Shown: piece by piece, positions 1 to 64,000 of the stretch
Position numbering within the stretch: position 1 is the stretch's first letter
How the letters are laid out: each line of letters opens with the position of its first letter
NCBI RefSeq assembly: GCF_003387475.1
Contig: NZ_QUNO01000014.1
Location: forward strand, 186,001-250,000
Reading direction: 5' to 3'
Source: Kutzneria buriramensis
GTDB taxonomy: Bacteria > Actinomycetota > Actinomycetes > Mycobacteriales > Pseudonocardiaceae
Length of the DNA stretch: 64,000 nucleotides
Translations under genes and position numbers: made by a program
The notes under the pieces: generated by a model
What the model was told of the DNA's origin: nothing
What the model saw: the letters and a program-made list of their open reading frames with translations, nothing else
Databases searched by the model: none

Positions 1-684
1 CGCCAGCCCCATGTCGGTGTACGTGGGCGAGGCGCTGCTGCCGACCACCGTGCCGTTGCGCAGGATGTCGTAGCCGGCGACGGCCACGTTGTCGCTGGCC
101 GCGTTCCAGGTCAGGGTGATGCTGGTGGCGCTGGTGTCGCCGGCGGCGAGACCGGTCGGAGTGGTCGGAGGTGTGGTGTCGCCGGCGGAGTCGTTGAGGC
201 CGTAGACCTGCATCTCGTAGAAGGAGTAGCCGTAGCTGGTGCCGCGGGTCAGGCCGACGAAGCGCACGTACCGGCCGTGGCCGGACAGCCCGGTGAGGTC
301 GTCGGTCTTGCCGTCGCCGTCGTCGACCGAGGTGACGGTGGTGAAGTTGACGCCGTCGTCGGAGGCCTCGATGCGGTACTTCTTGGCGTAGGCGGCTTCC
401 CAGGTGAGGACGACTCGATGGAATGTGGCTTCCTGGCCGAGGTCGATCCGCAGCCACTGCGGGTCGGCGCCCTCGACGCTGGCCCACCGGGTGGAGCCGT
501 TGCCGTCGACGGCCCTGGAGCCGGCGTACGTGGCGCTTTCGACCGTGGAGGTGACGACGGGTTTTCCTTGGGAGAGAAGGACATCATCGTGCGGAGCGGC
601 CATGGCGAAGCCGGCCGGAAGCAGGATGACGGCGGCGACCAACGGACTGAACCGGACGAGTGGTCGTAGGCGGGTGGACGGCAC
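1..684 (-). CDS. Secreted discoidin (F5/8 C) plus fibronectin III protein, 3' end missing
   Basis: The gene runs off the left edge, so only the first 228 codons are seen. The GTG start at 684 is chosen because AAGGAG lies six bases upstream and because it gives a signal peptide (basic n-region, core VAAVILLPAGFA, then AAPHDD). Residues about 35-150 resemble an F5/8 type C carbohydrate-binding domain (AVDGNGSTRW, WLRIDLG, YVRFVGLTRG). From about 160 a fibronectin type III domain begins (TPTGLAAGDTSATSITLTWN). In actinomycetes this order usually precedes or follows a glycoside hydrolase or another binding module, so the full product is probably a secreted polysaccharide-active protein. The catalytic part, if any, is outside the window. 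An imperfect palindrome upstream suggests control by a ROK-type repressor. Confidence 0.8.
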   Translation of the reverse strand, partial: MPSTRLRPLVRFSPLVAAVILLPAGFAMAAPHDDVLLSQGKPVVTSTVESATYAGSRAVDGNGSTRWASVEGADPQWLRIDLGQEATFHRVVLTWEAAYAKKYRIEASDDGVNFTTVTSVDDGDGKTDDLTGLSGHGRYVRFVGLTRGTSYGYSFYEMQVYGLNDSAGDTTPPTTPTGLAAGDTSATSITLTWNAASDNVAVAGYDILRNGTVVGSSASPTYTDMGLA

Positions 685-757
685 GTCGCGCTCCTTGAGG
701 TGCCTAGGCGGTGGCTGGCGGCGGTGGGGCGGCGCGGGGTGAACATCGGGTTAACGG

Positions 758-774
758 TAAAGAAAGTTTCCTAA
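758..774. promoter_or_regulatory. Imperfect palindrome resembling the CsnR/ROK-type operator of secreted glycosidase genes
   Basis: Read on the minus strand the site is TTAGGAAACTTTCTTTA, close to the palindrome TTAGGAAA-N-TTTCCTAA. The left half is perfect and the right half has two mismatches. From memory, similar sites are bound by the ROK repressor CsnR upstream of chitosanase genes in Streptomyces-type bacteria. Its place 74 bases upstream of the GTG of the secreted discoidin gene fits a substrate-induced operator. The rest of 685-926 shows no gene. Confidence 0.5.
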
Positions 775-926
775 CTAACGACGCACTGTAGGAGATCGGG
801 ACGGCGCCTGACAAGACTCCGGACCGGCTTGAATCGGTCAAGAGGTCCGATCTCTGCGTGACTCGCGTTCACAAAGGACTCGACCGTGGCCGGCATTGCA
901 GACCGCGCAACGAAAGGGAGCGGCGC

Positions 927-1568
927 TCAGGACTTGAGCCAGGTCACGACGGCGAGCACGCGGCGGTGGTCGTCATCGGACGGCGGAAAATTCAGCTTGG
1001 AAAATATCGAGGAGATGTGCTTTTCCACCGCGCCCGCGGTGATCACCAGCCGCTTGCTGATCGCGCTGTTGGTGCGGCCCTCGGCCATCAGGCCCAGCAC
1101 CTCGCGCTCCCGCGGCGTCAACTCGTCCAGCGGATCCCGCCGCCGGCGCGCGAACAGCCCGGCGACCACCTCGGGATCGAGCACCGTGCCGCCCTCGGTG
1201 ACCCGGCGCAGCGCGTCGGACAGGTCCTCCAGCTTGGAGATCCGGTCCTTCAGCAGATAGCCGACGCCGCCGGCCGTCTCCGACAAGAGGTCGGAGGCGT
1301 AGGACTCCTCGACGTACTGGGACAGCACCAGCACCGCCGTCCCCGGCACCCGCCGCCGGGCCTCGATCGCCGCGCGCAGGCCCTCGTTGCTGAACGACGG
1401 CGGCATCCGCACGTCGGTGACCGCCACATCGGGCCGGTGCTCCACGACCGCACGCACCAACTGCTCGCCGTCCCCGACGGCCTCGACCACGGTCGCGCCG
1501 GCCTCGTCCAGGAGCCGGACCAAGCCCTCACGCAACAACAGCGAATCCTCGGCAAGCACCACGCGCAC
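927..1568 (-). CDS. NarL/LuxR-family response regulator
   Basis: 213 aa. An N-terminal receiver domain (MRVVLAEDSLLLREG, phospho-acceptor Asp52 in TDVRMPP, conserved Lys in YLLKD) is followed by a LuxR-type HTH (LTPREREVLGLMAEGRTNSAI ... VEKHISSIFSKL). The start is a GTG ten bases after the stop of the upstream histidine kinase, so the pair forms one transcript and a cognate two-component system. The divergent ABC transporter/FtsX genes are the likely regulatory target. The receiver motif MPPSFSNEG carries a few residues more than usual between the Asp loop and helix 3, as in many actinobacterial members. Confidence 0.93.
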   Translation of the reverse strand: MRVVLAEDSLLLREGLVRLLDEAGATVVEAVGDGEQLVRAVVEHRPDVAVTDVRMPPSFSNEGLRAAIEARRRVPGTAVLVLSQYVEESYASDLLSETAGGVGYLLKDRISKLEDLSDALRRVTEGGTVLDPEVVAGLFARRRRDPLDELTPREREVLGLMAEGRTNSAISKRLVITAGAVEKHISSIFSKLNFPPSDDDHRRVLAVVTWLKS

Positions 1569-1577
1569 GCACGGATG

Positions 1578-2825
1578 CTACTGGTCGACCGGGATCTCCG
1601 CGGTCAGAACCGTCGGCCCGCCGGCCGGGCTGTGCACGTCCAGCTGACCGTCGACCGCGGCGAGCCGGTCGACCAGCCCGGCCAGCCCGTGGCCCTTGCC
1701 CAGGTGCGCGCCGCCGACGCCGTCGTCGGTGACACGCAGCCAGAGCGTGTCGGTCTCCAGAGTCACCCGCACCGCGCACTTGCCGGCCCGGGAGTGCTTG
1801 GCGACGTTGGTCAGCGCCTCGCTGACCACGAAGTAGGCGGCGTTCTCCACCGCCTCGGGCAGCCGCACGTCCTCCGGCAGCTCACACTCCACCACCGTGT
1901 CCACGGGGCAGCGCGCGGCCGCCGCAGCCAGCGCGGGGCCGAGTCCCCGGTCGGTCAGGATGGGCGGCGCGATGCCCCGGGACACCGCCCGTAGCTCGGA
2001 CAGCGCCTCGCGGCTCTGCGTCAGCGCCTCGTCGACCAGGCCGCGCGCCGCCTCCGGGTTGTCGTCCAGACGCCGACGCACCGCCTCCAGGTCCATGGTC
2101 AACCGCACCAGCCGCTGCTGCGGACCGTCGTGGATGTCCCGCTCCACCCGCCGCAGCGTCTGGGCCTCGGCCTGCACGGCGGCGCTGCGGCTGGCGGTCA
2201 GCTGCTCGGTCCGGGCCCGCAGCGCCGCCTTCTCGTCGCTGAGCAGCGCCCGGGCCAGCGACACCTGGACCTGCACCAGGCGTCGCAACACCGGTCGCAC
2301 GGTGGCGAGGAACACCAGCCCGAGCAGGAAGTTCGTGACGGCGGTGCCCACATACCCGTGCCAGCCCAGGAGATCGTTGACACTGCCCGCCGAGGGGCCC
2401 GAGACCCACCCGTACAGCGGATACAGCGGGCCGAACACCGCGAGCACGGTCCACATCAGGGACACGATCCAGGTGAACATGGTCAGCGGTAGCGACACGA
2501 CCCCGTACAGCACGTCCCGCCAGGCCTGCGGATCCCTCAGCACGGCCACGCTCCGCGCGAAGGTGCTGCCGGTCGGCTGCAGGTACGACGTGGGCGGCAG
2601 GTCGGCCCCGGTCACCGCGCGTGCCCGGCGTCGCGCCAACTCCGCGAACCACTGCGCGGCGCCGAGCACCGCCGCCAGCAGCGGAATGCCGATCCAGATC
2701 ACCAACGTCCCGGCGCCCAGCGACACGCCGACGGCGAGCACGGCGAAGCTCGCCAGGGCGATGGGCAACCCGGTGATCAGGTAGACGAAGTCGCGGCGGG
2801 CCTGGATCAGCATGCCGCCAAGCAT
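1578..2825 (-). CDS. Membrane sensor histidine kinase (HisKA_3 type)
   Basis: About 415 aa. The N-terminal half has four to five hydrophobic segments (about residues 17-60, 105-135 and 160-178), matching the actinobacterial membrane sensor domain seen in this kinase family. A coiled stretch is followed by the dimerisation/phospho-acceptor box VERDIHDGPQQRLV (His232 in the longest form), the N-box SEALTNVAKHSRA and the G-box DDGVGGA/GHGLAGL. The start may be ATG 2825 or ATG 2815 (MLIQARRDF). It is co-transcribed with the downstream response regulator and divergent from an ABC/FtsX exporter. This arrangement is known for sensing of envelope stress or antimicrobial peptides; the ligand cannot be read from sequence. 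Confidence 0.92.
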   Translation of the reverse strand: MLGGMLIQARRDFVYLITGLPIALASFAVLAVGVSLGAGTLVIWIGIPLLAAVLGAAQWFAELARRRARAVTGADLPPTSYLQPTGSTFARSVAVLRDPQAWRDVLYGVVSLPLTMFTWIVSLMWTVLAVFGPLYPLYGWVSGPSAGSVNDLLGWHGYVGTAVTNFLLGLVFLATVRPVLRRLVQVQVSLARALLSDEKAALRARTEQLTASRSAAVQAEAQTLRRVERDIHDGPQQRLVRLTMDLEAVRRRLDDNPEAARGLVDEALTQSREALSELRAVSRGIAPPILTDRGLGPALAAAAARCPVDTVVECELPEDVRLPEAVENAAYFVVSEALTNVAKHSRAGKCAVRVTLETDTLWLRVTDDGVGGAHLGKGHGLAGLVDRLAAVDGQLDVHSPAGGPTVLTAEIPVDQ

Positions 2826-2869
2826 CGCCGCCCGCCGGGCCCCGGTGCCACCGGGGCACCCCGATGGGT

Positions 2870-2893
2870 GGGGGTGGGGCTAGCCCCACCCCC
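2870..2893. promoter_or_regulatory. 24-bp perfect palindrome in the divergent kinase / ABC transporter promoter region
   Basis: The sequence is GGGGGTGGGG-CTAG-CCCCACCCCC, a perfect palindrome centred on CTAG. It lies 45 bases upstream of the kinase start and 55 bases upstream of the GTG of the ABC gene. It may be an operator for the response regulator or a strong hairpin that insulates the two transcripts. It lacks a T-tract, so a simple intrinsic terminator is less likely. Confidence 0.5.
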
Positions 2894-2948
2894 GACGGGC
2901 CAGGTCGCCGGATCGTGTGCCGCCCCCGTCGTTCCTACCATTTTCCAG

Positions 2949-3686
2949 GTGAATACGACGAACACAGCGCTGGCGCTGGAGTCGGTGCGCAAGGTGTACG
3001 GGTCGGGCGACGGCGCGGTCACCGCGCTGGACGGGGTGACGGTCACCCTGCGGCGGGCCAGCTTCACCGCCGTGATGGGGCCGTCCGGCTCCGGCAAGAG
3101 CACCTTCCTGCACTGCGCGGCCGGCCTGGACAAGCCGACCTCGGGGCGGGTGCTGCTCGGCGGCACCGACCTCACCGGCCTGCGCGAGACGGCGCTGACC
3201 GGTCTGCGCCGCGACCGGATCGGCTTCGTCTTCCAGGCCTACAACCTGTTGCCGTCGCTGACCGTGCGGCAGAACATCACGCTGCCGGCGCGGCTGGCCG
3301 GCCGGCAGTTGGATCCCCGCTGGCTGCGGGAGATCGTGGAACGGGTGGGCATCGCCGACCGGCTCGACCACCGGCCGTCCGAGCTGTCCGGCGGCCAGCA
3401 GCAGCGGGTGGCCATCGCTCGCGCGCTGGTCGGCAAGCCCGAGGTGCTGCTGGCCGACGAGCCGACCGGCGCGTTGGACACGCGGACCGGCCGGCAGGTG
3501 CTCGACCTGCTGCGCGGTGTGGTGGACACGTTGGGGCAGACGGTGTTGATGGTGACGCACGACCCGGTGGCCGCCTCCGCGGCGCACAGCGTGCTGTTCC
3601 TGGCCGACGGCAAGCTCGCCGGCGAGCTGGTCCGGCCCACGCCGGAGCGGGTCGCCGAGCGGATGACCCACCTCGGGGAGTGGTGA
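2949..3686 (+). CDS. ABC transporter ATP-binding protein (MacB/LolD-like)
   Basis: 245 aa when started at GTG 2949 (MNTTNTALALESVRKVYGSG), the point where family similarity begins; the frame is open further upstream. Walker A GPSGSGKS at residues 44-51, Q-loop in FVFQAYNLLPSLT, signature LSGGQQQR from 146, Walker B VLLADEP at 167-173, and the H-loop MVTHDP. This is the ATPase of the family that partners FtsX-like permeases. The stop overlaps the GTG codons that open the downstream permease gene. It is divergent from the two-component system at 927-2825, which probably controls it. Confidence 0.95.
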   Translation: MNTTNTALALESVRKVYGSGDGAVTALDGVTVTLRRASFTAVMGPSGSGKSTFLHCAAGLDKPTSGRVLLGGTDLTGLRETALTGLRRDRIGFVFQAYNLLPSLTVRQNITLPARLAGRQLDPRWLREIVERVGIADRLDHRPSELSGGQQQRVAIARALVGKPEVLLADEPTGALDTRTGRQVLDLLRGVVDTLGQTVLMVTHDPVAASAAHSVLFLADGKLAGELVRPTPERVAERMTHLGEW

Positions 3687-3691
3687 TCACC

Positions 3692-6193
3692 GTGCTGGAC
3701 CTGGCCTGGCAGACGATCAAGGCGCGCAAGGGCGGTTTCGTCGGCGCGTTCATCGCGATCCTGTGCGGCACCGCGCTGGTGGCGGGCTGCGGCATTCTGA
3801 TGGAGTCCGGGCTGCGGGCGGGCGTGCCGGCGCAGCGCTACGCCGGGGCCGCCGTGGTGGTCGGCGGCGACCAGTCCGTGCACGCACCCGGCGGGGACGC
3901 GCTGGAGTTCCAGCCGGTCAGCGAGCAGCCGTCGATCTCGGCGGATCTCGTCGGCAAGATCGCCGCCGTGCCCGGTGTGCGGGCGGCGGTGCCGGACGTG
4001 AGCTTCCCCGCGCAGGTCGTCGGGGTGTCGGGGGCTTCCCTCGGCCACAACTGGGATTCCACTGCGCTGGCACCGTATGCGCTGCGGGCGGGTCGAGCGC
4101 CGGCGGGCCCGGACGAGGTGGCACTGGACGCCGATCTGGCCCGGCGTGCCGGCGTCTCGGTCGGCCAGCGGGTGCAGGTGATGACCCGGTCCGTGCCGGT
4201 GTCCTATGTGGTCAGTGGCATCGTCGCCTTACCGGAGACGCCGAGGCAGGCGGCGATGTTCTTCACCGCCGCGCGGGCGGCCGAGCTCGCAGGGCGGCCC
4301 GGCCGGGTCACCGCGATCGGCGTTCTTTCGTCCCCCGACAACACATCCGACACTTTGGCCGACCGCGTGAACGCGGTGCTGGCCGGCGACCACGTCTCCG
4401 TGGCCACGGGCGTGGAGCGCAGCGCGGTCGAGTTCACCGACGTCGGCCAGACTCGGACCTTGCTGTTCCTGCTGGCCGGCTCCTTCGGCGGTTACGCGCT
4501 GATGGTGGCGATCTTCGTGGTGGCCAGCACTTTGGCGCTGGCCGTCGAGCAGCGCCGCCGCGAGTTCGCGCTGCTGCGGGCGATCGCCGCCACGCCGCGG
4601 CAGATCCGCAAGCTGATCGGCGTCGAGACGACGGTGGTCGCCACGCTCGCCGGGGTGCTCGGCAGCGGGCTCGGAATCGCGGTGGCGTACGGAATGCGCG
4701 ACGCCTTCGCGAGCATCGGCTTCGTGCCGGCGGACTTCGAGCTCGCCGTTGGGCCGATCCCGCTGGTGGCGGCGTTTCTGACCGGACTCGGCGCGGCCCG
4801 GCTGGCGGCGTGGACCGCCTCGCGGCGTCCCTCCTCGATCAACCCCGTCGAGGCGCTGGGGGAGGCGGCGGTGCAGCCGCGCCGGCTCGGCCGGGCACGG
4901 ACGATCATCGGCTGGGTGCTCGTCGTCATCGGCACGGGTGCGGCCACGGTGCCGTTGTTCGTGCACGGACAGGCGGCGACGGCGATCTCGGCGTCGTCGG
5001 TGCTGGTCAACCTGACCGGCCTAGCGTTGCTGGGGCCCATGGTCGTGGCGAAGGCGGTCGGCCTGGTGGCCTCGATCCTGGGCCGGATCTCCCGCGTCGG
5101 CGGGTATCTCGCTGCCGCCAACACCAGCGCGAACACCCGACGTCTGGCCGCCGCGGTGACCCCGCTGATGCTGGCGGTGAGCTTCGCGGTGGTCATCTTC
5201 TACAGCGAGGTCATCAGCACCAGCGCCGCCCAACAGCAGACCGCGCAGACGACCACCGCCGACTACACGATCACCGGCGCCGGCGGTGTCTCGCCCGATG
5301 TCGCCGTCGCCGCGCGAGGCGTAACCGGGGTGACCGCCGCGACCTCGGTCGTCCGCACCGAGATCATGGTGGCCTACCGTGAGGACAAGAGCTTCCGGAT
5401 CGAGCGGACGCCGGCCGAGGGCCTCGACCAGGCGAAGGGCGTGCTGGATCTGGGCGTCACCGCGGGCCGGATCGAGGACCTCGCCGGCGACACGGTCGCG
5501 TTGAGCCAGGCCGAAGCCGGTTACCTCGGCAAGAATCTCGGCGACACCGTCGACTTCACCTACGGCGACGGTACTCCGGCGCACGCCCGCCTGGTCGCCA
5601 CCTTCACCCACGACCTCGCCTTCGGCGACTACGTGCTGCCGGCCGCGGCGGTTCGCGCGCACACAACGTCCATGATGGACAGTGCTGTGCTGGTCCGCGG
5701 ACCGCGGGCCGGCGAGGCGTTGAAGACCTTGGCGCAGCGGTATCCGGGCCTGACCGTCATCGGCGGCACCGTGACCTCGGCACCCCTGGACGGCAATCAG
5801 CAGTTCATGCTGAACCTGGTGGCCGTCGGCGTGATCCTGGGCTATGTCGCCATCTCGGTGGCCAACACGCTGGTGATGTCCACCGCGCAGCGCGGCCGGG
5901 AGTTCGCGCTGCTGCGGCTGATCGGCAGCACCCGCCGGCAGGTCGCGCGGATGATGCGGGCCGAGGCGCTGCTGACGGTGGGCATCGCGATCGTGCTGGG
6001 CTCGCTCATTCCCGTGCTGCCACTGGCTTTGCTCGGCGTCGGGCTCATCGGCAACCCGATCATGCCCACCCCGCTGACCGTCTACTTCGGAATCGTCGCC
6101 GGCGCGGCGGCGCTGGGCATCGTGTCGCTCGCCGTGTCGACGAGGATCGGCCTGCGCGCCCGCCCGATCGACGCGATCGGGCTGCGCGAGTAG
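3692..6193 (+). CDS. FtsX-like ABC transporter permease, two-domain
   Basis: About 833 aa. The start is ambiguous between GTG 3683, overlapping the ATPase stop, and GTG 3692 (MLDLAWQTIKARK). I chose 3692 because GGGGAG ends 11 bases before it, whereas 3683 would leave only two. The protein has an N-terminal membrane helix (GAFIAILCGTALVAGC), a large extracytoplasmic domain, a first FtsX domain with three helices (about residues 255-390), two further helices, a second extracytoplasmic domain and a second FtsX domain at the C-terminus (VGVILGYVAISVANTLVM ... GREFALLRLIGSTRRQV). It is probably a drug, peptide or lipoprotein exporter. A rare TTA leucine codon lies at 4229-4231. Confidence 0.93.
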   Translation: MLDLAWQTIKARKGGFVGAFIAILCGTALVAGCGILMESGLRAGVPAQRYAGAAVVVGGDQSVHAPGGDALEFQPVSEQPSISADLVGKIAAVPGVRAAVPDVSFPAQVVGVSGASLGHNWDSTALAPYALRAGRAPAGPDEVALDADLARRAGVSVGQRVQVMTRSVPVSYVVSGIVALPETPRQAAMFFTAARAAELAGRPGRVTAIGVLSSPDNTSDTLADRVNAVLAGDHVSVATGVERSAVEFTDVGQTRTLLFLLAGSFGGYALMVAIFVVASTLALAVEQRRREFALLRAIAATPRQIRKLIGVETTVVATLAGVLGSGLGIAVAYGMRDAFASIGFVPADFELAVGPIPLVAAFLTGLGAARLAAWTASRRPSSINPVEALGEAAVQPRRLGRARTIIGWVLVVIGTGAATVPLFVHGQAATAISASSVLVNLTGLALLGPMVVAKAVGLVASILGRISRVGGYLAAANTSANTRRLAAAVTPLMLAVSFAVVIFYSEVISTSAAQQQTAQTTTADYTITGAGGVSPDVAVAARGVTGVTAATSVVRTEIMVAYREDKSFRIERTPAEGLDQAKGVLDLGVTAGRIEDLAGDTVALSQAEAGYLGKNLGDTVDFTYGDGTPAHARLVATFTHDLAFGDYVLPAAAVRAHTTSMMDSAVLVRGPRAGEALKTLAQRYPGLTVIGGTVTSAPLDGNQQFMLNLVAVGVILGYVAISVANTLVMSTAQRGREFALLRLIGSTRRQVARMMRAEALLTVGIAIVLGSLIPVLPLALLGVGLIGNPIMPTPLTVYFGIVAGAAALGIVSLAVSTRIGLRARPIDAIGLRE

Positions 6194-6197
6194 CGGC

Positions 6198-6719
6198 TCA
6201 GCCGATGATCTGCTCGGTGGCCCAGTCGGTCCAGTCCCGGGTGAGCTCCGACAGGCGCCGGCCGAACTCCAGCACGAGCCGCCCGTAGAGCAGCAGGTCG
6301 GTCTCGCCGTCGCCCCAGTCGATGGTGTCGTGGAGGATGCCCAGCGCGATGACGTCCTCCTCGGCGCGTGCCCGCACCCAGCCCAGGTAGTCCCGGACCT
6401 GGCCGCGGGTGACGCCGCCGAGGAGGAACACGCGCAGCAGGAGCTCGCTGCGCGGATGCGCCTCGGGCGTGGTCGCCAGCAGCCAGCGTCGCAGCTCGGC
6501 CAATCCGGTCGCGGTCGGCGCGTACTCCTTGCGGCCGCGGGGACCCCGCGCCGTGACGGTGACCAGGCCGGCGTCGGCGAGCCTGGCCGGCTCGGTGTAG
6601 ATCTGGCTCCTCGTCGCCGGCCAGACCGTCCCCAGCGACGCGGTGAAGATCTGGATCAGGTCGTAGCCGCTGGCCGGGCCCTCGCGCAGCAGGCCGATCG
6701 GCGCGTGCCGCAGGCTCAT
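6198..6719 (-). CDS. PadR-family transcriptional regulator
   Basis: 173 aa from ATG 6719 (MSLRHAPIGLLREGPASGYDL), with AAGGGG six bases upstream. The start at 6773 would add a 17-residue basic tail without family support. The N-terminal winged helix (SGYDLIQIF, QIYTEPARLADAGLV, GRKEYAPTATG) and the C-terminal helical dimerisation domain are typical of PadR. It converges on the FtsX permease gene and is divergent from the TMEM175 channel gene at 6889, which is its likely target along with itself. Confidence 0.9.
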   Translation of the reverse strand: MSLRHAPIGLLREGPASGYDLIQIFTASLGTVWPATRSQIYTEPARLADAGLVTVTARGPRGRKEYAPTATGLAELRRWLLATTPEAHPRSELLLRVFLLGGVTRGQVRDYLGWVRARAEEDVIALGILHDTIDWGDGETDLLLYGRLVLEFGRRLSELTRDWTDWATEQIIG

Positions 6720-6811
6720 CCGGCACCCCTTCCCTCGCTGACGGGTTCGGCCCCGATGTCCGAGTTTGACCATCCAACCCTATACCTTTCTATCTTGACT
6801 GGTTCGACATT

Positions 6812-6836
6812 GACCGTCTACTTTTGGACCGTCTAA
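6812..6836. promoter_or_regulatory. Direct repeat GACCGTCTA in the PadR / TMEM175 intergenic region
   Basis: GACCGTCTA occurs at 6812-6820 and again at 6828-6836, 16 bp apart. It lies between the PadR start and the channel gene and next to TTGACT/TTGACC boxes that could serve as -35 elements. I read it as a possible operator; no palindrome typical of PadR is obvious. Confidence 0.3.
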
Positions 6837-6888
6837 TGACGGACTGTCGCGCGGAGCCCGCGCGTGGCTTCCCCGAAAGGAACAGTGG

Positions 6889-7524
6889 ATGTCCGAGACT
6901 GCTGCGCGCCCGCAGGCGCCCGCCGAGGCCGGCGCCCCGGAACGGTTGATCTACTTCTCGGACGCCGTGATCGCCATCGCCCTCACGCTGCTGGCGCTGG
7001 AGCTGCCGACGCCGACCGGCGACGTGCACGGCAACGCCGGCGTGCTCCAGTTCCTGGGCGCGCACTCCGCCGAGTACATCGCGTTCCTGATCAGCTTCGC
7101 CGCGGTGGCCATGCACTGGCTGATCCACCAGCGGCTGTTTCGGTACGTGAGCGGCCTCCAGGGCCAGGTGATCCGGTGGAACCTGCTGTGGCTGCTGATG
7201 ATCGTGCTGATGCCGTTCACCACCAAGCTGCTGACCAGCGAGGCCGACGCCTTCCAGGTGCAGTTCGTCGTCTACGCCGTCGACCAGGCGCTGGCGGGCT
7301 TGTTCCTGGTGCTGGCCTTCGGCGGCGTGCGCCGCGGCGGCCTGCTCAAGCCCGCTACCCCGGCCGACGTGGTCACCGAGCAGACGGACTTCATGATCGC
7401 GGTGATCGTGATGTTCCTGGTGTCGATTCCGGTCGCCTTCGTGACGAACCTCGCCGAGCTGTGCTGGCTGCTGCTGCCGGTGATCCGCAAGGTCGTGCAG
7501 CTCGTCCGGCGGCGGGGCGCCTGA
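6889..7524 (+). CDS. TMEM175-family (DUF1211) potassium channel-like membrane protein
   Basis: 211 aa with six hydrophobic segments. The family signature RxxxFSD is present at the start of helix 1 (RLIYFSDAVIAIALTLLALEL). Helices follow at HSAEYIAFLISFAAVAMHWL, NLLWLLMIVLMPF, VVYAVDQALAGLFLVLAF, FMIAVIVMFLVSIPVAFV and the C-terminus. Bacterial members form tetrameric cation channels with one repeat per chain. A paralogue lies at 58826. It is divergent from a PadR regulator that probably controls it. The ATG at 6889 follows an AAAGGAAC sequence. Confidence 0.88.
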   Translation: MSETAARPQAPAEAGAPERLIYFSDAVIAIALTLLALELPTPTGDVHGNAGVLQFLGAHSAEYIAFLISFAAVAMHWLIHQRLFRYVSGLQGQVIRWNLLWLLMIVLMPFTTKLLTSEADAFQVQFVVYAVDQALAGLFLVLAFGGVRRGGLLKPATPADVVTEQTDFMIAVIVMFLVSIPVAFVTNLAELCWLLLPVIRKVVQLVRRRGA

Positions 7525-7625
7525 GCTACTCCGGCACCCCCTGGGGCTGACCCCGGCCCCTCGCGCGGATGCCGGGGCGGCGGTTGACTGGGGGTTCGAG
7601 CCAGCACCGGAAGGGATGTCCGCCG

Positions 7626-8495
7626 ATGTGTCGCTTGTTCGGGATGACGGCCGCGCCGCAGCGGGTGCACGCCACGTTCTGGCTGCTCGAAGCCCCCGAC
7701 AGCCTGGCCCGGCAGAGCCGCCGCGAACCCGACGGCACGGGCCTGGGCACCTTCGCCGAGGACGGCACGCCGGTGGTGGAGAAGCAGCCGCTGGCCGCAT
7801 ACCGGGACGAGGAGTTCGCCCGCGAGGCCAAGCAGCGGGAGTCGACCACGTTCCTCGCCCACATCCGGTACGCCTCCACGGGCGGCCTGGACCCGCGCAA
7901 CACCCACCCGTTCGAGCAGGGCGGCCGGCTGTTCGCGCACAACGGCGTCATCCAGGACCTGCCGGCGCTGGAGGCCGAGCTCGGCGACCACCGGGACCTG
8001 GTGGCCGGCGACACCGACTCGGAGCGGTTCTTCGCGCTGATCACCAAGCACATCGACGACAACGGCGGCGACGTCGGCGCGGCGATCGCCACCGCGGCCC
8101 AGTGGGTGGCCGACAACCTGCCGGTCTACGCGATCAACCTCGTGCTGACCACGCCGACCGGGCTGTGGGCGCTGCGCTACCCCGACACGCACTACCTGTT
8201 CGTGCTCCGGCGCGCCGCCGGCGGTCCGCACGGCGGCCGGCACCTGGAGCACGCGAGCGCCGCTGGCCGGATCCGGGCCCGTTCCGGCGACCTGTCCGGC
8301 TGTCCGGCGGTCGTCGTGGCCAGCGAGCGGATGGACGAGGACCCGGGCTGGCAGCCGCTGCGGCCCGGCGAGCTGCTGCACGTGGACGGCGATCTCGTGA
8401 GCACGAGGCGCGTCGTGCTGGAGCGGCCGCCGCAGAACCTGCTGACGTTGCACCAGCTCGGCAAGCACGCCGCCGCCTCCCAGTCCGGCACGTGA
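7626..8495 (+). CDS. Class II glutamine amidotransferase (GATase_4/EgtC-like)
   Basis: 289 aa from ATG 7626, chosen because the mature enzyme needs Cys2 (MCRLFGMTA) as the Ntn nucleophile; the frame is open upstream. Typical motifs are HIRYASTGG, NTHPFEQGGRLFAHNG and DTDSERFFALI. The family contains EgtC-type amidohydrolases and many actinobacterial proteins of unknown substrate. There are no egt genes nearby, so an ergothioneine role is not supported here. Confidence 0.9.
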   Translation: MCRLFGMTAAPQRVHATFWLLEAPDSLARQSRREPDGTGLGTFAEDGTPVVEKQPLAAYRDEEFAREAKQRESTTFLAHIRYASTGGLDPRNTHPFEQGGRLFAHNGVIQDLPALEAELGDHRDLVAGDTDSERFFALITKHIDDNGGDVGAAIATAAQWVADNLPVYAINLVLTTPTGLWALRYPDTHYLFVLRRAAGGPHGGRHLEHASAAGRIRARSGDLSGCPAVVVASERMDEDPGWQPLRPGELLHVDGDLVSTRRVVLERPPQNLLTLHQLGKHAAASQSGT

Positions 8496-8507
8496 CGCAG
8501 GTCATTC

Positions 8508-8533
8508 GCAACGCCGGCGGACCGGCCGGGAAC
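8508..8533 (+). promoter_or_regulatory. Putative ECF-sigma promoter, leaderless, of the secreted exodomain paralogue
   Basis: GCAAC at 8508-8512 and GGGAAC at 8528-8533 are separated by 15 bases, and the ATG follows 35 bases after the first box. The same two boxes, same spacing and same distance to the start codon occur before the sigma factor gene (9207-9232). The start codon lies too close for a Shine-Dalgarno sequence, so a leaderless transcript is likely. Confidence 0.6.
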
Positions 8534-8542
8534 ACACCGGGC

Positions 8543-9148
8543 ATGACCACGACGAAGCTGACCATGGCCCTGTCCGCCGCAGCCGCGATCGGCTTGCTCG
8601 CCGCCGGCAGCGGCATCGCCCTCGCCGCGGACCCCGGCACCGGCACCACGATCGCCGCCACCGGTGACGCGAAGACCGCTCAGGAGTGCGTCCAGGCCGA
8701 CGGCCACGTGCCGGACCCGACCACCTGGCGGCCGGCCGCGAGGATCACTGTGGACGCTCGCCACGGCTTCTTGGTGATCCGCAACGACAAGCTGGCCGCG
8801 ATCTGCACCGTCGAAGACGGCCACGGCACCGGCATCATGGGCGGCGTCGAGACCCGGCACGTCTACGGCAAGCTCACCGCCGCACGGCCGTTCGACTACC
8901 TCAGCTCGATGAACTACCTCGCCGACAAGACCCACCCGGCGGAGTCCATCCACTTCGGAATCACCACCGCCGACGTGAAGTCCGTGTCCCTGGTGGGCCC
9001 CGACAAGTCCGTACGGGACGCCGACGTCAAGGACGGCACCTTCGTCGTGCGCACGCCGTTCGGCGAGGACAGCGACCAGGCCACCACCAACCACGTCCGA
9101 GTGACGCTCACCAACGGCCAGGTCATCACCGGGCCGTTCCGCGGCTAA
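8543..9148 (+). CDS. Secreted protein homologous to the anti-sigma exodomain encoded at 9883
   Basis: 201 aa with a signal peptide (MTTTKLTMALSAAAAIGLLAAGSGIALAA, cleavage likely after ALA). The mature part matches the extracytoplasmic domain of the nearby anti-sigma factor almost end to end: DPTTWRPAARI against DPTSWRPAARI, GFLVIRN against SFLVIRN, ESIHFGI against ESIHFGI, and GQVITGPFRG against GQVLVGPLRS. Both have two Cys residues in matching places (near QECVQAD and AAICTVE). I do not recognise the domain by name. A soluble copy of a sensor domain could compete for the same ligand or modulate sigma release (inference). Confidence 0.8.
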   Translation: MTTTKLTMALSAAAAIGLLAAGSGIALAADPGTGTTIAATGDAKTAQECVQADGHVPDPTTWRPAARITVDARHGFLVIRNDKLAAICTVEDGHGTGIMGGVETRHVYGKLTAARPFDYLSSMNYLADKTHPAESIHFGITTADVKSVSLVGPDKSVRDADVKDGTFVVRTPFGEDSDQATTNHVRVTLTNGQVITGPFRG

Positions 9149-9206
9149 ACTCCGAGCCCGGCCGTGCCGCGCGCACCGGGCACGGCCGGGACGCCCCGGC
9201 GGCGAT

Positions 9207-9232
9207 GCAACGCGCGCCGGGCGACCGGGAAC
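9207..9232 (+). promoter_or_regulatory. Putative autoregulated ECF promoter of the sigma factor gene
   Basis: GCAAC (9207-9211), 15 bases, then GGGAAC (9227-9232), then the GTG start 35 bases after the first box. This is the same geometry as at 8508. It is not found before the anti-sigma gene, which is translationally coupled to the sigma gene. Confidence 0.6.
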
Positions 9233-9241
9233 ACCCCTGGT

Positions 9242-9883
9242 GTGATGACGGTTGGAGAGCGGTTGCGGCGACCGGGGACGGACGCCGGGGACGACCACCC
9301 GGCGTTTTCGCTGTGCGACGACCAGGCCCTGTGGCAGGAGGCGGCGCACGGCGACCGCGCCGCGTTCGGCGAGCTGTTCCGCCGGCACGCCGAGGCCGTC
9401 TGGAACTACGCGTACCGGCTGACCGGGTCGTGGTCGGTGGCCGAGGACCTCACGTCCGCCACCTTCCTGGCCGCCTGGCGTCGGCTGGGCGACATGACGC
9501 TGGTCAACTCCAGCGCGCGGCCGTGGCTGTACACCGTGGCCAGCAACCTGGCCCGCCACGAGTACCGCCGGCAGGGCCGGTTCTCCCGCGTGCTGACCCG
9601 CCTGCCCCTCAACGACACCACCCGCGATCACGCGGACGACGTGGTCGACCAGATCGACGCCCAGGGCAAGCTGCGGACTGTGCTCGACGCCGTCACCAAG
9701 CTGCCCAAGGCCGAGCGCCAGGCGGTCGAGCTGTGCCTGCTCGGCGAGCTGTCCACGGCCGACGCCGCCGAGGCGCTCGGCATCGCCGAGGTCAGCGTGC
9801 GGGCGCGGATCTCCCGGGCCCGCAGCCGACTGCGCGGCGTGTTGAGTGACACCATCGACGTGCCAGCTCTGGAGGAGGGGTGA
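9242..9883 (+). CDS. ECF-type sigma-70 family RNA polymerase sigma factor
   Basis: About 213 aa. GTG 9242 and ATG 9245 are consecutive in-frame starts. The GTG lies at the same distance from the promoter boxes as the ATG of the secreted paralogue gene, so I take it as the start of a leaderless message. Region 2 (DRAAFGELFRRHAEAVWNYAYRLTG, AEDLTSATFLAAWRRL, PWLYTVASNLARHEYRR) and region 4 (LPKAERQAVELCLLGELS, AEALGIAEVSVRARISRAR) are complete and there is no SnoaL extension. The stop TGA shares one base with the ATG of the anti-sigma gene. It probably drives its own promoter and that of the secreted paralogue. Confidence 0.92.
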   Translation: MMTVGERLRRPGTDAGDDHPAFSLCDDQALWQEAAHGDRAAFGELFRRHAEAVWNYAYRLTGSWSVAEDLTSATFLAAWRRLGDMTLVNSSARPWLYTVASNLARHEYRRQGRFSRVLTRLPLNDTTRDHADDVVDQIDAQGKLRTVLDAVTKLPKAERQAVELCLLGELSTADAAEALGIAEVSVRARISRARSRLRGVLSDTIDVPALEEG

Positions 9884-10584
9884 TGGACGAGCTGCCGGAG
9901 CGCCAACGAATGCCCGAGGCCCTGCGGGACCGGATGTGGGCCGAGCTGGAGCCGCAGCTGGAGGCCGAGGCCCCGGCCAGCCGGTTCCGGTCGATGCGCG
10001 CGCCGCTGGCGGTGGCCGCGTCGGTGGTCGTGCTCGCCCTCGCCGCGGTGTTCGTGATCCCACAGCTGCGCGGCTCGCAGGTCGGCACGGCGTCCGGCGG
10101 CGACGCGCAGATCGCCCTGCAGTGCGCCCACGCCGACGGCGGCCTGCCCGATCCGACGAGCTGGCGGCCCGCGGCGCGGATCGACGTCGACGCCACGGAC
10201 AGCTTCCTGGTCATCCGCAACACCGTGTCCGCCGCGGTCTGTGCCATCGAGACCGGCCAGCGCGTGGGCGTCATGGGCGGCCCCACCACGCGCGCGGACT
10301 ACAGCAAGCTCACCGCCGCGCATCCGTACCTGTACTTCGACTCCATGAACTACCCGGCGGCCGCCAACCATCCGCAGGAGTCGATCCACTTCGGCATCGT
10401 GGCCAGCAACGTGAAGTCCCTGGAGCTGCTGGGGCCGGACAACTCCGTGCGGCAGGCCATCGTGCAGGACGGCGTCTTCATCGTCCGGACCAGCATCCCC
10501 GAGGACAGCAACCAGCCCAACACCAACTCCGTGCGCGTCACGCTGAACACCGGGCAGGTCCTGGTGGGCCCGCTGCGGTCCTGA
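9883..10584 (+). CDS. Membrane anti-sigma factor with large extracytoplasmic domain
   Basis: 233 aa. It starts at ATG 9883 with GGAGGAGG just upstream, inside the end of the sigma gene (TGATG overlap), which implies translational coupling. Residues 1-40 are cytoplasmic (PERQRMPEALRDRMWAELEP), one membrane helix follows (LAVAASVVVLALAAVFVI), and about 165 residues are extracytoplasmic. No zinc-binding HxxxCxxC motif is present, so it is not a ZAS-type anti-sigma. The exodomain is duplicated in the secreted protein at 8543. The anti-sigma role is inferred from position and topology. Confidence 0.75.
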   Translation: MDELPERQRMPEALRDRMWAELEPQLEAEAPASRFRSMRAPLAVAASVVVLALAAVFVIPQLRGSQVGTASGGDAQIALQCAHADGGLPDPTSWRPAARIDVDATDSFLVIRNTVSAAVCAIETGQRVGVMGGPTTRADYSKLTAAHPYLYFDSMNYPAAANHPQESIHFGIVASNVKSLELLGPDNSVRQAIVQDGVFIVRTSIPEDSNQPNTNSVRVTLNTGQVLVGPLRS

Positions 10585-10587
10585 CCG

Positions 10588-11907
10588 CTACGCCGTGGCC
10601 GGCCCGGCCTGCTGCGGCACGAGGTGGGTCAGCTTGACCCGGTTGCGGCCGGCGGCCTTGACCGCGTACAGGGCGGCGTCGGCGGCGCGGATCGCCTCGT
10701 CGATGGTGTCGCTGCTGTCGTGGGGGATGAGCGCCGCGCCGATGGAGATCGACAGGTTGCCGATGACCACCGGGTCGTCGTCCTCGTCCAGCGCCACGGT
10801 CAGCGAGCGGATGCGTTCCCGGATGCGCTCGGCGATGGCCCGGGTCCGCTCCTCGTCGACGTCGATGAGCAGCGCGATGAACTCCTCGCCGCCCCACCGC
10901 CCGACGATGTCGTAGTCCCGGACCTCGGTCTGCAACGCCTTGGCGACGGCCTCCAGCGCCCGGTCGCCGCCGATGTGCCCGTACGTGTCGTTGACCTGCT
11001 TGAAGTGGTCCAGGTCGGCGATCAGCACCGCCAGCGTGGCGTCGTGCACCTTGGCCCGCTCCAGCGCCCGGCGCGCCTCCTGGTACCACCAGTCCAGGGT
11101 GTAGAAGCCGGTCTTGGCGTCCGTGCGGGCGGCGGTCCGGAACTGGTGCAGCAGCAGGCCGCGGTGCACGGTGACGACGCCGACGACCACCGCCAGCAGC
11201 AGCGGCGGGCTCGTCACGGCCAGCGCGGCGGCCAGCAGCCCGAACGCGTAGGCCCCGACCTCCTGAGACTGCTCGTGGAAGTTCTCCAACACCTTGGAGA
11301 GCCGCGTGTTCGGCGCGGAGATCAGGATCGCGGTGACGACCAGGCCGTAGTTGAGCAGCCAGCGCAGGCAGAACGCGGCCGCGATCACCGCCAGGTCGGC
11401 GAAGCCGGCCCAGGTCGGCCGGGGCAGGCCGGGGTAGCTCGGCAGGCCCAGCGCCAGCACGGCGATGGCCGCCTGCGTGCCCAGCAGGACCGTCGCGCAC
11501 GAGAAGACCCAGCGGAACAGGTTCAGCGGGCGCTGCCGGGGCCAGATGCGCAGCCACGCGATCGTGTAGGTCACGACGACCAGCGCGGAGGCCAGCAGCG
11601 GCGGCAGGATCAGCGCGCCCGCGACCGACCAGACGGCCTTCGTGTCCAGGTACGGGCCGGCGCCCGCCCCGCGCTCGCGCTGCCGCTCGGTCGGCCGGAC
11701 GCCCTCGATGTGCAGCCACGCGCCGGCGGTGAGCATGCCGGCGTAGATCAGGTCCGAGGTGCGGACCGGCATCAGGAACGCGGTGCCCGTCGCGGCGGCG
11801 ATCGCGACCGCCTCGACCATGAGCACGAACGCGACGACGTGGCGTGGGGCCTGCCACAACGGCCAGGACCGCACCCAGTGCCAAGGCGCAGCGATCAGGG
11901 TCCGCAC
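10588..11907 (-). CDS. Diguanylate cyclase (membrane domain plus GGDEF)
   Basis: 439 aa from GTG 11907. The first about 260 residues contain around eight hydrophobic segments without a recognised ligand domain. The C-terminal GGDEF domain has substrate-binding LIADLDHFKQVNDTYGH and active site GGEEF at 339-343. RDYD five residues before it is an intact RxxD I-site, so feedback inhibition by c-di-GMP is expected. No EAL domain is present. It is divergent from the DNNW micro-ORF array and shares that upstream region. Confidence 0.94.
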   Translation of the reverse strand: MRTLIAAPWHWVRSWPLWQAPRHVVAFVLMVEAVAIAAATGTAFLMPVRTSDLIYAGMLTAGAWLHIEGVRPTERQRERGAGAGPYLDTKAVWSVAGALILPPLLASALVVVTYTIAWLRIWPRQRPLNLFRWVFSCATVLLGTQAAIAVLALGLPSYPGLPRPTWAGFADLAVIAAAFCLRWLLNYGLVVTAILISAPNTRLSKVLENFHEQSQEVGAYAFGLLAAALAVTSPPLLLAVVVGVVTVHRGLLLHQFRTAARTDAKTGFYTLDWWYQEARRALERAKVHDATLAVLIADLDHFKQVNDTYGHIGGDRALEAVAKALQTEVRDYDIVGRWGGEEFIALLIDVDEERTRAIAERIRERIRSLTVALDEDDDPVVIGNLSISIGAALIPHDSSDTIDEAIRAADAALYAVKAAGRNRVKLTHLVPQQAGPATA

Positions 11908-11975
11908 CGTGCCTCACCTTGCCGGAAACGACGGGGCCGCCGGGGCACGGCCGAGATGTCCACCGTAACCAAACT

Positions 11976-12015
11976 GGCACCATATGTGGCCGGAATGGCG
12001 GGCGAAGATGGTGCC
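11976..12015. promoter_or_regulatory. Inverted repeat upstream of the micro-ORF array
   Basis: GGCACCAT at 11976-11983 and ATGGTGCC at 12008-12015 form a perfect 8-bp inverted repeat with 24 bases between. It sits between the start of the diguanylate cyclase gene and the first DNNW micro-ORF. It could be an operator serving either gene. No convincing -35/-10 pair can be fixed by eye. Confidence 0.35.
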
Positions 12016-12076
12016 GCGGGCCGAAAACCGCCCGCTTGGCCGAACTCGTTAAGCCCTCTGAAGGAGGTGGATGACC

Positions 12077-12115
12077 GTGCGCGACAACAACTGGCGTGAC
12101 AACAACTGGCGCTGA
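12077..12115 (+). CDS. Micro-ORF 1: 12-residue peptide MRDNNWRDNNWR
   Basis: GTG CGC GAC AAC AAC TGG, repeated once, then CGC and TGA. AAGGAGGTG at 12061-12069 is a near-perfect Shine-Dalgarno sequence with 9 bases between GGAGG and the GTG. An in-frame ATG at 12071 would give MTV before RDNNW but leaves only 3 bases of spacing. The peptide has two direct repeats of RDNNW plus a closing Arg. It has no signal or leader region and matches nothing I know. Translation is inferred from the conserved ribosome site in all three micro-ORFs. Confidence 0.6.
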   Translation: MRDNNWRDNNWR

Positions 12116-12168
12116 CCGGTTCTCCCAGGTCAGGCGGGGTATTCGAGATCGGAGAGGCGGTGTGCGGC

Positions 12169-12207
12169 GTGCGTGACAACAACTGGCGTGACAACAACTG
12201 GCGCTGA
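12169..12207 (+). CDS. Micro-ORF 2: identical 12-residue peptide MRDNNWRDNNWR
   Basis: It encodes the same peptide as micro-ORF 1. The Arg2 codon differs (CGT here, CGC there), and the flanking DNA is unrelated. GGAGAGG at 12151-12157 lies 11 bases before the GTG. Another in-frame GTG at 12160 is too close to that site. Conservation of peptide and start context while the spacer diverges supports coding function over simple duplication of DNA. Confidence 0.55.
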   Translation: MRDNNWRDNNWR

Positions 12208-12254
12208 CCGACAATTCTCGAAAAGCAGTTCGAAAAATAAGGAGGTGGCCGGCA

Positions 12255-12281
12255 ATGCGTGACAACAACTGGGCGGCATGA
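12255..12281 (+). CDS. Micro-ORF 3: 8-residue peptide MRDNNWAA
   Basis: ATG CGT GAC AAC AAC TGG GCG GCA TGA. TAAGGAGGTG at 12238-12247 is a strong Shine-Dalgarno sequence, again 9 bases before the start. This member has a single RDNNW unit and ends in Ala-Ala. Its stop lies two bases from the stop of the convergent MFS gene. It is the third member of the array and shows that the MRDNNW start is the constant part. Confidence 0.55.
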   Translation: MRDNNWAA

Positions 12282-12283
12282 GA

Positions 12284-13507
12284 TCACGCGGCTTCCGCGG
12301 GACGCCGCCCGACCACCCGGGACCACGCCACCGCGGCGGCCAAACCGGTGATCGTGCCGAGTCCACCGGCGAGCCCTATCACCCATTCGGTCGGCATCAG
12401 CTGGGCGAGCAGTCCGGCGACCGCGATGCCGACGCCCTGCGCTGCCCGCAGGCAGGCGACGGCCAGCCCGACGGCCTGGCCGCGGGCGCTCGCCGGCACG
12501 GCGGTGGTGAAGGCCGCGTTGGTGATCGCGTCATGGGCCGTCGCCATGCCGCTGAGCGCCCACAGGCCCACCGTGACGGCCAGGCCCGGCGCCAGCGCCG
12601 TCGGGATGAGCAGTGCGCTGCTGGCGATCGCGAGCGGGCCCAGGCACCGCAGCTTGCGGTCCGGGCTGAGCCTGTTCAGCAGCAGGACGCCGATCACCGT
12701 GCCCACCGGGTTGGCCGCGAGGAGCCAGCCCACCCCGCCCGTGCCGGCGCCGATCCTTGAGGCGTACGCGACCGCCAGGCCCTCGGGGATCACGTAGAAG
12801 CCGCAGAGGCAGGCGATCGCGAGCAGCACGCGGGCCTCGCGGTGGGCGGCGATCGCCGCAATGCCGCCGCGCAGCGACGACCACCACGCCCTGCGTCGCT
12901 CGGGTCGTTGCGCGGGCGGTCGATGCCTCGACACTCCGGCGGCGATCAGGCCCGCCGACAGCACGAACGTGCCGGCGTCTACCAGCAGCGCCCCCTGCGC
13001 GCCGATCGCCGTCACCACCGCCGCGCCGCCGCCGAAACCGAGCACCAGCGCCAGTTGGTACGTCCCGCTGAACACGCCGGCCCCGACGGTGAAGCGGTCC
13101 CCGTCAAGGATCTCCGGCAAGGCCGCGCTGCGCGCCGCCGTGAACGGTCCGGCCAGCAGTTGCACCACGAACAGCGCGCCGATCTGAACGCCCAGCGGCA
13201 TTCCCGGTAACGCGAGGAGGCCGACGAGGAGGGCGCGCGCCAGGTCGGCGGTGACCATCACCAGGCGCCGCGAGTAGCGGTCGGCCACGCCGGCGAGGAT
13301 CGAACCACCGAGCAGATCGGGCAGGAATGTCACCGCGTAGGCCAGCGCCGACAGGGCCGGCGAGTGCGTGCGGTCGAACACCAGCACGCTGACCGCCACC
13401 CGGGCCAGCTGATCACCGGCGACCGAGGCGACGTGCGCCAGCCACAGCGCGCGGAACTCGCCGACCGCGAACACATCGCGGTAGCGGGCCGCCGCCACGT
13501 GCCCCAT
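12284..13507 (-). CDS. MFS transporter (EntS-like exporter type)
   Basis: 407 aa, 12 predicted membrane helices. The N-terminus FRALWLAHVASVAGDQLARVAVSVLVFDRT, the loop motif GVADRYSRRLVMV between helices 2 and 3, and GTVIGVLLLNRLSP in the second half are typical of the enterobactin-exporter-like branch of MFS used for drug or peptide efflux. It starts at ATG 13507 and converges with the DNNW micro-ORFs, its stop lying two bases beyond theirs. Transport of those peptides is only a guess. Confidence 0.9.
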   Translation of the reverse strand: MGHVAAARYRDVFAVGEFRALWLAHVASVAGDQLARVAVSVLVFDRTHSPALSALAYAVTFLPDLLGGSILAGVADRYSRRLVMVTADLARALLVGLLALPGMPLGVQIGALFVVQLLAGPFTAARSAALPEILDGDRFTVGAGVFSGTYQLALVLGFGGGAAVVTAIGAQGALLVDAGTFVLSAGLIAAGVSRHRPPAQRPERRRAWWSSLRGGIAAIAAHREARVLLAIACLCGFYVIPEGLAVAYASRIGAGTGGVGWLLAANPVGTVIGVLLLNRLSPDRKLRCLGPLAIASSALLIPTALAPGLAVTVGLWALSGMATAHDAITNAAFTTAVPASARGQAVGLAVACLRAAQGVGIAVAGLLAQLMPTEWVIGLAGGLGTITGLAAAVAWSRVVGRRPAEAA

Positions 13508-13618
13508 CGCGCCTCCCCAGTTCCGCCACCGTGAGCGCGCAGGGCGACACGCGGCGTATTCCTGGCGATCGATGGTAGCCGCGTCGACCGCGTCGAACGG
13601 CCGTCTTGAGGATCGCCG

Positions 13619-14557
13619 CTAGTCGACGTACCGGTGGGTCACGTCGCGGCCCGTCGGCAACACCGCGCCGAGGTCGATGGGCAGGCGGGCGGGAAGCACC
13701 TCGGTGCCCGTGCCGAAGGTGCTCGGCATCGTCGGCCTGGCGAGGACTGCATGCCTGCGGAAGCGGCGCTTCAATGTGTTCTCGCTAGCGACGACCTCGG
13801 CGTGTGTGGCGGTGAGGACCTGTACGGCGCGTGCGCCCGCCCGCAGATGGGCGCGTACGCGGCTGTCCCCACCGCGCCCGAACTTGTGCCAGCGACGGTA
13901 GCGAACCAGGTACAGGAGATGCGGTTCGTCCCTGCGGGCGTGATGCGTACGCGAGTCCGGCTCCGGCGGGCAGGCGCGGCACTCGGCGCGGCCCTTGCCG
14001 AGTTTCGCCACCGTGCCGCAGACATCGTGCCGGCCCCAGGTGCCGTGCGAGCTCGGGAGTAGTCGGGTTCCGGCCCACGGCAAGCCGCACACATCGCCGG
14101 CGAGCACAGTCCATCCCGGCCGCCGATAGACCTCTAGAGTTGTCTCGAGCACGGTGGCTGCGAGGAACTCCGCGACTCCCGGCAGCGGTACGGGCGCACC
14201 GGCGGCCAGACCAAGGAATTGGCGTACCAGGCCGGCATGCGCGGCAAGGGCGTCGTAGGTCTGTGCCATCACGGGCAGATGCGGTGAGCTGCGCTGATCG
14301 AGGCAGACATGGCAGCGGGTGCGCCAACCCGGGCGGCAGGCCCGCTCGGTGCCGCAGTCGGTGCAGCGGAGGATTCGAATGCGTGCGCCCGCGGGCTGAT
14401 CCGCGATCACTTCCATCTGCTCCGCGGTCAGATCCGCGCAGGGCCAGCAGTGCGCGGACCACGCCACGTCCGGTCCGCGTTCGCCGCCACCCGGTGGGCC
14501 ATCGACCTCGTCATGGCAGTTCGCGCACCATTTGTCCGCCGGCGTTGCCGACCTCAC
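13619..14557 (-). CDS. Cys-rich zinc-ribbon protein with a possible GIY-YIG-like nuclease domain
   Basis: 312 aa. The first about 95 residues contain several Cys pairs (CANC, CWPC, CTDC, CHVC) consistent with two zinc ribbons. A second Cys group (CGTV, CRAC) lies mid-protein. Residues about 215-270 read LLYLVRYRRWHKFGRG ... RVRAHLRAGARAVQVL ... VVASENTLKRRF. This fits the order of a GIY-YIG fold: YLV for GIY, KFG for YIG, catalytic Arg in the helix, and a Glu for metal. The assignment is my inference and has not been searched. Its ATG overlaps the stop of the upstream thioesterase gene by four bases (ATGA). Confidence 0.6.
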   Translation of the reverse strand: MRSATPADKWCANCHDEVDGPPGGGERGPDVAWSAHCWPCADLTAEQMEVIADQPAGARIRILRCTDCGTERACRPGWRTRCHVCLDQRSSPHLPVMAQTYDALAAHAGLVRQFLGLAAGAPVPLPGVAEFLAATVLETTLEVYRRPGWTVLAGDVCGLPWAGTRLLPSSHGTWGRHDVCGTVAKLGKGRAECRACPPEPDSRTHHARRDEPHLLYLVRYRRWHKFGRGGDSRVRAHLRAGARAVQVLTATHAEVVASENTLKRRFRRHAVLARPTMPSTFGTGTEVLPARLPIDLGAVLPTGRDVTHRYVD

Positions 14558-14982
14558 GGGCGGTGATCCGGCTCGGGCGGGATGCGCTCGAAGACCTCGC
14601 GGAGCTTGTCGGGGATGGCGGTCTTCGCGAGTTCTCCCGGCGCGAAGGCCACATACCGGGCCGACGCCAACACCACGTCATGTCCGCCCACGCGACCCTG
14701 GTAGCTGATGACCAGCGACGTGGTGCCGATGTGCCGCCTGCGGACGGCGATCTCCAGCAGGTCGTCGAACCGGGCCGGGGACCGGTAGCGGATGGTGATC
14801 TCGGCCATCACGAGGTCGACGCCGCTGCGGGCGAGGAAGTCGAAGGATCCGGCCACTGTGCGGAACGCCTCGACGAAGGCGGCCTCGAAGAACACGCCGT
14901 ACCGCGACGCGTGCACGATGCCCTGCATGTCGGTGTCCGCCGGACGAATGCGGACGCCGTGCACCAACTCATTCTCCGACAA
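14554..14982 (-). CDS. YbgC/4-hydroxybenzoyl-CoA thioesterase-like hotdog protein
   Basis: 142 aa. The hotdog fold signature is RIRPADTDMQGIVHASRYGVFFEAA, with the catalytic Asp in DTDMQGIVH, then IRYRSPARFDDLLEI and the closing strand. It starts at TTG 14982 with GAGGGGG seven to eight bases upstream; no ATG or GTG fits. It probably hydrolyses acyl- or aryl-CoA thioesters. It is translationally coupled to the zinc-ribbon protein gene, which is an unusual partner. Confidence 0.85.
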   Translation of the reverse strand: MSENELVHGVRIRPADTDMQGIVHASRYGVFFEAAFVEAFRTVAGSFDFLARSGVDLVMAEITIRYRSPARFDDLLEIAVRRRHIGTTSLVISYQGRVGGHDVVLASARYVAFAPGELAKTAIPDKLREVFERIPPEPDHRP

Positions 14983-15063
14983 CGATTTCCCCCTCTGCGA
15001 GCGTGATCACGAGTATGGCGGACGGATTCGCCACCGAACGGGGAATGACGCAGAATCCCTGCC

Positions 15064-16287
15064 GTGACCGAAGAGGACGCGGGCGACGGCAAGCGGGTCG
15101 GGTGGGTCGAGCTGTACTTCGACCTGGTTTTCGTGTTCGCCGTGGGACAGGTGGCGCACGGCATGGCGGTGGAGCCGCACTGGTCCCGCGTCGGCGCGGC
15201 GCTCGGCCTGTTCCTGACGCTGTGGTGGACGTGGATCGGGTTCGCCGTGTTCTACAACCGCAGCGGCGACGACAGCCGCTCCGCCGATCGGCTGTTCGTG
15301 CTCGTCGGCACCATCCCGTGCGCGATCGCCGCTACCCGGGCCCACTCCGTCTTCGACGGGCACCCGGCGATCTTCGCGGCGGCGCTGGCCGCCGTGCGGC
15401 TCATCCTGGCCACAGCGCATCTGTGGGGGAAGTCGGATCAGCGGCGGGTCGGTTGGGGTTATGCGGCGTCGACGGTGCTGTTCGCCGTGTCGGCAGTGCT
15501 GCCGTTGCCGTGGGTGTTCGTGCTGTGGGGTTTCGCCCTGTTCCAGGAGGCCGGCTTCCTGCTGCTCGGTGACGGTCGTCCCCGCAAGCGCGAGCGCCCG
15601 TCGCGGGCGGCCCGGTGGCGTGTGCTGCTGACGCCGCCGACCGATCCGAACCGGGCGGTCGACTCCGCGCACCTGTCCGAGCGCTTCGGGCTGTTCATGA
15701 TCCTGTTGCTGGGGGAGTTGGTGATCACCACCGGCACGGCGGCGCTGGACCGGCCGTCCGACGACGTCGGCTACTGGCTGACCCTGGTCGGCGGGCTGGT
15801 GCTGGCCGGGGCGCTGTGGTGGGTGTACTTCACCTCGGCCGCCGAGATCTACGAGCGGATGCTCTCGTTCTCCCGCGGCAATCCCCTCCTCGCGTATTCC
15901 CTTTACGCCACAGGGCATCTCGTCCCGGCGTTCGCGCTGCTGCTGGTCGCGGCCGGCGTGAACCTGTCGCTCCAGGAGCCCACGCCGCACACGGCGGCGT
16001 GGTTCGTCACCGCGGGCCTGACCGTGTACCTGCTCGGCACGAGGGCGGTCGCCGGCGGAACGCGGCGCTGGTACGTGGGCCTGGGGCGGATCGCGATGCT
16101 GGCCGGCACGGTGTGCCTGGCGTTCCTGGGGCTGGTCCTGCCCGCGCCGGCGGTGGTCGTGGTGATCGCCGTGTGGGCCGTGGGCATCGCCGCAGTCGCC
16201 GGGTCGATCCGGCACCGGGCACTCGACGGCCTCGGCGACGACCCGGCGGAGTTCCTCCGGCGGCTGCCGGAGGAAAGGGCTTCCTAG
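15064..16287 (+). CDS. Low temperature requirement protein A (LtrA) family membrane protein
   Basis: 407 aa with about ten to twelve hydrophobic segments. The family hallmarks are VELYFDLVFVFAVGQVAHG near the N-terminus, LWWTWIGFAVFYNR, and HLSERFGLFMILLLGELVI in the middle. The function is unknown; the name comes from a Listeria mutant. It starts at GTG 15064. The stop TAG shares the tetranucleotide CTAG with the stop of the convergent deformylase gene. Confidence 0.9.
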   Translation: MTEEDAGDGKRVGWVELYFDLVFVFAVGQVAHGMAVEPHWSRVGAALGLFLTLWWTWIGFAVFYNRSGDDSRSADRLFVLVGTIPCAIAATRAHSVFDGHPAIFAAALAAVRLILATAHLWGKSDQRRVGWGYAASTVLFAVSAVLPLPWVFVLWGFALFQEAGFLLLGDGRPRKRERPSRAARWRVLLTPPTDPNRAVDSAHLSERFGLFMILLLGELVITTGTAALDRPSDDVGYWLTLVGGLVLAGALWWVYFTSAAEIYERMLSFSRGNPLLAYSLYATGHLVPAFALLLVAAGVNLSLQEPTPHTAAWFVTAGLTVYLLGTRAVAGGTRRWYVGLGRIAMLAGTVCLAFLGLVLPAPAVVVVIAVWAVGIAAVAGSIRHRALDGLGDDPAEFLRRLPEERAS

Positions 16288-16823
16288 CGGCGCTGCCAGA
16301 ACCCGCCGCCGTGCGGGGAGACCTTCACCGTGCCGTGCCAGTCGGCGGCGAGGATCTCCCGCATCGCGGCCCGGCGGCGCTCGCTGTCCATCCGGTCGAT
16401 GAACAGGACGCCGTCGAGGTGGTCGGTCTCGTGCTGGAGGCAGCGCGCCAGGAAGCCGTCGCCGACGATTTGCAAAGCGTCACCGTGCATGGTGTAGCCC
16501 TTGGCGACGACGTTCATCCGGCGCTTGGTGTCGAAGTACAGGCCGGGCATGGACAGGCAGCCCTCCGGTCCGTCCTGTTCCTGTTCGTCCGGGAACTGCA
16601 GCGTCGGATTGACCAGGTGGCCCCGCGTCCCCATCACGTCGAACACGAACACGCGGCGGCCGATTCCCAGCTGTGGCGCGGCAAGTCCGGAGCCCTGCTG
16701 GTCGTCGAGCGTGTCGTGCAGGTCCTTGACGAGGCGCCGCAGCTCCGCGTCGAAGTCGGTGATCGGGGCGGCGGGCTCGGTCAGCACGGGGTCGCCGAAC
16801 AGGCGCACGGGCAGCACGGTCAT
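16284..16823 (-). CDS. def: Peptide deformylase
   Basis: 179 aa from ATG 16823 (MTVLPVRLFGDPVL); the longer frame runs through the operator and the divergent gene and is not used. Motif 1 GSGLAAPQLG, motif 2 EGCLS (Cys89) and motif 3 HETDHLDG (His131, Glu132, His135) are all intact, so it should be an active metal-dependent deformylase removing formyl-Met from nascent proteins. No fmt gene is adjacent. It is divergent from a small HTH regulator across a perfect 31-bp operator, which suggests regulated, possibly accessory, expression. Confidence 0.95.
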   Translation of the reverse strand: MTVLPVRLFGDPVLTEPAAPITDFDAELRRLVKDLHDTLDDQQGSGLAAPQLGIGRRVFVFDVMGTRGHLVNPTLQFPDEQEQDGPEGCLSMPGLYFDTKRRMNVVAKGYTMHGDALQIVGDGFLARCLQHETDHLDGVLFIDRMDSERRRAAMREILAADWHGTVKVSPHGGGFWQRR

Positions 16824-16850
16824 GGCGTCGAGGCTAGGGTCGTTGACGGT

Positions 16851-16881
16851 CACTTTGCAAACAACTACTGTTTGCAAAGTG
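16851..16881. promoter_or_regulatory. Perfect 13-5-13 palindrome between def and its divergent HTH regulator
   Basis: CACTTTGCAAACA (16851-16863), ACTAC, then TGTTTGCAAAGTG (16869-16881). The arms are exact complements. The last three bases are the GTG start codon of the HTH gene, and the left arm ends 28 bases from the def start. Binding would block both genes, so this is a strong candidate autoregulatory operator and core promoter region. Confidence 0.8.
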
Positions 16882-17364
16882 GACAACCATCCCGTGCGCG
16901 AGGCGCTGCTGGAGCTGCTGCGCACCCGTGCCGAGCTGACCTCCGCCGACGCCGCCCGCGAACTCGGCGGCAACACCGGGCTCTACTCGTTCCACCTGCG
17001 CAAACTCGCCGAGCAGGGCCTCGTCGAGGACGTGCCCGGCAGCACCGGTCGGGCCCGTCCGTGGCGGCTGAGCACCGGCGCGCCGGTTCCCGCGGAGCTG
17101 GGGGAGCTGAACCGCCGGCTGGAGGACGAGAGTTACCAGCGCTGGCAGGAAAACCGTGCGCACGCGCCCGCGGCCTGGCGTCAGGACGAGGCGTTCAGCG
17201 AGGTCGTCTACCTCACCCCGGACGAGATGGCCGCGATGGGCGACGCCATCCGCTCGATGATCACCCTGTTCCGCCACCGCGAGACCCTGCCGGCCGCCCG
17301 GCCCTCGGACGCCGCCCCGGTCGCCGTCGTCGCCCGCCTCTTCCCGATGCTCGACCCCTCCTGA
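16879..17364 (+). CDS. Small winged-helix regulator divergent from def
   Basis: 161 aa. The N-terminal HTH (REALLELLRTRAELTSADAARELGGNTGLYSFHLRKLAEQGLVEDV) resembles ArsR/helix-turn-helix_20 regulators. The C-terminal half is helical (SYQRWQENRAHAPAAW) and has no metal-binding Cys. The start is GTG 16879, inside the right arm of the palindrome, with no Shine-Dalgarno sequence, so the message may be leaderless. It probably represses itself and def; the effector is unknown. Confidence 0.8.
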   Translation: MDNHPVREALLELLRTRAELTSADAARELGGNTGLYSFHLRKLAEQGLVEDVPGSTGRARPWRLSTGAPVPAELGELNRRLEDESYQRWQENRAHAPAAWRQDEAFSEVVYLTPDEMAAMGDAIRSMITLFRHRETLPAARPSDAAPVAVVARLFPMLDPS

Positions 17365-17378
17365 TTTCCCGACTCCGA

Positions 17379-17433
17379 TGCAGGGAAGGACGCCTTACCC
17401 TCGTTCAGCGCGGGTAAGGCGTCCTTCCCTGCA
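17379..17433. repeat. Dispersed hairpin repeat, copy 1 (22-bp perfect arms)
   Basis: The left arm 17379-17400 and right arm 17412-17433 are exact inverted copies around an 11-base loop. The arm begins TGCAGGGAAGGACGCCTTAC. A second copy with the same arm sequence lies at 54678-54734. It sits 14 bases after the stop of the HTH gene and right before a gene remnant. Such elements could act as rho-independent-like terminators or mobile palindromes; no T-tract follows. Confidence 0.75.
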
Positions 17434-17742
17434 CTGGTCTCCGCCGGATACGAGGCGAGCTGTCGGCGGCTGCTGGACGGTGGCTACGAGTCGATGTACG
17501 TGGTCGCGGCCCTGGCCACCGCGGTCCTGGCCGAGGTCGACGGGCACGCCGCCGAGTCCGCGCGGCGGCTGGGAGCGGTGGACGGCTGGCTGCACAAGGC
17601 CGGGGTGATCCTCGATCCCGACGACGCCGAGGAGCGGGAGGCGCTCCGCGACCGCCTGGTCGGGCAGCTCGGCGCCGACGCTTTCGCGGTCGCGGGCAAC
17701 GCCGGCGCCGAGCTGGACCTTCCCGAGCTACTCAGCAACTGA
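17434..17742 (+). pseudogene. Probable C-terminal remnant of a large AfsR/LuxR-type regulator
   Basis: An open frame without a convincing start: ATG 17494 is the only one and lies inside a helix-like stretch. The translation (RRLLDGGYESMYVVAALATAV ... SARRLGAVDGWLHKAGV ... ALRDRLVGQLGADAF) resembles the TPR tail of large ATPase regulators, where LLGAAEALR, P.ER..Y and LG.EAFA.AW recur. The hairpin repeat abuts its 5' end. A functional small protein starting at 17494 (82 aa) cannot be excluded. Confidence 0.4.
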
Positions 17743-17748
17743 AGTCGC

Positions 17749-18210
17749 TCAGCAGTTGAACACCCGCAGCCAGGTCGCGTCGGCGCCGGGCTCGTCGTTG
17801 GTGTTGGCCTGCGTCGCCACCCATTCGCCGCCGTTGTGCAGGACGACGGCGCCCTTGTTGTAGCCGGTGTTCGGCTGCCACTGCCCCGCCTTGCAGACGC
17901 CGTCCAGCGTGACGGTGTCGTTCGGCGTGGTGACGGGCGGTGGCGCCGTCGTCTTCGGCGGCGCGGCCGGGGACTTCACGGGCGCCCGTGACGTCGTGGT
18001 TGTCGTTGCCGCGGTGGTGGTGCTGGTCGGCGCGGACGTCGTGGTGCTGGTGGTCGTCGTGGTGGTGGCGGATGCGCTCGTGGTCGTGAACGGCGCGGGT
18101 TCGGCGACCGGATCGGGCGATCTGGTCAGCGCCCAGAGCAGCATGAGCGAGCAGCACGCCGCCAACACGGCGGCGGTGACGATCACGATTCGGGTCTGCC
18201 GGCGGGTCAT
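17749..18210 (-). CDS. Membrane-anchored or secreted protein with Thr-rich linker and CBM5/12-like domain
   Basis: 153 aa from ATG 18210. One N-terminal hydrophobic segment (RIVIVTAAVLAACCSLMLLWAL) is followed by about 70 residues rich in Thr, Ser, Ala and Pro. The C-terminal module begins VCKAGQWQPNTGYNKGAVVLH, and WVATQANTNDEPG and WLRVFNC follow. The W..NT.Y..G..V pattern and the paired Cys match the small chitin/cellulose-binding fold of families 5 and 12. There is no catalytic domain, so it is likely a surface polysaccharide-binding protein. Confidence 0.78.
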   Translation of the reverse strand: MTRRQTRIVIVTAAVLAACCSLMLLWALTRSPDPVAEPAPFTTTSASATTTTTTSTTTSAPTSTTTAATTTTTSRAPVKSPAAPPKTTAPPPVTTPNDTVTLDGVCKAGQWQPNTGYNKGAVVLHNGGEWVATQANTNDEPGADATWLRVFNC

Positions 18211-18308
18211 CCGCACGGTCCGGTCGGCGGTACGATGTAGCTCAACTGGGTGACCTCCACGGCGGCGCACCCTACTCCTTCCGGCGGCCGACCCTGCCGG
18301 GGGATGGT

Positions 18309-19616
<1,308 letters not shown>

Positions 19617-19634
19617 TCACAATTCCGGTCTGCC

Positions 19635-19653
19635 TGTTCGGGTGCCCCGAACA
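19635..19653. promoter_or_regulatory. LysR-type palindrome TGTTCGGGTGCCCCGAACA between dgdA and its regulator
   Basis: This is a perfect inverted repeat with 8-bp arms around TGC, containing the T-N11-A core expected for a LysR-type site. It lies 11 bases upstream of the regulator ATG and 57 bases upstream of dgdA, the place of an autoregulatory and activating operator. Confidence 0.7.
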
Positions 19654-19664
19654 ACAATGGCGGC

Positions 19665-20543
19665 ATGCTGAACCCGTGGCGCCTGCGCCTGCTGAGCCGG
19701 CTGGACACGCTGGGGACCATTCGCGCCGTCGCGCAGGACTCCAACCTGAGCGCGTCGAGCGTGTCGCAGCAGCTGGCCGTGCTGGAGGCCGAGACCCGCA
19801 CCCAGCTGCTGGAACGCACCGGTCGCCGGGTTCGCCTGACGCCCGCCGGGCAGCTGCTGGCCCGGCGGGCGCGGGCCATCCTCGACCACATGGACACCGT
19901 CGAGGCCGAGCTGCGGGGCCTCGACGGCGAACCCGCCGGCCTGGTACGGCTCGGGGCGTTCCAGAGCGCCATCCACACCCTCGCCGTGCCCGCCGTGACC
20001 CGGCTCGATCACCCGCGGCTGGAGGTCGAGCTCCTGGAGCTGGAGCCGCACGCCAGCATCCCCGCCCTGCGCCGCGGCGACGCCGACATCATCGTCACCA
20101 CCACCGACTTCGTCGAACTGCCGCTGGGGCCCGACCTCGACATCGTGCCGCTGGCCACCGACCCCGTCGTGCTCGTCGCCTCGCCCGACCGGCACATCCC
20201 GGGCGGCCCCGCCGTCCTCTCCTCGTACGCGGGCGAGCCCTGGGCACTGGACATTCCCCAGTCGTACATGGCGAATCTGACCCTGCGCCTGTGTCGCGAG
20301 TCCGGCTTCGAACCGCGGGTCGTGTGCCGGTTCAGCAACTACCTCATGACGCTGCAACACGTCGAGGCCGGGCTGTCCATCACCCTGCTGCCGGGGCTTG
20401 CGGTGGATCCCCGGTACCGGCTGGTGACCCGGGAACTCGCCACCCCTGTCACCCGGACGATTGCCGCCGTCGTGCGGCGTGGCTCACCGCCACGGGCAGC
20501 CGTCAACGCCGTGTTGAATTCTCTGCGGCAGATCAGGCTATGA
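19665..20543 (+). CDS. dgdR: LysR-family regulator, DgdR-like
   Basis: 292 aa from ATG 19665. The N-terminal winged helix reads RLLSRLDTLGTIRAVAQDSNL and SASSVSQQLAVLEAETRTQLLERTGRRVRLTPAG. The C-terminal part is a periplasmic-binding-like co-inducer domain (VRLGAFQSAIHTLAVPAV ... LPGLAVDP). It is divergent from dgdA with a perfect palindrome between them. By analogy it senses dialkylglycines and controls dgdA. The symbol is given on context, not on alignment. Confidence 0.75.
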   Translation: MLNPWRLRLLSRLDTLGTIRAVAQDSNLSASSVSQQLAVLEAETRTQLLERTGRRVRLTPAGQLLARRARAILDHMDTVEAELRGLDGEPAGLVRLGAFQSAIHTLAVPAVTRLDHPRLEVELLELEPHASIPALRRGDADIIVTTTDFVELPLGPDLDIVPLATDPVVLVASPDRHIPGGPAVLSSYAGEPWALDIPQSYMANLTLRLCRESGFEPRVVCRFSNYLMTLQHVEAGLSITLLPGLAVDPRYRLVTRELATPVTRTIAAVVRRGSPPRAAVNAVLNSLRQIRL

Positions 20544-20556
20544 GAGGCTTCCTCAC

Positions 20557-21408
20557 GTGGATATTCCCGCTCGTCGGTGGCTGATCGTCGCCGGCGTGAG
20601 TGTCGTCGTGGCCGTGCTGGTCTACGTTTTCGCGGTGTTGACGGCCACCGGCCAGTCGCTGGAGAACGCCGCGCTGCGCGGGGCCGATCAGTACGGCGAC
20701 ACGGCACGGAACGCAGCCGACACCAACCTCGGGCAGATCACCGTTTACTCGCTGGCTTGTGCGGTGATTGCCGTTGCGGTGATCGGATTGTTGCGGCGGC
20801 GGTGGGAGCTTGCGGTGGCGGCGGTAGGGGTGATCGTCGCCGGACAAGTCGTGACGCAGGGGTTGAAACGGTACGTGCTGCCGCGCCCGGGATTGGTGCC
20901 TTTGGTCGGGCACTATGCGGAGAACAGTCTGCCCAGTGGTCATACGACGATCGCCATGACGGTGTTGTTCGCGGCGCTGATCGTCGCGCCGTATCGGTGG
21001 CGTGGTGTGGCGCTGTTCTTGTTTCTGGGCTGGGCGGCGAGTATCGGGTCGTACACCGTGACGGCGAAGTGGCACCGGCTGTCCGACACATTGGCGGCCG
21101 ACGCCATTTCGCTGGCGCTGGCGTGCATCGCGTCGTGGTGGCTGGCCCGGTGCGGATTGGTCCACCGATACGAGGGCAGGCGGCGGATCCCGCGCGTCCT
21201 GATCGTCGTGTTCACCGCGCTGGCCGGGCTGACCGCGCTGGCACTGGGCCTGTTGCTGCTGATCGTCCCGCTGTCGCGATACGGCCTGGACGACGTGCTG
21301 CGCAACGAGACCTGGGACGTCTACCTGGTGGCGCAGTCGCTGGCGTCGGCCGGCTCGATCGCCGCGGCGCTGGTGTTCCTGGCGACCTGGCGGCGAAAGA
21401 GGACCTAG
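20557..21408 (+). CDS. PAP2-family membrane phosphatase
   Basis: 283 aa from GTG 20557, 13 bases after the LysR stop. The three phosphatase motifs are present: KRYVLPRP, PSGHTT, and SYTVTAKWHRLSD. About six to seven membrane helices surround them. Family members dephosphorylate lipid phosphates such as undecaprenyl pyrophosphate or phosphatidic acid on the outer face. Its stop shares CTAG with the convergent SARP gene. The substrate is not determined. Confidence 0.88.
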   Translation: MDIPARRWLIVAGVSVVVAVLVYVFAVLTATGQSLENAALRGADQYGDTARNAADTNLGQITVYSLACAVIAVAVIGLLRRRWELAVAAVGVIVAGQVVTQGLKRYVLPRPGLVPLVGHYAENSLPSGHTTIAMTVLFAALIVAPYRWRGVALFLFLGWAASIGSYTVTAKWHRLSDTLAADAISLALACIASWWLARCGLVHRYEGRRRIPRVLIVVFTALAGLTALALGLLLLIVPLSRYGLDDVLRNETWDVYLVAQSLASAGSIAAALVFLATWRRKRT

Positions 21409-22775
21409 CGCACGAACACGAGGCGGTCGCGCATGGCCTCGGCGGCCAGGGCGGCGACGAGGCCACGGGCGATGAGGTCGTCGACGGAGGTGAAGCCGCC
21501 GACGAGCTCCCGGTCCGACACGATGCGAACGGCCTGGTCCGGGGTGAAGCCGCCGAGCGAGCTGAGCACGTCCTCGGGCACGGAGTTGACGTCGACGAGG
21601 CCGCCGTCGTCGTAGCGGCGGGGGAGGTCCGGGCGGCCGATGCGGAGCTCGCGGGCAAGGCCGGGGTCGGTGGCGAGCAGGCGGCGGGCCTCGGCGCGGC
21701 GGGAGCGGTTGGCGACGGCCTCGCGGACGGCGGGGTCCTTGCGGCGGCGTAGTTGCGGGCGTACGAGCAGGCCGTGGCCGGTGCCGCCCAGCCAGGGCAC
21801 GAGCATCAGCAAGGTGACGGCGGTGGGGTGGTCCTTGACCGCGAAGGCAGCGACGACGGTGCCGGCGTAGCCGCCGGTGGACGCCCACAGCGGCCAGCCA
21901 CGGAGCTTGGTGGCGGTGGCCAGGAAGGCGGCCCACGTCAGGAAACCGACGCTGAGCAAGGGAACCGCGACGAGCCACCAACCGGTCAGAGCCGGGACGG
22001 CCTTCGAGGGAGCCGGAGCCGACAGCAGCAGGGACGGGTCGGCGGCGAGCATGCGGTCGTGCAGGTTCCGCAGTTCGTCGCCGGGCTCGATGCCCAACTC
22101 CTCGGACAGCTGCCGGCGGGTGTCGCGGAACGCGGCCAGCGCCTCGGCCTGCCGGCCGGAACGGTACAGGGCCAGCATCAGCAGCGCCCGCAAGCGTTCG
22201 CGGTACGGGAACTGGACGGTGAGCTGACGGAGTTCGCCGACGGCGGCGGCGTGGCGGCCGAGCCCCAGTTCGAGGTCGATGCGGTCCTCGAGGGCGTTGG
22301 CGCGGGTCTCGTCCAGGCGCGCACGTTCGACGTCGAACACGGGACCGTCGAGGCCGGCCAGCGCGGGACCGTGCCACAGCGACAATGCCTCCCGCAGGGC
22401 ATCGACCGCCTGCGCCGCAGGCAGCGACCGGGCGTGCTCGACCCGGGCCTGGAAATCGGTGGCGTCCAGGGAAGACGCGTGCAGGGTGTAGCCGGCGTCG
22501 GTGAGCGTCACCAGCTGACCCGCTGTGCGAGGCGTGCGCTCGGGTTCGAGGACCTTGCGCAGCCCGGCGACATGCTTCTGCACCACGTTGGGGCCGTTGA
22601 CGGGCGGGTCGTCGGGCCACACGGCGTCGATGATCGCGGCGGTCGACGTCGGCCGCCCGGCGTGCAGCAGCAACACCGCCAGCACGGCCCGCTGCTTGCC
22701 CGGCCCCAGATCGAGCTCCCGGCCGCCCCGCAGTGCCCGCACCGGCCCGAGCACCTCGAAGCGCAGCTCGGTCAC
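21405..22775 (-). CDS. SARP-type regulator fused to membrane segments and a helix-hairpin-helix domain
   Basis: 456 aa from GTG 22775 (MTELRFEVLGPVRALRGG). Residues 1-95 are an OmpR-like DNA-binding domain and 95-245 a BTAD helical domain (SLDATDFQARVEHAR, ALSLWHGPALAGL, LRALLMLALYRSGRQAEAL), together the SARP core. Instead of ATPase and TPR parts there follow three to four membrane helices (about 255-345) and a C-terminal ComEA-like HhH (VDVNSVPEDVLSSLGGFTPDQ). A membrane-tethered SARP is unusual. Phased heptamers in its upstream region are likely its own binding sites. Confidence 0.82.
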   Translation of the reverse strand: MTELRFEVLGPVRALRGGRELDLGPGKQRAVLAVLLLHAGRPTSTAAIIDAVWPDDPPVNGPNVVQKHVAGLRKVLEPERTPRTAGQLVTLTDAGYTLHASSLDATDFQARVEHARSLPAAQAVDALREALSLWHGPALAGLDGPVFDVERARLDETRANALEDRIDLELGLGRHAAAVGELRQLTVQFPYRERLRALLMLALYRSGRQAEALAAFRDTRRQLSEELGIEPGDELRNLHDRMLAADPSLLLSAPAPSKAVPALTGWWLVAVPLLSVGFLTWAAFLATATKLRGWPLWASTGGYAGTVVAAFAVKDHPTAVTLLMLVPWLGGTGHGLLVRPQLRRRKDPAVREAVANRSRRAEARRLLATDPGLARELRIGRPDLPRRYDDGGLVDVNSVPEDVLSSLGGFTPDQAVRIVSDRELVGGFTSVDDLIARGLVAALAAEAMRDRLVFVR

Positions 22776-22809
22776 GTCTTTCCTCCCCCGTCCGACGCTG
22801 GCAGCAAGG

Positions 22810-22849
22810 TAGCAGTCGCACGGCAGTGCCACGGCAGTTCGCCGGCAGT
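22810..22849. promoter_or_regulatory. Four heptamers (Y-R-GCAGT) at exact 11-bp period: SARP operator
   Basis: TAGCAGT at 22810, then CGGCAGT at 22821, 22832 and 22843. The spacing is exactly 11 bp, one helical turn, which is the arrangement bound by AfsR/SARP OmpR-like domains. It lies between the SARP gene start (22775) and the lipoprotein start (22908), so it may serve both. Confidence 0.75.
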
Positions 22850-22907
22850 CGCGCCGGCCAACCTGGTTCCGGGGGAAACAACCAGGCACGGAGAGGTACG
22901 AACGACA

Positions 22908-23411
22908 ATGCGCAAAGCGATCGCTGTGGTGGCGCTGGTGCTGGCCGGAGCGACGGCGTGCGGGTCGCTGGACGACCACGCCGCCGCGCCCAGCCAGGCG
23001 GCGAACACGGTGGCCAAGTTCGGCCAGCCGATCAAGGTGACGGGCTCGCAGGGGGCGACCGCGGAGGCCACGGTCCTGACGGTCACCGCGCAGGCCAAGG
23101 GGCAGGGGGACATCGCGGAGGCGCCGGCCAACGGCCAGTACTCGGTGATCGACGTGCAGATCAAGGGCACCGGCGGCTCGTTCCCGACCAACCCGCTCTA
23201 CCTGCACTACCAGGCCGCCGACGGCAAGACCTACGACCAGAACGCCGGCAACGCCATGACCGCCGGCTTCAGCCCGGAGCTGCCGGTCGGCAGCGTGCCG
23301 AGCGGGCAGTCGGCGCGGGGCGTGGTGGCCATCGACACGCCGGCGGGGCAGCCGAAGTCGATCCAGCTCACCAACGAGCTCGGCGACGTCATCGCCACCT
23401 GGCAGCCGTAG
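22908..23411 (+). CDS. Secreted lipoprotein with DUF4352-like beta-sandwich domain
   Basis: 167 aa. The signal peptide AIAVVALVLAGATACGS ends in a lipobox-like GATAC, giving a lipid-modified Cys18. The rest resembles immunoglobulin-like DUF4352/telomeric-repeat-factor-like lipoproteins (KFGQPIKVTGSQGATAEATV, YSVIDVQIKGTGG, LPVGSVPSGQSARGVVAID). The function is unknown. It is divergent from the SARP-membrane fusion and shares the phased heptamer region, which suggests it is a target. Confidence 0.82.
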   Translation: MRKAIAVVALVLAGATACGSLDDHAAAPSQAANTVAKFGQPIKVTGSQGATAEATVLTVTAQAKGQGDIAEAPANGQYSVIDVQIKGTGGSFPTNPLYLHYQAADGKTYDQNAGNAMTAGFSPELPVGSVPSGQSARGVVAIDTPAGQPKSIQLTNELGDVIATWQP

Positions 23412-23427
23412 ATCCGGGCAGCCGTGA

Positions 23428-24942
<1,515 letters not shown>

Positions 24943-24953
24943 AGCTCCGCTTC

Positions 24954-25712
24954 TCAGTCGCTCAGGGCACGGGAGATGGCCTCGGCCGCGCTGGCCACCT
25001 GACTGACCAGGGCCGGCTTCGCACGGCTGGCCGAGTCGCAGATCCGGTCCACCGACCCGGAAATCCCGATCGCGCCGACGACCAGGCCGCCGGGGGCGCG
25101 GATCGGCGCGGCGATGCTGGCCTCGCCCGGCAGGTACTCCTCGGCGTCGTTGGCCCAGCCGGCCGCGCGCACCTGGGTGAGGACGCGTTCCAGCGACTGC
25201 GGCGTGACGATCGTGCGGCGGGTCAGCGAGGTGAGCTCGCGTCGCCTCGTCGCGGCCGACAGGTCGGCGTCGTAGGCCAGCAGCACCTTGCCGAACGCGG
25301 TGGCGTGCAACGGAAGCATCGCCCCGATGCCCAGCGTCTGCATCGTGTCGTCGGGGCGGAAGACGTGGTGCACCACCAGCACCGCGCCGTCGTGGTGCAC
25401 GCCGATGCGCACCTCCTGGCCGCTGCGGGCGGCCAGCGCGTCGGCCCAGTTGAGCGATCGCGAGCGCAACTCGTTCGCGTCGAGGTAGCTTGTCCCCAGG
25501 TGCAGCAGGGCCGCGCCGAGCCGGTAGCGGCCGGTCTCCTCGTCCTGCTCGACGAAGGCGACCCGCTGCAGGGTGCGCAGGATGCCGTGCGCGGTGCCCT
25601 TGGGCAGGCCCAGCGACGCGGCGACCTCGGCCAGGCCGTACTCGCCGGAGCCGCGGGCCAGCAGCCGCAGCATGGCGGCGGCTCGCTCGATGGACTGGAT
25701 GGGCCCGGGCAC
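24954..25712 (-). CDS. IclR-family regulator of the glycerol locus (GylR-like)
   Basis: 252 aa from GTG 25712 (MPGPIQSIERAAAMLRLLA), the usual start of this family; upstream in-frame codons lack a ribosome site. The winged helix reads YGLAEVAASLGLPKGTAHGILRTLQ. The effector domain contains RIGVHHDGAVLVVHHV, LHATAFGKVLLA and GEASIAAPIRAPGG. In Streptomyces GylR, of this family, represses the glycerol operon and responds to glycerol-3-phosphate. Here the gene sits between two oppositely oriented glycerol kinases and probably controls both. Confidence 0.88.
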   Translation of the reverse strand: MPGPIQSIERAAAMLRLLARGSGEYGLAEVAASLGLPKGTAHGILRTLQRVAFVEQDEETGRYRLGAALLHLGTSYLDANELRSRSLNWADALAARSGQEVRIGVHHDGAVLVVHHVFRPDDTMQTLGIGAMLPLHATAFGKVLLAYDADLSAATRRRELTSLTRRTIVTPQSLERVLTQVRAAGWANDAEEYLPGEASIAAPIRAPGGLVVGAIGISGSVDRICDSASRAKPALVSQVASAAEAISRALSD

Positions 25713-25746
25713 GGTGCCGACGCTAACCAAACGACGGCCTTGTCGG

Positions 25747-25859
25747 CAATGTCGAACGCTCCTCGACCGAGGTCGCCCCGTCGGGGGACCGTGAGCGGCC
25801 GTTGTCGCCGGAGCGTAATCGGTCGACCACGCGGTGACCGGCGTCACCGTTCGACATTG
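25747..25859. promoter_or_regulatory. Paired inverted sites CAATGTCGAACG ... CGTTCGACATTG in the iclR / glpF intergenic region
   Basis: CAATGTCGAACG at 25747-25758 and its exact complement CGTTCGACATTG at 25848-25859 flank about 90 bases of the divergent promoter region. TCGACCG repeats next to both. Each copy is placed near one of the divergent transcripts, as expected for an IclR-type repressor acting on both. Confidence 0.65.
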
Positions 25860-25952
25860 TCGACCGCACCCCGTTGAGCGCGCCGTTTTCGCTGCCTACG
25901 TTCCCCTCACTCACTGGGGGTGGGTAGCCGTTCAACGACGAATGGAGGGGAC

Positions 25953-26705
25953 GTGGCTCTGGGAGCGGTGTTCCTCAGCGAGGTGCTCGGCACCGGCATG
26001 CTGATTCTGCTCGGCGCCGGTGTGGTGGCGAACGTGTTGCTGACCAAGTCGAAGGGCTTCGACGGTGGTTGGCTGCTGATCAACTTCGGGTGGGGCCTGG
26101 CGGTGATGGCCGGCGTGTACGTGGCGTACAAGTCCGGCGCGCACCTCAACCCGGCCGTGACGATCGGCATTCTCAGCAGCGGGGCGAGCAACTACGCCCC
26201 GGGCGTGGCGGTGAGTTTCGGTTCGACCCTGGTGTACCTGGCCGGCGAGATGCTCGGCGCCTTCCTCGGCGCCTGCGCGTGCTGGCTGGCGTACAAGAAG
26301 CACTTCGACGAAGACCCGGACGAAGGCAAGAAGCTGGCGGTGTTCTCCACCGGCCCGGCGATCCGCAGCTACGGCTGGAACCTGCTGACCGAGGTCATCG
26401 GCACCTTCGTGCTGGTCTTCGTGATCCTGGCGTTCGGCAAGACGCCCTCGGGCCTGGGCCCGCTGGCCGTGTCCATGCTGGTGATCGGCATCGGCGCCTC
26501 CCTCGGCGGCCCCACCGGCTACGCCATCAACCCGGCCCGCGACCTCGGCCCGCGCATCGCGCACGCCATCCTTCCGTTGCGGTACAAGGGCAAGGACGCC
26601 TCCTCCGAGCCGAAGAACTCCGACTGGAGTTACGCCTGGGTGCCGGTCGTCGGCCCCCTGCTCGGCGGCGTCATCGCCGGTGTCGCTTCCCACATCGTGT
26701 TCTGA
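25953..26705 (+). CDS. glpF: Glycerol facilitator / aquaglyceroporin
   Basis: About 250 aa. It has two NPA boxes (HLNPAVT and AINPARDLGPR), six helices and the long extracellular loop before helix 6. The Asp after the second NPAR is the hallmark of glycerol-conducting channels. The start is taken as GTG 25953 (MALGAVFLSEVLGTG), although GGAGGGG lies only two bases upstream; GTG 25968 or an earlier start at 25920 is possible. It is the first gene of the glpF-glpK-glpD-amidohydrolase operon. Confidence 0.92.
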   Translation: MALGAVFLSEVLGTGMLILLGAGVVANVLLTKSKGFDGGWLLINFGWGLAVMAGVYVAYKSGAHLNPAVTIGILSSGASNYAPGVAVSFGSTLVYLAGEMLGAFLGACACWLAYKKHFDEDPDEGKKLAVFSTGPAIRSYGWNLLTEVIGTFVLVFVILAFGKTPSGLGPLAVSMLVIGIGASLGGPTGYAINPARDLGPRIAHAILPLRYKGKDASSEPKNSDWSYAWVPVVGPLLGGVIAGVASHIVF

Positions 26706-26720
26706 TCGGAGAGAATCGTC

Positions 26721-28235
26721 ATGCCACAGTACGTTCTTGCCATCGACCAGGGCACGACCAGCACCCGGGCGATCGTCTTCGACCACGCCGGCGCGATCGT
26801 CTCGGTGGGGCAGAAGGAACACGAGCAGATCTTCCCGCGCGCCGGCTGGGTCGAGCACAACCCGAACGAGATCACCGCGAACACCCGCTACGTGATCGGC
26901 CAGGCGCTGGCCAAGGCCGACCTGAACATCGGCGACCTGGCCGCGGTCGGCATCACCAACCAGCGCGAGACCGCCGTCGTGTGGGACCGCCACACCGGCG
27001 AGCCGGTGTGCAACGCCATCGTCTGGCAGGACACCCGCACCCAGGCCATCGTCGACCAGCTCGGCGCGCTGGGCGGCGGGGCCGAGCGGTACAAGGCGAA
27101 GGTCGGCCTGCCGCTGGCCACCTACTTCTCCGGCCCCAAGGTGCGGTGGATCCTCGACAACGTCGAGGGCGCGCGGGCCAAGGCGGAGAACGGCGACCTG
27201 CTGTTCGGCAACACCGACACGTGGACCCTGTGGAACCTCACCGGCGGCCCGAACGGCGGCGTGCACGTCACCGACGTGACCAACGCGTCCCGGACCATGC
27301 TGATGGACCTGGACACCCTGTCCTGGGACGCCGACATCGCCGCGGAGATGGGCATTCCGCTGTCCATGCTGCCGGAGATCCGTTCCTCCTCGGAGAACTA
27401 CGGCTCCGGCGCGGGCGGGGTGCTGGGCGGCGTGCCGATCACCGGCATCCTCGGCGACCAGCAGGCGGCCACCTTCGGCCAGGCCTGCTTCGACGTCGGC
27501 ACGGCCAAGAACACCTACGGCACCGGCAACTTCATGCTGCTCAACACGGGCACGGAGAAGGTGGCCAGCGAGAACGGCCTGCTGACCACGGTCTGCTACA
27601 AGATCGGCTCGCAGGACGCCGTCTACGCCCTCGAAGGTTCCATCGCCGTCACCGGCTCGCTCGTCCAGTGGCTGCGGGACAACCTCGGCATCATCGGCTC
27701 CGCCGCGGAGATCGAGGGGCTGGCCCGCAGCGTCGAGGACAACGGCGGCGCGTACTTCGTGCCGGCGTTCTCGGGCCTGTTCGCGCCGTACTGGCGGTCC
27801 GACGCGCGGGGCGCACTGGTCGGCCTGACCCGGTTCGTGAACAAGGGACACCTGGCCCGCGCAGTGCTGGAGGCGACCGCCTTCCAGACGCGCGAGGTGC
27901 TCGACGCCATGAACGCCGACTCCGGCGTGGCCCTGACCGAGCTCAAGGTCGACGGCGGCATGGTGCAGAACGAGCTGCTCATGGAGTTCCAGGCCGACCT
28001 GCTCAACGTGCCGGTCGTGCGGCCGAAGGTCGCCGAGACCACCGCGCTCGGCGCGGCCTACGCGGCCGGCCTGGCCGTCGGCTACTGGAAGGGCGAGGAC
28101 GACCTGCGCGCCAACTGGGCCGAGGACAAGCGCTGGGAGCCGAAGTCGGACGCCACCGAGCGCGAACGCATCTACCGCAACTGGAAGAAGGCGGTGACCA
28201 AGTCGTTCGACTGGGTCGACGCCGACGTCCGCTGA
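26721..28235 (+). CDS. glpK: Glycerol kinase (glpF operon copy)
   Basis: 504 aa. The key motifs are [80 protein letters not shown] and [15 protein letters not shown]. It starts at ATG 26721, 15 bases after glpF, with GGAGAG upstream. It belongs to the same family and has the same length as the copy at 23428, but the two differ throughout, so they are old paralogues. Its position between glpF and glpD marks it as the main catabolic enzyme. Confidence 0.95.
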
Positions 28236-28257
28236 TCAACTGACAGGAGTGTTCCCG

Positions 28258-29853
28258 ATGTCCGCAAGGCTCGACGCCGACCACCGGGCGACGGCGCTGC
28301 GCACCCTCGCCGAGACCGAGTTCGATGTGCTGGTGATAGGCGGCGGGGTGGTCGGCGTCGGGGCGGCGCTGGACGCCGCCTCGCGGGGCCTGTCCGTAGC
28401 GCTGGTCGAGGCGCGGGACTGGGCATCGGGAACCTCCAGTCGCTCCAGCAAGCTCATCCACGGTGGGCTGCGCTACCTGGAGCAGTTCGACTTCGCCCTG
28501 GTACGCGAGGCCCTGCGCGAACGCGGGCTGCTTCTGAAGAGGCTCGCCCCGCACCTGGTGCGGCCGGTGTCGTTCCTGTACCCGTTGCAGCACAAGGGGT
28601 GGGAGCGCCCGTACGTCGGCGCCGGCCTGATGCTGTACGACACCATCGGCGGCGCGACGTCGGTGCCGATGCACAAGCACCTGTCCCGGGGCAAGGCCCT
28701 GGCGATGTCGCCGAGCCTGCGGGACGACGCGTTGACCGGCGCGGTGCGGTACTACGACGCGCAGGTGGACGACGCCCGATTCACGATGATGGTCGCCCGG
28801 ACCGCGGCCCAGCACGGGGCGACGGTGGTGAACCGCGCCGAGGTCACCGAGTTGCTGCGTGAGGGTGGCCGTGTCGTCGGCGGTGTCGTCCGGGATGCCT
28901 TGACCGGCAACGAGATCCGCGTGCGGGCCCGCCGGGTGATCGGCGCGACCGGGGTGTGGACGCCCGACAACCCCGCGTTCAAGATCCAGATGTCCAAGGG
29001 TGTGCACCTGGTCGTGCCGCGGGACCGGCTCGACCTGGACACGGGTCTGATCATGCGCACCGAGAAGAGCGTGCTGTTCGTGATCCCGTGGGACCAGCAC
29101 TGGATCATCGGCACCACCGACACGCCCTACTCCGACGCCCCGGACCGGCCGACCGTCACCGACGCGGACGTCGATTACCTGCTGGAGCACGTGAACTCCG
29201 TGCTGCGCGAGCCGCTGACCCGTGACGACATCGTCGGCACGTACGCCGGCCTTCGGCCGCTGCTGGCCGGCAAGAAGGGCGGCGAGACCGCCAAACTCTC
29301 CCGTGAGCACGCCGTCGCCGCGCCCGAGCCGGGTTATTTCGTGGTGGCCGGCGGGAAGTACACCACCTACCGGGTCATGGCCGCCGATGTCGTCAACGAG
29401 GCGGTGAAGGGCCTGGGCGGGGTGGCCCCGTCGCTCACCAAGCGCCTGCCCATCCACGGCGCCGTAGGCTTCCACGCGCTGTGGGACGACCGGATCACGT
29501 TGGCGGCGCAGCACAAGCTGTCGGTGTCCACTGTGGAACGCCTGCTGCGCCGGCACGGCTCGGCCATCGGCGAGCTGTTCGACCTGATCGCCGAGGATCC
29601 GACGCTGGCCACGCCCGTCGGCGACGGCTACCTCGCCGCCGAGATCGTGCACGCCGTCACCCACGAGGGCGCGTTGAGCGTCGACGACGTCCTCAGTCGA
29701 CGGACCCGGATCGCCTTCGAGTACCCGGACCGGGGCTCGGCCGTCGTGGAGTGGGTCGCCGACCTGATCGGCGCGCGCCTCGGCTGGGATTCCGACATGC
29801 GGCGCGACTCGATCGCCAGTTATCTCGCCGAAGGTGCCATGCTGGCCTCGTGA
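28258..29853 (+). CDS. glpD: Glycerol-3-phosphate dehydrogenase, FAD-dependent
   Basis: 531 aa from ATG 28258, with AGGAG eight bases upstream. The FAD dinucleotide-binding motif VIGGGVVGVGAALDAASRG is near the N-terminus, followed by SSRSSKLIHGGLRYLE, the family signature. A DAO fold and the C-terminal helical domain (DDVLSRRTRIAFEYPDRG) complete it. It oxidises glycerol-3-phosphate to dihydroxyacetone phosphate at the membrane and passes electrons to quinones. It is operonic with glpF and glpK, and its stop overlaps the next start by four bases. Confidence 0.95.
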   Translation: MSARLDADHRATALRTLAETEFDVLVIGGGVVGVGAALDAASRGLSVALVEARDWASGTSSRSSKLIHGGLRYLEQFDFALVREALRERGLLLKRLAPHLVRPVSFLYPLQHKGWERPYVGAGLMLYDTIGGATSVPMHKHLSRGKALAMSPSLRDDALTGAVRYYDAQVDDARFTMMVARTAAQHGATVVNRAEVTELLREGGRVVGGVVRDALTGNEIRVRARRVIGATGVWTPDNPAFKIQMSKGVHLVVPRDRLDLDTGLIMRTEKSVLFVIPWDQHWIIGTTDTPYSDAPDRPTVTDADVDYLLEHVNSVLREPLTRDDIVGTYAGLRPLLAGKKGGETAKLSREHAVAAPEPGYFVVAGGKYTTYRVMAADVVNEAVKGLGGVAPSLTKRLPIHGAVGFHALWDDRITLAAQHKLSVSTVERLLRRHGSAIGELFDLIAEDPTLATPVGDGYLAAEIVHAVTHEGALSVDDVLSRRTRIAFEYPDRGSAVVEWVADLIGARLGWDSDMRRDSIASYLAEGAMLAS

Positions 29854-30977
29854 TCGGTCTTCGCTGCGCGCGGCTGTTCGACGGGGACGTTCTGCACCAC
29901 GGTCCGACGACCGTGGCTGTCGACGGCGGCCGGATCGTGCCGGCCGCCGGTGATTTTCCGGTCGTGGACCTGGGCGATGTCACGCTCATGCCCGGCCTGG
30001 TCGACTCCCACGTCCACCTCGCCTTCGAGCCCGGCAGCGACATCCCCGCCGACATGGCCTCCGCGTCGCGGGAGGTGCTGCTGGAGCGCATGCGTCGGCA
30101 TGCGCTCCAGGCGCTGCGCGCTGGCGTCACGACGCTGCGTGACCTCGGGGACCGCGACTACCTTGCCCTCGAGCTGCGGGATGCGCTTGGCGCAGATGGC
30201 CCCGAGATCCTCGCCGCCGGGCCGCCTATCACCTCGCCCGGCGGGCATTGCTGGTTCCTGGGCGGGGAGACGCCGCCCGACCGGCTGGCTCATGCCGTCG
30301 CCGACCGCGTGGCCCGCGGCGTCGACGTGATCAAGGTGATGGCCACCGGTGGTGGGATCACGCCCGGCAGCGCCCCGCACGAATCCCAGTACGGGCTCCC
30401 GGAGCTGCGTGTTGTCGTCGGGGCCGCCCACGCCGCCGGCCTTCGCGTCACCGCCCACGCCCATGGCGGCGCCGGCATTCGCGACGCCGTCGCCGCCGGT
30501 GTCGACGGCATCGAGCACTGCACCTTCCTCACCGACGGCGGCGCCGACCCCGACTGGTCCACCGTGGAGGCGATCGTCGTTGCCGGCGTGTATGTCGGCG
30601 TGACCGCCGCCCGCATGTCCAGCGGCTACGTCCTGCCGCCCCACATCGCCGCCGCCCGCGCCAACTTCGCCCGTATGCAGGCGCTCGGTGCTCGCCTCGT
30701 CTTCTGCTCCGATGCCGGCATCATCGCCGACAAGCCGCACCACTGCCTCCCGTACGCCCTGCCCGACATCCAGGACCTCGCCCAGGTGTCGGCTGCCGCC
30801 GTGCTCACCTCCGTCACCCGCCTCGCCGCCGAGTCGTGTGGCCTCGGCCGTCGCAAGGGCCGCATCGCCCCCGGCTACGACGCCGACCTCCTTGCCGTGC
30901 ACGGAGATCCCACCCAGGACCTCACCGCCATGACCGACGTCGCCGCCGTCTACCGCGCCGGCAACCTCGTCACGTGA
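29850..30977 (+). CDS. Metal-dependent amidohydrolase, translationally coupled to glpD
   Basis: 375 aa from GTG 29850, overlapping the glpD stop (GTGA). It has the amidohydrolase fold: LMPGLVDSHVHLAF with metal ligands HVH, VIKVMATGGG (probable bridging Lys), VTAHAHGGAGI, GIEHCTF, SDAGI, and the closing GRIAPGYDADLLAVHGDP. Related proteins include imidazolonepropionase-like and prolidase-type hydrolases of the organophosphate-dipeptide group. The substrate is unknown; the tight link to glycerol catabolism is notable and may be fortuitous. Confidence 0.88.
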   Translation: MIGLRCARLFDGDVLHHGPTTVAVDGGRIVPAAGDFPVVDLGDVTLMPGLVDSHVHLAFEPGSDIPADMASASREVLLERMRRHALQALRAGVTTLRDLGDRDYLALELRDALGADGPEILAAGPPITSPGGHCWFLGGETPPDRLAHAVADRVARGVDVIKVMATGGGITPGSAPHESQYGLPELRVVVGAAHAAGLRVTAHAHGGAGIRDAVAAGVDGIEHCTFLTDGGADPDWSTVEAIVVAGVYVGVTAARMSSGYVLPPHIAAARANFARMQALGARLVFCSDAGIIADKPHHCLPYALPDIQDLAQVSAAAVLTSVTRLAAESCGLGRRKGRIAPGYDADLLAVHGDPTQDLTAMTDVAAVYRAGNLVT

Positions 30978-32007
30978 CCAGGAACTTGGCCAGGGCCTCG
31001 GCCTCCCCGGCGACGGCGGAGCGTTCGGCGCGGGTGAAGCGCCGCAACGGGCTGTAGGCGACGGCGTTGTCCCGCACGGTCCACGTTGCCGCGACACGGC
31101 CGTCGACGAGGACGACGCGTTCGCCGGCGACGGAGAGGTTGCGGTGGGCGTCGTCGACGATGCGCGTGCGGTCGTCGTAGCCGAGCAGGGCGTTGTCGAA
31201 GGCGGGCAGGAACCGCACCGGCGCGGGCATGTCGGGGGAGGGGCGCGGGGCGTCGGGGAGGTCGAGCAGTTCGCGGCCCCGCTCGTCACGGAAGGTGATC
31301 AGGCTGGGGCGCAAGGCCTTCACTGCGGCCGGCAGGCCGGCGAGGCCGGACCAGGCGCGGATGTCGGCGGTGGCGGCGGGCCCGAAGGCGGCGAGATACC
31401 GCAGCACCAGGTCCCGTCCATCGCTCGGTGGATCCGGCTCGCGGCCGAGCCAGGAGGAGAGCAGGACGTTGCGAACGCCGCCTTTGGTGCGCCAGAGGCC
31501 ACGAGGGGGCGCCTGGACCACCGGCACGAGGCCGGCGATGAGCAACTCGCCGAGCGGCCGCGCCGGCACCTCGGGCCGGGCGACGGCCTGCACGAGCTCG
31601 GCCATGGTGCGGGGCTGGCCGTCGGACATCACGGCGCGGCCGGCGGCGGCCAACGAGTCCAGGTCGACGCCGTCGAGTTCGCGCCGATACGTGCCGAGAA
31701 CCCGTTGTCGCAGCATGGAATCGTGCCGGGACCGCCAGGCGAGGACGTCCTCGGCGGTGAGCAGGTGGACGGTGCGGCGCATGAGGTGCGTCCGCACGAC
31801 CCGCCGCTCCAGCAGCAGCTCCGACAGTGCCGACGGATCGAAGTCGCGGACGCGGGACCACAGGCCCACGAAGGGTTCCTGCGGTTCCTGCGCCTGCATC
31901 CCGCACAGGTGCCCGACCGTGCCGAGCACGGAGGTGTCGGCGCGGTCGAGCAGCAGTTGCCGGGCCAGCGTGGCGCGGTTGAGGGCCCGAGCGTCGAGCA
32001 CGGTCAT
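30970..32007 (-). CDS. AlkZ-like winged-helix DNA glycosylase family protein (HTH_42)
   Basis: 345 aa from ATG 32007. It has three tandem winged-helix-like repeats. GMQAQEPQEPFVGLWSR carries the Q-x-Q element characteristic of AlkZ-type glycosylases, which remove interstrand crosslinks or bulky alkyl lesions. LMRRTVHLL, PRPLGELL and FLPAFDNALLGYDDRTRIV are further family features. Secondary-metabolite clusters use such proteins for self-resistance, but none is visible here. Its start overlaps the stop of the DinB-like gene upstream (ATGA), so the two form an operon. Confidence 0.8.
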   Translation of the reverse strand: MTVLDARALNRATLARQLLLDRADTSVLGTVGHLCGMQAQEPQEPFVGLWSRVRDFDPSALSELLLERRVVRTHLMRRTVHLLTAEDVLAWRSRHDSMLRQRVLGTYRRELDGVDLDSLAAAGRAVMSDGQPRTMAELVQAVARPEVPARPLGELLIAGLVPVVQAPPRGLWRTKGGVRNVLLSSWLGREPDPPSDGRDLVLRYLAAFGPAATADIRAWSGLAGLPAAVKALRPSLITFRDERGRELLDLPDAPRPSPDMPAPVRFLPAFDNALLGYDDRTRIVDDAHRNLSVAGERVVLVDGRVAATWTVRDNAVAYSPLRRFTRAERSAVAGEAEALAKFLVT

Positions 32008-32552
32008 CGGGTGGAGGTCTGCCCGTCGATCGACTCGCGAATGATGTCGGCGTGGCCGGCGTGCTGCGTGGTCTCCGCGATCACGTGGATCAGCACCTGG
32101 CGCACGCTCCGCGTCGCCCCCTCCTTGTTCCACGGCGCGGGCGGCAGCGAGTACGTCTTGTCGAGGTCGGCGAGGTCCGCGACGATCTTGTCGCTTTCCG
32201 TGGCCACCTCCTCGTAGTGGGCGAGCACCCCGGCCAGCGTCTCGCCGGGCAGCAGCCGGAACTCGTTCTGGTGGTCGATCATCCACTGTGGATATTCACG
32301 GGCGGTGCCGGCCATGATGTCGCCCCAGGTGACGCCCTCGGGCAGGTCGAAGGACATCGCGGTCGGGCCGTCGAGGATGAAGCGCAGCCACGACGCCTCC
32401 GTGCTGGCCACGTGCTTGACGATGCCGGCCAGGCACAGCTTGCTGGCGGTGGGGGTGGCGGCCGCCTGCTCGTCCGTGAGTCCCTGCACGGTCGTGACCA
32501 GGGCGGATCGGGCGGCGGCGAGCTCGGTGAGCAGGTCGGTGGTCTCTGACAT
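32004..32552 (-). CDS. DinB-family (DUF664) putative metal-binding thiol-dependent enzyme
   Basis: 182 aa. A four-helix bundle with the three His positions of the family: LAGIVKHVASTEASWL, LAHYEEV and VLIHVIAETTQHAGHADIIRESIDG. Actinobacterial members are related to mycothiol-dependent transferases. It is the first gene of a two-gene operon with the AlkZ-like protein and divergent from a WYL regulator at 32605. A second DinB protein lies at 62092 and shares the ETxxHAGHADIxRExIDG ending. Confidence 0.88.
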   Translation of the reverse strand: MSETTDLLTELAAARSALVTTVQGLTDEQAAATPTASKLCLAGIVKHVASTEASWLRFILDGPTAMSFDLPEGVTWGDIMAGTAREYPQWMIDHQNEFRLLPGETLAGVLAHYEEVATESDKIVADLADLDKTYSLPPAPWNKEGATRSVRQVLIHVIAETTQHAGHADIIRESIDGQTSTR

Positions 32553-32604
32553 GCGGCCACTCTGGCACAGGTAGCGGACAGGATCTGTCCTCTACTCTGA
32601 CGGC

Positions 32605-33537
32605 GTGCCCAAGACTTCGGGACGCCTGCTGGCGCTGCTCTCGCTGCTTCAGGCCCGCCGCGACTGGCCGGCGGAGCTGCTGGCCGAACGCCTGGCCGTC
32701 AGCACGCGCACCATCCGCCGCGACGTCGACCGGCTGCGCGAGCTCGGCTACCCCATCCAGACCTTGAAGGGCCCCGACGGCGGCTACCGCCTCGGCGCCG
32801 GCGCCGAGCTGCCGCCGCTGCTCTTCGACGACGAGCAGGCCGTCGCCATCGCCGTGGCGCTCCAGACCGCCATCACCTTCGGGGGCATCGGCGAGGCCGC
32901 CGCGCGGGCGTTGACCACCATCCGGCAGGTCATGCCCGCTCGCCTGCGCCATCGCATCGACGCCCTCCGGGTCACCGCCATCGCCGGCGGCGAGCCGCAG
33001 GTCGACGTCCACGTCATCACCACCTTGAGCGCCGTCGTGCACGCCCGTGAGGTGCTGCGCTTCGACTACCAGGACCAGCCGCGACGGGCCGAGCCGCACC
33101 ACCTCGTCACGTGGGGCGGGCGCTGGTACCTCGTCGCCTGGGACCTCGACCGCGAGGACTGGCGCACGTTCCGCGTCGACCGCCTGACACCGCGCGTCCC
33201 CACCGGCCCCCGCTTCACCCCTCGCGACCTGCCCGACGACACCCTCGCCGACTTCATCGCCGGCCGGTTCCGCGGCACCGACGCCGCCGGCAACTGGCCC
33301 TGCCGCGGCGAGGTCATCCTCGACCTGCCCGCTTCCCACGTGTCCAGCTACACCCCCAACGGCATCGTCGAGGAGCTCGGCCCCCACCGCTGCCGCCTGC
33401 TGCTCGGCTCCTGGTCGTGGATCGGCCTCGCCGCCACCCTCGGCCGCTTCGACGCCGACATCGAGGTGGTCGGCCCGCCCGAACTCCGCGCCGCCTTCGC
33501 CCGCCTCGCCAGTCGGTACGCCCGGGTTCGGGCATGA
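32605..33537 (+). CDS. WYL-domain transcriptional regulator
   Basis: 310 aa from GTG 32605. The N-terminal HTH_11 reads RLLALLSLLQARRDWPAELLAERLAVSTRTIRRDVDRLRELGYPI. The WYL domain follows (AREVLRFDYQ, WYLVAWDLDREDWRTFRVDRL). Such regulators often respond to nucleic acids or damage signals. It is divergent from the DinB/AlkZ-like pair with only 52 bases between, so those genes are the likely target. MarR follows eight bases later. Confidence 0.9.
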   Translation: MPKTSGRLLALLSLLQARRDWPAELLAERLAVSTRTIRRDVDRLRELGYPIQTLKGPDGGYRLGAGAELPPLLFDDEQAVAIAVALQTAITFGGIGEAAARALTTIRQVMPARLRHRIDALRVTAIAGGEPQVDVHVITTLSAVVHAREVLRFDYQDQPRRAEPHHLVTWGGRWYLVAWDLDREDWRTFRVDRLTPRVPTGPRFTPRDLPDDTLADFIAGRFRGTDAAGNWPCRGEVILDLPASHVSSYTPNGIVEELGPHRCRLLLGSWSWIGLAATLGRFDADIEVVGPPELRAAFARLASRYARVRA

Positions 33538-33544
33538 TCTGGGC

Positions 33545-34030
33545 GTGGATGAGATCTCGACGGCCGGGGAGGCGGCGCGCGACGAGCTGATCGTGAGCTT
33601 CGGGCGGCTGCTGGGGGTGGCCGGGCGGCTGGGGCACATCCTGGGGCGGGCGATCGAGCAGGAGTTCGGCATCAGCCACCTGATGTACGAGGTGCTGTTG
33701 ATCCTGGGGCGCGCCGGCGAGCCGGGGCTGTCGATGGGGGCGATCGCCCGCGAGCAGGTGCTGACGACGGGCGGCGTGACCCGGCTGATCGACCGGATGG
33801 AGGCGGCGGGGCTGGTGGCGCGGGCCGAGGACCCCGGCGACCGCCGGGGCCGGCTGGTCCGGTTGACGCCGCGTGGGGACGACGTGGCGGTGCGCGCGTC
33901 CCGGCTGCACCTCGCCAACATCGAGCGGTACTTCCTGGAGCCGCTGCCGGTGGCGCACCGCCAGCGCTTCCTCGATGACCTGCGGATTCTCAGCCACGCG
34001 GCCCGCGACGCGCTGCCGCCGCTGCACTGA
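33545..34030 (+). CDS. MarR-family transcriptional regulator
   Basis: 161 aa from GTG 33545. The winged helix reads LIVSFGRLLGVAGRLGHIL, QEFGISHLMYEVLLILGRAGEPGLSMGAIAREQVLTTGGVTRLIDRMEAAGLVARAEDPGDRRGRLVRLT. A nearly perfect inverted repeat (34069-34084) lies between it and the metallo-hydrolase gene, pointing to control of that pair. It is transcribed after the WYL regulator and may share its message. Confidence 0.9.
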   Translation: MDEISTAGEAARDELIVSFGRLLGVAGRLGHILGRAIEQEFGISHLMYEVLLILGRAGEPGLSMGAIAREQVLTTGGVTRLIDRMEAAGLVARAEDPGDRRGRLVRLTPRGDDVAVRASRLHLANIERYFLEPLPVAHRQRFLDDLRILSHAARDALPPLH

Positions 34031-34068
34031 TCGACGCTGTGACCCAGTGCACATTCTCGTAGGGAAAT

Positions 34069-34084
34069 ATCTGATGCGTCAGAT
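34069..34084. promoter_or_regulatory. ATCTGA-TGCG-TCAGAT operator, probably for MarR
   Basis: This is a perfect inverted repeat of six bases around TGCG, in an AT-rich island 34 bases before the ATG of the metallo-hydrolase. A partial second copy (TGTGTCAGGTAAATC) follows at about 34091-34105. It probably controls the metallo-hydrolase/SnoaL operon. Confidence 0.6.
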
Positions 34085-34117
34085 TCTGTTGTGTCAGGTA
34101 AATCTACGGAGGCAGCG

Positions 34118-34912
34118 ATGAGCACACTGGACTACACCGTCCTGGACCTCGACTTCCCGGTCGGCAGCAGGAACAAGACGGCCACGCTGATCACCGGCGA
34201 GCACGACGCGCTGCTGGTCGACGCCGGCTTCACCCGCGCCGACGGGCACCGCCTGGTGGCCGCGGTCCTGGACGCCGGCAAGCGCCTGACGACCGTCTTC
34301 ATCAGCCACGGTGACCCGGACTTCTACTTCGGCGCGGAGGTCCTGGCCGACGCGTTCCCCGAGGCCACGTTCGTCGCGACGCCGTCGGTGATCGAGCACA
34401 TCCGGCACAGCTACGAGGGCAAGCTCAAGGCCTGGGCGCATCTCGGTGCGAACCTGCCGACGCGGCTGATCGACATCGCGTCGCTGACCGGTGACATCAC
34501 CTTGGAGGGCAAGGCCTTCCAGCTGCGGGGCGGCCCGGACCGGCACTACCTGTGGCAGCCGGAGGACCGTGTGATCGTCGGCGGAGTCCTGCTGTTCCAA
34601 CGGGAACACGTGTGGGTTGCTGACACCCCGAAGCCCGAGCAGCGCGCCGCCTGGGTACGGCTGCTGGACGAGATGGCGGCGCTCGACGCGACGCTGGTGG
34701 TGCCCGGGCATCGGCTGCCCGAGGCGCCCGCCGACACCACCGCGATCACCGCCACCCGTGAGTACCTGACGACCTTCGAGCGCGAGTTGGCCAACGCGGC
34801 CGACGGCCCGGCGCTCACCGAGATCCTGACGACCCGTTACCCCGACCACGGCATGCTGATCGCCGCGCAGATCGGCGCCAAGGTCGCCAAGGGCGAAATG
34901 AGCTGGGGATGA
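34118..34912 (+). CDS. Metallo-beta-lactamase-fold protein with altered metal motif
   Basis: 264 aa from ATG 34118 with GGAGG upstream. The fold is clear (TLITGEHDALLVDAGFTRADG, TTVFISHGDPDFYFGAEVL, VIVGGVLLF, LVVPGHRLPE). The canonical T-H-x-H-x-D-H motif reads S-H-G-D-P-D-F, so the second and third His positions are Asp and Phe. It belongs to an actinobacterial subgroup whose metal site must differ, and its reaction is unknown. The stop overlaps the SnoaL-like gene (ATGA). It is likely MarR-controlled. Confidence 0.82.
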   Translation: MSTLDYTVLDLDFPVGSRNKTATLITGEHDALLVDAGFTRADGHRLVAAVLDAGKRLTTVFISHGDPDFYFGAEVLADAFPEATFVATPSVIEHIRHSYEGKLKAWAHLGANLPTRLIDIASLTGDITLEGKAFQLRGGPDRHYLWQPEDRVIVGGVLLFQREHVWVADTPKPEQRAAWVRLLDEMAALDATLVVPGHRLPEAPADTTAITATREYLTTFERELANAADGPALTEILTTRYPDHGMLIAAQIGAKVAKGEMSWG

Positions 34913-35307
34913 GCGACTTCGACCGGCCCGCCGACGTGGTTCGGCGGCAGTACCTGGCCTCCGCCGCCGGTGATCTGGCGGCACTGCGGGACACCCTCGC
35001 ACCCGACGTCGAATGGACCGAAATGGCCGGTTTTCCGCTGGCCGGCACGTATCGCACGCCCGAGGGCGTCACGTCGAACGTGATGGAGAAGCTCGTCGCC
35101 GACTGGGACGACTGGACCGCGCACGACGACAACTACGTCGTCGACGGCGAGAACGTGGTGGTGCTGGCCCGGTACACGGCCACGAACAAGGCCACCGGCA
35201 AGCACGTCCACGTCCGGGTCGCACACCACTTCGTGGTGCGCGGCGGCAAGATCGTGCGCTTCGAGCAGTTCGTCGACACCGCCAAGGTGCTCGCGGCGAT
35301 GTCCTGA
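34909..35307 (+). CDS. SnoaL/NTF2-like protein
   Basis: 132 aa, a single cone-shaped alpha+beta domain: DVVRRQYLASAAGDLAALRDTLAPDVEWTEMAGFPLAG, then YRTPEGV, NVVVLARYTATN and AHHFVVRGGKIVRFEQFVDTAKV. This family includes cyclases, ketosteroid isomerase-like enzymes and binding proteins. It is coupled to the upstream metallo-hydrolase by a four-base overlap, so the two act in one pathway, perhaps xenobiotic modification given the MarR context. Confidence 0.85.
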   Translation: MSDFDRPADVVRRQYLASAAGDLAALRDTLAPDVEWTEMAGFPLAGTYRTPEGVTSNVMEKLVADWDDWTAHDDNYVVDGENVVVLARYTATNKATGKHVHVRVAHHFVVRGGKIVRFEQFVDTAKVLAAMS

Positions 35308-35420
35308 CCGACTGCAACATGCAGCGCGCAACAGGCGGTCTTGGGGCGTTTTACCAACGGGGACGGGTAATCCCCACGGAACGGGTGTGCGGGACGGACG
35401 GTCGCTGCTAGCATCCGCCC

Positions 35421-35460
35421 GTGTGCAGATGAACGTGCTAATGCACGTGCATCTGCACAC
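35421..35460. promoter_or_regulatory. 40-bp near-perfect palindrome in the gap before the basic membrane protein gene
   Basis: The left arm GTGTGCAGATGAACGTGC (35421-35438) and right arm GCACGTGCATCTGCACAC (35443-35460) are complementary except at one position, with TAAT between. The core ATGCACGTGCAT is itself a perfect palindrome. It is the main feature of the gene-free stretch 35308-35587; otherwise I see nothing there. It may be a dimeric repressor operator. Confidence 0.55.
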
Positions 35461-35587
35461 GAAGGGGACTGGGGCCGAGCACGACCAGGCTGTGCAGCTC
35501 GACCTGGGGTCAGCTGCGGCAGCCGCAGTGGCTACTGCGCAGACGCGCCGCCACTGTCCGTCCGAACACCAAGTTTGGAGTTGGCAC

Positions 35588-35932
35588 ATGGCAAGAGTTC
35601 GCCCACGCACCTCCCGAGATGCCCGCTCCCGAGGCCGTCACCGCCGAATCGCCGGCGGCCGACCCCGCTCCGCGCCGCAGTTCAGCGCCTCGCCACGCCG
35701 CCGCCCGCATGTGGCCGCGCCGTATCGGGTGCTGCCCCGGCCGAGGTCCTGTGACTGCTGGATCCGGCTCGCCCGTGACGTCGTCACGGAGCCCCGGCCG
35801 ACGCTGCACGCCGCGGTCCTCATCGCGGTCACGCTCGCCGGCCTGTCCGCCGCCGGGCTCGCGCTCGGACCGGTCGCCGCGCCTTTCCTGCTGTGCGGCG
35901 GGGTTCTGCTGCGGGCCCGCCGTCGACGCTGA
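35588..35932 (+). CDS. Hypothetical basic protein with C-terminal membrane segment
   Basis: 114 aa if started at ATG 35588 (MARVRPRTSRDAR). The first 70 residues are rich in Arg, Pro, Ser and His and look disordered. The end carries one long hydrophobic segment (TLHAAVLIAVTLAGLSAAGLALGPVAAPFLLCGGVLL) and RARRRR. The frame is open upstream without a better start, and no ribosome site is evident. It may be a real small membrane protein or a chance frame in GC-rich DNA. Confidence 0.4.
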   Translation: MARVRPRTSRDARSRGRHRRIAGGRPRSAPQFSASPRRRPHVAAPYRVLPRPRSCDCWIRLARDVVTEPRPTLHAAVLIAVTLAGLSAAGLALGPVAAPFLLCGGVLLRARRRR

Positions 35933-36011
35933 CGATCGGCCGCTGTGGGCGGTCCTGCCCGCCCACAGCAGGTCCGGGGCGATTGTCGGGGGTGGTGGCT
36001 ACGGTGGTCCG

Positions 36012-36875
36012 GTGCGAGTTGCGACCTGGAACGTGAACTCGGTGAAGCAGCGGATGCCGAGGCTGCTGCCGTGGCTGGACGAGCGCCGGCCGGACGTGGT
36101 CTGCCTCCAGGAGCTGAAGCTGTCCGAGGAGGCGTTCACGGCCCTCCTCGGCGAGGAGCTGGCGGGGCGCGGCTACGAGGCGGCCGTGATGGGGGAGCCC
36201 CGGTGGAACGGGGTGGCCGTGCTGTCCAAGGTCGGCCTGGACGACGTGGTGCAGGGTGTGGCCGGCGCGCCGGGGTTCCCGCACCAGGAGGCGCGGGCGG
36301 TCGCGGCCACGTGCGGTGGCGTTCGCGTGCACTCGCTGTACGTGCCGAACGGGCGTGAGCCGGATTCCGACCACTACCGGTACAAGCTGGCCTGGCTGGC
36401 GGCGCTGCGCGAGGTGCTGGCGGCCGGCCCGGCGGACGCGGTGGTGTGCGGCGACATCAACATCGCCCCGACGGACGCGGACGTGTTCGACCCGGCGGCC
36501 TACGTGGGGCAGACGCACGTGACCGAGCCGGAGCGGGCGGCCCTGAAACAGCTGCTGGACCTGGGCCTGCACGACGTGGTGCGCGAGCGGTGGCCGACGG
36601 AGCGGGTGTTCAGCTACTGGGACTACCGGGCCGGCATGTTCCACCAGGACCTGGGCATGCGCATCGACCTCGTGCTGGCCTCGGGCCCGGTGGCCGGGCG
36701 GGTGCGGGCGGCCTGGGTGGACCGGCACGCGCGCAAGGGATCGGGGCCCAGCGACCACGCGCCGGTCATCGTGGACCTCGACGAGGCCCCGGACGGCGAC
36801 ATCGGCCCGGTGGTGCCGCCGCCGTCGGCCCGCGGAACGGGCCGGAAGGCGAGGCTGCCACAGGCAAAAGACTGA
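36012..36875 (+). CDS. xthA: Exodeoxyribonuclease III
   Basis: 287 aa from GTG 36012 (MRVATWNVNSVKQRM), the conserved N-terminus. The EEP-family residues are present: CLQELKLSEE (metal Glu), GDINIAPTD, SYWDYRAGMFHQDLGMRIDLVLAS and GPSDHAPVIVDL (catalytic His). It removes nucleotides from 3' ends and cleaves at abasic sites in base-excision repair. It is monocistronic, followed 88 bases later by a protein kinase gene. Confidence 0.94.
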   Translation: MRVATWNVNSVKQRMPRLLPWLDERRPDVVCLQELKLSEEAFTALLGEELAGRGYEAAVMGEPRWNGVAVLSKVGLDDVVQGVAGAPGFPHQEARAVAATCGGVRVHSLYVPNGREPDSDHYRYKLAWLAALREVLAAGPADAVVCGDINIAPTDADVFDPAAYVGQTHVTEPERAALKQLLDLGLHDVVRERWPTERVFSYWDYRAGMFHQDLGMRIDLVLASGPVAGRVRAAWVDRHARKGSGPSDHAPVIVDLDEAPDGDIGPVVPPPSARGTGRKARLPQAKD

Positions 36876-36963
36876 TCCACATCTCACACTGGGGCCGAAT
36901 GGCCGATCCAGCGTCGTATCGTGGACGCCGAGCTGCCAACTGGGGGTATGCGGAGGTGAACGG

Positions 36964-37839
36964 ATGCGGCAGCGGCCTTACATCGCGTACGAGCCGCCGA
37001 GCCAGCCGCTGCCGGCCAGGTTCCAGGTAGGGGGCCTGCTCGGCCGCGGGGTCGGCACGGAGGTGTACGACGCCTTCGACGAGGAGCTCGACTGCGAGGT
37101 CGCGGTCAAGCTGTTCCCGGCCGACCTGGACGCGACGGCCTGCCGGCGGATCGCGGACGAGGCGCAGGCGCTGGACCGGCTCAACCACCGCCGCCTGGTC
37201 TCGGTGTACGACGGCGGCATCCACCTGGGCCGCCCGTACCTGGTGATGCAGCTGATCCGCGGCACCAGCCTGAGCAAGCGGTTGCGCCAGGGCCCGCTGC
37301 TGATGGCCGAGTCCGTGGTGATCGTCGCGCTGCTCGCGGATGCGTTGTCGCACGTGCACGCCCAGGGCGTGGTGCACCGGGACGTCAAGCCGTCGAACAT
37401 CCTGCTCGACGAGGGGGGCCTGCCGCACCTGAGCGACTTCGGCATCGCGCTGCTGGCCGGGCAGACCCGGGTGACCGCCGTGGACGAGGTCATCGGCACG
37501 CCCGCCTACCTGGCGCCCGAGCAGATCCTCGGCGGCGCCCTCGGACCGTCCGTGGACATCTACGCGCTGGGCCTGGTGCTGCTGGAGTGCATCACCGGCT
37601 ACCGCGAGTTCGACGGTCCGAACAAGCTGGAGGCCGCGCTGGCCCGGCTCAGCCGCGACCCGGAGGTCCCGGACGAGCTGCCGGGCCCGCTGGCCGGGCT
37701 GCTGCGGGCGATGACCGCCCGCGAACCCGGCCGCCGGCCGACCGCGCTGCACTGCTTCAACACCCTGTCCGGCCTGGTCGCCAATGCGGTCGAGGAGGCG
37801 GAGACGGTGTCGCTGTCTATGCCCTGGCGACCATCTTGA
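36964..37839 (+). CDS. Soluble Hanks-type Ser/Thr protein kinase
   Basis: 291 aa, essentially a bare kinase domain. It has a glycine loop LLGRGVGTEVYDAFD, catalytic Lys49 (EVAVKLF), Glu66, HRDVKPSNIL (HRD at 138-140), DFG at 158-160, the activation segment IGTPAYLAPEQ, and DIYALGLVLLECITG. There is no transmembrane helix or PASTA sensor, so it is cytosolic and its input comes from elsewhere. The 3' end overlaps the convergent RidA gene by 23 bases. AGGTG precedes the ATG. Confidence 0.93.
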   Translation: MRQRPYIAYEPPSQPLPARFQVGGLLGRGVGTEVYDAFDEELDCEVAVKLFPADLDATACRRIADEAQALDRLNHRRLVSVYDGGIHLGRPYLVMQLIRGTSLSKRLRQGPLLMAESVVIVALLADALSHVHAQGVVHRDVKPSNILLDEGGLPHLSDFGIALLAGQTRVTAVDEVIGTPAYLAPEQILGGALGPSVDIYALGLVLLECITGYREFDGPNKLEAALARLSRDPEVPDELPGPLAGLLRAMTAREPGRRPTALHCFNTLSGLVANAVEEAETVSLSMPWRPS

Positions 37840-38236
37840 TCTCCAGCAGCTGCGCCGGGAAGGCCAGCCGGCTACAGGCGACGATGGTGCTGGCGACCTG
37901 CGGGATCTCGACGCCATAGGCGGCCTTGCGGACCGGCCCGGCGACGGCGAACGCCGCCTCCATGTCCAGCACGTAGATCACCTCCTCGACGACGTCGGCC
38001 AGCGACGCGCCGAAGCGGGCCAGCAGCGCCGCCGCGTTGACGTAGGTCTGGCGCATCTGCTCGCCCATGTTGCCGAAGTCGGTGATGCGGCCCTGCTCGT
38101 CCACCGGCGCCGGCGCGACCAGGTCCGGGCCGTCGTTGGACAGCTGCCCGGAGATGTAGATGGTGTCGCCACAGCGGACGGCCTGCACGTATCCGTAGGA
38201 TTCCTCCCACGGGACACCGAAACTCTCTGTTTTCAT
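37817..38236 (-). CDS. RidA-family (YjgF/YER057c/UK114) protein
   Basis: 139 aa. Core: FGVPWEESYGYVQAVRCGDTIYISGQLSND, MGEQMRQTYVNAAALLARFGASLADVVEEVIYV, AYGVEIPQVASTIVACSRLAFPAQLLEIKMVA. The substrate-binding Arg of true RidA enamine deaminases (usually in VR...P.V...) is not evident: the equivalent segment reads VEIPQVASTIVACSRL. It may therefore belong to a Rid subfamily without imine deaminase activity. It is divergent from a GlxA regulator. Confidence 0.87.
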   Translation of the reverse strand: MKTESFGVPWEESYGYVQAVRCGDTIYISGQLSNDGPDLVAPAPVDEQGRITDFGNMGEQMRQTYVNAAALLARFGASLADVVEEVIYVLDMEAAFAVAGPVRKAAYGVEIPQVASTIVACSRLAFPAQLLEIKMVARA

Positions 38237-38321
38237 GGCTGCGACCGTAGGTGTCGCGCCTCGGCGGCGACGAGCGGAAACTGTGCCGTAGAGGGCAAGG
38301 ATCGTGCCAGGAGGTGGGTGG

Positions 38322-39242
38322 ATGGCGCGCAGGGTCGCGCTGCTCGTGCTGCCGCGGGTGATCGCGCTCGACTACAGCATCGCCATCAACATCCTCGGCG
38401 AGCAGCGGGGTTATGAGCTGTTCACGGGCGGTGAGGCCGGGCACGCCGGGCCGGAGGACGGCGTCGTCATCGTGCCGTCGCATCCGCTGTCCGCCGTGGA
38501 AGAAGCCGATGTCGTGGTGGTGCCCGGCTTCGGCGACCCGCACATCCCGCCGCCGGAGCCGTTCCTCGACGCCATCGCCCGCAGCGCCGAGCGCGGGGCG
38601 ACCGTGGTCGGCGTCTGCACCGGCACCTTTGCCTTGGCCGCCAGTGGGATCACCGCCGACCGGCAGGTCACCACGCACTGGCGGTACACCGCGCACCTCC
38701 AGGAGTTGTTCCCGCGCACCAAGGTCGTCGAGAACGTGCTGCACATCCAGGACGGCAACCTGCTCACCTCCGCCGGCGCCGGGGCCGCCATCGACCTGTG
38801 CCTGCACCTCATCCGCACCGACTTCGGCGTGGACGCCGAACTCGCCGCCGGCCGGGACATCGTCGCCGGTCCGGCTCGTCCCGGGCCGCAGCCCCAGTAC
38901 CTGGACGTGCTCACCCCGCCCGACGCCGACCTGTCCGACACCCGGGGCTGGGCGCTGCAACGTATCGCCGAGCCCCTCACCGTCGACCAGCTCGCCCGGC
39001 ACAGCGCCATGTCACGGCGCACGTTCATCCGGCGGTTCCGTGAGGAGACGGGGCTGCCGCCCATGCGATGGCTTACGCTGCAACGGATCCTCGTGGCGCG
39101 ACGGCTGCTGGAGACCTCCGACTGGTCCGTCGACCGGATCGCCGACGCCGCCGGCATGGGCACCGCCGCGAACTTCCGGGTGATCTTCCGCCGCGAGACC
39201 GGATCGCTGCCCAGCGACTACCGGCGGGCCCACCGGCGATGA
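38322..39242 (+). CDS. GlxA-type transcriptional regulator (DJ-1/PfpI plus AraC HTH)
   Basis: 306 aa from ATG 38322 with AGGAGG eight bases upstream. The N-terminal domain is a class I amidotransferase-like fold (VALLVLPRVIALDYSIAINIL ... VVGVCTGTFALAASGI), where the Cys nucleophile position is present (VCTG). The C-terminal AraC-type HTH reads LTVDQLARHSAMSRRTFIRRFREETGLPP and RRLLETSDWSVDRIADAAGMGTAANFRVIFRRETG. It is divergent from the RidA gene, its likely target. Confidence 0.92.
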   Translation: MARRVALLVLPRVIALDYSIAINILGEQRGYELFTGGEAGHAGPEDGVVIVPSHPLSAVEEADVVVVPGFGDPHIPPPEPFLDAIARSAERGATVVGVCTGTFALAASGITADRQVTTHWRYTAHLQELFPRTKVVENVLHIQDGNLLTSAGAGAAIDLCLHLIRTDFGVDAELAAGRDIVAGPARPGPQPQYLDVLTPPDADLSDTRGWALQRIAEPLTVDQLARHSAMSRRTFIRRFREETGLPPMRWLTLQRILVARRLLETSDWSVDRIADAAGMGTAANFRVIFRRETGSLPSDYRRAHRR

Positions 39243-39291
39243 TGGCCGATTCCCGCCAGCCCGGGCCGTCCCCGCGCGCCATGCTTGTCCC

Positions 39292-39813
39292 ATGAGCGAA
39301 ACCGTGAAGACCATTGTGGACAGTCCGGTCGGGCCGCTGACCCTCGTCGGCCAGGACGGTGTGCTCACCGGCCTGTACATGGACAAGCAGCGCCACCGTC
39401 CGGCCGAGGAGACCTTCGGTCCCGTCGACGCCGAGCCCTTCCGCGACGTCATCGAGCAGCTCGCCGCCTACTTCGCCGGCGACCTGGAGACCTTCGACCT
39501 GCCGCTCGGCCTGCGCGGCACGCCCTTCCAGCGCACCGTCTGGGCCGCCCTGCGCGAGATCCCTTACGGCGAGACCGTCTCGTACGGCGAGCTCGCCAAC
39601 CACATCGGCCGCCCCAGCGCCGCCCGCGCCGTCGGATTGGCCAACGGCAAGAACCCCATCGGCATCATCGTGCCCTGCCACCGTGTCGTCGGCTCCGGCG
39701 GTGACCTCACCGGCTACGGCGGCGGCATCGAGCGCAAGCAGCACCTGCTCGAGTTCGAGCGGGCCGGCGTTCGCTCCGGGCACATGCTCGCCCTCGAGCC
39801 GGCGAGCGTCTGA
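39292..39813 (+). CDS. ogt: Methylated-DNA-protein-cysteine methyltransferase
   Basis: 173 aa. It has the DNA-binding HTH (GTPFQRTVWAALREIPYGETVSYGELA) and the active site PCHRV with acceptor Cys129. GRPSAARAVGLANGKNPI, with the Arg finger, is also intact. It repairs O6-alkylguanine by suicidal transfer. It starts at ATG 39292, 49 bases after the GlxA regulator. Confidence 0.95.
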   Translation: MSETVKTIVDSPVGPLTLVGQDGVLTGLYMDKQRHRPAEETFGPVDAEPFRDVIEQLAAYFAGDLETFDLPLGLRGTPFQRTVWAALREIPYGETVSYGELANHIGRPSAARAVGLANGKNPIGIIVPCHRVVGSGGDLTGYGGGIERKQHLLEFERAGVRSGHMLALEPASV

Positions 39814-39832
39814 TCCGCGCCGTAAGCGGCGG

Positions 39833-40468
39833 TCAGGGGGAGGCGAGGCCGTGGCGGTAGGCGTAGCGGATGGCCTCGGGGCGGGTACGGACGTCGATCT
39901 TGGCGAAGAGGTTGTTGATGTGGGTCTTGACGGTGGTCTCGCCGATGAACAGGGCGCCGGCGATGTCGGCGTTGCCGAGGCCCTGGGCGATGAGGGTGAG
40001 CACCTCGGCCTCGCGGGCGGTGAGGCCGGCGGGCGGCGGGCTTGGCGCGGGGGAGGAAAGGGCGGCGACTATGCGTTGGGAGACGGTGGCGTCGAAGGTG
40101 GACTGACCGGCGGCGACGGCACGCAGCGCGGCGGTGATCTCGGCGCGGCCGGCGTCCTTGGTGAGGTAGCCGCGGGCGCCGGCCTGGAGGGCGGCGGCGA
40201 TGGACTCGTCGTCGGCGTAGGTGGTGAGCACGACGACGGCGACGTCGGGATGGTGGGCGGCGATCCGGCGGGTGGCCTCGACGCCGTCCATGACGGGCAT
40301 CCGCAGGTCCATGAGCACGACATCGGCGGCGCGAGTCGCGAGCAGGTCCAGCGCCGCCGAACCGTCACCGGCGTCGCCGACCACCTCGACGTCGTCGACG
40401 AGGTCGAGCAGCGCGACGAGCCCCTCGCGCATGACGAGTTGGTCGTCGACGACGACGATCCGGATCAT
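39833..40468 (-). CDS. NarL/LuxR-family response regulator
   Basis: 211 aa. The receiver carries Asp54 (VLMDLRMPVMDG) and Lys in YLTKD. The HTH reads LTAREAEVLTLIAQGLGNADIAGALFIGETTVKTHINNLFAKI. It overlaps the stop of the kinase by four bases. It is the last gene of a four-gene operon made of two small membrane proteins, kinase and regulator. The target is unknown; the operon itself is likely. Confidence 0.94.
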   Translation of the reverse strand: MIRIVVVDDQLVMREGLVALLDLVDDVEVVGDAGDGSAALDLLATRAADVVLMDLRMPVMDGVEATRRIAAHHPDVAVVVLTTYADDESIAAALQAGARGYLTKDAGRAEITAALRAVAAGQSTFDATVSQRIVAALSSPAPSPPPAGLTAREAEVLTLIAQGLGNADIAGALFIGETTVKTHINNLFAKIDVRTRPEAIRYAYRHGLASP

Positions 40469-41550
40469 TCCGGCACCTCGGCGGTCACCAGCCAGCCCCC
40501 TCCTGATCGGCCCGCGCTCAGCGTGCCACCGACGAGTGCGATCCGCTCCCGCATCCCGACGAGACCGTGCCCAGGATCGGCGGTTTCCCCGGACGACGCG
40601 TTGTACACCCGAAGTCGGGTCACCGAGCCGAAGTCCAGCATCACCGACACGGGCGAACCCGGTGCGTGCTTGGCGGCGTTCGTCAGCGACTCCCGAGCGA
40701 TCCTCAGCAGCGACACGGCGGTGCCGGCGGAGAGCGTCCGAACGGAACCGGTGACGGAGAGGTCGATCTCCAGCCCACGGTCCCGCCGGCCGTCGGCCAC
40801 GAGCTGCTCCAACGCCTCCACCAGTGGCGGCGCGTCGAAACGCAGCGCGGCGACGGCCCGGCGGGCCTCGTCGAGGCCGTCGTGGGCCAGCCGCCGGGCT
40901 CGCTGCACGCGGAGCAGGCCGCCCGCCAGGTCGCCACGCTCGGCGAGCAGGCCCTCGGCCACCTCCAACTGCACGCCGAGCGCCCCGAGCGAGTGGGCGA
41001 GCACGTCGTGCAACTCACGGGCGATGCGCGCCCGCTCGTCCAGCGCGGCGACCTCGGCCTGGAGCCGCGCCTGCAACTGGTGCTGACGGGCGGCCAGGCC
41101 GCTCATGGCGACGATCAGCAGCGCGGCGGTGTCGCCGAGCGCGGAGACGCTGCCCTGCCCCCATGCCAGGGCACCGCCTCCGCAGATCACCAAGCTGCCG
41201 GCCAGCACCGCCATCAGCGGCGCGGACGGCAACAACGTCAGCGAGCACGTGGTCGCCAGCGCCACGCATGTGAGCAGCACCGGCGTGCCGTCGGGCGCGG
41301 GACCGATCAGCACGACGCACAGCAGGAGGCACGCCAGCAGCGGGTACAGCGCCATCCGCGGCGCCCGGCGGTCGAGCACCACGAACGCGAGCCAACAGGC
41401 GAGGCTCACTCCGTAGAGCGACCACATCCACGCCGGCGTCGGTTTCTGCACGGTCGCGAGCGTGATCACGAAGACGCCGGTCCCGATGACGCCGACGAGC
41501 AGCCGACCGGGCACGATCCGGTCGAACAGGCGGGACAGGTGCACGACCAT
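40465..41550 (-). CDS. Membrane sensor histidine kinase (HisKA_3 type)
   Basis: 361 aa. About five to six membrane helices (residues 15-150) have very short loops, so it is an intramembrane-sensing type. The phospho-acceptor box is RIARELHDVLAHSLGALGVQ (His181), then RESLTNAAKHAPGSPVSV and GHGLVGMRERI. The lack of an extracytoplasmic domain suggests it senses the membrane or a partner. The two small membrane proteins encoded just upstream are obvious candidates. Confidence 0.92.
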   Translation of the reverse strand: MVVHLSRLFDRIVPGRLLVGVIGTGVFVITLATVQKPTPAWMWSLYGVSLACWLAFVVLDRRAPRMALYPLLACLLLCVVLIGPAPDGTPVLLTCVALATTCSLTLLPSAPLMAVLAGSLVICGGGALAWGQGSVSALGDTAALLIVAMSGLAARQHQLQARLQAEVAALDERARIARELHDVLAHSLGALGVQLEVAEGLLAERGDLAGGLLRVQRARRLAHDGLDEARRAVAALRFDAPPLVEALEQLVADGRRDRGLEIDLSVTGSVRTLSAGTAVSLLRIARESLTNAAKHAPGSPVSVMLDFGSVTRLRVYNASSGETADPGHGLVGMRERIALVGGTLSAGRSGGGWLVTAEVPE

Positions 41551-41562
41551 CAGGCTGCCACG

Positions 41563-41679
41563 TCAGCGGCCCGTCCGCCGCCAGATCAGCGCCAGCACGA
41601 ACAGCAGCACGACGAGCCCGAGCACACCGGCGCCGATCAGCAGGAACCGCATCAGCAGGTACTGCACCACGGCCCCCAT
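41563..41679 (-). CDS. 38-aa single-span membrane peptide, paralogue of the upstream 77-aa protein
   Basis: ATG 41679 to TGA 41563, starting one base inside the stop of the 77-aa gene (TGATG) and ending 12 bases before the kinase start. The translation is one helix: VVQYLLMRFLLIGAGVLGL, then VVLLFVLALIWRRTGR. It aligns with the first helix of the upstream protein (MEYFLLRGALIGGVVVL, VVLGLFAVALVLRRLGK). Tight coupling on both sides argues that it is translated. It probably modulates the intramembrane kinase. Confidence 0.7.
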   Translation of the reverse strand: MGAVVQYLLMRFLLIGAGVLGLVVLLFVLALIWRRTGR

Positions 41680-41912
41680 CAGCGGCGCTCCTTGATCACG
41701 CGCTCGGCGACCATGTTCGCGAGCCCGCCTCGGCGCCGGGCTCCCTCGCGGATCATCGGCTCGACCACCTGCCGCGCGCGGTCGAGCTTGCCGAGCCGCC
41801 GCAGCACGAGCGCCACCGCGAACAGGCCGAGCACCACCAGCACCACGACGCCGCCGATGAGCGCGCCGCGGAGCAGGAAGTACTCCATGACGTCTTGCAG
41901 TGTGTTGTCCAT
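41679..41912 (-). CDS. 77-aa single-span membrane protein, first gene of the kinase operon
   Basis: MDNTLQDVMEYFLLRGALIG begins the protein, a 24-residue hydrophobic helix follows, and the cytoplasmic tail is basic (RRLGKLDRARQVVEPMIRE, RRRGGLANMVAERVIKERR). Its helix is paralogous to the 38-aa peptide that follows. No lipobox or signal cleavage site is seen. It lies at the head of a TCS operon, a place typical of accessory sensors, although no family is recognised. Confidence 0.75.
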   Translation of the reverse strand: MDNTLQDVMEYFLLRGALIGGVVVLVVLGLFAVALVLRRLGKLDRARQVVEPMIREGARRRGGLANMVAERVIKERR

Positions 41913-41990
41913 GGCGCGGACGCTACGGAGCGACCGGGGTGGATCAGCACCTCCCGGCGGTGGAGATCCGGGTGGAGCCGCCCTCCACCG

Positions 41991-43022
41991 TCAGGGCCGC
42001 AATAGCACCCGGATCGGGTTGCCGTCATGCTCCCGGAGTCGGCGAATGCCCTCGTCGAACTCGTCCAACGGTAGCACTGCGCTGACCGACGCCGACAAGT
42101 CGAGGCGTCCTCGGGACACCAGCTCGACCAACTCGTCGAGATGCCGCATCTTGTAGCCGAGATGACCGGTGACGGTGTGCCGGCGGGCGAGGAATGCGCC
42201 CTCGCGGCCGAGTTCGATCGGCTCGCCGCTGATGCCGACGAGCAGTAGCCGCCCGCGCGTCGCCAGCACGCCGTTGGCCTGCGCCACCGTCGACGTGCGG
42301 CCGACGCAGTCGAAGGCGGCGCGCAGGCCGCGGCCGTCGGTGATCTCCATGATCCGCGCGGGCGTGTCCTCGGCCAACGGATCGAGCACGAAGTCCGCGC
42401 CGAGCGAAAGGGCCCTTTCGCGCACTCCCGTCACCGGATCGAGTCCGATGACCGGCGACGCGCCGGCGATCCGGGCCAGCTGGACGAGGTGGCTGCCGAT
42501 GCCGCCCATGCCCCACACGCCGACGGATTCCGCCATCCGCAGGCCGGCGGTCTCCAGCGCCCCGTATGGGGTGGAGACGGCATCGGCCAGCACCGCGGCC
42601 TGCTCCATCGGCACGCCGTCGGGCACCGCGATCAGCGACACCCCCGGCGTGACAACGTATTCCGCCCACGCGCCGTCGTACGCGAACGCCATCACCTCCA
42701 GCGCCTCGCAGTCGTCGATGTTGCCGCCGAACGCGCACGACCGGCACTTTCCGCAGGCCCGGCCGGCGGCGATCACCACCCGGTCGCCGACCTGCCAGTG
42801 CCGCACCGCGCCGCCGACCGCCGCGATCGTGCCGGACGCCTCGTGACCGGGCGTGATGACTGGTAGCTGCGCCGGAATGTGGCCGTCGAACTGGCTCAGG
42901 TCGGAGTGGCAGATGCCGCACGCGGCGACCTTCACCACCACCTCGGTCGGCCCCGGTCGCGGCACCGGCACGGTCTCCAGACGCAACTCACGGGTGTCGG
43001 CGTGGAACCGGACGGCGCGCAT
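41991..43022 (-). CDS. Zinc-dependent alcohol dehydrogenase (MDR family)
   Basis: 343 aa from ATG 43022 (MRAVRFHADTRELRL), where similarity begins; a TTG at 43070 would add 16 residues. Catalytic zinc ligands are in ACGICHSDLS and GHEASG, with the structural zinc Cys in CGKCRSCAFGGNIDDC. The Rossmann motif is VGVWGMGGIGSHLVQLARIAG with a GLDP acidic end, favouring NAD. It is a typical medium-chain dehydrogenase of unknown alcohol. It stands alone between the TCS operon and the protease gene. Confidence 0.9.
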   Translation of the reverse strand: MRAVRFHADTRELRLETVPVPRPGPTEVVVKVAACGICHSDLSQFDGHIPAQLPVITPGHEASGTIAAVGGAVRHWQVGDRVVIAAGRACGKCRSCAFGGNIDDCEALEVMAFAYDGAWAEYVVTPGVSLIAVPDGVPMEQAAVLADAVSTPYGALETAGLRMAESVGVWGMGGIGSHLVQLARIAGASPVIGLDPVTGVRERALSLGADFVLDPLAEDTPARIMEITDGRGLRAAFDCVGRTSTVAQANGVLATRGRLLLVGISGEPIELGREGAFLARRHTVTGHLGYKMRHLDELVELVSRGRLDLSASVSAVLPLDEFDEGIRRLREHDGNPIRVLLRP

Positions 43023-43151
43023 GGTCTCCGGCAGCTCGGTCGTCAACGGCGGAATCCCTTCCAGTGGCAAGAACGCTGCCGCCGACGCTAGGGGACGCCT
43101 GCATGTCTGGCCATGTGGATGGCCCCGCCTGAACGGATTCAGTGCCCGTCC

Positions 43152-45140
43152 TCACGGACAGAGCCGAATGGCGTTGGGCACGAGCAAGGTCTGTCCCACC
43201 GCGAGCTCGGTGTTGTCGTAGCCGAGGTTGTTGAGTTTTTGCAGTGTGTGGACGGTGGTGAGGTAGCAGCGGGCGAGTTTGTCGAGGGTGTCGCCGGGGC
43301 GCACGACGACGGCTCCGATGGAGGTCGCGTCGAAACGGGGCACCAACGGGGTGGTGCTGAGTGTGGTACTGAGTTCGGTGCCCGGGTCGAACTGGAAGTA
43401 CGTGCTGGTGGGGAGATCGACGGTCGGCAGCGAGGTGGTCTCCGGCAGTACAGTGGTGATGGCGCGGGGCGGAGCCGGTGGGGCGTTGTCGGCGATCACG
43501 GTGATGGCGACGAAGGCGACGACCACGACGGCACAGAGGGCGTAGACGCGGTTGCGGGCCGCGCGATCGTGGTCTGATTCGAACGGCGCGGTCACCAGGG
43601 TGAGGGCGGGTTCGGCGTCGAATGGCCGCGGGCGCTGAGGATCGACGCGTAGCGACGCCAGGTACAGACGGAGCCTGTCGACGTCCGAGTCGACGGCCTC
43701 GAAGACCAGGGCGTTGAGCTCGGCGAACGGCAGTACGCGCACGCCATCGTCGCGCAGCTCGCTGACGACGAGTTCGCTGGGGCCGGTCCACGACAGCCGC
43801 CAGTGCGCGCTGCCGGCCTCGACCAGGTAGTGCCCGGCCAGCGCGTGCAACGCCTCGCACAGCCGGGCCATCGCGCGGAGCGGATCCTCCTTGTCGAAGC
43901 GCGTGGCGAGCTGCGTGGCCTCACCGGCTTCGAGCAACTCCAGCACGGTCGCGAGGGTGGCATCGGGTCCGGCGGCGTGGAGCAACGTCCGCGCGGCGGC
44001 AGTCGGCGCGCCGACGCGGGCGGCCTTCGCCCGCCACTGCTTGGCCGGCAGCGCCTCGACGTCCTGCCCGGGCAGCAGGTGCTCGATCAGCTTCCGGCCG
44101 GGATAACGCCAGGTTGACGGCTCAGGCTCGCGCAGCCAGGCCGGCACGTCGGATTCCATCGCGGCCAGGCGGGTCAGCCGGTCGGCCATGCTGGGGTGGC
44201 TGGCGAACCGGTCGTGCGGCTGGGGTTCGGGATCGGCGGCCTTGAGCTCGTCCAGGGCCCGGCGGCGGTGCTCGTCGGACAGCATGGCGGCGAACATCGC
44301 CAGCGGGTCCTCCGGCGCATAGCCGGCGCCGGCGGTTGCCAGCAGGTACTTCTGGGTGAAGACGTGCCAGAAGGCGTCGATCGCGGCGAGGGATCTCAGC
44401 GTCCGGGCGACCGATTCGGGACCGGCGATCCGCGCGGCGACGGCATCGGCCTCGAACTCCTGCTGCCGCCGAACGGCGAAGGAGACTCGCGCGTACAGGT
44501 GGGCGTAAGCGCGGAAGACCGAGGCGAAGAGCCTGGTCACGTTCCCCAGTATGTGGCGCGGCGCGCTGGCGAGGTTGTTGTGAAGTCTTTCCAACGCCAG
44601 GAAACCGCGGTACACGATGGTGCTGCCACGGGTGTGCCAGCCGAGGTAGTGCCCGAACTCGTGCCCGAGCAACGCCCGAAGCTCGTTCGCGGACAGCTCG
44701 GCCAGCAAGGGAAGTCCGAGGTGCAGTCGGCGGCGACCGGGCAGCAGACCCAGCAGGCGAGCGTCTTCGCTGACCGATCCGTTGACTTCGCCGGTCAGGC
44801 GTACCTCGTGTGGCGGCCGGATACCGGCCTCGGCCGCCACCTCCCGGACGAAGGCCCACAGTTCCGGGGCTTGCTCCTCGTCGACCGGCACAGATGGGGT
44901 GTCCGCGTCGATGCCGCCGACCGCGAACATGCTGCTGAGCACGACCACCACCGCGACGATCAAGCCGGCGAGCCCGAACAATATCGAGGTGATGTACCCG
45001 TGCGTCTCGCCGTTCATGTAGGACTGCAGGACGTCCGCGCACAGGATCGCCAGGCCGCCGCATATGGCCACGCCCACCAGGGCGATGACGTACACCCCGG
45101 ACAGCATCAGGATCGCCAGCACCGCGCGCAGTGTGGTCAT
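43152..45140 (-). CDS. M48-family membrane metalloprotease with C-terminal LysM domain
   Basis: 662 aa from ATG 45140 (MTTLRAVLAILML), overlapping the sigma-factor stop by four bases. Two N-terminal membrane helices are followed by zinc site HEFGH (160-164) and the third ligand in RRQQEFEADAVAARI. After a long helical region comes a third membrane helix (VYALCAVVVVAFVAITVI), a Thr-rich linker and a LysM module (VVVRPGDTLDKLARCYLTTVHTL, LNNLGYDNTELAVGQTLLVP). Topology puts the protease inside and LysM at the cell wall. It is co-transcribed with a sigma factor. Confidence 0.88.
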   Translation of the reverse strand: MTTLRAVLAILMLSGVYVIALVGVAICGGLAILCADVLQSYMNGETHGYITSILFGLAGLIVAVVVVLSSMFAVGGIDADTPSVPVDEEQAPELWAFVREVAAEAGIRPPHEVRLTGEVNGSVSEDARLLGLLPGRRRLHLGLPLLAELSANELRALLGHEFGHYLGWHTRGSTIVYRGFLALERLHNNLASAPRHILGNVTRLFASVFRAYAHLYARVSFAVRRQQEFEADAVAARIAGPESVARTLRSLAAIDAFWHVFTQKYLLATAGAGYAPEDPLAMFAAMLSDEHRRRALDELKAADPEPQPHDRFASHPSMADRLTRLAAMESDVPAWLREPEPSTWRYPGRKLIEHLLPGQDVEALPAKQWRAKAARVGAPTAAARTLLHAAGPDATLATVLELLEAGEATQLATRFDKEDPLRAMARLCEALHALAGHYLVEAGSAHWRLSWTGPSELVVSELRDDGVRVLPFAELNALVFEAVDSDVDRLRLYLASLRVDPQRPRPFDAEPALTLVTAPFESDHDRAARNRVYALCAVVVVAFVAITVIADNAPPAPPRAITTVLPETTSLPTVDLPTSTYFQFDPGTELSTTLSTTPLVPRFDATSIGAVVVRPGDTLDKLARCYLTTVHTLQKLNNLGYDNTELAVGQTLLVPNAIRLCP

Positions 45141-45784
45141 CCGCGCCGCCACCAACGCTGCGGCGGGTGCACGAGATCCACGGCGGCCCGCACGCGGTCG
45201 CGGGTCATCACGTCGGCGGCGAAGGCGGCCGCCAGCCACTGTTCGACGTGCCGCAACGCCTTGACCTCCACGTGCGCCGGCGCGCTGGCCCAGGATGGAT
45301 CACGCAGGGTCGGCACGGGAATCCCCAGCTTCACCGACAGCGCGGCGCGGGCCTTGTGCAGGTGCGCGGCGACGGTGCCGCGCTGGATGCCGAGAACGTC
45401 CGCGACGTCCTGCTGTCGCATGCCGTCCAGGCAGCAGTGCACGAGCACCGCCCGCTGCGTCGGCGGCAGCCCGGCGATGGCGGCCAGCACCTCCTTGGCC
45501 GCGATGGCGTCGTCCGGTGTCTCGTGCGGGACCCTCGGCAACTCCAACGCCGCCACCTCTTCCTGCCTGCGACGCTGCCGGAACAGCCGGAACGCCTTGC
45601 GTGTCATGGTGACGTGCAGATACGCCTCGGGCGCGTCGTAGCCGACCACCCGGGCCCAGTTGCGGGCGACCTCGGCGAACGCCTGGGCCGCCACATCCTC
45701 CGCGTCGGCCCGGTGGCCGCACAGCAGCACGGCCCGGGCCAGCAGCCGCGGGTACGAGGCCCGGAAGAACTCGTCGAAGGTCAT
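45137..45784 (-). CDS. ECF-like RNA polymerase sigma factor in the protease operon
   Basis: 215 aa. Region 2 (MTFDEFFRASYPRLLARAVLLCGHRADAEDVAAQAFAEVAR) and region 4 (LPPTQRAVLVHCCLDGMRQQDVADVLGIQRGTVAAHLHKAR) are present. About 60 residues of extension follow (WASAPAHVEVKALRHVEQWL). It is sandwiched by four-base overlaps between the 68-aa gene and the M48/LysM gene. No classical anti-sigma is encoded beside it; either neighbour could play that role. Confidence 0.88.
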   Translation of the reverse strand: MTFDEFFRASYPRLLARAVLLCGHRADAEDVAAQAFAEVARNWARVVGYDAPEAYLHVTMTRKAFRLFRQRRRQEEVAALELPRVPHETPDDAIAAKEVLAAIAGLPPTQRAVLVHCCLDGMRQQDVADVLGIQRGTVAAHLHKARAALSVKLGIPVPTLRDPSWASAPAHVEVKALRHVEQWLAAAFAADVMTRDRVRAAVDLVHPPQRWWRRG

Positions 45785-45987
45785 TCGCCGCCCTCCCCAC
45801 GAGCGATCACCAGCCAGCCCCCGCGGTCCCGGCGCGCCACCGTCGACCCCGGCCCGGCGGCCCGCGACAACCGGCCCAGCAGACGGGCCCGTTCCCGCTC
45901 GGCACGCAAGGTCAACCTCCAGCGTGCCACCTCGCCGGCCACTCTCGCCGCCGTCAAAAGGGCAGTCAGCAGCAAGGGATCGTGCAT
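45781..45987 (-). CDS. 68-aa protein, first gene of the sigma/protease operon
   Basis: ATG 45987 has GGGGAGG six bases upstream. MHDPLLLTALLTAARVAGEVARWRLTLRAERERARLLGRL forms an amphipathic, Arg-rich helix. The C-terminal part (GSTVARRDRGGWLVIARGEGGE) looks like a short beta hairpin. I do not recognise the family. The stop overlaps the sigma start by four bases. A role in regulating the sigma factor is an inference from order only. Confidence 0.65.
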   Translation of the reverse strand: MHDPLLLTALLTAARVAGEVARWRLTLRAERERARLLGRLSRAAGPGSTVARRDRGGWLVIARGEGGE

Positions 45988-46060
45988 GTTTTCCTCCCCG
46001 TGTCGGTGTTCTCGTCAGGGGAGAGGCGCGCCGCGGCCGAGGTGTTTACCGGCCATCGCC

Positions 46061-46082
46061 AACTGTACTGACTGGTACAGTT
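46061..46082. promoter_or_regulatory. TetR operator AACTGTAC-N6-GTACAGTT
   Basis: A perfect 8-bp inverted repeat around TGACTG, ending six bases before the ATG of the TetR gene. Half-sites GTACAGTT and GTACAGT recur after the gene at 46709 and 46731, before the prolyl oligopeptidase start. Confidence 0.8.
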
Positions 46083-46088
46083 AGTGGC

Positions 46089-46700
46089 ATGGGTGAGCGG
46101 ACTGCGCCGTCGGGGACCAGGGCGGACGGCAAGCGCCGGGCCATCGTGCGGGCGGCGCTGGCCGAGTTCCTGGACGCGGGCTTCGACGTCAGCGTGGACC
46201 GCATCGCCGCCGCTGCCGGCGTGTCCAAGGTGACCGTGTACAACCACTTCGACAGCAAGGAGAACCTGTTCCGGGCGGTGGTCTCCGGCCAGCTCCAGGG
46301 CGCGCTGGCCGAGGTGGAGCGGCAGGTGGAGGCCCGCCTCGGCGACTCCGACGACGTTCGCGCCGAGCTGGTGCGGGCCTGCCGGTCCTGGGTGGCGGCG
46401 CTGACCACGCCGGACATGCTGGCGCTGCGCACCCTGGTCGCCGTCGAGTCCCGGCGGTTCCCGGAGCTCGGCGAGGCGTGGCTGGAGCACGGCCCGAACG
46501 TCGTGTTCGCCAAGGCGCTGACCAGGCTGAACGACCGCGGCGTGCTCCACGTGGCGGACGTCGACCTGGCGGTGCTCCAGCTCGCCGGCCTCGTGCTGTC
46601 GCCGCACCTCGTCCACGGCCGCACCCCGGGCAAGAGACTGACGGACCGGCTCATCGTGACCGGGGTGGACATGTTCCTCGGCCACTACGTCCGTAGCTGA
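46089..46700 (+). CDS. TetR-family regulator
   Basis: 203 aa from ATG 46089. The HTH reads GKRRAIVRAALAEFLDAGFDVSVDRIAAAAGVSKVTVYNHFDSKENLFRAVV. The C-terminal domain is of the AefR/TetR_C_7 kind (LRTLVAVESRRFPELGEAWLEHGP ... LVLSPHLVHG). It binds, by inference, the perfect palindrome next to its start and the half-sites before the downstream prolyl oligopeptidase gene. Confidence 0.92.
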   Translation: MGERTAPSGTRADGKRRAIVRAALAEFLDAGFDVSVDRIAAAAGVSKVTVYNHFDSKENLFRAVVSGQLQGALAEVERQVEARLGDSDDVRAELVRACRSWVAALTTPDMLALRTLVAVESRRFPELGEAWLEHGPNVVFAKALTRLNDRGVLHVADVDLAVLQLAGLVLSPHLVHGRTPGKRLTDRLIVTGVDMFLGHYVRS

Positions 46701-46737
46701 ACTGGTCCGTACAGTTCATTTCGATTCGCGGTACAGT
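46700..46737. promoter_or_regulatory. Degenerate TetR sites before the prolyl oligopeptidase gene
   Basis: AACTG-N4-GTACAGTT style sequence at 46700-46716, followed by GGTACAGT at 46730-46737. These repeat the half-site of the palindrome at 46061. The first overlaps the last base of the TetR gene. They suggest that the TetR protein also controls the peptidase. Confidence 0.5.
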
Positions 46738-46773
46738 CGACGGAGCCGCTGTCGAGGGCATGGGGGGACGGTT

Positions 46774-48834
46774 GTGACTGAGGCTCGCATCGAGACTGTG
46801 GTGGACACGCTGTTCGGCCGGGAGCTGCCCGACCCGTACCGGTGGATGGAGGACGGCCCCGAGCTGCGGGAGTGGCTGCTCGCACAGGGCAAGGCGGCCG
46901 AGGAGCATTTCGCCGCGCTGCCGCTGCGGGCGGAGCTCAAGGCCCGGCTGGACGAGCTCACCGCCGACGCCGTCGAGATCACCGGCTTCGCGCTGGCCGG
47001 CGACCGGGTGTTCTGCCTGCGGCAGACCGGGACCGTGCCGGTGCTGGTCGTGCGCGAGGGCGACGAGGAGCGGGTGCTGCTCGACCCGGCCACGTTCGAC
47101 GGGGAGCTGCACAGCGCCCTGGACTGGTACACGCCGAGCCCGGACGGGGCACTGATCGTCTGCGGTGTCTCGCAGGGCGGCTCCGAGCAGAGCCAGGTGT
47201 ACCTGCTCGACGTGGCCACCGGCGAGCTCACCGAAACCCCGCTGCGGCACTCGCGGTTCGGCGGCGTCGCCTGGCTCCCGGACGGCTCGGGCTTCTTCTG
47301 CCACCGCTACCCGGATCCCGACCCGGACCTGCCGCCGGCCCGCCGCCGCGAGTACAGCGCCACCTGGTTCGTGCCGGTCGGCGGCGGAGAGCCGACGGTG
47401 ATGCTGCGGTGCGGGCACAACCCGTCGCTGCCGATGGCGCCGACCGACCGGCCGTACCTGCTGCTGCCCAAGGACTGCGAGCTGATGTTCACCCTGATCG
47501 CGCACCGCGCGTTCGGTGACTCCATCAGCGAGGAAATGACCGACTTCACGCTGTACGCCGCACCGAGGTCCGGCCTCGACAGCCCCACGACGTGCGAGTG
47601 GCGCAAGATCGCCGATCCGTCCGACGGCATCACCGCGTACGCGATCCACGGCGACACGCTCTATGTCGTCACGCACAAGGACGCGCCGCGCTCGGAGGTG
47701 CAGGCCTGGTCGCTGACCGACGGGACCCGCACGGTCCTGGTCCCGGGCAGCGAGCGGGCCGTGCGGGGCATCCGGGTCATCGGCGACCACCTGCTCGTGC
47801 GGGACGTCGACGCCGGCACCGCCGCGCTGCGCCGTGTGCCGCTGGCCGGCGGCGAGATCGAGGACGTGCCCCTGCCGCCCGGCGGCTACATCGCCCAGTG
47901 GACCGCACATTCCGACGGCCGCTCGGCGCTGGTGGTGTTCAGCTCCTTTACGCAGCCGCCGACCGCCTACCGCTACGACGGGGAGCTCCGCGACACCGGC
48001 TGGATCCCGCCGTCACGGGTGGACTTCAGCGACATCGAAGTCACGCACCTGCGGGCGCCCGCCCGGGACGGTGTGTCGATCCCGCTGACCGTGGTGCACC
48101 GCAAGGGAACCCCGCTCGACGGCGAGAATCCGACCATCCTCACCGGCTACGGCTCGTACGGGTTCGTGCTGCGGCGGCAGTTCAATCCCCGGCTGCTGCC
48201 GTGGCTGGAACGCGGCGGCGTGTTCGCGATGGCCGGCCTGCGCGGCGGCGGTGACCACGGCCACGAGTGGCACATGGCCGGCAACCTGGCCAACAAGGAG
48301 AACACCATCACCGACTTCATCGACTGCGCCGAGCACCTCGTCGCCGTCGGCTACACCCGGCCCGAGCGGCTGGCCGGCGACGGCGGCAGTGCCGGCGGCA
48401 TCCCCACCGGCGGCGCGATCGTGCGCCGGCCGGAGCTGTGGGCGGCGATGGTCATGGAGGTGGCGGTGTCCAACATGACGCGGATGGAGTTCACCGAGAA
48501 CGGCCCGATCAACGCGCCCGAGTTCGGCTCCGTCGCCACCGAACAGGGCCTGCTGGATCTGCTGATCGTCGACAGCTACCTGCGGGTGGAGGACGGCGTG
48601 GCCTACCCGGCCGTGCTGCTCACGTGCGGTCTGAACGACCACCGGGTGCCGGCGTGGCAGCCGGCCAAGATGGGTGCCCGCCTCCAGGCGGCCACCTCGT
48701 CCGGCAATCCGGTGCTGATCCGGGTGGACACCGATGCGGGGCACGGCTTCGGGTCCACCCGGGAGCAGCGCAACGCGCTCACCGCCGACATGCACGCGTT
48801 CGTCGGCGCGCGGACCGGCTTAGTGGGCCGCTAG
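46774..48834 (+). CDS. Prolyl oligopeptidase family serine peptidase (S9A)
   Basis: 686 aa from GTG 46774 with a GGGGGG stretch upstream. The N-terminus has the family start (DTLFGRELPDPYRWMED), then a seven-bladed propeller and a C-terminal hydrolase domain with catalytic Ser539 in GDGGSAGG, Asp622 in GLNDHRV and His657 in DAGHGFG. The usual Asn after the nucleophile (GGSNGG) is Ala here. There is no signal peptide, so it is a cytosolic processor of short proline-containing peptides. The 3' end overlaps the convergent hydrolase gene by 15 bases. Confidence 0.92.
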   Translation: MTEARIETVVDTLFGRELPDPYRWMEDGPELREWLLAQGKAAEEHFAALPLRAELKARLDELTADAVEITGFALAGDRVFCLRQTGTVPVLVVREGDEERVLLDPATFDGELHSALDWYTPSPDGALIVCGVSQGGSEQSQVYLLDVATGELTETPLRHSRFGGVAWLPDGSGFFCHRYPDPDPDLPPARRREYSATWFVPVGGGEPTVMLRCGHNPSLPMAPTDRPYLLLPKDCELMFTLIAHRAFGDSISEEMTDFTLYAAPRSGLDSPTTCEWRKIADPSDGITAYAIHGDTLYVVTHKDAPRSEVQAWSLTDGTRTVLVPGSERAVRGIRVIGDHLLVRDVDAGTAALRRVPLAGGEIEDVPLPPGGYIAQWTAHSDGRSALVVFSSFTQPPTAYRYDGELRDTGWIPPSRVDFSDIEVTHLRAPARDGVSIPLTVVHRKGTPLDGENPTILTGYGSYGFVLRRQFNPRLLPWLERGGVFAMAGLRGGGDHGHEWHMAGNLANKENTITDFIDCAEHLVAVGYTRPERLAGDGGSAGGIPTGGAIVRRPELWAAMVMEVAVSNMTRMEFTENGPINAPEFGSVATEQGLLDLLIVDSYLRVEDGVAYPAVLLTCGLNDHRVPAWQPAKMGARLQAATSSGNPVLIRVDTDAGHGFGSTREQRNALTADMHAFVGARTGLVGR

Positions 48835-49746
48835 GAAGGCGTGCTGCGCGGCGACCTCGCGCTGGGCAACCGTGAGCGGGAACGCCGTGAAACCGTGCGG
48901 CGCCTCCGCCACGATCTCCACCTCGGCCGGGTTGCCGGCGGCCCGCCACCGTGCGGACATGAACAGGGTGTCGTCGAGCAGCGGATCCCTGGTGCCGACG
49001 ACGAACCGTGCCGCCGGAAGGTCGCGCAGGTCGGCGTACAGCGGGGAGATGTCCGGGGCGTGCAGCTGCTCCTCGGACATGCCCGGAAAGGACTGCGCCC
49101 GGAACCACCGCTCCGACAACGTGCCCGTCACCAGATGCTGTTCGCCGAACGCCCGGGCGCTCGGCGTCAATGCCGCGTCGTACACGCCGTACGCCAGGTA
49201 GGCGGCGCGGAATGCCTTGTGCTGCCCGGAATCCCGCAGCGCCAGCAGCACCTGCACGGCCAGCTCGGCGCCGGCGGACTCGCCGCCGATCAGCAGCCGG
49301 TCGGTGCCGAACTCCGTCGTCGCCGTGAGCCAGCGCGCGGCGTCCACACAGTCGTGCACGGCGGCGGGGTGCGGATTCTCCGGCGCCAGCCGGTAGTCGA
49401 CCGACACCACCGCGAGCGAGGTCGCCACCGCGAGATCCCACAGCCGGCCGTCCTGGTTGCGGGCCGACCCGAGCACCCGCCCGCCGGGGTGCAGGTGCAG
49501 GTACACGCCGCTCACCGTAGGCGGGGTGAACACCCGGACGACGACGTCCCCGTGCCGGCCGGGCACCGCTCGGTCCACGCCCTCCGGCAGCAGCGTCGGC
49601 GGCGGGAACACCCCGAACCCGCCGCGGGCCGCGGCAAGGTCCGTCGCCTCGTAGATCGGCGGCACGTCGGCGAGCCGCTCCGCCAGCTTCTCGTTGAAGG
49701 CGACGGTCTCCTCGACGACGTCCTGGCCGGTGGTGACGATCGACAT
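48820..49746 (-). CDS. Alpha/beta hydrolase of the HSL (esterase/lipase) family
   Basis: 308 aa from ATG 49746 (MSIVTTGQDVVEETVAF). The nucleophile elbow GESAGAELA, an acid in VGTRDPLLDD and His in EAPHGFTAF form the triad. The oxyanion motif, normally HGGG, reads HLHPGG, and the usual YRLAPENPHPAAVHD follows. It is an intracellular esterase of unknown substrate. Confidence 0.88.
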   Translation of the reverse strand: MSIVTTGQDVVEETVAFNEKLAERLADVPPIYEATDLAAARGGFGVFPPPTLLPEGVDRAVPGRHGDVVVRVFTPPTVSGVYLHLHPGGRVLGSARNQDGRLWDLAVATSLAVVSVDYRLAPENPHPAAVHDCVDAARWLTATTEFGTDRLLIGGESAGAELAVQVLLALRDSGQHKAFRAAYLAYGVYDAALTPSARAFGEQHLVTGTLSERWFRAQSFPGMSEEQLHAPDISPLYADLRDLPAARFVVGTRDPLLDDTLFMSARWRAAGNPAEVEIVAEAPHGFTAFPLTVAQREVAAQHAFLAAH

Positions 49747-49831
49747 GTGATCGAGTATCGCAGCCCGTGTGGACGGACGCGGCCGCATCTGCTTAAGGTG
49801 CGCAGACCGCTGCTGAAGAGGGGGAAACACC

Positions 49832-50431
49832 ATGTCCAAGGTCGACTTCTACTTCGACCCCGCCTGCCCGTTCGCGTGGATCACCTCCCGCTGGATCCTC
49901 GAGGTGGAGCAGCTCCGGGACATCGACCTGCGCTTCCAGGTGATGAGCCTGTCGGTGCTCAACGAGCACCGCGAGATCGAGCCCTGGTACCGCGAGTTCT
50001 GCGACCGCGCCTGGGGCCCGGTGCGGGTCTGCATCGCCGCCGCCCAGCTGCGTGGCGACGAGGTGCTGCGCGACCTGTACACGGCGCTGGGCACCCGCAT
50101 CCACAACGGCGGCAACAAGGACTACGACGCCGTGATCGCCGAGGCACTGGCCGAGCTGGGCCTGCCCGCCGAGCTGGCCGCCGCCGCGCACAGCACCGAC
50201 TACGACGAGGAGCTGCGCAAGAGCCACCACCGCGGCATGGACCCGGTCGGCGACGAGGTCGGCACGCCCACCATCCACATCGACGAGGTGGCCTTCTTCG
50301 GGCCGGTGCTGACGTCCATCCCGCGCGGCGAACGCGCCGCCGAGCTGTTCGACGCCGCCCGGGTGCTGGCCGGATTCCCGCACTTCTTCGAGCTCAAGCG
50401 CAGCCGCGACGCCGAGTTCGACTTCAGCTGA
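49832..50431 (+). CDS. DsbA-like protein of the mycothiol-dependent nitroreductase (Rv2466c) type
   Basis: 199 aa. The thioredoxin-fold N-terminus reads [23 protein letters not shown]. In the Rv2466c group this motif is CPWC; here only one Cys (CPFA) remains. [10 protein letters not shown]-like, [14 protein letters not shown] and [18 protein letters not shown] (cis-Pro loop) complete it. The family uses mycothiol, supporting an actinobacterial host. The loss of the second Cys implies a monothiol mechanism. It is followed 20 bases later by the NhaA-Trx gene. Confidence 0.85.
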
Positions 50432-50451
50432 CCTGGGTAAACTACCGTCAC

Positions 50452-52335
50452 GTGAGCGAGCCCACCCGGCAGCGGACGCTGTGGCAGCGCGGCATCGCCG
50501 CGCCGGTGCGAGCGTTCCTGCGGACCGAGTCGGCGAGCGCCGGCGTGCTCGTCGCGGCGATCGTGGCCGCGCTGGTCTGGTCCAACGTGGACACCGGCTC
50601 GTACGAGACGGTGTGGCGGCTGCCGCTGTCGGTGCGGCTCGGCGGCCTCGAGGTCGTCGAGGACCTGCGGGGCTGGGTGAACAGCGGACTGATGACGCTG
50701 TTCTTCCTGGTCGTGGGCCTGGAGGCCCGCCGCGAGTTCGACCTGGGCGACTTCCGGGACCGGCGGCGGTTCCTGCTGCCGTTCAGCGCCGGCCTGGTCG
50801 GGCTGGCGCTGCCGGCGGTGATCTACACCGTGGTCAACCTCGGCGGGCCCGGCGCGCACGGCTGGGGCGTGGCGATGTCCACCGACACCGCGCTGGCGTT
50901 GGGCCTGCTCACACTGCTCGGCCGGGGCGTGCCGGACCGGGTGCGGGTGTTCCTGCTCACGGTGTTCGTCGTCGACGACCTGGTGTCGCTGCTGGTGATC
51001 GCCATCGCGTACAGCTCGCAGATCCGGGTCGTGCCGCTGGTGATCGCCATCGCGGTGTTCGTGGTGCTGGTCGCGCTGCGGATCGTCGGCGTGCGCAGCG
51101 GGTTCGCACTGGGCGGGCTGGGAGTCGTGTCGTGGCTGGCGTTGCTGGAAAGCGGCGTCGACCCCGTGGTCGTGGGGCTCGGCGTCGGCCTCGCGACGTC
51201 CGCGTACACGCCGGCCCGGGACGACCTGGAGCGCGCCACCGGCCTGTTCCGCCTGTTCCGCGAGCAGCCGACCGCTGAGCTGGCGCGCGAGGCCACCCTC
51301 GGGCTGAACCGAAGCCTATCGCCGAACTCCCGGCTGCAGAACATGTTCCACCCGTGGACCAGCTACGTGATCGTGCCGCTGTTCGGCCTCGCCAACGCCG
51401 GCGTCGCCATCGACGGCGGCTTCCTGGTGCGGGCGTACACGTCGCCGGTGACGCTCGGCATCATCCTCGGCTACGTCGCCGGCAAGCCCATCGCCGTGTT
51501 CGGCACCTCGTGGCTGATCACGCGGGGCAGCCGCGGCCGGATCCGGCCGCCCGTCGGCTGGCTCGCCGTCGCCGGCAGCGGCACCATCGCCGGCATCGGC
51601 TTCACCGTGTCGCTGCTCATCGCCACCCTTGCCCTGCGCGGGCCGGAACTCGACCAGGCCAAGGTCGGTGTGCTGTCCGCCGTGCTGCTGTCGTCGTTCG
51701 TCACCGGGGCCGTGTTCCGGGTCGTGCGTTTCCTGACGCCCAAGCAGAAGGCCCTCGCCCTGCTCGGCACCTCCTCGCAGCTCATCGATCTCGTCGACGA
51801 GGTCGATCCGTCCCGCGACCACATCCGCGGTCCCGCCGACGCGTCCGTCACCGTCGTCGAGTACGGCGACTTCGAGTGCCCCTACTGCGGTCTGGCTGAA
51901 CCGGTCGTCCGCGACCTCCTCGCCGACACCGATCTCCGTTACGTGTGGCGGCATCTGCCGCTGACCGATGTGCACCCCCATGCCCAGCTCGCCGCCGAGG
52001 CCGCCGAGGCCGCCGCCGCGCAGGGGGCTTTCTGGCCCATGCACGACCTTCTCATGCAGCGCCAGGACAACCTCCGCGTCGCCGAGCTCCTCTCGTACGC
52101 CGAGGAGCTCGGCCTGGACCGCGACCGCTTCCATGACGACATCAAGCGCCACCAGTTCGAGGCCCGCATCGCCCAGGACGTCCAGTCCGCCGACCTCAGC
52201 GGCGTCTCCGGCACGCCCACGTTCTTCATCAACGGCCAGCGGCACTACGGCTCCTTCGACCTCGCCACCCTGACCGCCGCCGTGAAGACCGCCCGGGCCC
52301 GCGCGGTGATCGAGAGTCACCGCGGCGTCTCCTAA
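50452..52335 (+). CDS. nhaA: NhaA-type Na+/H+ antiporter fused to a DsbA-like thioredoxin domain
   Basis: 627 aa from GTG 50452. Residues 1-430 are NhaA with its hallmark STDTALALGLLTLLG and TVFVVDDLVSLLVIAIAY (the two Asp of the ion site) and GFTVSLLIATLAL. Residues 450-620 are a DsbA/thioredoxin-like domain (VTVVEYGDFECPYCGLAEPVVRDLL, GVSGTPTFFINGQRHYG) with a CPYC active site. It exchanges Na+ for H+ across the membrane. Such fusions are known in actinobacteria; the purpose of the redox domain is unclear. Confidence 0.93.
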   Translation: MSEPTRQRTLWQRGIAAPVRAFLRTESASAGVLVAAIVAALVWSNVDTGSYETVWRLPLSVRLGGLEVVEDLRGWVNSGLMTLFFLVVGLEARREFDLGDFRDRRRFLLPFSAGLVGLALPAVIYTVVNLGGPGAHGWGVAMSTDTALALGLLTLLGRGVPDRVRVFLLTVFVVDDLVSLLVIAIAYSSQIRVVPLVIAIAVFVVLVALRIVGVRSGFALGGLGVVSWLALLESGVDPVVVGLGVGLATSAYTPARDDLERATGLFRLFREQPTAELAREATLGLNRSLSPNSRLQNMFHPWTSYVIVPLFGLANAGVAIDGGFLVRAYTSPVTLGIILGYVAGKPIAVFGTSWLITRGSRGRIRPPVGWLAVAGSGTIAGIGFTVSLLIATLALRGPELDQAKVGVLSAVLLSSFVTGAVFRVVRFLTPKQKALALLGTSSQLIDLVDEVDPSRDHIRGPADASVTVVEYGDFECPYCGLAEPVVRDLLADTDLRYVWRHLPLTDVHPHAQLAAEAAEAAAAQGAFWPMHDLLMQRQDNLRVAELLSYAEELGLDRDRFHDDIKRHQFEARIAQDVQSADLSGVSGTPTFFINGQRHYGSFDLATLTAAVKTARARAVIESHRGVS

Positions 52336-52372
52336 CCGGAAACCGGTTGCTCCGGGTGCCTAGCCTCGAAGC

Positions 52373-53806
52373 ATGGAGCGGTGCTGTGTGACGACGTCGA
52401 TCCCGTACGTGAACGGGTCGCCGCACATCGGGCACGCGCTGGAACTGGTGCAGGCGGACGTGTTGGCCCGGCACCGGAGGCAGCGCGGCGACGGTGTGTG
52501 GTCGCAGACGGGGACGGACGACAACGCGCTGAAGAACGTGCGCAGCGCGGAGGCGGAAGGGATCCCGGTCGCGGACTACGTGGCGCGGATGGCGGACCGC
52601 TTCGTGGCACTGAACTCGGTGCTGGACCTGTCGTTCGACGACTTCGTGCGGACGAGCGTGGATCCGCGCCACCGGCCGACGGTGGAGCGGGTCTGGGCGG
52701 CGTGCGCGGCCAGCGGCGACTTCTACCGGAAGTCCTACACGGGCCTGTACTGCGTGGGCTGCGAGGCGTTCGTCGACGGCGACTGCGCCGAGCACGACGA
52801 GAAGCCGGAGCTGGTCGAGGAGGACAACTGGTTCTTCCGGCTCAGCCGCTACGGGGACCGGCTGGCCGAGTTGATCGCCGGCGACGTGATCCGCATCGAG
52901 CCGGCGACGCGGAAGCGGGAGGTGCTCGCGTTCATCGCCGGCGGGCTGGCGGATTTCAGCGTCAGCAGAAGCGTCGCCCGGGCCCGCGGCTGGGGGATCC
53001 CGGTGCCGGGGGACCCGGATCAGGTGATCTACGTCTGGTTCGACGCGCTCGTCAACTACCTCACCGGCGCGGGCGATCGCTGGCCGGCGGCCGCCGAGCG
53101 GATCCACGTGATCGGCAAGGGAATCATCCGGTTCCACGCGGTCTACTGGCCGGCGATGCTGCTGTCCGCGGGCCTGCCGCTGCCGACCAGGATCCTGGTG
53201 CACTCCTACCTCACGGCCGGCGGCCGCAAGATCGGAAAGTCGCTGGGCAACGCGGCGGATCCGGTGGACATCGCCGGCCGCTACGGCACCGACGCGCTGC
53301 GCTGGTGGCTGTTGTCGGACGTGGCCCGCACCGGCGACACCGACTACTCGGACGCGCGGCTGGTGGCCCGGCTCAACGAGGACCTCGCCAACAACATCGG
53401 CAACCTGGTCAACCGCACGGTGTCCATGGTGGCGAAGTACAACAACGGCGCAATTCCCTTTGCTGACAAGGACAATCCGGTTGCGGCGGAGCTGCGCGCC
53501 GCGCGGGCGGCGGCCGCGGAGACCATCGACGAGGCGTTGGCGGCGTTCGACTTCCGGCCCGCGGTTGGGGCCGTGCTGCACATCGGCGACGCGGGAAACC
53601 GTTACGTGCAGGCGACAAAGCCCTGGCAGCTGGACCCGGCCGAGCGGGACTCGGTGCTGGCCGAGTTGGTGGCGACCTGCCGTGACATCGCCGCGCACCT
53701 CGCGCCGTTCCTGCCGGTGGCGGCCCGGCGCATCGCCGACCAGTGCCATGGAGTGGTTTCCCGGCCCAGTCCGGTGTTTCCGCGAATTGTCGGACCCTCG
53801 CCCTAG
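52373..53806 (+). CDS. Methionine-tRNA ligase-like protein with variant KMSKS motif
   Basis: 477 aa. The class I synthetase core is clear: TTSIPYVNGSPHIGHALELVQADVLARH (HIGH), WSQTGTDDNALKN, NWFFRLSRYGDRLAE, VIYVWFDALVNYLTG and LVNRTVSMV. The KMSKS loop reads GRKIGKSLGN. The zinc knuckle is reduced (CVGCEAF then DCAEH). These changes suggest a second, accessory MetRS or a resistant or non-tRNA paralogue rather than the housekeeping enzyme, which I would expect elsewhere. It starts at ATG 52373 or GTG 52388. Confidence 0.85.
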   Translation: MERCCVTTSIPYVNGSPHIGHALELVQADVLARHRRQRGDGVWSQTGTDDNALKNVRSAEAEGIPVADYVARMADRFVALNSVLDLSFDDFVRTSVDPRHRPTVERVWAACAASGDFYRKSYTGLYCVGCEAFVDGDCAEHDEKPELVEEDNWFFRLSRYGDRLAELIAGDVIRIEPATRKREVLAFIAGGLADFSVSRSVARARGWGIPVPGDPDQVIYVWFDALVNYLTGAGDRWPAAAERIHVIGKGIIRFHAVYWPAMLLSAGLPLPTRILVHSYLTAGGRKIGKSLGNAADPVDIAGRYGTDALRWWLLSDVARTGDTDYSDARLVARLNEDLANNIGNLVNRTVSMVAKYNNGAIPFADKDNPVAAELRAARAAAAETIDEALAAFDFRPAVGAVLHIGDAGNRYVQATKPWQLDPAERDSVLAELVATCRDIAAHLAPFLPVAARRIADQCHGVVSRPSPVFPRIVGPSP

Positions 53807-53816
53807 CATCGCGGGC

Positions 53817-54623
53817 ATGGACATCGACTACGCCTCGCCCGGAGTGTTCACCACCGTGTCGCCGGAGCAGGTCCCGCTGACCCTGGACCTGCCCGACGAC
53901 CCGGTGGGCATCTGCGCGGCGGTCCAGCCGCTGTTCATCCAGCCCGCCGACGCCCCGGCCGCCGGCGTGCCGGAGGAAAGGCTGGTGGAGCGCGACATCC
54001 GGGCCGCCAGCGGCTTGATCGACGGCCTGACCGCCGTTGATCCGGCCCCGCTGCACGTGCCGAGGCCGCCGGACAGGCGCGTGGTCGGCACCTGCAGGCA
54101 CTGGGCCACGCTCGCCACCGCGCTGCTCCGGCAGCGTGGCATCCCGGCGCGGGCCAGGTGCGGCTTCGGCACGTACTTCGTGGCAGGCAAGAACGTCGAC
54201 CACTGGGTGATCGAGTACCGCGACGGCGACCGATGGGTGCGGGTCGAGGTCGAGCACCTCGACCGTCCGTACGTGCCGTCGTCGCGTGACCTGCGGCCCG
54301 GCGCCTTCCTGACCGGCGGCGAGGCCTGGCAGTGGTACCGGACGGGCGAGGTGGACGGCGACCTGTTCGGCGTCCACGGCGTCGAACACGCCTGGGGCGT
54401 AGGGGAAATCCGGGGCAACCTGATCCGGGACCTGGCCTCGTTGTGCAAGGTCGAGACCCTGCCCTGGGACGAGTGGGGACGGATGGACGACTCCTACAAG
54501 GGCCGCACCGGCGAGGACTTCGACCGGCTCATGGACCGGGTCGCCGACGCCTGCGCCGCCGACGACCCCGCCGCCGTCTACCGCACCGAAGACCTCGCCG
54601 TCCCCGAGGAGGTGATGCGCTAA
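53817..54623 (+). CDS. Transglutaminase-like cysteine protease fold protein
   Basis: 268 aa from ATG 53817. The catalytic Cys lies in GTCRHWATLATALLRQRGIPARARCGFGTYF, the His in VDHWVIEYRDG and the Asp/Glu in VRVEVEHLD, the transglut_core order. There is no signal peptide. Members act as peptidases or amidases; the substrate is unknown. The gene ends 54 bases before a hairpin repeat, which probably ends transcription. Confidence 0.85.
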   Translation: MDIDYASPGVFTTVSPEQVPLTLDLPDDPVGICAAVQPLFIQPADAPAAGVPEERLVERDIRAASGLIDGLTAVDPAPLHVPRPPDRRVVGTCRHWATLATALLRQRGIPARARCGFGTYFVAGKNVDHWVIEYRDGDRWVRVEVEHLDRPYVPSSRDLRPGAFLTGGEAWQWYRTGEVDGDLFGVHGVEHAWGVGEIRGNLIRDLASLCKVETLPWDEWGRMDDSYKGRTGEDFDRLMDRVADACAADDPAAVYRTEDLAVPEEVMR

Positions 54624-54677
54624 CCCCCGCGAGTCCCGCTCTCCGTCACACCGAATCACGCCCTGGGGCACACCCCG

Positions 54678-54734
54678 ATGCAGGGAAGGACGCCTTGCCT
54701 GCATTCACCGCAGGTAAGGCGTCCTTCCCTGCAT
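54678..54734. repeat. Dispersed hairpin repeat, copy 2 (25-bp arms, one mismatch)
   Basis: The left arm 54678-54702 and right arm 54710-54734 are complementary except at one position (G against A) with a 7-base loop. The first 20 bases of the arm match copy 1 at 17379 apart from one position. It sits between convergent genes, and the last bases of the right arm include the stop codon of the dihydrofolate reductase-like gene. Confidence 0.75.
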
Positions 54735-55324
54735 CAACGCTGCACCCGGTAGGTCAGGTGGGTGACGCCCTCGCCCTGCACGATCGTCGGGTCGGACAGC
54801 CGCACGGGGCTCTTGGCCAGCTCGCCGAAGAACGGGATGCCCTTGCCGAGCACGACCGGCACGAGGTCGACCTGGACGGCGTCGAGCAGCCCGGCGTCCA
54901 GGCACTGCCGCACGATGGTGGGGCTGGCCACGGCGACGTTCCGGTCGCCGGCGGCGGCCTTGGCCTGCGCGACGGCGCTCTCGATGCCGTCGGTGACGAA
55001 GGTGAACGGCGCGTCGGGGTGCGGCCAGTCGGTGGGCTCGGTGTGAGTCACGATGAACACCGGCACCCCCATCGGGTGCGTGCCGCCCCAGCCGCCGGTC
55101 AGGTCGAACAGCCGCCGGCCGCCGATCAGCGCGCCGATGGTGGCCTGGCCGTGCCGGATCACCCCGGCGCTGGCCTCGGAGACGCGGAAGGTGGCCCACT
55201 CGACGGCGGTCGGCACGGTCACGTCGCCGCTGCCGTACCAGCCGAAGACGTGCTCGATGCCGTCGTTGGCGTCGGCGATGAAGCCGTCGAGCGACATGGA
55301 CATGTTGGCGATGACCTCGGACAT
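54734..55324 (-). CDS. Dihydrofolate reductase-like (RibD C-terminal domain) protein
   Basis: 196 aa from ATG 55324. Typical features are VIANMSMSLDGFIADANDGIEHVFGWY, IGALIGGRRLFDLTGGWGG, VFIVTHTEP, FTFVTDGIESAVAQAKAAAGDRNVAV and LDAVQVDLVPVVLGKGIPFFG. This family of small reductases with unknown substrates is common in actinomycetes. The stop codon lies within a dispersed hairpin repeat. It is divergent from the large LuxR-type regulator, which may control it. Confidence 0.88.
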   Translation of the reverse strand: MSEVIANMSMSLDGFIADANDGIEHVFGWYGSGDVTVPTAVEWATFRVSEASAGVIRHGQATIGALIGGRRLFDLTGGWGGTHPMGVPVFIVTHTEPTDWPHPDAPFTFVTDGIESAVAQAKAAAGDRNVAVASPTIVRQCLDAGLLDAVQVDLVPVVLGKGIPFFGELAKSPVRLSDPTIVQGEGVTHLTYRVQR

Positions 55325-55380
55325 CTCGTGCTCCCTGGTTCGTGGTCGTTGTTGCTGGTCAAAGCCTCGCCTCTGGGGGT

Positions 55381-55428
55381 GGCCGATAGATCTGCCAGGT
55401 GGCCGAGATGGCCGATCGGGGTGGCCGA
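55381..55428. promoter_or_regulatory. Iterated GGCCGA boxes between the reductase and the large regulator
   Basis: GGCCGA occurs at 55381, 55401, 55410 and 55423, three of them preceded by GGT. The cluster ends 30 bases before the ATG of the LuxR-type regulator. The spacing is irregular (20, 9, 13). It may be an operator cluster for the divergent pair. Confidence 0.35.
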
Positions 55429-55457
55429 TGCCGCCGTGCCTGGCAGGATGACCAGGC

Positions 55458-58433
55458 ATGTCCGTGACCTACCTGACCGCCGACCTCGATCCACTGGGCG
55501 CGGCCGGGCCGAACGATCCGGCACAGGCGTCGCGAAGACGGCTGGAGCTCCTGCTGGACGCCACGAAGGCCGCCTTCGCCGCGCCCGAGGACGCCGTCGA
55601 CCGGGCGGAAGAGCTGCGGCGGGAGTTCGCGGACGACCCACAGGCCGGGCGCCTGCGCATCGCCCTGCACACCGGCGAGGACGGCGACCCGGCGGCCCGC
55701 CGCGCGCGGCACCTGTGCGAGATCGCCAACGGCGGCCAGACCCTGCTCTCCGCGGCCACCGCCGCCGAGCTGCCAATGGGCCTTGTCGACCTGGGCGTGC
55801 ACCGACTGCGGGACCTGATGTCACCGATCCGCCTGTACGCGCTCGGCGACGACCGGCCGCCGCGCTCGCTGGACCAGGTGCCGAACAACCTGCCGGTGCA
55901 GTTCACGACCTTCGTCGGGCGCCACGCGGAGCTGTCCGCGCTGCGCACCCTGCTGCTCGGCGAACGGCTGATCACGCTGGCCGGCCCGGGCGGCAGCGGC
56001 AAGACCCGGTTGGCCGCGCAGCTGGCGGCCAACCACTCCGAGTACTGGCCGCAGGGCGCCTGGTGGGTGGACCTGGCCGAGATCACCGAGCCGGCGCTGG
56101 TCGCCGACGCGGTGGCGGACGCCGTCGGCGCGCTGGTCGGCTCCGGGCGGCTCGCGCCGCAGCTGCGGTCCAGCCGGCTGCTGCTGTGCCTGGACAACTG
56201 CGAGCAGGTGCTGGACGGCGTCGCCGACCTGGCGGCGGAGCTGCTGCGCGGCTGCCCCGAGGTGACGGTGCTGGCGACCAGCCGCGAGCTTCTGGGCATC
56301 CCGGGCGAGGTCGTCTGGCGGGTTCCGCCGATCGCTGCCGACGAGGCGCTGGCGCTGTTCGTGGAGCGGGCGCGCCTGGTCGTGCCGGGTTTCGAGCCGG
56401 ACGACGCGGGCCGGAAGGCCGTGGCCTCGATGTGCGAGCGCCTCGACGGCATGCCGCTGGCCCTGGAGCTGGCCGCGGCCTGGCTGCGCACGCTCACCCC
56501 GCAGCAGATCGAGGCTGGCCTCGATGACCGGTTTGCGCTGCTCACGAGGGGTCCGCGCGGCGTCGCCGGCCGGCAGCAAACGCTTGCGGCCTCGGTCGAG
56601 TGGAGCCACGACCTGCTCGACGACACCGAGCGAACGGTGTTCCGCCGCCTCGCCGTGTTCCACGGCGGCTTCACCCTCGACGCTGCTCGCGCCGTCTGCG
56701 ATTGCGACGTGCTGGCGACGCTGGCCGGACTGGTCGACAAATCGCTCGTCGTCGCCGAGGACGGTCGCTACCGCCTGCTGGAGACGATCCGCGAGTACGC
56801 TGCCGCGCGCCTGCGCGAGGCCGGCGAGGACGAGGCGACGCGGGATCGCCACCTCGACCACTTCCTCGCCTACGTCGAGGCGGATTCCTCGCCGGAAAAG
56901 GATTCCTGGCGGATCCGGATGCAGGCCGAGCACGGCAACCTGCGCGCCGCGCTCGATCGGGGCCTCGCCGCCGACGACCCGACCAAGGGCCGGCGGCTCG
57001 CGGCCGGCCTGCCGTGGCTGTGGCACCTGCACGGCCCCGGCCACGAAGGCATCGAGTTCCTGCGTCGGGCCGTGGACCGTGCCCCCGACGACACGTCGCC
57101 GCTGCAATCCCGGCTACTCACCGGCATCGCCCTGGTCGAGGACGTCGCCGGCCCCGCCGACCTCGGTTTCGACGCCGTGGAACGGGCCCTGAAGTTCGCC
57201 GCCGACGAGCGCGACCGCGGCCTGCCCCTCGTGTTGCAGGCGGTCCGCCGGATGTTCGCCGACCTGGACGGCGCGCACCGGCAGAGCGAGGCGGCCCTGC
57301 GCTCGGCGGAGGCCTCCGGCGACGAGTTCGTCCGCGACGCATCCCTTGCCCTGCAAGGGATGCTGTTGCACCTGCGGGACGACCACGAGCGGGCGGTGCC
57401 GCTGCTCGCGAGCTCCGCCGCCGAGTTGCTGCGGCGCGGCGACCGGGGCGTGGCGGCGACCGCGCTCGGCTTCCGCGCGGTCAGCGCCTTGGTGACCGGC
57501 GAGCTCGATCTGGCCCGTGAGGTCGCCGAGGAGGCCGTCAAGGTCGCCGAGCCGCTCGGCGACTACAACCGGGTCGGCACCACCCGCAGCGTGCTGGCGA
57601 TCGTGCACGGCTTCACCGGCGACACCGACGCCGGCCTGGAGCTGATGGAGCCCATGCTCGACCTGGTGCGCAGTGCCGAGGTTCCGGTGGTCGTGCCGGG
57701 CCTGACCACCGCGCTGGGCAGCCTCTACCTGGCTCGCCGCGAGTATGACGAGGCCGAGCGCTGGCTGCGCGAGGCCGTGCTGCCGACCGAGCATCTCGCC
57801 TGCATCGCCGTCCAGTCGCTGCCGCAGCTGGCCGCCGCGCTCAGCGGACTCGACCGTCGTGCCGAAGCCGCCGCGCTGCTCGACCGTGCCGTCGCCATGG
57901 CCACCGAGCTGCGTATGCCTCGCGTCCTCGCCGACGCGTACGAGCAGCAAGGCCGCCTGCGCGACGACCTCGACCTGCACCACCAGGCCCTCTCCCTGCG
58001 CGTCGAGCACGGCCTGCGCACCGGCTGCGTCGACAGTCTCGACGCCATCGGCGCACTCACCGGCGCCGAGCACGTCCTCGCCGCCGCCACCGCCGCGCGG
58101 GAGCGGATGGGGTACCCAAGGCGGGATCCCGTGCCGCCACACGCCACGAATGACGCCCTGATGTCACTCGACGAGGCCGTCGAGTACGTCCGCCGCACCC
58201 GCGGGGCCCGCCAGCGCCCGTCCTCCGGCTGGCACAGCCTCACCCCGACCGAGCTCAGCGTCGCCAAACTCGTCGTCGCCGGCCTCAACAACCCCGAGAT
58301 CGGGGCGAAGCTGTTCATGAGCCGCGGCACGGTCAAGACGCACCTGTCGCACGTCTTCACCAAGCTGGGCATAGGAAACCGGACCGAACTGGCCACGATC
58401 GTCGCGGGCAGGCTGGGCGACGAGGGCGCTTGA
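55458..58433 (+). CDS. Large LuxR-family ATPase regulator with degenerate cyclase-like N-terminus
   Basis: 991 aa. Residues about 15-125 look like a decayed class III nucleotide cyclase domain (LRIALHTGE, RHLCEIANGGQTLLSAATAAEL). An NB-ARC/AAA ATPase follows with Walker A GPGGSGKTR, Walker B LLLCLDNCE and MPLALELAAAWLRTL, then a long TPR-like helical region. The C-terminus is a LuxR HTH (LTPTELSVAKLVVAGLNNPEIGAKLFMSRGTVKTHLSHVFTKL). It probably acts as a signal-integrating activator of adjacent or secondary-metabolism genes. The GGCCGA-rich promoter may be its own target. Confidence 0.9.
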   Translation: MSVTYLTADLDPLGAAGPNDPAQASRRRLELLLDATKAAFAAPEDAVDRAEELRREFADDPQAGRLRIALHTGEDGDPAARRARHLCEIANGGQTLLSAATAAELPMGLVDLGVHRLRDLMSPIRLYALGDDRPPRSLDQVPNNLPVQFTTFVGRHAELSALRTLLLGERLITLAGPGGSGKTRLAAQLAANHSEYWPQGAWWVDLAEITEPALVADAVADAVGALVGSGRLAPQLRSSRLLLCLDNCEQVLDGVADLAAELLRGCPEVTVLATSRELLGIPGEVVWRVPPIAADEALALFVERARLVVPGFEPDDAGRKAVASMCERLDGMPLALELAAAWLRTLTPQQIEAGLDDRFALLTRGPRGVAGRQQTLAASVEWSHDLLDDTERTVFRRLAVFHGGFTLDAARAVCDCDVLATLAGLVDKSLVVAEDGRYRLLETIREYAAARLREAGEDEATRDRHLDHFLAYVEADSSPEKDSWRIRMQAEHGNLRAALDRGLAADDPTKGRRLAAGLPWLWHLHGPGHEGIEFLRRAVDRAPDDTSPLQSRLLTGIALVEDVAGPADLGFDAVERALKFAADERDRGLPLVLQAVRRMFADLDGAHRQSEAALRSAEASGDEFVRDASLALQGMLLHLRDDHERAVPLLASSAAELLRRGDRGVAATALGFRAVSALVTGELDLAREVAEEAVKVAEPLGDYNRVGTTRSVLAIVHGFTGDTDAGLELMEPMLDLVRSAEVPVVVPGLTTALGSLYLARREYDEAERWLREAVLPTEHLACIAVQSLPQLAAALSGLDRRAEAAALLDRAVAMATELRMPRVLADAYEQQGRLRDDLDLHHQALSLRVEHGLRTGCVDSLDAIGALTGAEHVLAAATAARERMGYPRRDPVPPHATNDALMSLDEAVEYVRRTRGARQRPSSGWHSLTPTELSVAKLVVAGLNNPEIGAKLFMSRGTVKTHLSHVFTKLGIGNRTELATIVAGRLGDEGA

Positions 58434-58500
58434 GCGGCCGGCCGAGCCGAGCACCCGCGACGGAGCCCGCCCTTGGCGACGTCGGCGAGGACAGTGCCGG

Positions 58501-58605
58501 CGGCGAGGACGGGGCCGGCTGCGAGGGCGGGCTGTCGGCGAGGACGGGGCCGGCTGCGAGGGCGGGCTGTCGGCGAGGACGGGGCCGGCTGCGAGGGCGG
58601 GCTGT
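58501..58605. repeat. 35-bp tandem repeat, three exact copies plus a degenerate fourth
   Basis: Units start at 58501, 58536 and 58571 with a further start at 58606 that decays after about 14 bases; related fragments extend to about 58660. The unit begins CGGCGAGGACGGGGCCGGCT. A 35-base period is not a multiple of three, so the frames seen through it are accidental. It occupies the 392-base gene-free stretch between the LuxR-type regulator and the TMEM175 paralogue, in which I see no other feature. Confidence 0.85.
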
Positions 58606-58825
58606 CGGCGAGGACAGGGTCGTCGGTGAGGACGGGGCCGGCGGCGAGGACGGAGCCTGAGCGGCAGCCACCGCCCGGCCGCCGACACCACGCGGTCCCG
58701 TGTGGACCGTGCGTCGCCTCCCGGCGATCGAGTATCACCCTCCGTCACCGGACTAGGCTTCCCGACCGGCCCGACACCGCGTCGGCGCGGAACACCCGTT
58801 CCGAGTGTTGCCACTGAGGGGACCG

Positions 58826-59449
58826 ATGACCGAGAAGTCGCCCGAACGCCTGGTGTTCTTCACCGACGCCGTGGTCGCGATCGCGCTGACCCTGCTGGTG
58901 CTGCCGCTGACCGAGGTGGTGCCGGAGGTCGTCGCGGCGCACGGCGACCCGATCGAGGTGATCACCGGCCACCTGTCCCAGATCGGCAGCTTCCTGCTCA
59001 GCTTCGTGGTGATCGGCCGGCAGTGGATCGCTCACCACCGGCTGTTCGAGCTGGTCAGCGGCTACAACACCGCGCTGTTCCTGACGAACATGGTGTGGCT
59101 GCTCTCGGTCGTCGTGATGCCGTTCGCCACGCAGATGGTCGGCGGCTTCGCCACCAACGAGTTCACCTCGCTGTTTTACATCGGCACGATCCTGGTGAAC
59201 AGCGGCTGCCTGTCCGTGATGACGCTGCTGGTGCGGTCCGACCCGGCGTTGCTCAGGGAGGGCGCGAACTTCACGGACCGCTGGCTGTTCAACACGATCG
59301 GCACCACCGTCGCAGTGGCCGGCGCCGCTGTCCTGGTGCTCATCGTGCCCAGCGTCAATTACTACTCACTGCTGCTCCTGATGGTGCCGCCGGTGGTGGC
59401 CCGCCTGGTGCACCCGGACGCGCCGAAGCCCACCCAACTGTCCGAATAG
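58826..59449 (+). CDS. TMEM175-family (DUF1211) potassium channel-like membrane protein, second copy
   Basis: 207 aa from ATG 58826 with GAGGGG upstream. The signature appears as RLVFFTD (Thr for Ser in FSD) at the start of helix 1, VAIALTLLVLPL. Helices follow at QIGSFLLSFVVIGRQWI, ALFLTNMVWLLSVVVMPF, SLFYIGTILVNSGCLSVM, TIGTTVAVAGAAVLVLIV and LLLLMVPPVVARLV. It is a paralogue of the gene at 6889. Its 3' end converges on the LacI gene with three bases between. Confidence 0.87.
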   Translation: MTEKSPERLVFFTDAVVAIALTLLVLPLTEVVPEVVAAHGDPIEVITGHLSQIGSFLLSFVVIGRQWIAHHRLFELVSGYNTALFLTNMVWLLSVVVMPFATQMVGGFATNEFTSLFYIGTILVNSGCLSVMTLLVRSDPALLREGANFTDRWLFNTIGTTVAVAGAAVLVLIVPSVNYYSLLLLMVPPVVARLVHPDAPKPTQLSE

Positions 59450-59452
59450 GAC

Positions 59453-60445
59453 TCAATCGCGGGCCCGTCCGGTGGTGGCCCGCGCCAGCAGCGTCGCCTC
59501 CATGGTGACCGGGTCCGGGTCCGCGCCGGGCTCGTCGTGTTGCGCCGACAGGAGTTCCGCGACGGCCGCCGAGCCGAGATCGGCCAGCGGCGCGGCCATC
59601 GTGGTCAGCGCGGGAGTGGAAAAGCCGCCAACCTTGGTGCCGCCCCAGCCGGTCACGCTGGTCTGCTCGGGAATGCGCACGCCCAGTTGCAGCAGGCGCG
59701 CCACCACCCCCATCGCCATCTGGTCGTTGAAGCACAACACGGCGGTGGGTAAGGGTTTGCGGACGAGGTCGTCCGCGACGGCGCTGCCGCTCTCGTACGA
59801 CGCCGGTCCCATCGGCTCGACCGTCAGGTCGATGCCGGCGGCCGAGGCCGCGTCGCGCAGCGCGGCCAGCCGGTCGTGCGCCACCCACGAGTTCTCCGGG
59901 CCCGGGTAGTAGGTCGCCGCGGTGTGCCCGAGGTTGGCCAGGTACTGGGTGAGCAGCCCCATCGCGTGCGGCGCGTCCACGAGCACGCTGCGGTGCCCCG
60001 GCACCTGCCGGTTGACGAACACGATCGGCTTCAGTTCGCTGACCGACGCGATCTGCTCGTCGGACAGCAGCGAGGAGAACACGATCAGCCCGTCCACGTC
60101 CTTGGCCAGGGCGTGCAGCAGCTTCTCCTCGTCGGCTGCGCTGTCGTCGCTGTCGGCCAGCAGCGCGGCCAGGCCGTGCTCGCGGGCCCCGTGCTGGGCG
60201 GCCTTGATCATCTCCGGGAACAGCGGGTTGGCCAGGTTGGGCACCACCAGCCCGATGTTGGCGGTGCGGCCGGTGGTCAGCGAGGCCGCGTTGCGGTTGG
60301 GGGAGTAGTTCAGCCGCTCGGCCGCGACGTGCACCTTGCGCCGCGTCTCGTCGCGGAACAGCTCCGGCCGGGTGAAGACCCGGGACACCGTGGAGACCGA
60401 GACGCCCGCCGCCCGCGCGACATCGCGAATCGTTGCTCGCGGCAA
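59453..60445 (-). CDS. LacI-family transcriptional regulator
   Basis: 330 aa from TTG 60445 (MPRATIRDVARAAGVSVSTVSRV), chosen because AGAGGA lies about six bases upstream and the HTH begins there. The hinge RLNYSPNRNAASLTTGRTANIGLVVPNLANPLFPEMI and a periplasmic-binding-like domain follow (VDGLIVFSSLLSDEQI, ATYYPGPENSWVAHDRL, VTGWGGTKVGGFSTPALTTM). The ligand is probably a sugar. It is divergent from paaK, although paaK has its own PaaR-like operator. Confidence 0.92.
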   Translation of the reverse strand: MPRATIRDVARAAGVSVSTVSRVFTRPELFRDETRRKVHVAAERLNYSPNRNAASLTTGRTANIGLVVPNLANPLFPEMIKAAQHGAREHGLAALLADSDDSAADEEKLLHALAKDVDGLIVFSSLLSDEQIASVSELKPIVFVNRQVPGHRSVLVDAPHAMGLLTQYLANLGHTAATYYPGPENSWVAHDRLAALRDAASAAGIDLTVEPMGPASYESGSAVADDLVRKPLPTAVLCFNDQMAMGVVARLLQLGVRIPEQTSVTGWGGTKVGGFSTPALTTMAAPLADLGSAAVAELLSAQHDEPGADPDPVTMEATLLARATTGRARD

Positions 60446-60547
60446 TGTGTTCCTCTCGCCCTGTGGCCACCCCCTCAGATCCAGTCTAGGACAGCGGGCG
60501 ACGCCGTGCCCGGATCCTTGACAAGGCCGCGACCCCGGCACATTCTG

Positions 60548-60567
60548 AACCGTCCGTTCGGTCGGTT
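60548..60567. promoter_or_regulatory. PaaR-like operator before the phenylacetate-CoA ligase gene
   Basis: AACCGTCCGTTCGGTCGGTT: an inverted repeat of nine bases around TT with one mismatch. It resembles the ACCGACCG-type palindromes bound by TetR-type PaaR repressors. It lies 16 bases before the ATG of paaK. No PaaR gene is in the window. Confidence 0.6.
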
Positions 60568-60583
60568 AACAGTGGAGTCGACG

Positions 60584-61903
60584 ATGGCGGCAGGATGGGG
60601 CGCGGCGCCGGCCGCGGAGGAGCTGACGGCGGCCGAGCGGCTCAGCCTCGACGAGCTGCGCGCGCTCCAGCTGAGCCGTCTACAGTGGACACTGCGGCAC
60701 GCGTACCAGAACGTGCCGTTCTACCGCAAGAAGTTCGACGAGGCCGGCGTCCGGCCGGAGGACTGCCGCGAGCTGTCCGACCTCGCCGGCTTTCCGGTCA
60801 CCACCAAGCACGATCTGCGCGACAACTACCCGTTCGGCATGTTCGCCGTGCCGCAGGAGCAGGTCCGGCGCATCCACGCGTCCAGCGGCACCACCGGCAA
60901 GCCGACCGTCGTCGGCTACACCGCCGAGGACATCGACACCTGGGCGACGGTGATGGCGCGGTCCATCTTCGCCGCCGGCGGCCGCCCCGGGCACAAGGTG
61001 CACGTGGCGTACGGCTACGGACTGTTCACCGGCGGGTTGGGCGCGCACTACGGCGTGGAAAAGCTGGGCTGCACGGCCATTCCCGCCTCCGGCGGATTGA
61101 CCGCGCGCCAGGTGCAGATCATCACCGACTTCCGGCCCGAGATCATCATGGTCACCCCGACGTACATGCTCACGCTGCTCGACGAGTTCGAGCGGCAGGG
61201 CATCGACCCGGCGACCAGCTCGCTGCGGGTCGGCATCTTCGGCGCCGAGCCGTGGACCGAGAAGATGCGCGCCGAGATCGAGCAGCGCGCCGGCCTGCAC
61301 GCCGTCGACATCTACGGGCTGTCCGAGGTGATGGGGCCCGGCGTGGCGCAGGAATGCGTGGAGACCAAGGACGGGCTGCACGTCTGGGAGGACCACTTCC
61401 TGCCCGAGGTGATCGATCCCGTGTTCGGCAACGTGCTGCCCGACGGCGAGACCGGCGAGGTGTTGTTCACCTCGCTCACCAAGCAGGCGCTGCCGATCAT
61501 CCGGTACCGCACCCGGGACCTCACCGCCCTGCGGCCCGGCACCGCGCGGCCCGCGTTCCGGCGGATGGACAAGGTCACCGGCCGCAGCGATGACATGATC
61601 ATCCTGCGCGGCGTGAACGTGTTTCCCACCCAGATCGAGGAGATCGTCCTCGGCACCGCCGGTCTGTCCCCGCACTTCCAGCTGCGGCTGAGCCGTCGGG
61701 AGCGGATGGATCACCTGACGGTTGTCGTCGAGGCCCGCCGCGACGCGGCCGCCGACCAACGCGCGGCCGCCGTGGCGGAGATCGTCGGCCGGGTCAAGGA
61801 CGGTGTCGGTGTGACGGTGGCCGTCGAGGTGGTGGATCCCGAGACGCTGGAGCGGTCGGTCGGCAAGCTCAAGCGAGTGATCGACGAACGCCCGAAGGAC
61901 TGA
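60584..61903 (+). CDS. paaK: Phenylacetate-CoA ligase
   Basis: 439 aa from ATG 60584. The adenylate-forming motifs are RIHASSGTTGKPTVVGYT (P-loop), GIFGAEPWTEKMR, DIYGLSEVMGPGVAQEC, RTRDLTALRPGTARP, RMDKVTGRSDDMIILRGVNVFPTQIE and the C-terminal Lys in SVGKLKRVID. It activates phenylacetate to its CoA ester, the first step of the aerobic paa pathway. The gene stands alone; the epoxidase and other paa genes are not in the window. Confidence 0.93.
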   Translation: MAAGWGAAPAAEELTAAERLSLDELRALQLSRLQWTLRHAYQNVPFYRKKFDEAGVRPEDCRELSDLAGFPVTTKHDLRDNYPFGMFAVPQEQVRRIHASSGTTGKPTVVGYTAEDIDTWATVMARSIFAAGGRPGHKVHVAYGYGLFTGGLGAHYGVEKLGCTAIPASGGLTARQVQIITDFRPEIIMVTPTYMLTLLDEFERQGIDPATSSLRVGIFGAEPWTEKMRAEIEQRAGLHAVDIYGLSEVMGPGVAQECVETKDGLHVWEDHFLPEVIDPVFGNVLPDGETGEVLFTSLTKQALPIIRYRTRDLTALRPGTARPAFRRMDKVTGRSDDMIILRGVNVFPTQIEEIVLGTAGLSPHFQLRLSRRERMDHLTVVVEARRDAAADQRAAAVAEIVGRVKDGVGVTVAVEVVDPETLERSVGKLKRVIDERPKD

Positions 61904-61946
61904 GCGCCGACGGGAAGCCGCCGGCGGCGTGAAGATCGTCCTGCGC

Positions 61947-62070
61947 TGAGCAGCCCCCGAATCAATCCAACCAGAGGTGGCCGACAAGATCCGGTGGGCG
62001 AGGTGTCGGCGCGCCTGCGTCGACCGGACTTGTCACCCCAAGTCGCTAGGATTGATTCGGGGGCTGCTCA
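61947..62070. repeat. 124-bp element with 22-bp perfect terminal inverted repeats (MITE-like or bidirectional terminator)
   Basis: The terminal repeats at 61947-61968 and 62049-62070 are exact complements (first bases TGAGCAGCCCCCGAATCAAT). Inside, GACAAGATCCGGT and ACCGGACTTGTC form a second, imperfect pair, so the whole can fold into one long stem. It lies between the convergent paaK and DinB genes. No flanking duplication is seen. No open frame is inside. Confidence 0.7.
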
Positions 62071-62091
62071 TTTCGGCCTACGCCGCATCGG

Positions 62092-62547
62092 TCAGCGGCC
62101 GGTCCGGCCGTCGATGAGCTCGCGCAGGATGTCGGCGTGGCCGGCGTGCCGGGCGGTCTCCTGGAGCAGGTGGGCGAGCACCCACCGCAGGTTGACGGCC
62201 TCGTCGGTGAGCAGGCACAGGTCGTCGAGGTCCGCGGCGATGACGATCTCGTCGACAGTGGTCCAGGACTGCCGGTACGCGGCGACGGCCTCGGCGAGGT
62301 CGGCGTAGGCGGCGCTCACGGGGAGAGGCCGGCCGGCGAAGCGGTGGGAAACCCACAGCAGCTCGGCCCACGCGAGGTGCTCGACGAGCCAGAGCAAGGT
62401 GGTCTCGGACGGCACGAGCCGCCGCTGTTCGTCGCCGGCGGACAGGTCGGTGACCTTCCGCACGAGGCTGTCCCGCTGATACTGCAACAGCGCGAGCAGC
62501 GTCTCCCGCTCGCCGAGGGCGAAACGCGGTGGCTTGAGGTCGGCCAT
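62092..62547 (-). CDS. DinB-family (DUF664) putative thiol-dependent enzyme, second copy
   Basis: 151 aa. A four-helix bundle with TTLLWLVEHLAWAELLWVSHR, AVAAYRQSWTTVDEIV and HLLQETARHAGHADILRELIDG, giving the three family His residues. It is a paralogue of the protein at 32004 with the same ending motif. It is divergent from a GNAT acetyltransferase with only 17 bases between the starts, so the promoters must overlap the coding regions or the messages are leaderless. Confidence 0.88.
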   Translation of the reverse strand: MADLKPPRFALGERETLLALLQYQRDSLVRKVTDLSAGDEQRRLVPSETTLLWLVEHLAWAELLWVSHRFAGRPLPVSAAYADLAEAVAAYRQSWTTVDEIVIAADLDDLCLLTDEAVNLRWVLAHLLQETARHAGHADILRELIDGRTGR

Positions 62548-62564
62548 GTCGGAATACTACGGCC

Positions 62565-63278
62565 GTGGATCGCGACTTCGTGCTGACCGAGTTCGACCGC
62601 CAGATCCGCCGCGCCGGCGGCGAGGTGCTGATCGAGGACGACTGGGTGGGCGTGGTCGCGACCGACCTCGACGAGCACACGGCGGATGCGGCTATCGCGG
62701 AGCACGTGGCGAGGTTCGCGGGGCTGGGCCGGCCGTGGGAGTGGAAGCACTACTCGTACGACAGGCCGGCGGACCTCCCGGACCGGTTGCGCAGGGCCGG
62801 GTTCACGGCGGAGCCGACGGAAACGCTGCTGGTGGCGGTGATCGACGAGCTGCCGACGGAGGTGGTGCTGCCGCCGGGTGCCGAAATCGTCCCGGTGACC
62901 GACAGCGCCACCGCCGAGATGTTCGTGCGGGTCCACGATGAGGTGTTCGGCGGCGACTACGCGGCGGTCGGTCGGAAGCTGTTGGCGGACACCGAGAACC
63001 AGCTGGGCTTTGTCGTCGTGGCGGACGGCGGACCGGTCTCGGCGGCACGGATCGAGTTCAACCACGGCACCGAGTTCGCCGGCCTGTGGGGCGGTGGAAC
63101 GCTGGCGAGCTGGCGAGGCCGCGGGCTGTTCAAGGCGCTGGTGGCCCATCGCGCGAAGCTGGCCAAGGCCAAGGGATTCCGCTACCTCCAGGTCGATGCG
63201 TCCGACGACAGCAGCCCGATCCTGCAGCGCCTGGGCTTCGCCCAGCTCGCCACGACGACGCCGTTCGTCCACCCGTGA
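62565..63278 (+). CDS. GNAT-family N-acetyltransferase
   Basis: 237 aa from GTG 62565. The N-terminal half is a degenerate GNAT-like or helper domain. The C-terminal half carries the acetyl-CoA site LWGGGTLASWRGRGLFKALVAHRAKLAKAKGFRYLQVDASDDSSPILQRLGF; the R-G-R-G-L pattern is the expected pyrophosphate loop. The substrate is unknown. The gene ends before a short stretch with no clear gene. Confidence 0.88.
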   Translation: MDRDFVLTEFDRQIRRAGGEVLIEDDWVGVVATDLDEHTADAAIAEHVARFAGLGRPWEWKHYSYDRPADLPDRLRRAGFTAEPTETLLVAVIDELPTEVVLPPGAEIVPVTDSATAEMFVRVHDEVFGGDYAAVGRKLLADTENQLGFVVVADGGPVSAARIEFNHGTEFAGLWGGGTLASWRGRGLFKALVAHRAKLAKAKGFRYLQVDASDDSSPILQRLGFAQLATTTPFVHP

Positions 63279-63455
63279 TCTCAGCGGCGACATCCCGCCA
63301 CAGCTGCCGAACCGTGGCCTCACGCCACGCATCGAACGGGATGCCGTAGCCGAGGTCGCACCACAGGTCGGCGTTGCACTGTTCATGCGCGTCAAAGGGT
63401 TCCAGGAACACGGCTGGCGTCGCCGATCACAGGGAGTCCAGCGGCGTGCCCTCGA
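63279..63455 (-). other. Intergenic stretch with a broken minus-strand frame
   Basis: A GTG overlapping the stop of the downstream phosphotransferase gene opens a ten-codon frame (VIEGTPLDSL) that ends in TGA. The same frame then continues as ATPAVFLEPFDAHEQCNADL and WCDLGYGIPFDAWREATVRQ into the antisense of the acetyltransferase gene. It may be the remains of a third gene, but I cannot name it. Confidence 0.25.
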
Positions 63456-64000
63456 TCACGACTGCAGCTCCGTCAGCGCCTTGCGCAGGTGCAGCGAGGT
63501 GATCTTCACCAGCGCCTCCCGGTCCGGCCCCGAGTAGCCGCGCGGGTCACCCTCGACCAGCATGATCAGATACAGATACGTGCGGTAGAGCGCGAGCCGC
63601 CGCCGCGCGCTGTCGTCGAACACGATGCCGCCGTATCCGTCGAGGAACGCGGGGTCGTCCTCGATGCTGGCGAACAGCGCCAGCGACACCATCTCCGCCA
63701 GCGGATCGCCCCAGAACGCACGCTCGCCGTCGACGATGCCGGTGATCCGCCCTTCGTGCAGCAGGATGTTGCCCGGCCACAGATCGAAGTGCACCAGCGC
63801 CGGCGTCGCCACGTCGTCCAGCGCATACGCGTTCGCCCCGATCAGCTGCCGGATCTGCGTGACCGAGCGGGGAAGCGGCGTGTCCCAGTGGATCGCGTCG
63901 TCCAGCACCGCGTCCAGCATGGCGAGGAACGCCGGCCGCCAGCTCGCGTGCATCTTCCCTTGCGGGTAGCCGAATTCCGTGCCGGTGACCCGGTGCAGCG
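63456..64000 (-). CDS. Aminoglycoside phosphotransferase-family protein, 5' end missing
   Basis: The frame stays open to the window edge (LHRVTGTEFGYPQGKMHASW), so the internal ATG at 63953 is not the true start. The catalytic loop is VHFDLWPGNILLHEG (Asp and Asn of HxDxxxxN), followed by the metal site GIVDGERAFWGDPLAE. The C-terminus is helical (YRTYLYLIMLVEGD). The family phosphorylates small hydroxylated substrates such as aminoglycosides, homoserine or fructosamines; no drug specificity can be inferred. Confidence 0.88.
   Translation of the reverse strand, partial: LHRVTGTEFGYPQGKMHASWRPAFLAMLDAVLDDAIHWDTPLPRSVTQIRQLIGANAYALDDVATPALVHFDLWPGNILLHEGRITGIVDGERAFWGDPLAEMVSLALFASIEDDPAFLDGYGGIVFDDSARRRLALYRTYLYLIMLVEGDPRGYSGPDREALVKITSLHLRKALTELQS

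Follow-up and report, generated by a model that had tools for sequence, protein, structure and literature searches.

The window analyzed here, a stretch of 64,000 nucleotides from Kutzneria buriramensis, carries on its forward strand an array of three tandem micro-ORFs, each led by a Shine-Dalgarno (SD) sequence, closed by TGA and coding for (M/V)RDNNW peptides. The first, with the SD AAGGAGGTG at 12061–12069, starts with GTG and specifies VRDNNWRDNNWR, with two in-frame copies of the motif (12077–12115); the second, for which GTG is again the start and VRDNNWRDNNWR the product (12169–12207), follows the SD GGAGAGG at 12151–12157 and has an extra in-frame GTG at 12160; the third, which starts with ATG and specifies MRDNNWAA (12255–12281), follows the SD TAAGGAGGTG at 12238–12247. 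The motifs are accordingly arranged 2+2+1, and the underlying 15-base unit has five copies in the array and no others in the 11.97-Mb genome. The original prediction of three SD-led micro-ORFs for MRDNNW-type peptides is confirmed by the sequence, by a scan of the window and by the ortholog of the array in a sister species (G004), in which all three SDs are kept together with the reading frames and DNNW, the spacers have changed by substitutions and indels, all three micro-ORFs have counterparts, and the second and third read MSDNNWRDNNWR and VNDNNWAE, respectively. The accompanying claim that every micro-ORF has a strong SD holds for the first and the third, which score 8 of 8, but not for the second, with a score of 4. 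Across the 64 kb, the scan for SD-led ORFs of 5–12 codons that contain Trp returned eight on the forward and two on the reverse strand; the array accounts for three of the eight, and the only two tandem pairs with the same motif are both inside it, although one of the three forward-strand ORFs with an SD score of at least 6 lies outside.

The flanking genes are located where the original prediction placed them: the array is divergent from a gene for a membrane diguanylate cyclase (DGC; 10588–11907, reverse strand; Pfam PF00990, E 3e-40) and abuts a convergent gene for a transporter of the MFS_1 family (12284–13507, reverse strand; Pfam PF07690, E 2.8e-22), which ends 2 nt past the stop codon of the third micro-ORF. 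In the cyclase, about seven long predicted helices (residues 22–261) precede a GGDEF domain (residues 261–423) with the active-site sequence GGEEF. Among 37 aligned cyclases, D298, D300, G339, G340 and E342, which comprise the GG(D/E)E signature and the metal-binding Asp residues, are invariant, and the active site is mostly GGEEF or GGDEF, with a few cases of GGEEL or GGDEL. An AlphaFold2 model of residues 1–262 (pLDDT 90, pTM 0.87) folds into a bundle of roughly seven long helices. This predicted sensor domain has no Pfam family and no sequence match in the PDB, and a fold search returned nothing at E ≤0.001; the most probable of the weak fold matches listed, the ECF S-component TmRibU (probability 0.77, E 1.1), is not relied on. 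Diguanylate cyclases with membrane sensors, such as those of the MASE and MHYT types, consist of a multi-helix membrane domain fused to GGDEF. The DGC in the window shares this combination of a multi-helix membrane domain with a catalytic GGDEF domain, but its N-terminal domain differs in having neither a Pfam family nor a confident solved relative. The transporter is related to the NCBIfam model TIGR00900 and shows weak similarity to drug-efflux families, in all cases below the cut-offs.

Just upstream of the cyclase gene, at 11964–11973 of the forward strand, lies the motif CGTAACCAAA (CGTAACCNAA) which, taken with the two bases that precede it, gives TACGGT on the strand of the cyclase. Allowing at most one mismatch, it recurs in 35 of 135 loci, compared to 1 of 135 when the sequences were shuffled once; it was chosen by eye from the same 135 loci, and its role as, perhaps, a piece of a promoter is inferred. 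A second upstream motif, CCGGNTGGCCNA, was found at the same tolerance in 21 of the 135 loci, against 4 after shuffling.

The search of relatives for SD-led MRDNNW that had been proposed with the original prediction uncovered a large family, with arrays in Amycolatopsis and Jiangella. The pattern employed (GGAG, 6–14 bases, RTG-CGN-GAY-AAY-AAY-TGG) matches 44 of the 390 genomes of the window's taxonomic family, in 5 of 46 genera, which is a lower bound given that GGAG and the exact motif are both required; the reversed pattern yielded no family genome among the matches listed. Among named genomes, the pattern identified 34 stretches, of which 26 belong to the actinobacterial genera Kutzneria, Amycolatopsis, Saccharomonospora, Qaidamihabitans, Jiangella and Phytoactinopolyspora; outside the window's family, Jiangella has 8 copies and Phytoactinopolyspora one. 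The other eight stretches, scattered single matches outside actinobacteria, are rejected as chance occurrences, with about 19 such matches expected in 257 Gb under the assumption of uniform composition: in six of them the frame runs on for 36–784 codons, and the remaining two are short (7 codons in L040 and 9 in L046). These two, MRDNNWR in Synechocystis salina and MRDNNWNRS in a Bacteroidota MAG, are SD-led single copies and probably also due to chance. A phage origin is likewise discarded, the only viral contig match being a single 13-codon ORF.

The RDNNW arrays contain up to 20 SD-led copies per site, in Amycolatopsis, mostly 60–110 nt apart. We collected 36 RDNNW loci of at most 20 kb each, found via the motif and including the window's own. 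The result that would have refuted the original prediction, namely relatives that keep the repeated DNA and lose frame, start or SD, was looked for and the opposite was seen: of 278 exact copies of the core, 258 have a start codon one codon ahead, and all 16 that are second copies within an ORF are in frame (at a spacing of 15, 21 or 24 nt). Two further copies have the start one codon further upstream and two have none (GTA and ATA instead); additional copies include four with an altered core residue and one with a synonymous change (AAT). Position 2 of the peptides is R, Q, S, N or C and the residues after Trp vary, with DNNW constant throughout. SD-led Trp ORFs number 239 in the 20,923 nt of the arrays and 82 in the 1,410,201 nt around them, a 196-fold higher density inside, and 199 tandem same-motif pairs fall inside the arrays against one outside; this density contrast is only descriptive because the 36 loci were selected by the motif.

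The original prediction had treated the cyclase and the transporter as mere neighbors of the array, a view that does not survive comparison, both being conserved partners across the RDNNW loci. With the window's own locus counted, a DGC gene lies beside the array in 33 of the 36 loci, an MFS gene in 34 and both in 32, at 43–60% protein identity outside Kutzneria. The exceptions are two Saccharomonospora loci (G330 and G336) with the peptide and MFS genes but no adjacent DGC, the Phytoactinopolyspora locus, which lacks the MFS gene, and one site (L135, in G337) without either. Clustering of the proteins encoded in these loci traced the MFS protein through 8 lineages and the DGC through 7; no third lineage-crossing family within the loci of up to 20 kb is comparable, the next best being present in 7 of 36. 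Within Amycolatopsis alone, further neighbor families, unidentified, recur in 23 and 16 loci, as the synteny of close species predicts. The site L135 (G337:C80:9500-29400) holds a second MRDNNW copy and a fragment of the spacer that separates the cyclase and MFS genes, inserted between rsmD-like and coaD-like genes (named by eye), a duplication or a misassembly.

Homologs of the cyclase are far more widespread than RDNNW, with matches at E ≤1e-60 in 261 of 386 genomes of the family. Among 394 genomes sampled class-wide, a single-sequence search gave 22 cyclase matches, 18 of them in family f22, and a profile search 53 (22 in f19, 18 in f22 and 13 in others or in the window's family). We examined 100 loci drawn by cyclase similarity: the first 20 are the top-scoring cyclases without the SD and RDNNW pattern, the next 60 were hand-picked from among the matches listed, and the last 20 came from the class-wide sample. 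Peptides of the x-x-polar-W design, mostly with motifs other than RDNNW (ENTW, DVNW, DTTW, GNSW, PTDW, DSNWH and GSEWH among them), are encoded at 81 of the 100 loci, in one of two layouts: arrays of micro-ORFs or a single ORF with repeats. The constancy of Trp is partly by construction, since the scans demanded this residue, together with an SD score of at least 4 and an ATG, GTG or TTG start.

Specifically, 15 of the 20 top-scoring cyclases are accompanied by peptide ORFs, one case is ambiguous and four have none. The micro-ORFs in these 15 loci read VRDVNW, MRDDVNWTR, MADNNW, MSDNNWSR, VRNNTWRRNNTWS, MRENTWRENTWK, MRDTNW, MRENNW and MRKQENNW, and two of the loci have one repeat ORF each, VADSNWHRDSNWHYADSNWH... 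and MTVTTQSSSARGSEWHRGSEWH.... The sixty further loci add the motifs RPTDW, STDW, RPNDW, RPSEW, RPADW, DSHW, DAHW, SNNW, NKSW, NKDW, NRDW, NHNW, GKDW and GHGW; the PTDW repeat proteins, among those counted, are about 80–115 residues long with 6 to 10 units, and one of the repeat proteins (G155) includes a broken unit, PTDG. Two longer repeat peptides matched no Pfam or NCBIfam profile at E up to 1; ORFs of fewer than 20 codons cannot be scanned with these profiles. In twenty Jiangella-type loci, of the family that we take to be Jiangellaceae, the arrays consist of MRDTTWS, MRDNTWT, MRDSNWT, MRDTNW, MRDNKWSR, MRANSWD and MRGNSWD. The 1 kb upstream of the cyclase in these twenty contains 88 SD-led Trp micro-ORFs (5–12 codons) in 18 loci, against a mean of 5.5 (maximum 11) in 20 shuffles and none on the reverse strand. 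For the other 80 loci, the corresponding count, which leaves out long repeat ORFs, is 39 micro-ORFs in 25 loci, against 2.75 (maximum 6) after shuffling and 4 on the reverse strand.

Across the 100 loci, the peptide and a nearby MFS gene occur together in 63, the peptide alone in 18, neither in 17 and the MFS gene alone in none, with two ambiguous cases set aside (G190, with MRTNEIW, and the frame-shifted G001p), such that every unambiguous locus with a nearby MFS gene (63 of 63) also has the peptide (Fisher p ~1e-9, uncorrected for relatedness). The presence or absence of both features is a hand-typed reading of the scan outputs. Two loci with a weak, distant MFS gene (G273) or one on the opposite side of the DGC (G109) were counted as lacking it; the 18 of 81 peptide loci scored as peptide only have no MFS gene within about 3 kb on that side, and one of them (G385) stops at a contig edge. 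Contig ends cut the loci L170, L207, L215 and L216. Two of the twenty Jiangella-type loci (G507 and G413) are the Jiangella and Phytoactinopolyspora loci with RDNNW, and belong to both the set of 100 and the set of 36; without them, the first two counts become 62 and 17. Comparison therefore shows that the genes for the peptide and for a membrane DGC are inherited together, usually along with that for an MFS transporter.

Three loci of the wider family deserve individual mention. The genome of the window holds a second full set, with a cyclase paralog, an MFS gene and the SD-led ORF MIKRSESPRTGRPSEWRRVGRPSEWR (L198, G000:C2:21250-24450); the presence of a different peptide in this second set fits the expectation of orthogonal signals. 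A third cyclase-MFS pair in the same genome (L243, G000:C4:647700-651900) has between its genes an SD-led MTGARKTRD without Trp, which may be a degenerate or a different peptide. In another genome of the genus (L197, G001:C1:4840240-4843440), a GRPSEW peptide gene is seemingly frame-shifted, and intact relatives exist.

To delineate the outer edge of the family, the upstream regions of 20 distant cyclase homologs were checked, 18 in family f19 and 2 in the window's own family. A single SD-led short Trp ORF is present in 9 of the 18 f19 loci, encoding MSSGIQWV, VSSGVQWV, MSSGVQWI and MASVVQWG with differing codons (Ser as AGT, TCC and TCT), or else MLRGVTWI/T or MERGVTWTYQLPQPR; no such ORF was found in the other 9 of 18 or in the two loci of the window's family, and none of the f19 loci has the MFS gene. 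On the strength of these few loci, the pairing of a Trp micropeptide with the cyclase may predate both the arrays and the exporter.

Several lines of evidence bear on whether these ORFs are translated. A codon survey covered 390 micro-ORFs from 135 loci, filtered by SD and motif, some of which will be chance and two loci of which are counted twice. The first codon is ATG in 248, GTG in 139, TTG in 2 and CTG in 1, and the stop codon is TGA in 384. Synonymous codons are used across the family: Arg appears as CGC, CGT, CGG and CGA, Thr as ACC, ACG and ACT, and within one array Ser is encoded twice by AGC and four times by TCC. The 61 PTDW units of the repeat ORFs mix CCG/CCC/CCA, ACC/ACG and GAC/GAT, and the PSEW repeats use TCC or AGC for Ser. 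For four related repeat ORFs, dN is 0.03–0.12 and dS 0.14–0.62 (NG86), rough estimates given that pairs of different length were trimmed to 90 nt and compared ungapped. By contrast with this variation, Asn is AAC in 625 cases and AAT in 9, and Asp is GAC in 349 and GAT in 3, over all micro-ORFs, a near-fixation that could be explained by the codon bias of GC-rich genes; the core codons of RDNNW hardly vary, and the RDNNW clade alone therefore cannot separate constraint on the peptide from constraint on the DNA. The proposed check for synonymous substitution within the repeats thus revealed such changes in the wider family but hardly any in the core codons of the RDNNW clade. Since the peptides are kept while their codons change, the elements are best understood as translated peptides and not as RNA or DNA elements, and comparison shows, to the extent that sequences without expression data can, that the micro-ORFs are translated and that selection acts on the peptide rather than on the DNA. 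The translation originally proposed is accordingly backed by the retention of starts and frames and by the synonymous divergence across the family; of the three functions offered with it, the translation-linked RNA is disfavored, and the choice between signal peptide and RiPP is unsettled.

The two layouts were mapped onto a quickly built tree with 72 cyclases, of which 63 had been labeled by hand for architecture; 17 of its forks are weak, it contains long branches, and support for the branch order among the long-repeat clades is weak. The division between micro-ORF and long-repeat architectures requires a single parsimony change, whereas the labels, when shuffled 200 times, required 12 on average and never fewer than 9; the motif classes require 19 changes against 27.7 on shuffling (minimum 26). 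Comparison shows that it is the peptide motif that is repeated, whether through numerous ORFs of one or two motifs each or through a single ORF that contains many, and the 2+2+1 layout in the window is intermediate between these designs. Within the arrays, micro-ORFs come and go as tandem repeats do, with selection acting on the peptide. Of 609 motif copies, 476 have Arg four residues ahead of Trp, with RDNNW itself contributing 271 of these, although the list of 609 was drawn from motifs already seen and may hold chance frames. Counted by distinct sequences, Arg precedes the motif in 28 of 67 pentapeptides and, in at least one copy, in 28 of 33 tetrapeptides; it is thus far from universal. 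We conclude that the array serves as a multi-copy gene whose product is a short peptide built as x-x-(polar)-W, frequently preceded by Arg; the form in the window is RDNNW. That the motif is common to the many-ORF and the one-ORF designs favors, without proving, a cleaved free product over a device that acts as nascent chain or RNA, an inference from gene organization only.

The explanation that we consider best, though with slightly less than even confidence, is that the peptide is a cleaved and exported signal read by the DGC through its membrane domain of about seven helices; export, sensing and output are all inferred. Under this hypothesis, cleavage, perhaps after Arg, would release a penta- or tetrapeptide, the MFS protein would export it, the membrane domain of the DGC would sense it and c-di-GMP would be the output, so that a colony could read its own peptide; the copy number, from 1 to 20, might tune the dose as ORFs are gained and lost in tandem. 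A peptide gene next to genes for an exporter and a membrane enzyme is the arrangement of an autoinducer system. In filamentous actinobacteria, streptomycetes included, c-di-GMP controls development and antibiotic production. More tentatively still, the family can be viewed as an undescribed class of actinobacterial autoinducers in which a dose-tuned array, MFS export and reading by a DGC would set c-di-GMP directly; to the same limited degree we entertain the corresponding description of the autoinducer, with genes from 21 to about 50 bp, peptides that end in x-x-x-W and many orthogonal versions, some of them two per genome. Against these proposals, no peptide has been detected and the evidence is comparative only, 18 of the 81 peptide loci have no nearby MFS gene and 17 of the 100 DGC loci have neither feature; furthermore, no signal sequence was seen by eye in the peptides. 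We found no description of such arrays in the open PMC literature among the matches listed, a search that did not cover subscription papers or bioRxiv and whose matches dealt with biarylitides, pheromones of Bacillota and c-di-GMP. The micro-genes are far below the size limit of annotation pipelines, and a family that spans many genera has, within that scope, apparently gone unseen. If the peptides are signals, Amycolatopsis and Kutzneria, which are antibiotic producers, would possess a peptide language wired straight into c-di-GMP.

Precedents exist for a repeated signal unit. The precursor of the yeast alpha-factor pheromone is a multi-copy protein with near-identical units and processing residues between them; it differs in being a eukaryotic secretory precursor, and no evolutionary link is implied. 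The RRNPPA quorum-sensing systems are found in Bacillota and combine a cytoplasmic TPR receptor with a propeptide that bears a secretion signal. Rap-Phr type systems of this class, including those of Bacillus phages, are described as having tandem pheromone propeptides with several copies of the pheromone per propeptide (PMC11343458). The likeness lies in a short peptide adjoining a presumed receptor, in small peptides freed by proteolysis and in the repeated motif within one ORF that is also present here; it is a resemblance and not membership. The differences are that the adjacent genes here encode GGDEF and MFS proteins (by Pfam) and no TPR receptor, and that the present family is actinobacterial, lacks an evident signal sequence, has an MFS transporter and distributes its copies over separate micro-ORFs.

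An exported signal must be weighed against a small RiPP in which Trp would be modified by an enzyme encoded elsewhere, with the MFS protein for export and self-protection and the DGC as a local regulator, a possibility that we regard as unlikely but worth keeping in view. RiPPs usually have multi-copy short precursors and exporters, a layout with which this family agrees; moreover, Trp is the sole residue common to the motif forms (with the caveat that the scans demanded it), and the MFS protein weakly resembles drug-efflux families, below the cut-offs. A close parallel is that of the biarylitides (bytA/bytO), with genes of 18 bp, of which a Lysinibacillus strain carries as many as six copies, and shortest products of five to six residues from genes of about 20 bp (PMC13417212). 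Their pentapeptide core carries two cross-linked aromatic residues (such as YxH or YxY) and a P450 gene adjoins the precursor gene, but the window peptides have one aromatic residue, Trp, per unit, as do the other motif forms, some with a following His. No P450 gene lies beside the array, where Pfam identifies the two neighbors as GGDEF and MFS (no P450 profile scan was run), in accordance with the original remark that the biarylitide partner and motif are absent. Any RiPP with a local modifying enzyme, biarylitide or other, is rejected because no enzyme recurs across lineages, the best third family within the 20-kb loci being found in only 7 of 36; in addition, the near-universal partner is a DGC, which at 18 of 81 loci accompanies the peptide without a nearby exporter. 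A RiPP modified in trans remains possible, and a distant enzyme is not excluded. If the peptides are RiPP precursors, they would rank with the shortest and most extensively repeated ones known to us.

Another alternative, which we also consider unlikely and rank below the RiPP, is that the micropeptides act inside the cell, binding the membrane domain or the GGDEF part of the DGC, or else the MFS protein, and setting its activity without export. The persistence of the peptide-DGC link without a near MFS gene (18 of 81 loci, and the f19 loci) and the lack of an evident signal sequence speak for such action. It is hard to reconcile, however, with the MFS gene at 63 of the 81 peptide loci and at no unambiguous peptide-free locus, with the retention of peptide and MFS gene where the DGC is missing (G330, G336) and with the tandem copies in one ORF, which suggest cleavage.

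Short antimicrobials aimed at competitors, with the MFS protein for export and immunity, are a distinctly improbable interpretation: the multi-copy design, the strong SDs, the neighboring exporter and the different peptides of paralogous sets would all fit, but the units are hydrophilic and just a few residues long, and the closest partner is a signaling enzyme with its catalytic residues kept. Less probable again, and to our mind very unlikely, is a translation-linked cis-regulator, be it a set of leader peptides, a ribosome-loaded RNA antisense to the MFS gene or an attenuator. Leader-peptide attenuators and upstream ORFs do include very short ORFs with strong SDs, and a transcript of the array would enter the 3′ end of the MFS gene in antisense, 2 nt past the third micro-ORF. 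Here, however, no gene on the same strand lies directly downstream, the next gene being the convergent MFS gene; the array RNA folds worse than shuffled sequences (z +1.6); the only two Rfam matches (E 0.19 and 0.82) are far under the gathering scores; and other clades put the repeats in a single ORF, which implies that repeated starts are not the conserved feature. DNA iterons or regulator-binding sites for the DGC promoter, suggested by a 12-base core that is near-invariant within the RDNNW clade and located upstream of the DGC gene, can hardly be credited when SDs, starts, frames and stops coincide with the repeats and homologous positions differ in DNA by synonymous changes and keep the peptide design; the iteron and the RNA element are both ruled out by this conservation of frame, start and stop and this synonymous divergence, and by the Rfam and folding results.

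Elsewhere in the window, on the forward strand, the regions at about 8530–9148 and 9880–10584 encode similar proteins that share the segments DPT(T/S)WRPAARI, SMNY and ESIHFGI, with a sigma-factor-like gene (9164–9883, named by eye) between them.
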